NCBI GenBank assembly: GCA_902780985.1
Contig: CACZHN010000234.1
Location: 1-5,975 of the forward strand
Direction of reading: 5' to 3'
DNA: 5,975 nucleotides
Source of the DNA: an uncultured Lachnospiraceae bacterium
Lineage (GTDB): Bacteria; Bacillota_A; Clostridia; Lachnospirales; Lachnospiraceae
The translations under genes were made by a program, and so were the position numbers. Each line of letters starts with the position of its first letter. The stretch's first letter is position 1. The notes under the pieces are model-generated. The model ran no database searches. It was not told the DNA's origin and saw only the letters and a list, made by a program, of their open reading frames with translations. Positions 1 to 5,975 of this stretch are shown piece by piece.

Positions 1-3000
1 GCTGTATAGACGGTGCGGTGATAATCGGTTCGGCTGACGAAGAAGGAAGAAGACAGGAAGTTTCCAACTACGGAGATTCGGTTGATTACTATGTCGAGGC
101 GGAGTCCACATCCATAGCGGCAGCGAGATTCACGGGAATCATTTCGAAAGACGGAATCGAGAGCGTAAAGAACGGAAACACGGAGAAGGGTGTATATACA
201 AAGGAAATGATCAAAGATCCGATGGATCACACGCAGGATGAGATTCAGGGCATCATAGATTCTCTTTCGAAGGAAGAAAGAAGAAGTTATCTGGAAAACA
301 TCTACGACATCCTGAACGAAGAGGAGACAGAAGAGGACGCACTGAGAGAGATCGAAGCAATGTTTGAAGTGCAGGATCAGTGGGAGGTAAGTTCCGACTG
401 GTGTGCGGGTTATCTTTCCAGAAGACTCATCGGCGAAGGCAAGCTTCCGGGCGGAAGCATCACCCAGTCGGTATATCAGCTGAGGGGCATGCTTGAAGCT
501 GCGGGCTGGTCGGTGGTGAAGGATACAGGCCGCGCGCATTACAGCATGGGAAGTTCTCAGATCGCTTCAGACATAAATGCGGTAGCCAAAGCCGGAGACG
601 CAATCCTTTTCTACGGCAACGGCGCCGATGTAATGTATATGGTTCACTGCGGATACGCGAACGGCAACGGAACCATGGACGACAAGCCGGGCCAGTACAG
701 AGCCCTCAGAACCAACCACAACATAAACGGATATGTAACCGCGACCACAGGAGCGAAGGGGACCAACGGCTTCGTCATTTACAGAAGAAATGTTTCCTAC
801 GATTACTATCTGACGGTGGAGAAATCGTCTTCCACTACATTTAAACCGTCCATGAAGGGCATTCGCTATGACCTTACGGACAGCAACGGAACGCCGTACG
901 CTACATTTACCCTGGATGCCGACGGAAAGGTTACGAGTGCATCGGATATAACCGTTACGGCCGCAAGAGTTAATTCCACTATGAGAAATGTATCGGCGGT
1001 TAAGGGCGAAGACGGAAGATATTATTATCATTTCACCATCGACAACATTACCGGATGGAGCAACTCTTCTTTTAAGATAATTGAGCGAAGCACCAACGAC
1101 AACTACACGCTGAACGCGGGCCAGACTTATGTCAGGGACTGGGACGCAGGCGAATATAAGCTCATCAACGGCAGTACAAACACCAACATGATCGACGGCG
1201 TAGTGGCCGGCGACCTGAAGGGCATGATAGAAGTTTATAAAGTTGACGACGGCGGAAAGCCTCTTTCGGGTGCGGTATTTTCCGTAACAAATGCGGGCGG
1301 CACCGAGGTGGGAAGGATAACCACCAACGAGAAGGGCTACGGAACACTGACAAATCTCAACGGTGGAAGCTATAAGGTAAAGGAGATCAAGGCGCCGGCA
1401 GGATTCAGCCTGAGCAGCACGGTTTATTCCGTATCAATAGATACGTCCAAGACATTTGCACTGGCGGGCCAGTCCTATTCCTATGTATTCAATTCGGACT
1501 ATTATGTAACGGCAAATGAAGATCTGAAGAGAAACGTGGGTACCGATAAGGGACGCCTGGCCACGCATTTCCTGGAATACGGCATTAAGGAAGGCAGAAG
1601 ATCGGCGGAAGGATTCGATGTAAATGCATATAAGAATGCGGCTGAAAATGCGGATCTTAGAAGAAACTTCGGGAACAATACGGAGCTTTACTATCTGCAT
1701 TATCAGAACAGCGGTGCGAAGGAACAGAGAATGGGAAGACGCCCGGCGGATTATCAGGCGCTGAAGGAAGGCGTATCGGGCAGCGGTGCGGTTGCTACGA
1801 TAAAGATCGTGAACCATGCCAAGAGAGCGGACTTCAAATTTTCAAAGAGAGACGAAGCGGGCAGGCCGATGGCGGATGTTGAATTCGTGATCAAATCGGA
1901 AACTACAGGTGAAACGAAGACAATAAAAACAGATGCGAACGGCAACTACGAATCATCAAAAGCAGGACTCTGGTTTGAGATGAATAAGGACGGAACGAAA
2001 ACTCCGAAGCAGAGCGGACAGGGCGCATTACCGATAGGAACTTATACCGTAACCGAAAAAAGATGCGAAGCCAATAAGGGAAGACAGCTGGAGCCGGCTT
2101 ATACATTTAAGGTGGAAGACAGCATAACTTATGTGGTCAAAGACGGAAACGTTACGGGAAACGATATTACCAACGTGGAACTTCCGGAGATCGGCACAAC
2201 CGCATCGGTGGTTGAGACCGGTTCGAAGCTGGCTATGCAGGGCAGCGACATTACCATAAGGGATGTGGTCACTTATTCGAGACTTAAAGCGGACACGGAT
2301 TATACCCTTGTCGGAAAGCTTATGGTGGTCAGTGAAGACGGCAGCGCAGTGGTATATAAAAATGCAGGAAAGGACTACATAGTTGCAAAGAACTTCAAAA
2401 CACAGGCGGATTATAAGAAGTCCGTATATGAAGTATGCGGAAATACCACGGTGGACTTTAAAATAAATACAAAGGATCTGGACGGAAAGAAGCTGGTGGT
2501 ATTCGAAAAGCTTTATCTCGGAAAGAATGCACCTGCGGACGGAAGTGCGGCAGAGCAGTATAAGGAAAATCCGAGCGAGACAATCTTCCCTGTGGAGCAT
2601 GAAGATATAGCAAGTCTGACTCAGACGGTAAATGTACCGGTGCTGAAGACATCCGCAGGCGGAAGCGGAGCGGAGGATAAGCTTATCTATGCGGAAAAGA
2701 ATGCCACGGTGGTGGACAGACTTACATATAAGAATCTTCTTCCGGGAGAGAAGTACATCGTCAAAGGAAAGCTGATGGATAAAGCTACGGGTAAAACCGC
2801 GGTTGATTCATCGGGAAAAGAGATAACGGCTCAGAAGGAATTCACAGCGGATAAGGCTGAAGGCTATGTGGATATAAGCTATACATTTGATGCATCCGGC
2901 ATGGGCGGAAAGACGCTGGTCGTATTCGAATATGTATATTATAAGGACATCCTTGTAATGTCACACGACGATATAAATGACGAGGCACAGACGGTATATC

Positions 3001-3839
3001 TTCCGCTGGGTTCCACAACAGCAGTTGATACAAAGACGAAGGATCATATTCTGCTCGCGGAAAAGACCGCATCCATAACGGATACTCTTACATATAAGAA
3101 TCTGAAGCCGGGCGTGAAGTACACGGTTAAGGGAACTCTGATGGATAAGGAAACGGGAAAGGCTCTCAAAGGTGCGGACGGAAAAGATATAATCGTATCG
3201 AAGGAATTCACAGCCGAAAAGAGCGACGGAGCATTTGTGATACCTTTTAACTTTGACGCAAGTCTGCTTGCGGGAAAGACCGTAGTTGTATATGAGGACG
3301 TATATTATAACGGTAAGGCCGTGATAGTTCATCACAACATAAATGATACCAACCAGACTCTTCGTATACCTTCGGGAGGAACCAAGGCAAGAGATGCAAA
3401 GACAGGTGAGCAGATGCTTTATCCTGAGAAGGAAGCTGCGGTTATAGATACTGTTTCTTATAATAATCTGATACCGGGAAAGAAATATACGGTCAAGGGA
3501 ACTCTGATGGATAAGGCAACAGGCAAGGCTCTGACAGGTGCGGATGGAAAGGAGATCACATCGAGCAGGGAATTCACAGCGGATAAGGCAGACGGCAGCA
3601 TAGAGATGAGCTTTACATTTGATGCGAGCCTGCTTGCCGGAAAGACCATCGTTGCATTTGAAGATATTCTTTATAACGGAAAAGAAGTAGTGATCCATCA
3701 TGATATAAATGATGAGGCACAGACTATTTATTCGCCGCTGGGATCCACAACCGCGAAAGACAATAAGACGGGTACCCACCTGACGCTGGCTGACGCTGGC
3801 AGAAAAGAACGCATCGATCACAGATACTCTTACATATAA
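1..3839 (+). CDS. S8 protease / NlpC-P60-like / SpaA / VaFE-repeat surface protein, 5' partial and 3' frameshifted
   Basis: A giant secreted cell-surface protein; the frame is open from the window edge, so the true start and signal peptide lie upstream. The GTG at 18 is used here only as residue 1. Residues before 1 to about 48 end a subtilisin-like domain: GAVIIGSADEEG, SNYG, then STSIAAARFTG with catalytic Ser32. An acidic helical linker follows. Residues ~115-250 resemble an NlpC/P60 (or CHAP) domain, with DWCAGYL (Cys129), GDAILFY and VHCGYANGNG (His210). SpaA-like domains lie at ~261-397 (weak), 400-603 (K408, E456, N599) and 604-722 (K610, E680, N719; contains the RCEANKG hallmark). T-Q ester domains start at 723, 874, 996, 1118 and 1240. 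A 10-bp duplication at 3780-3800 shifts the frame, giving about 15 foreign residues and a TAA at 3837-3839. The remainder of the gene continues to 4751. Likely role: a stalked adhesin carrying peptidase heads. Domain calls rest on motif recognition, not searches; the NlpC/P60 call is the least certain. Confidence 0.85.
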   Translation, partial: CIDGAVIIGSADEEGRRQEVSNYGDSVDYYVEAESTSIAAARFTGIISKDGIESVKNGNTEKGVYTKEMIKDPMDHTQDEIQGIIDSLSKEERRSYLENIYDILNEEETEEDALREIEAMFEVQDQWEVSSDWCAGYLSRRLIGEGKLPGGSITQSVYQLRGMLEAAGWSVVKDTGRAHYSMGSSQIASDINAVAKAGDAILFYGNGADVMYMVHCGYANGNGTMDDKPGQYRALRTNHNINGYVTATTGAKGTNGFVIYRRNVSYDYYLTVEKSSSTTFKPSMKGIRYDLTDSNGTPYATFTLDADGKVTSASDITVTAARVNSTMRNVSAVKGEDGRYYYHFTIDNITGWSNSSFKIIERSTNDNYTLNAGQTYVRDWDAGEYKLINGSTNTNMIDGVVAGDLKGMIEVYKVDDGGKPLSGAVFSVTNAGGTEVGRITTNEKGYGTLTNLNGGSYKVKEIKAPAGFSLSSTVYSVSIDTSKTFALAGQSYSYVFNSDYYVTANEDLKRNVGTDKGRLATHFLEYGIKEGRRSAEGFDVNAYKNAAENADLRRNFGNNTELYYLHYQNSGAKEQRMGRRPADYQALKEGVSGSGAVATIKIVNHAKRADFKFSKRDEAGRPMADVEFVIKSETTGETKTIKTDANGNYESSKAGLWFEMNKDGTKTPKQSGQGALPIGTYTVTEKRCEANKGRQLEPAYTFKVEDSITYVVKDGNVTGNDITNVELPEIGTTASVVETGSKLAMQGSDITIRDVVTYSRLKADTDYTLVGKLMVVSEDGSAVVYKNAGKDYIVAKNFKTQADYKKSVYEVCGNTTVDFKINTKDLDGKKLVVFEKLYLGKNAPADGSAAEQYKENPSETIFPVEHEDIASLTQTVNVPVLKTSAGGSGAEDKLIYAEKNATVVDRLTYKNLLPGEKYIVKGKLMDKATGKTAVDSSGKEITAQKEFTADKAEGYVDISYTFDASGMGGKTLVVFEYVYYKDILVMSHDDINDEAQTVYLPLGSTTAVDTKTKDHILLAEKTASITDTLTYKNLKPGVKYTVKGTLMDKETGKALKGADGKDIIVSKEFTAEKSDGAFVIPFNFDASLLAGKTVVVYEDVYYNGKAVIVHHNINDTNQTLRIPSGGTKARDAKTGEQMLYPEKEAAVIDTVSYNNLIPGKKYTVKGTLMDKATGKALTGADGKEITSSREFTADKADGSIEMSFTFDASLLAGKTIVAFEDILYNGKEVVIHHDINDEAQTIYSPLGSTTAKDNKTGTHLTLADAGRKERIDHRYSYI
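1488..1742 (+). repeat. Two FxxxYY...HFLxYGxxEGR-type repeats inserted in a SpaA domain
   Basis: Two consecutive units of 42 and 43 codons. The first starts FNSDYYVTANEDLKRNVG and ends THFLEYGIKEGR. The second starts FDVNAYKNAAENADLRRNFG and ends YYLHYQNSGAKEQR. They match the 'F(D)xxYYxxxNPDL ... HYxxYGxxEGR' repeat seen in many Lachnospiraceae surface proteins, whose function I do not know. They sit between the body of the second SpaA domain (ending near 1487) and its last strand (VATIKIVNHAKR, 1791-1826). Confidence 0.75.
3780..3800 (+). repeat. 10-bp exact tandem duplication causing a frameshift
   Basis: CTGACGCTGG occurs twice in a row (3780-3789, 3790-3799) followed by C, a 21-bp tract of period 10. 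Removing one copy gives THLTLAEKNASITDTLTY, which fits the other T-Q domains. With both copies the frame shifts by one and hits TAA at 3837-3839. Confidence 0.95.
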
Positions 3840-4101
3840 GAACCTGATACCGGGAAAGAAATACACGGTCAAGGGAATGCTGATGGATAAGGCTACAGGC
3901 AAGCCGGTCACGGGAGCGGACGGAAAAGAGATTTCCGTATCTAAGGAATTCACAACAGATAAGAAAGATGGTTCGATAGATATGGTATTCAACTTCGATG
4001 CGGATATTCTGAAGGGACATACTATAGTAGTATTTGAAGATGTCTACTATAACGGAAAGCTGATCATAACCCATCATGTGTCTACTATAACGGAAAGCTG
4101 A
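3799..4101 (+). pseudogene. Frameshifted middle part of fifth VaFE/T-Q ester domain
   Basis: After the 10-bp duplication the coding sense moves to the next frame. It reads AEKNASITDTLTYKNLIPG, then KGMLMDKATGKP, FNFDADILKGH and VVFEDVYYNGKLIITHH, matching domains 2-4 position by position. A 38-bp duplication then shifts the frame again, and this frame ends at the TGA at 4099-4101. An ATG at 3877 lies mid-domain with no ribosome binding site, so this is not an independent gene. It is a piece of the surface-protein gene that starts upstream of the window. Confidence 0.85.
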
Positions 4102-4116
4102 TCATAACCCATCATG
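4041..4116 (+). repeat. 38-bp exact tandem duplication causing a second, compensating frameshift
   Basis: Bases 4041-4078 and 4079-4116 are identical 38-mers, each starting TGTCTACTATAACGG and ending AACCCATCATG. The unit encodes the VYYNGKLIITHH strand of T-Q domain 5. A 38-bp gain shifts the frame by two, which with the 10-bp duplication upstream returns to the original frame (+48). Confidence 0.97.
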
Positions 4117-4751
4117 ATCTGAATGATGAATCTCAGACCATTCATATCCCTGAATGCTCAACGGATGCTAAGGACGGAAAGACGGGAACAAAGACCGGAA
4201 AGGCAGAACCGGATGCGGAAGTAAAGGACACGGTGGCTTACTCAAACCTGATACCGGGTGAAGAGTATGTGGCAAAGGGCGTACTTATGGATAAAGAAAG
4301 CGGAGAACCGCTTAAAGATGATAATGATAAAGAGATAACCTCTACGGTTTCTTTCATACCCGAGTATGCAGACGGACTGATAGACGTATCTTTCAAGTTC
4401 GATGCTTCAGGGCTGAAGAATAAGACGGTCGTAGTATTTGAAGAAGTATTTCAGGGAGAAGAAGGAGTTGAGGGAGTGGCAGTTCTGGTCCATAAGGATA
4501 TAAATGACGTAGATCAGGCCGTCACATTCATATATGAAGAACCGGATCAGCCACCTAAAACTCCTCCTGAAAAAGTGACACCGCCTAAAGAGATAACTCC
4601 GCCGGAAAAAGTAACACCTCCGACGCCTACGCCGCCGAGTGATGTGACCCCGCCTACGGGAGATTCGATATCGATAATACTTCTGGTAATAGTATCAATG
4701 GCGGCAGCGGTAGGAGCACTGGTAGTAGAACGAAAGAAGAGGAAGAAGTGA
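4053..4751 (+). pseudogene. 3' fragment of surface protein: end of T-Q domain 5, T-Q domain 6, Pro-rich stalk, sortase-type anchor
   Basis: The original frame is open again from 4053. Real homology resumes in the second copy of the 38-bp duplication: VYYNGKLIITHHDLNDESQTI, the end of domain 5 with its Gln codon at 4134. Domain 6 (about 4149-4541) has STDA at its start, DTVAYSNLIPGEEY, VLMDKESGEP, VVFEEVF and HKDINDVDQAV. A Pro-rich stalk of TPPEKVTPP-like units follows, then TPPTGD, a hydrophobic segment and a KKRKK tail, ending at TGA 4749-4751. The GTG at 4233 sits inside the domain core with no ribosome binding site, so I see no real start. The fragment is in the same frame as bases 1-3839 because the two duplications total 48 bp. 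It is expressed only if the duplications are absent or bypassed. Confidence 0.85.
4542..4748 (+). other. Pro-rich wall stalk and sortase-type cell-wall sorting signal
   Basis: Codons 4542-4646 encode a Pro/Thr/Lys-rich stretch with repeated PPEKVTPP-like units, typical of peptidoglycan-spanning segments. TPPTG (4647-4661) is followed by Asp, then a hydrophobic segment (ISIILLVIVSMAAAVGALVV) and the basic tail ERKKRKK. The layout is a textbook sortase substrate tail. The expected Leu/Ile of LPxTG is Thr here, so the sortase class cannot be given. Confidence 0.8.
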
Positions 4752-4774
4752 TCCCGTGCAAGGCCAAATCAATA

Positions 4775-4803
4775 TTGACAAGGAGGGAAGGCCGATATAC
4801 GAT
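4775..4803 (+). promoter_or_regulatory. Candidate promoter for the small downstream gene
   Basis: A perfect TTGACA (4775-4780) is followed after 17 bp by TACGAT (4798-4803, four of six matches to TATAAT). Transcription would start near 4810, just before the ribosome binding site at 4817-4824. A TATAAA at 4804-4809 is too far from the -35 to pair with it. I see no terminator between the surface-protein gene and this point. Confidence 0.4.
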
Positions 4804-4829
4804 TATAAAAACGAGCGGAGGTGAGAGGT

Positions 4830-5018
4830 ATGGCACGTGAAGAGATTACCAGATTGTATAGCGTAAGAAGATATAGAATTCCTTTCTTTCGTGGCAGACA
4901 GGGAAGAAAACTTGCGGATGATTTAAGAAATTGTCCTAGACTGGACAGAGAAAAACTTAAAAGATTAGCCGACAAAGAAAGAGCTCGTATATTGGCTAGT
5001 ATGGAAGATGACAGATAA
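4830..5018 (+). CDS. Small basic hypothetical protein (62 aa)
   Basis: I do not recognise this protein. The ATG at 4830 follows GGAGGTGA (4817-4824) with a 5-base spacer, a strong ribosome binding site. An in-frame GTG at 4821 lies inside that site and is rejected as a start. The product, MAREEITRLYSVRRYRIPF to ASMEDDR, is rich in Arg and Lys. It has a basic N-terminal half (SVRRYRIPFFRGRQGRK) and a probable charged helix at about residues 27-58 (LADDLRNC, DREKLKRLADKERARIL). There is no signal peptide or membrane segment. Its last 11 bases overlap the first possible ATG (5008) of the transposase remnant, so the two may have been co-translated. The composition could suit nucleic-acid binding, but that is a guess. 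Confidence 0.65.
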   Translation: MAREEITRLYSVRRYRIPFFRGRQGRKLADDLRNCPRLDREKLKRLADKERARILASMEDDR

Positions 5019-5419
5019 TGGATATATATGTAAAGAAGAGGACCTACAACGTTTAAGAAAACTTCGACCCATAGATGATCTTGTTATTGTTGAAGAAGAT
5101 ACTCAGTACGATATAAAAAGACTGGTCGGGGCTCGATCGATATGTCTTGATGTATATGGTACAGATGATTCCGGAACAAGATATGAATTATAGTATTATG
5201 GCTGATAAAACCAGATACTATAAAGAGAATCCGAAAGGAGTGAGTGAAATGTGTAAAATTATAGAAGATATGAAGAATGAAGCAGCAAAAAAAGCAGCGG
5301 ATGCAAAAGCGATTGAAATTGCCAAATCACTCATTGCATTAAAGGAAAACACTTTGGATACGATTGCAAAAGTAACAAAACTTCCTATTGAGGAAATCCG
5401 AAAACTTGCCGAGATTTAG
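5008..5419 (+). pseudogene. PD-(D/E)XK nuclease family transposase (Rpn-type) remnant
   Basis: Three family pieces are joined in order. 5008-5075 encodes the N-terminus (YICKEEDLQRLRKLRPIDD). 5076-5193 gives VIVEEDTQYDIKRLVGARS and LDVYGTDDSGTRYEL, then a stop. The next frame, open from 5147, continues from about 5180 with MADKTRYYKENPKGV, MCKIIEDMKNEAA and a C-terminal helix ending KLPIEEIRKLAEI at 5419. From memory of the family, intact members are roughly 250-350 residues. Here the helix between PIDD and the core is missing, as is everything between RYEL and MADKTRYY. The LDVY aspartate of the nuclease core remains, but the following E-x-Q/K catalytic half is gone, so no active nuclease can be made. 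The family comprises mobile-element-associated nucleases (recombination-promoting or toxin-like). Similar genes are common in Lachnospiraceae. Confidence 0.8.
5249..5419 (+). CDS. Possible intragenic small ORF: C-terminal helical tail of the Rpn-type remnant (56 aa)
   Basis: Inside the remnant, AAAGGAG (5234-5240) lies 8 bases before an ATG at 5249, which is good Shine-Dalgarno geometry. The ORF reads MCKIIEDMKNEAAKKAADAK to IEEIRKLAEI. It is a Lys/Ala/Glu-rich helix followed by a probable small helical module (DTIAKVTKLPIEEIRKLAE), and it ends just before a terminator. Some Rpn genes are reported to make a short C-terminal protein (RpnS) from an internal start that restrains the full-length nuclease. 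Whether this ORF is translated is unknown. Confidence 0.3.
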   Translation: MCKIIEDMKNEAAKKAADAKAIEIAKSLIALKENTLDTIAKVTKLPIEEIRKLAEI

Positions 5420-5422
5420 GCG

Positions 5423-5457
5423 TTTTTCAGCCGTCCGAAAGGGCGGCTGAAATTTTC
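5423..5457 (+). terminator. Strong Rho-independent terminator
   Basis: The arms 5425-5436 (TTTCAGCCGTCC) and 5441-5452 (GGGCGGCTGAAA) pair over 12 positions, with one G-T wobble, around a GAAA tetraloop. TTTTC follows on the + strand. A TTTTT run precedes the stem, so it could also work from the other strand. It begins 3 bases after the remnant's TAG stop and insulates the tRNA promoter. Confidence 0.9.
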
Positions 5458-5480
5458 TCAAAAACTTTTTAAAAAAACTG

Positions 5481-5509
5481 TTGACACTATGGGATTCTTT
5501 TGCTATTAT
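5481..5509 (+). promoter_or_regulatory. Near-consensus promoter of the tRNA-Ser pair
   Basis: TTGACA (5481-5486) is spaced 17 bp from TATTAT (5504-5509), which has an extended -10 TGC just upstream (5501-5503). An A/T-rich tract at 5461-5479 could act as an UP element. TATAAT at 5507-5512 overlaps but would need a 20-bp spacer. The start is expected around 5515-5518, giving a leader of roughly 57-60 bases before the first tRNA. Confidence 0.8.
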
Positions 5510-5516
5510 AATCTTC

Positions 5517-5534
5517 GCCGCTGATGAGAGCGGC
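5517..5534 (+). other. Leader hairpin at the predicted 5' end of the tRNA transcript
   Basis: GCCGCT (5517-5522) and AGCGGC (5529-5534) form a perfect 6-bp stem with loop GATGAG, at or within a few bases of the predicted transcription start. It has no U-tract, so it is not a terminator. Confidence 0.45.
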
Positions 5535-5574
5535 ATTTATTTACGGATTATCGATGTACACAATTTCATACATT

Positions 5575-5660
5575 GGAGAGGTATCGAAGTGGTCATAACG
5601 AGGCGGTCTTGAAAACCGTTTGTCCGCAAGGGCACATGGGTTCGAATCCCATCCTCTCCG
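5575..5660 (+). tRNA. tRNA-Ser (anticodon TGA)
   Basis: The acceptor arms GGAGAGG (5575-5581) and CCTCTCC (5653-5659) pair perfectly, with discriminator G at 5660. The anticodon loop CTTGAAA (5608-5614) has TGA at 5610-5612 on stem CGGT/ACCG. A long variable arm (TGTCC-GCAA-GGGCA) marks it as class II. The T arm is ATGGG-TTCGAAT-CCCAT. CCA is not encoded. It reads UCA and, by wobble, other UCN serine codons. Confidence 0.97.
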
Positions 5661-5701
5661 CTTGTCCGATAAGGACATAGAGATTCAGGCGTTAGGATAT
5701 T

Positions 5702-5790
5702 GGAGAAGTACCCAAGCGGCTGAAGGGGCTCCCCTGGAAAGGGAGTAGGTCGTTAATAGCGGCGCGAGGGTTCAAATCCCTCCTTCTCCG
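5702..5790 (+). tRNA. tRNA-Ser (anticodon GGA)
   Basis: The acceptor arms GGAGAAG (5702-5708) and CTTCTCC (5783-5789) pair, with discriminator G at 5790. The anticodon loop CTGGAAA (5734-5740) has GGA at 5736-5738 on stem CTCCC/GGGAG. A long class II variable arm follows, then T arm GAGGG-TTCAAAT-CCCTC. CCA is not encoded. It lies 41 bases after the first tRNA-Ser with no promoter visible between, so the two are probably one transcript. A small TGTCC/GGACA hairpin (5663-5677) occupies the spacer. It reads UCC and UCU. Confidence 0.97.
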
Positions 5791-5975
5791 TACTATATAA
5801 GTACTGCTCTGAAACCTTGAATCTGTTGAACCTTAATAACTTAATAACATGACAACCCCGAAAATTCTTTTAAAAGCGGATCTTTCACGAGATCCACGAA
5901 GATGAAAATCTTCACAAGAATATTCGGATTTAAGAACGAATCCAAACAGTAAATTTTTGGAACGGTAAACGTTAA
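5791..5975. other. 185-base stretch with no recognisable gene; small hairpins and two mini-ORFs
   Basis: No known gene, tRNA or clear terminator is visible. GTACT/AGTAC (5790-5804) is a 5-bp stem without a U-tract. CTTAATAA is repeated twice (5832-5847). Three small hairpins follow: GGATCT/AGATCC (5878-5895), GAAGAT/ATCTTC with a GAAA loop (5898-5913) and GGATT/AATCC (5926-5943). Two tiny ORFs overlap by ATGA: 5849-5905 (18 codons) and 5902-5952 (16 codons, MKIFTRIFGFKNESKQ). Neither has a good ribosome binding site. It could be the leader of a gene beyond the window. Confidence 0.4.

Follow-up and report, generated by a model that had tools for sequence, protein, structure and literature searches.

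Two exact tandem duplications interrupt a VaFE/T-Q ester-domain surface-protein gene of an uncultured Lachnospiraceae-type bacterium, with an assembly join as the favoured origin

The 5,975 nucleotides analysed here (the window), which appear to be a single metagenome contig, carry a gene from an uncultured Lachnospiraceae-type bacterium. The predicted product is a surface protein with VaFE/T-Q ester domains. The fifth T-Q domain of this gene is broken by two perfect tandem duplications, one of 10 bp and one of 38 bp (Table 1). On balance, we favour an assembly error as the source of both, with one join leaving the overlaps unmerged at the two ends of a single piece. A whole, uninterrupted relative with 99% identity lacks both duplications, and the duplicated form itself is found in one contig only.

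The initial annotation had described a period-10 tract and a perfect 38-bp doublet, and both were recovered by TRF as well as by an independent lag scan. TRF assigns 2.1 copies of period 10 to the first tract and 2.0 copies of period 38 to the second, each with a 100% match. The lag scan (periods 4-200, matching positions at least max(10, period)) returned no tandem tract in the window beyond these two, while TRF also reports a third, shorter perfect tract of period 8 outside the gene (5832-5848, 17 bases) and five imperfect tandem tracts. Chance would be expected to yield 0.013 tracts per window (period 8-59, with max(11, period) or more matching positions), as estimated from 300 first-order Markov sequences equal in length to the window. 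Junction homology amounts to 1 bp at the 10-bp unit and 0 bp at the 38-bp unit, from which it follows that no pre-existing repeat seeded the duplications; direct repeats of the kind that seed slippage in reversible-duplication phase variation are thus missing from both sites.

Two further causes were considered. Hairpins are rejected, since single-strand folding at the two sites is no better than in shuffled sequences (z 0.49 and 0.98). A transposon footprint as the origin of the 38-bp duplication was set aside on general knowledge, because the target duplications of transposons are usually far shorter than 38 bp.

Table 1. Coordinates of the two duplications, the piece between them and the surrounding parts of the gene, in window positions.
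Feature	Position	Strand	Remarks
10-bp tandem duplication, perfect	3780..3800	+	21 bases, 1 bp extra junction identity (TRF, lag scan)
38-bp tandem duplication, perfect	4041..4116	+	no extra junction identity (TRF, lag scan)
288-bp piece between both duplication junctions	3791..4078	+	inferred; 1-base ambiguity at the left junction
Upstream open frame of 1278 aa, running off the left end of the contig	3..3839	+	end of subtilisin-like region, SpaA/prealbumin-like domains, T-Q domains 1-4, start of domain 5
T-Q (VaFE) domain 5, Gln motif to end of next	3702..4139	+	414 bp between motif starts vs 366
Downstream piece, in the upstream register again	4117..4751	+	end of domain 5, T-Q domain 6, proline-rich stretch, sorting-signal-like C terminus

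The assignment of the gene product is carried by its repeated domains, which score above the curated cut-off. PF18202 matches the upstream frame with 364 bits over four stretches (3-3836) and the two further pieces with one stretch each (43.6 bits at 3877-4098 and 96.7 bits at 4125-4748), and PF17802 (SpaA) contributes two stretches in the upstream open frame. In the uninterrupted relative, a protein of 1863 aa (P0001), NF033903 reaches 690.7 bits and the VaFE/T-Q stretches number six. The window therefore resembles the known VaFE/T-Q surface-anchored proteins (NF033903, PF18202) in its four plus two stretches, and differs from them in the interruption of domain 5. The Thr-Gln ester crosslink chemistry of such domains is described for Cpe0147 (PMC12679949).

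The product is a predicted secreted and probably wall-anchored protein. P0001 carries a subtilisin-like region (residues ~175-347), which is matched by NCBIfam subtilase models below their cut-offs and by PDB subtilisin chains with a best E of 5.5e-12. Its matches to wall-anchor models are sub-threshold (Gram_pos_anchor 11.4 bits with a cut-off of 20, NF053819 21.4 bits with a cut-off of 47), the former being a point of difference from the surface-anchored family. The tail of the window's gene is nearly the same as that of P0001: proline-rich, then hydrophobic, then basic. Two stretches of the upstream frame deserve a separate mention. At 201-1010, the ~270 aa that separate the subtilisin-like region from the SpaA domains include one Cys and one His-Cys pair, and by eye this stretch resembles a domain of papain/CHAP type; Pfam gave no match there and NCBIfam a single weak one (13.1 bits, cut-off 101). 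At 1458-1742 (upstream-frame residues ~486-580), a unit of ~95 aa has many further copies, close to one another, at other places in two genomes, G001 and G002 (e.g. contigs C42 and C153), and has no Pfam match in the scanned interval 1476-1820.

Past the first duplication, the upstream frame is shifted and meets a stop at 3837. The starts of the Gln motifs, which mark the T-Q repeats, are spaced by 366 bp (2604 to 2970), 732 bp (2970 to 3702) and 414 bp (3702 to 4116). The second interval equals two repeats, the motif in between having been missed by the pattern, and the third equals 366 + 48 bp, i.e. one repeat plus both gains. The counterpart of this third interval in P0001 spans 122 residues (1532 to 1654), or 366 bp. 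Spacing arithmetic and relative thus bear out the proposal of the initial annotation that domain 5 measures 366 bp once the gains are removed. Its further proposal that the same removal re-opens a single frame agrees with P0001 and with the related locus L001, both of which are whole and lack the two duplications.

The picture of a frame that is broken and then restored holds only in part. The register does return after 4116, as 10 and 38 add up to 48. However, six stops in the upstream frame lie between the duplications (3837, 3888, 3942, 3960, 4035 and 4050), so the second duplication does not rescue translation. As read, the product would end without T-Q domains 5 and 6 and without the tail.

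All three pieces of the window (3-3776, 3802-4077 and 4119-4748) align to P0001, every piece in a frame of its own, and at the two breaks P0001 lacks 10 and 38 nt of the window. Residue differences number 12/1258 upstream, 1/92 between the duplications (3802-4077) and 9/210 downstream, the last with an additional one-residue gap. The higher rate downstream is due to a patch in T-Q domain 6 (4314-4365), into which eight of the nine differences are packed and which has the look of gene conversion or recombination. Apart from the two duplications, the visible gene shows no frame break relative to P0001. Alignment to L001 gives the same result at the level of DNA: the window carries insertions of 10, 38, 15, 36 and 3 bp, and L001 carries insertions of 955 bp (the gene start, which the window lacks), 174, 3, 3 and 3 bp. 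Leaving aside the gene start at the contig edge, only the 10- and 38-bp indels are not multiples of three. The visible part of the gene, as far as its sequence can tell, is free of signs of decay, and the gene start lies outside the contig.

Uninterrupted reading to the tail was found in five of the five relatives read (P0001-P0004 and L001), beside which the protein search gave 34 more distant proteins; P0001, P0002 and L001 are the three that were aligned to the window. A further locus, L002, stops before domain 5. We note that P0001 belongs to a predicted-protein collection whose full-length entries are biased towards whole genes, and that its cluster has four members, one of which may be the window's own fragment, which makes four no firm count of independent whole copies. 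Two relatives are known at the DNA level: Lachnospiraceae bacterium UBA2864, with 75% identity in the best segment, and uncultured Clostridiales bacterium RUG222, with 68%. In the genus of G001 (UBA2864), 57 of 61 genomes contain a T-Q domain, and two of the 61 match this protein at E up to 1e-150, namely these same two assemblies, G001 and G002, which carry L001 and L002. In a family sample searched with DNA at E up to 1e-50, one of 397 genomes matched, and this was G001 itself.

How far the duplicated form is spread can be followed with a diagnostic frame of 74 aa that ends inside the doubled 38-bp unit. At E up to 1e-8, its one candidate and sole match in the protein collection is P0039, a single-member entry from a single contig whose length, 5975, is that of the window, which is thus its source. 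The fragment was consequently found in no other contig of that collection, within the reach of a search that would miss copies where gene calling had passed over so small a frame. The five whole relatives read show the unduplicated form and one contig the duplicated one; a locus with just one of the two duplications was not found. Viral contigs contain no exact match to a 32-base pattern ending just inside the first 38-bp copy, and neither of the two pattern stretches among them could be confirmed as a relative of the upstream protein. With the last piece of the gene as query, seven proteins were returned, of which four were read (P0040, P0041, P0043 and P0044). Three of these are partial copies of that last domain and sit on short contigs: P0040 (92%, 1759-bp contig), P0041 (77%, 1150 bp) and P0043 (60%, 1030 bp). 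Known from their protein entries alone, they may be calls at contig edges.

For comparison, 32 related loci (120,377 bases) were scanned for perfect tandem tracts. None has a frame-breaking one, and a single 9-bp tract was all that was detected. These controls are 32 of 46 loci, the remaining 14 being additional parts of the G001 and G002 genomes; the loci from the T-Q domain search of the genus measure ~3 kb each and fall short of whole genes, and L001 and L020 overlap. The result counts against a common artefact and a common switch alike.

We propose that a piece of ~288 bp (3791-4078) would have been set between its neighbours during assembly, while the overlaps at its two ends (10-11 bp left, 38 bp right) stayed unmerged, each being written twice. 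In the cell, the gene would then be whole, like P0001. Such a single join would explain both duplications, and this is why misassembly fits better than a switch: the closeness of the two events (junctions 288 bp apart), their exactness and the missing junction homology all follow from it, the 1 and 0 bp being as expected where no pairing at repeats is needed. It is harder to account for two duplications that arose independently in the cell, within 288 bp of each other in a ~5.6-kb gene where nothing else disabling is seen. The T-Q domains also have exact repeats of 20-22 bp in common, two of them inside the bracketed piece (3823 and 3844), and the last-domain fragments of relatives on short contigs would fit assemblies that break in this region. 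What we observe is an exact pair of duplications, without junction homology, in one assembly only; a rare real allele would look alike. Several observations argue against the assembly reading. Usual assembly word lengths exceed 22 bp, so the exact inter-domain repeats, at most 22 bp long, fall below them; the 32 scanned loci hold no such error, which makes such errors rare too; and the bias of the collection towards whole genes weakens P0001 as support. Among the matches listed for literature on assembly artefacts, no title deals with short-read joins in bacteria.

A real and recent loss-of-function allele stands between misassembly and a switch in likelihood, and we regard it as unlikely though worth serious weight. 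It would have arisen through two duplications or through one complex template-switching event, and would now be a young pseudogene without programmed switching, whose product, cut within T-Q domain 5, would either be degraded or leave the cell lacking domains 5 and 6 as well as the tail. Both duplications are exact copies that put the gene out of frame, which is consistent with this. Duplications of this kind are also real elsewhere: spontaneous tandem duplications of 26-116 bp occur in Xenorhabdus lrp, and restoration of a functional sequence was never seen there (PMC6786866). These lrp cases share with the window a short tandem duplication acting as a null mutation, and in this respect argue against the assembly reading; unlike the window's pair, which is known from one contig, they stem from sequenced cultures. 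PMC4022640 similarly describes a short tandem duplication in pneumococcal wchA. Under neutral decay, however, two independent duplications with no other visible stop or frameshift are unlikely, and the protein collection holds this form in one contig only. As for a second duplication selected to compensate for the first, the sum of 48 is divisible by three and the register is back after 4116, but a sum divisible by three has a chance of about one in three. The six stops between the duplications mean that nothing is restored at the protein level; we reject compensation on these grounds and hold it to be highly improbable.

The initial annotation had left the choice between misassembly and slippage-driven variation; the former is the one we favour, and the latter finds little backing. 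A reversible ON/OFF switch, between an anchored and a truncated form, in which random duplications inactivate the gene and slippage between the copies removes them, appears improbable to us. Tandem-duplication phase variation of pneumococcal capsule genes was reportedly described by Waite et al. in 2001 (type 3 locus) and in 2003 (cap8E and tts), and going by the titles, inactivation of an open frame by sequence duplications within it is what these systems have in common with the window. Such a mechanism is indeed reported for capsule genes, these studies being cited in PMC4022640 and PMC4292784. Here, what can be seen of the gene is undamaged apart from the two duplications, and there is a whole allele with 99% identity. 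The window nevertheless differs from the capsule loci, with two duplications in one copy and neither revertants nor mixed states seen, although a switch would predict the latter. No flanking repeat is present to seed the duplications, none of the 32 scanned loci has a comparable tract, the five uninterrupted relatives read without such a break, and both duplications would have to revert. In the wchA work, an insertion of nine bp at the longest was expected to revert at no more than ~1e-5 (PMC4022640), an estimate of relevance to the 10-bp copy; the 38-bp copy may revert more often. Literature searches found nothing on tandem-duplication phase variation of cap3A, nor on small tandem duplications with microhomology. 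Still more doubtful than a switch as such is the picture of a gut or rumen commensal that toggles a subtilisin-like, T-Q-crosslinked surface protein between wall-anchored and released, truncated forms by gaining and losing exact duplications without a resident simple-sequence repeat.

If the favoured assembly reading is correct, pairs of exact duplications that flank a short segment of a repeat-domain gene can be mistaken for phase variation or for pseudogenes in metagenomes, as this contig exemplifies, and such pairs could be screened for by junction homology and spacing. Were the duplications instead real and reversible, the random-duplication phase variation of pneumococcal capsule genes would extend to commensal adhesins.

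Downstream of the gene, another frame of 74 aa (5195-5416) is similar to the C-terminal end of TIGR01784, a model for Rpn-family nucleases/putative transposases (19.1 bits, below its cut-off of 52.1), and the stretch just before it (5008-5190) matches no family in Pfam or NCBIfam. The former, and with it the latter, may be the remnant of an Rpn-family nuclease/putative transposase gene. L001 has, immediately behind its copy of the adhesin, an open frame that matches Transposase_31 (35.7 bits with a cut-off of 21). Further on, the window carries two serine tRNA genes in tandem (5575-5661 and 5701-5791, with the anticodons TGA and GGA). The region of the second of these accounts for every phage match (seven of seven records) and for every plasmid match among the 20 records listed of 23.
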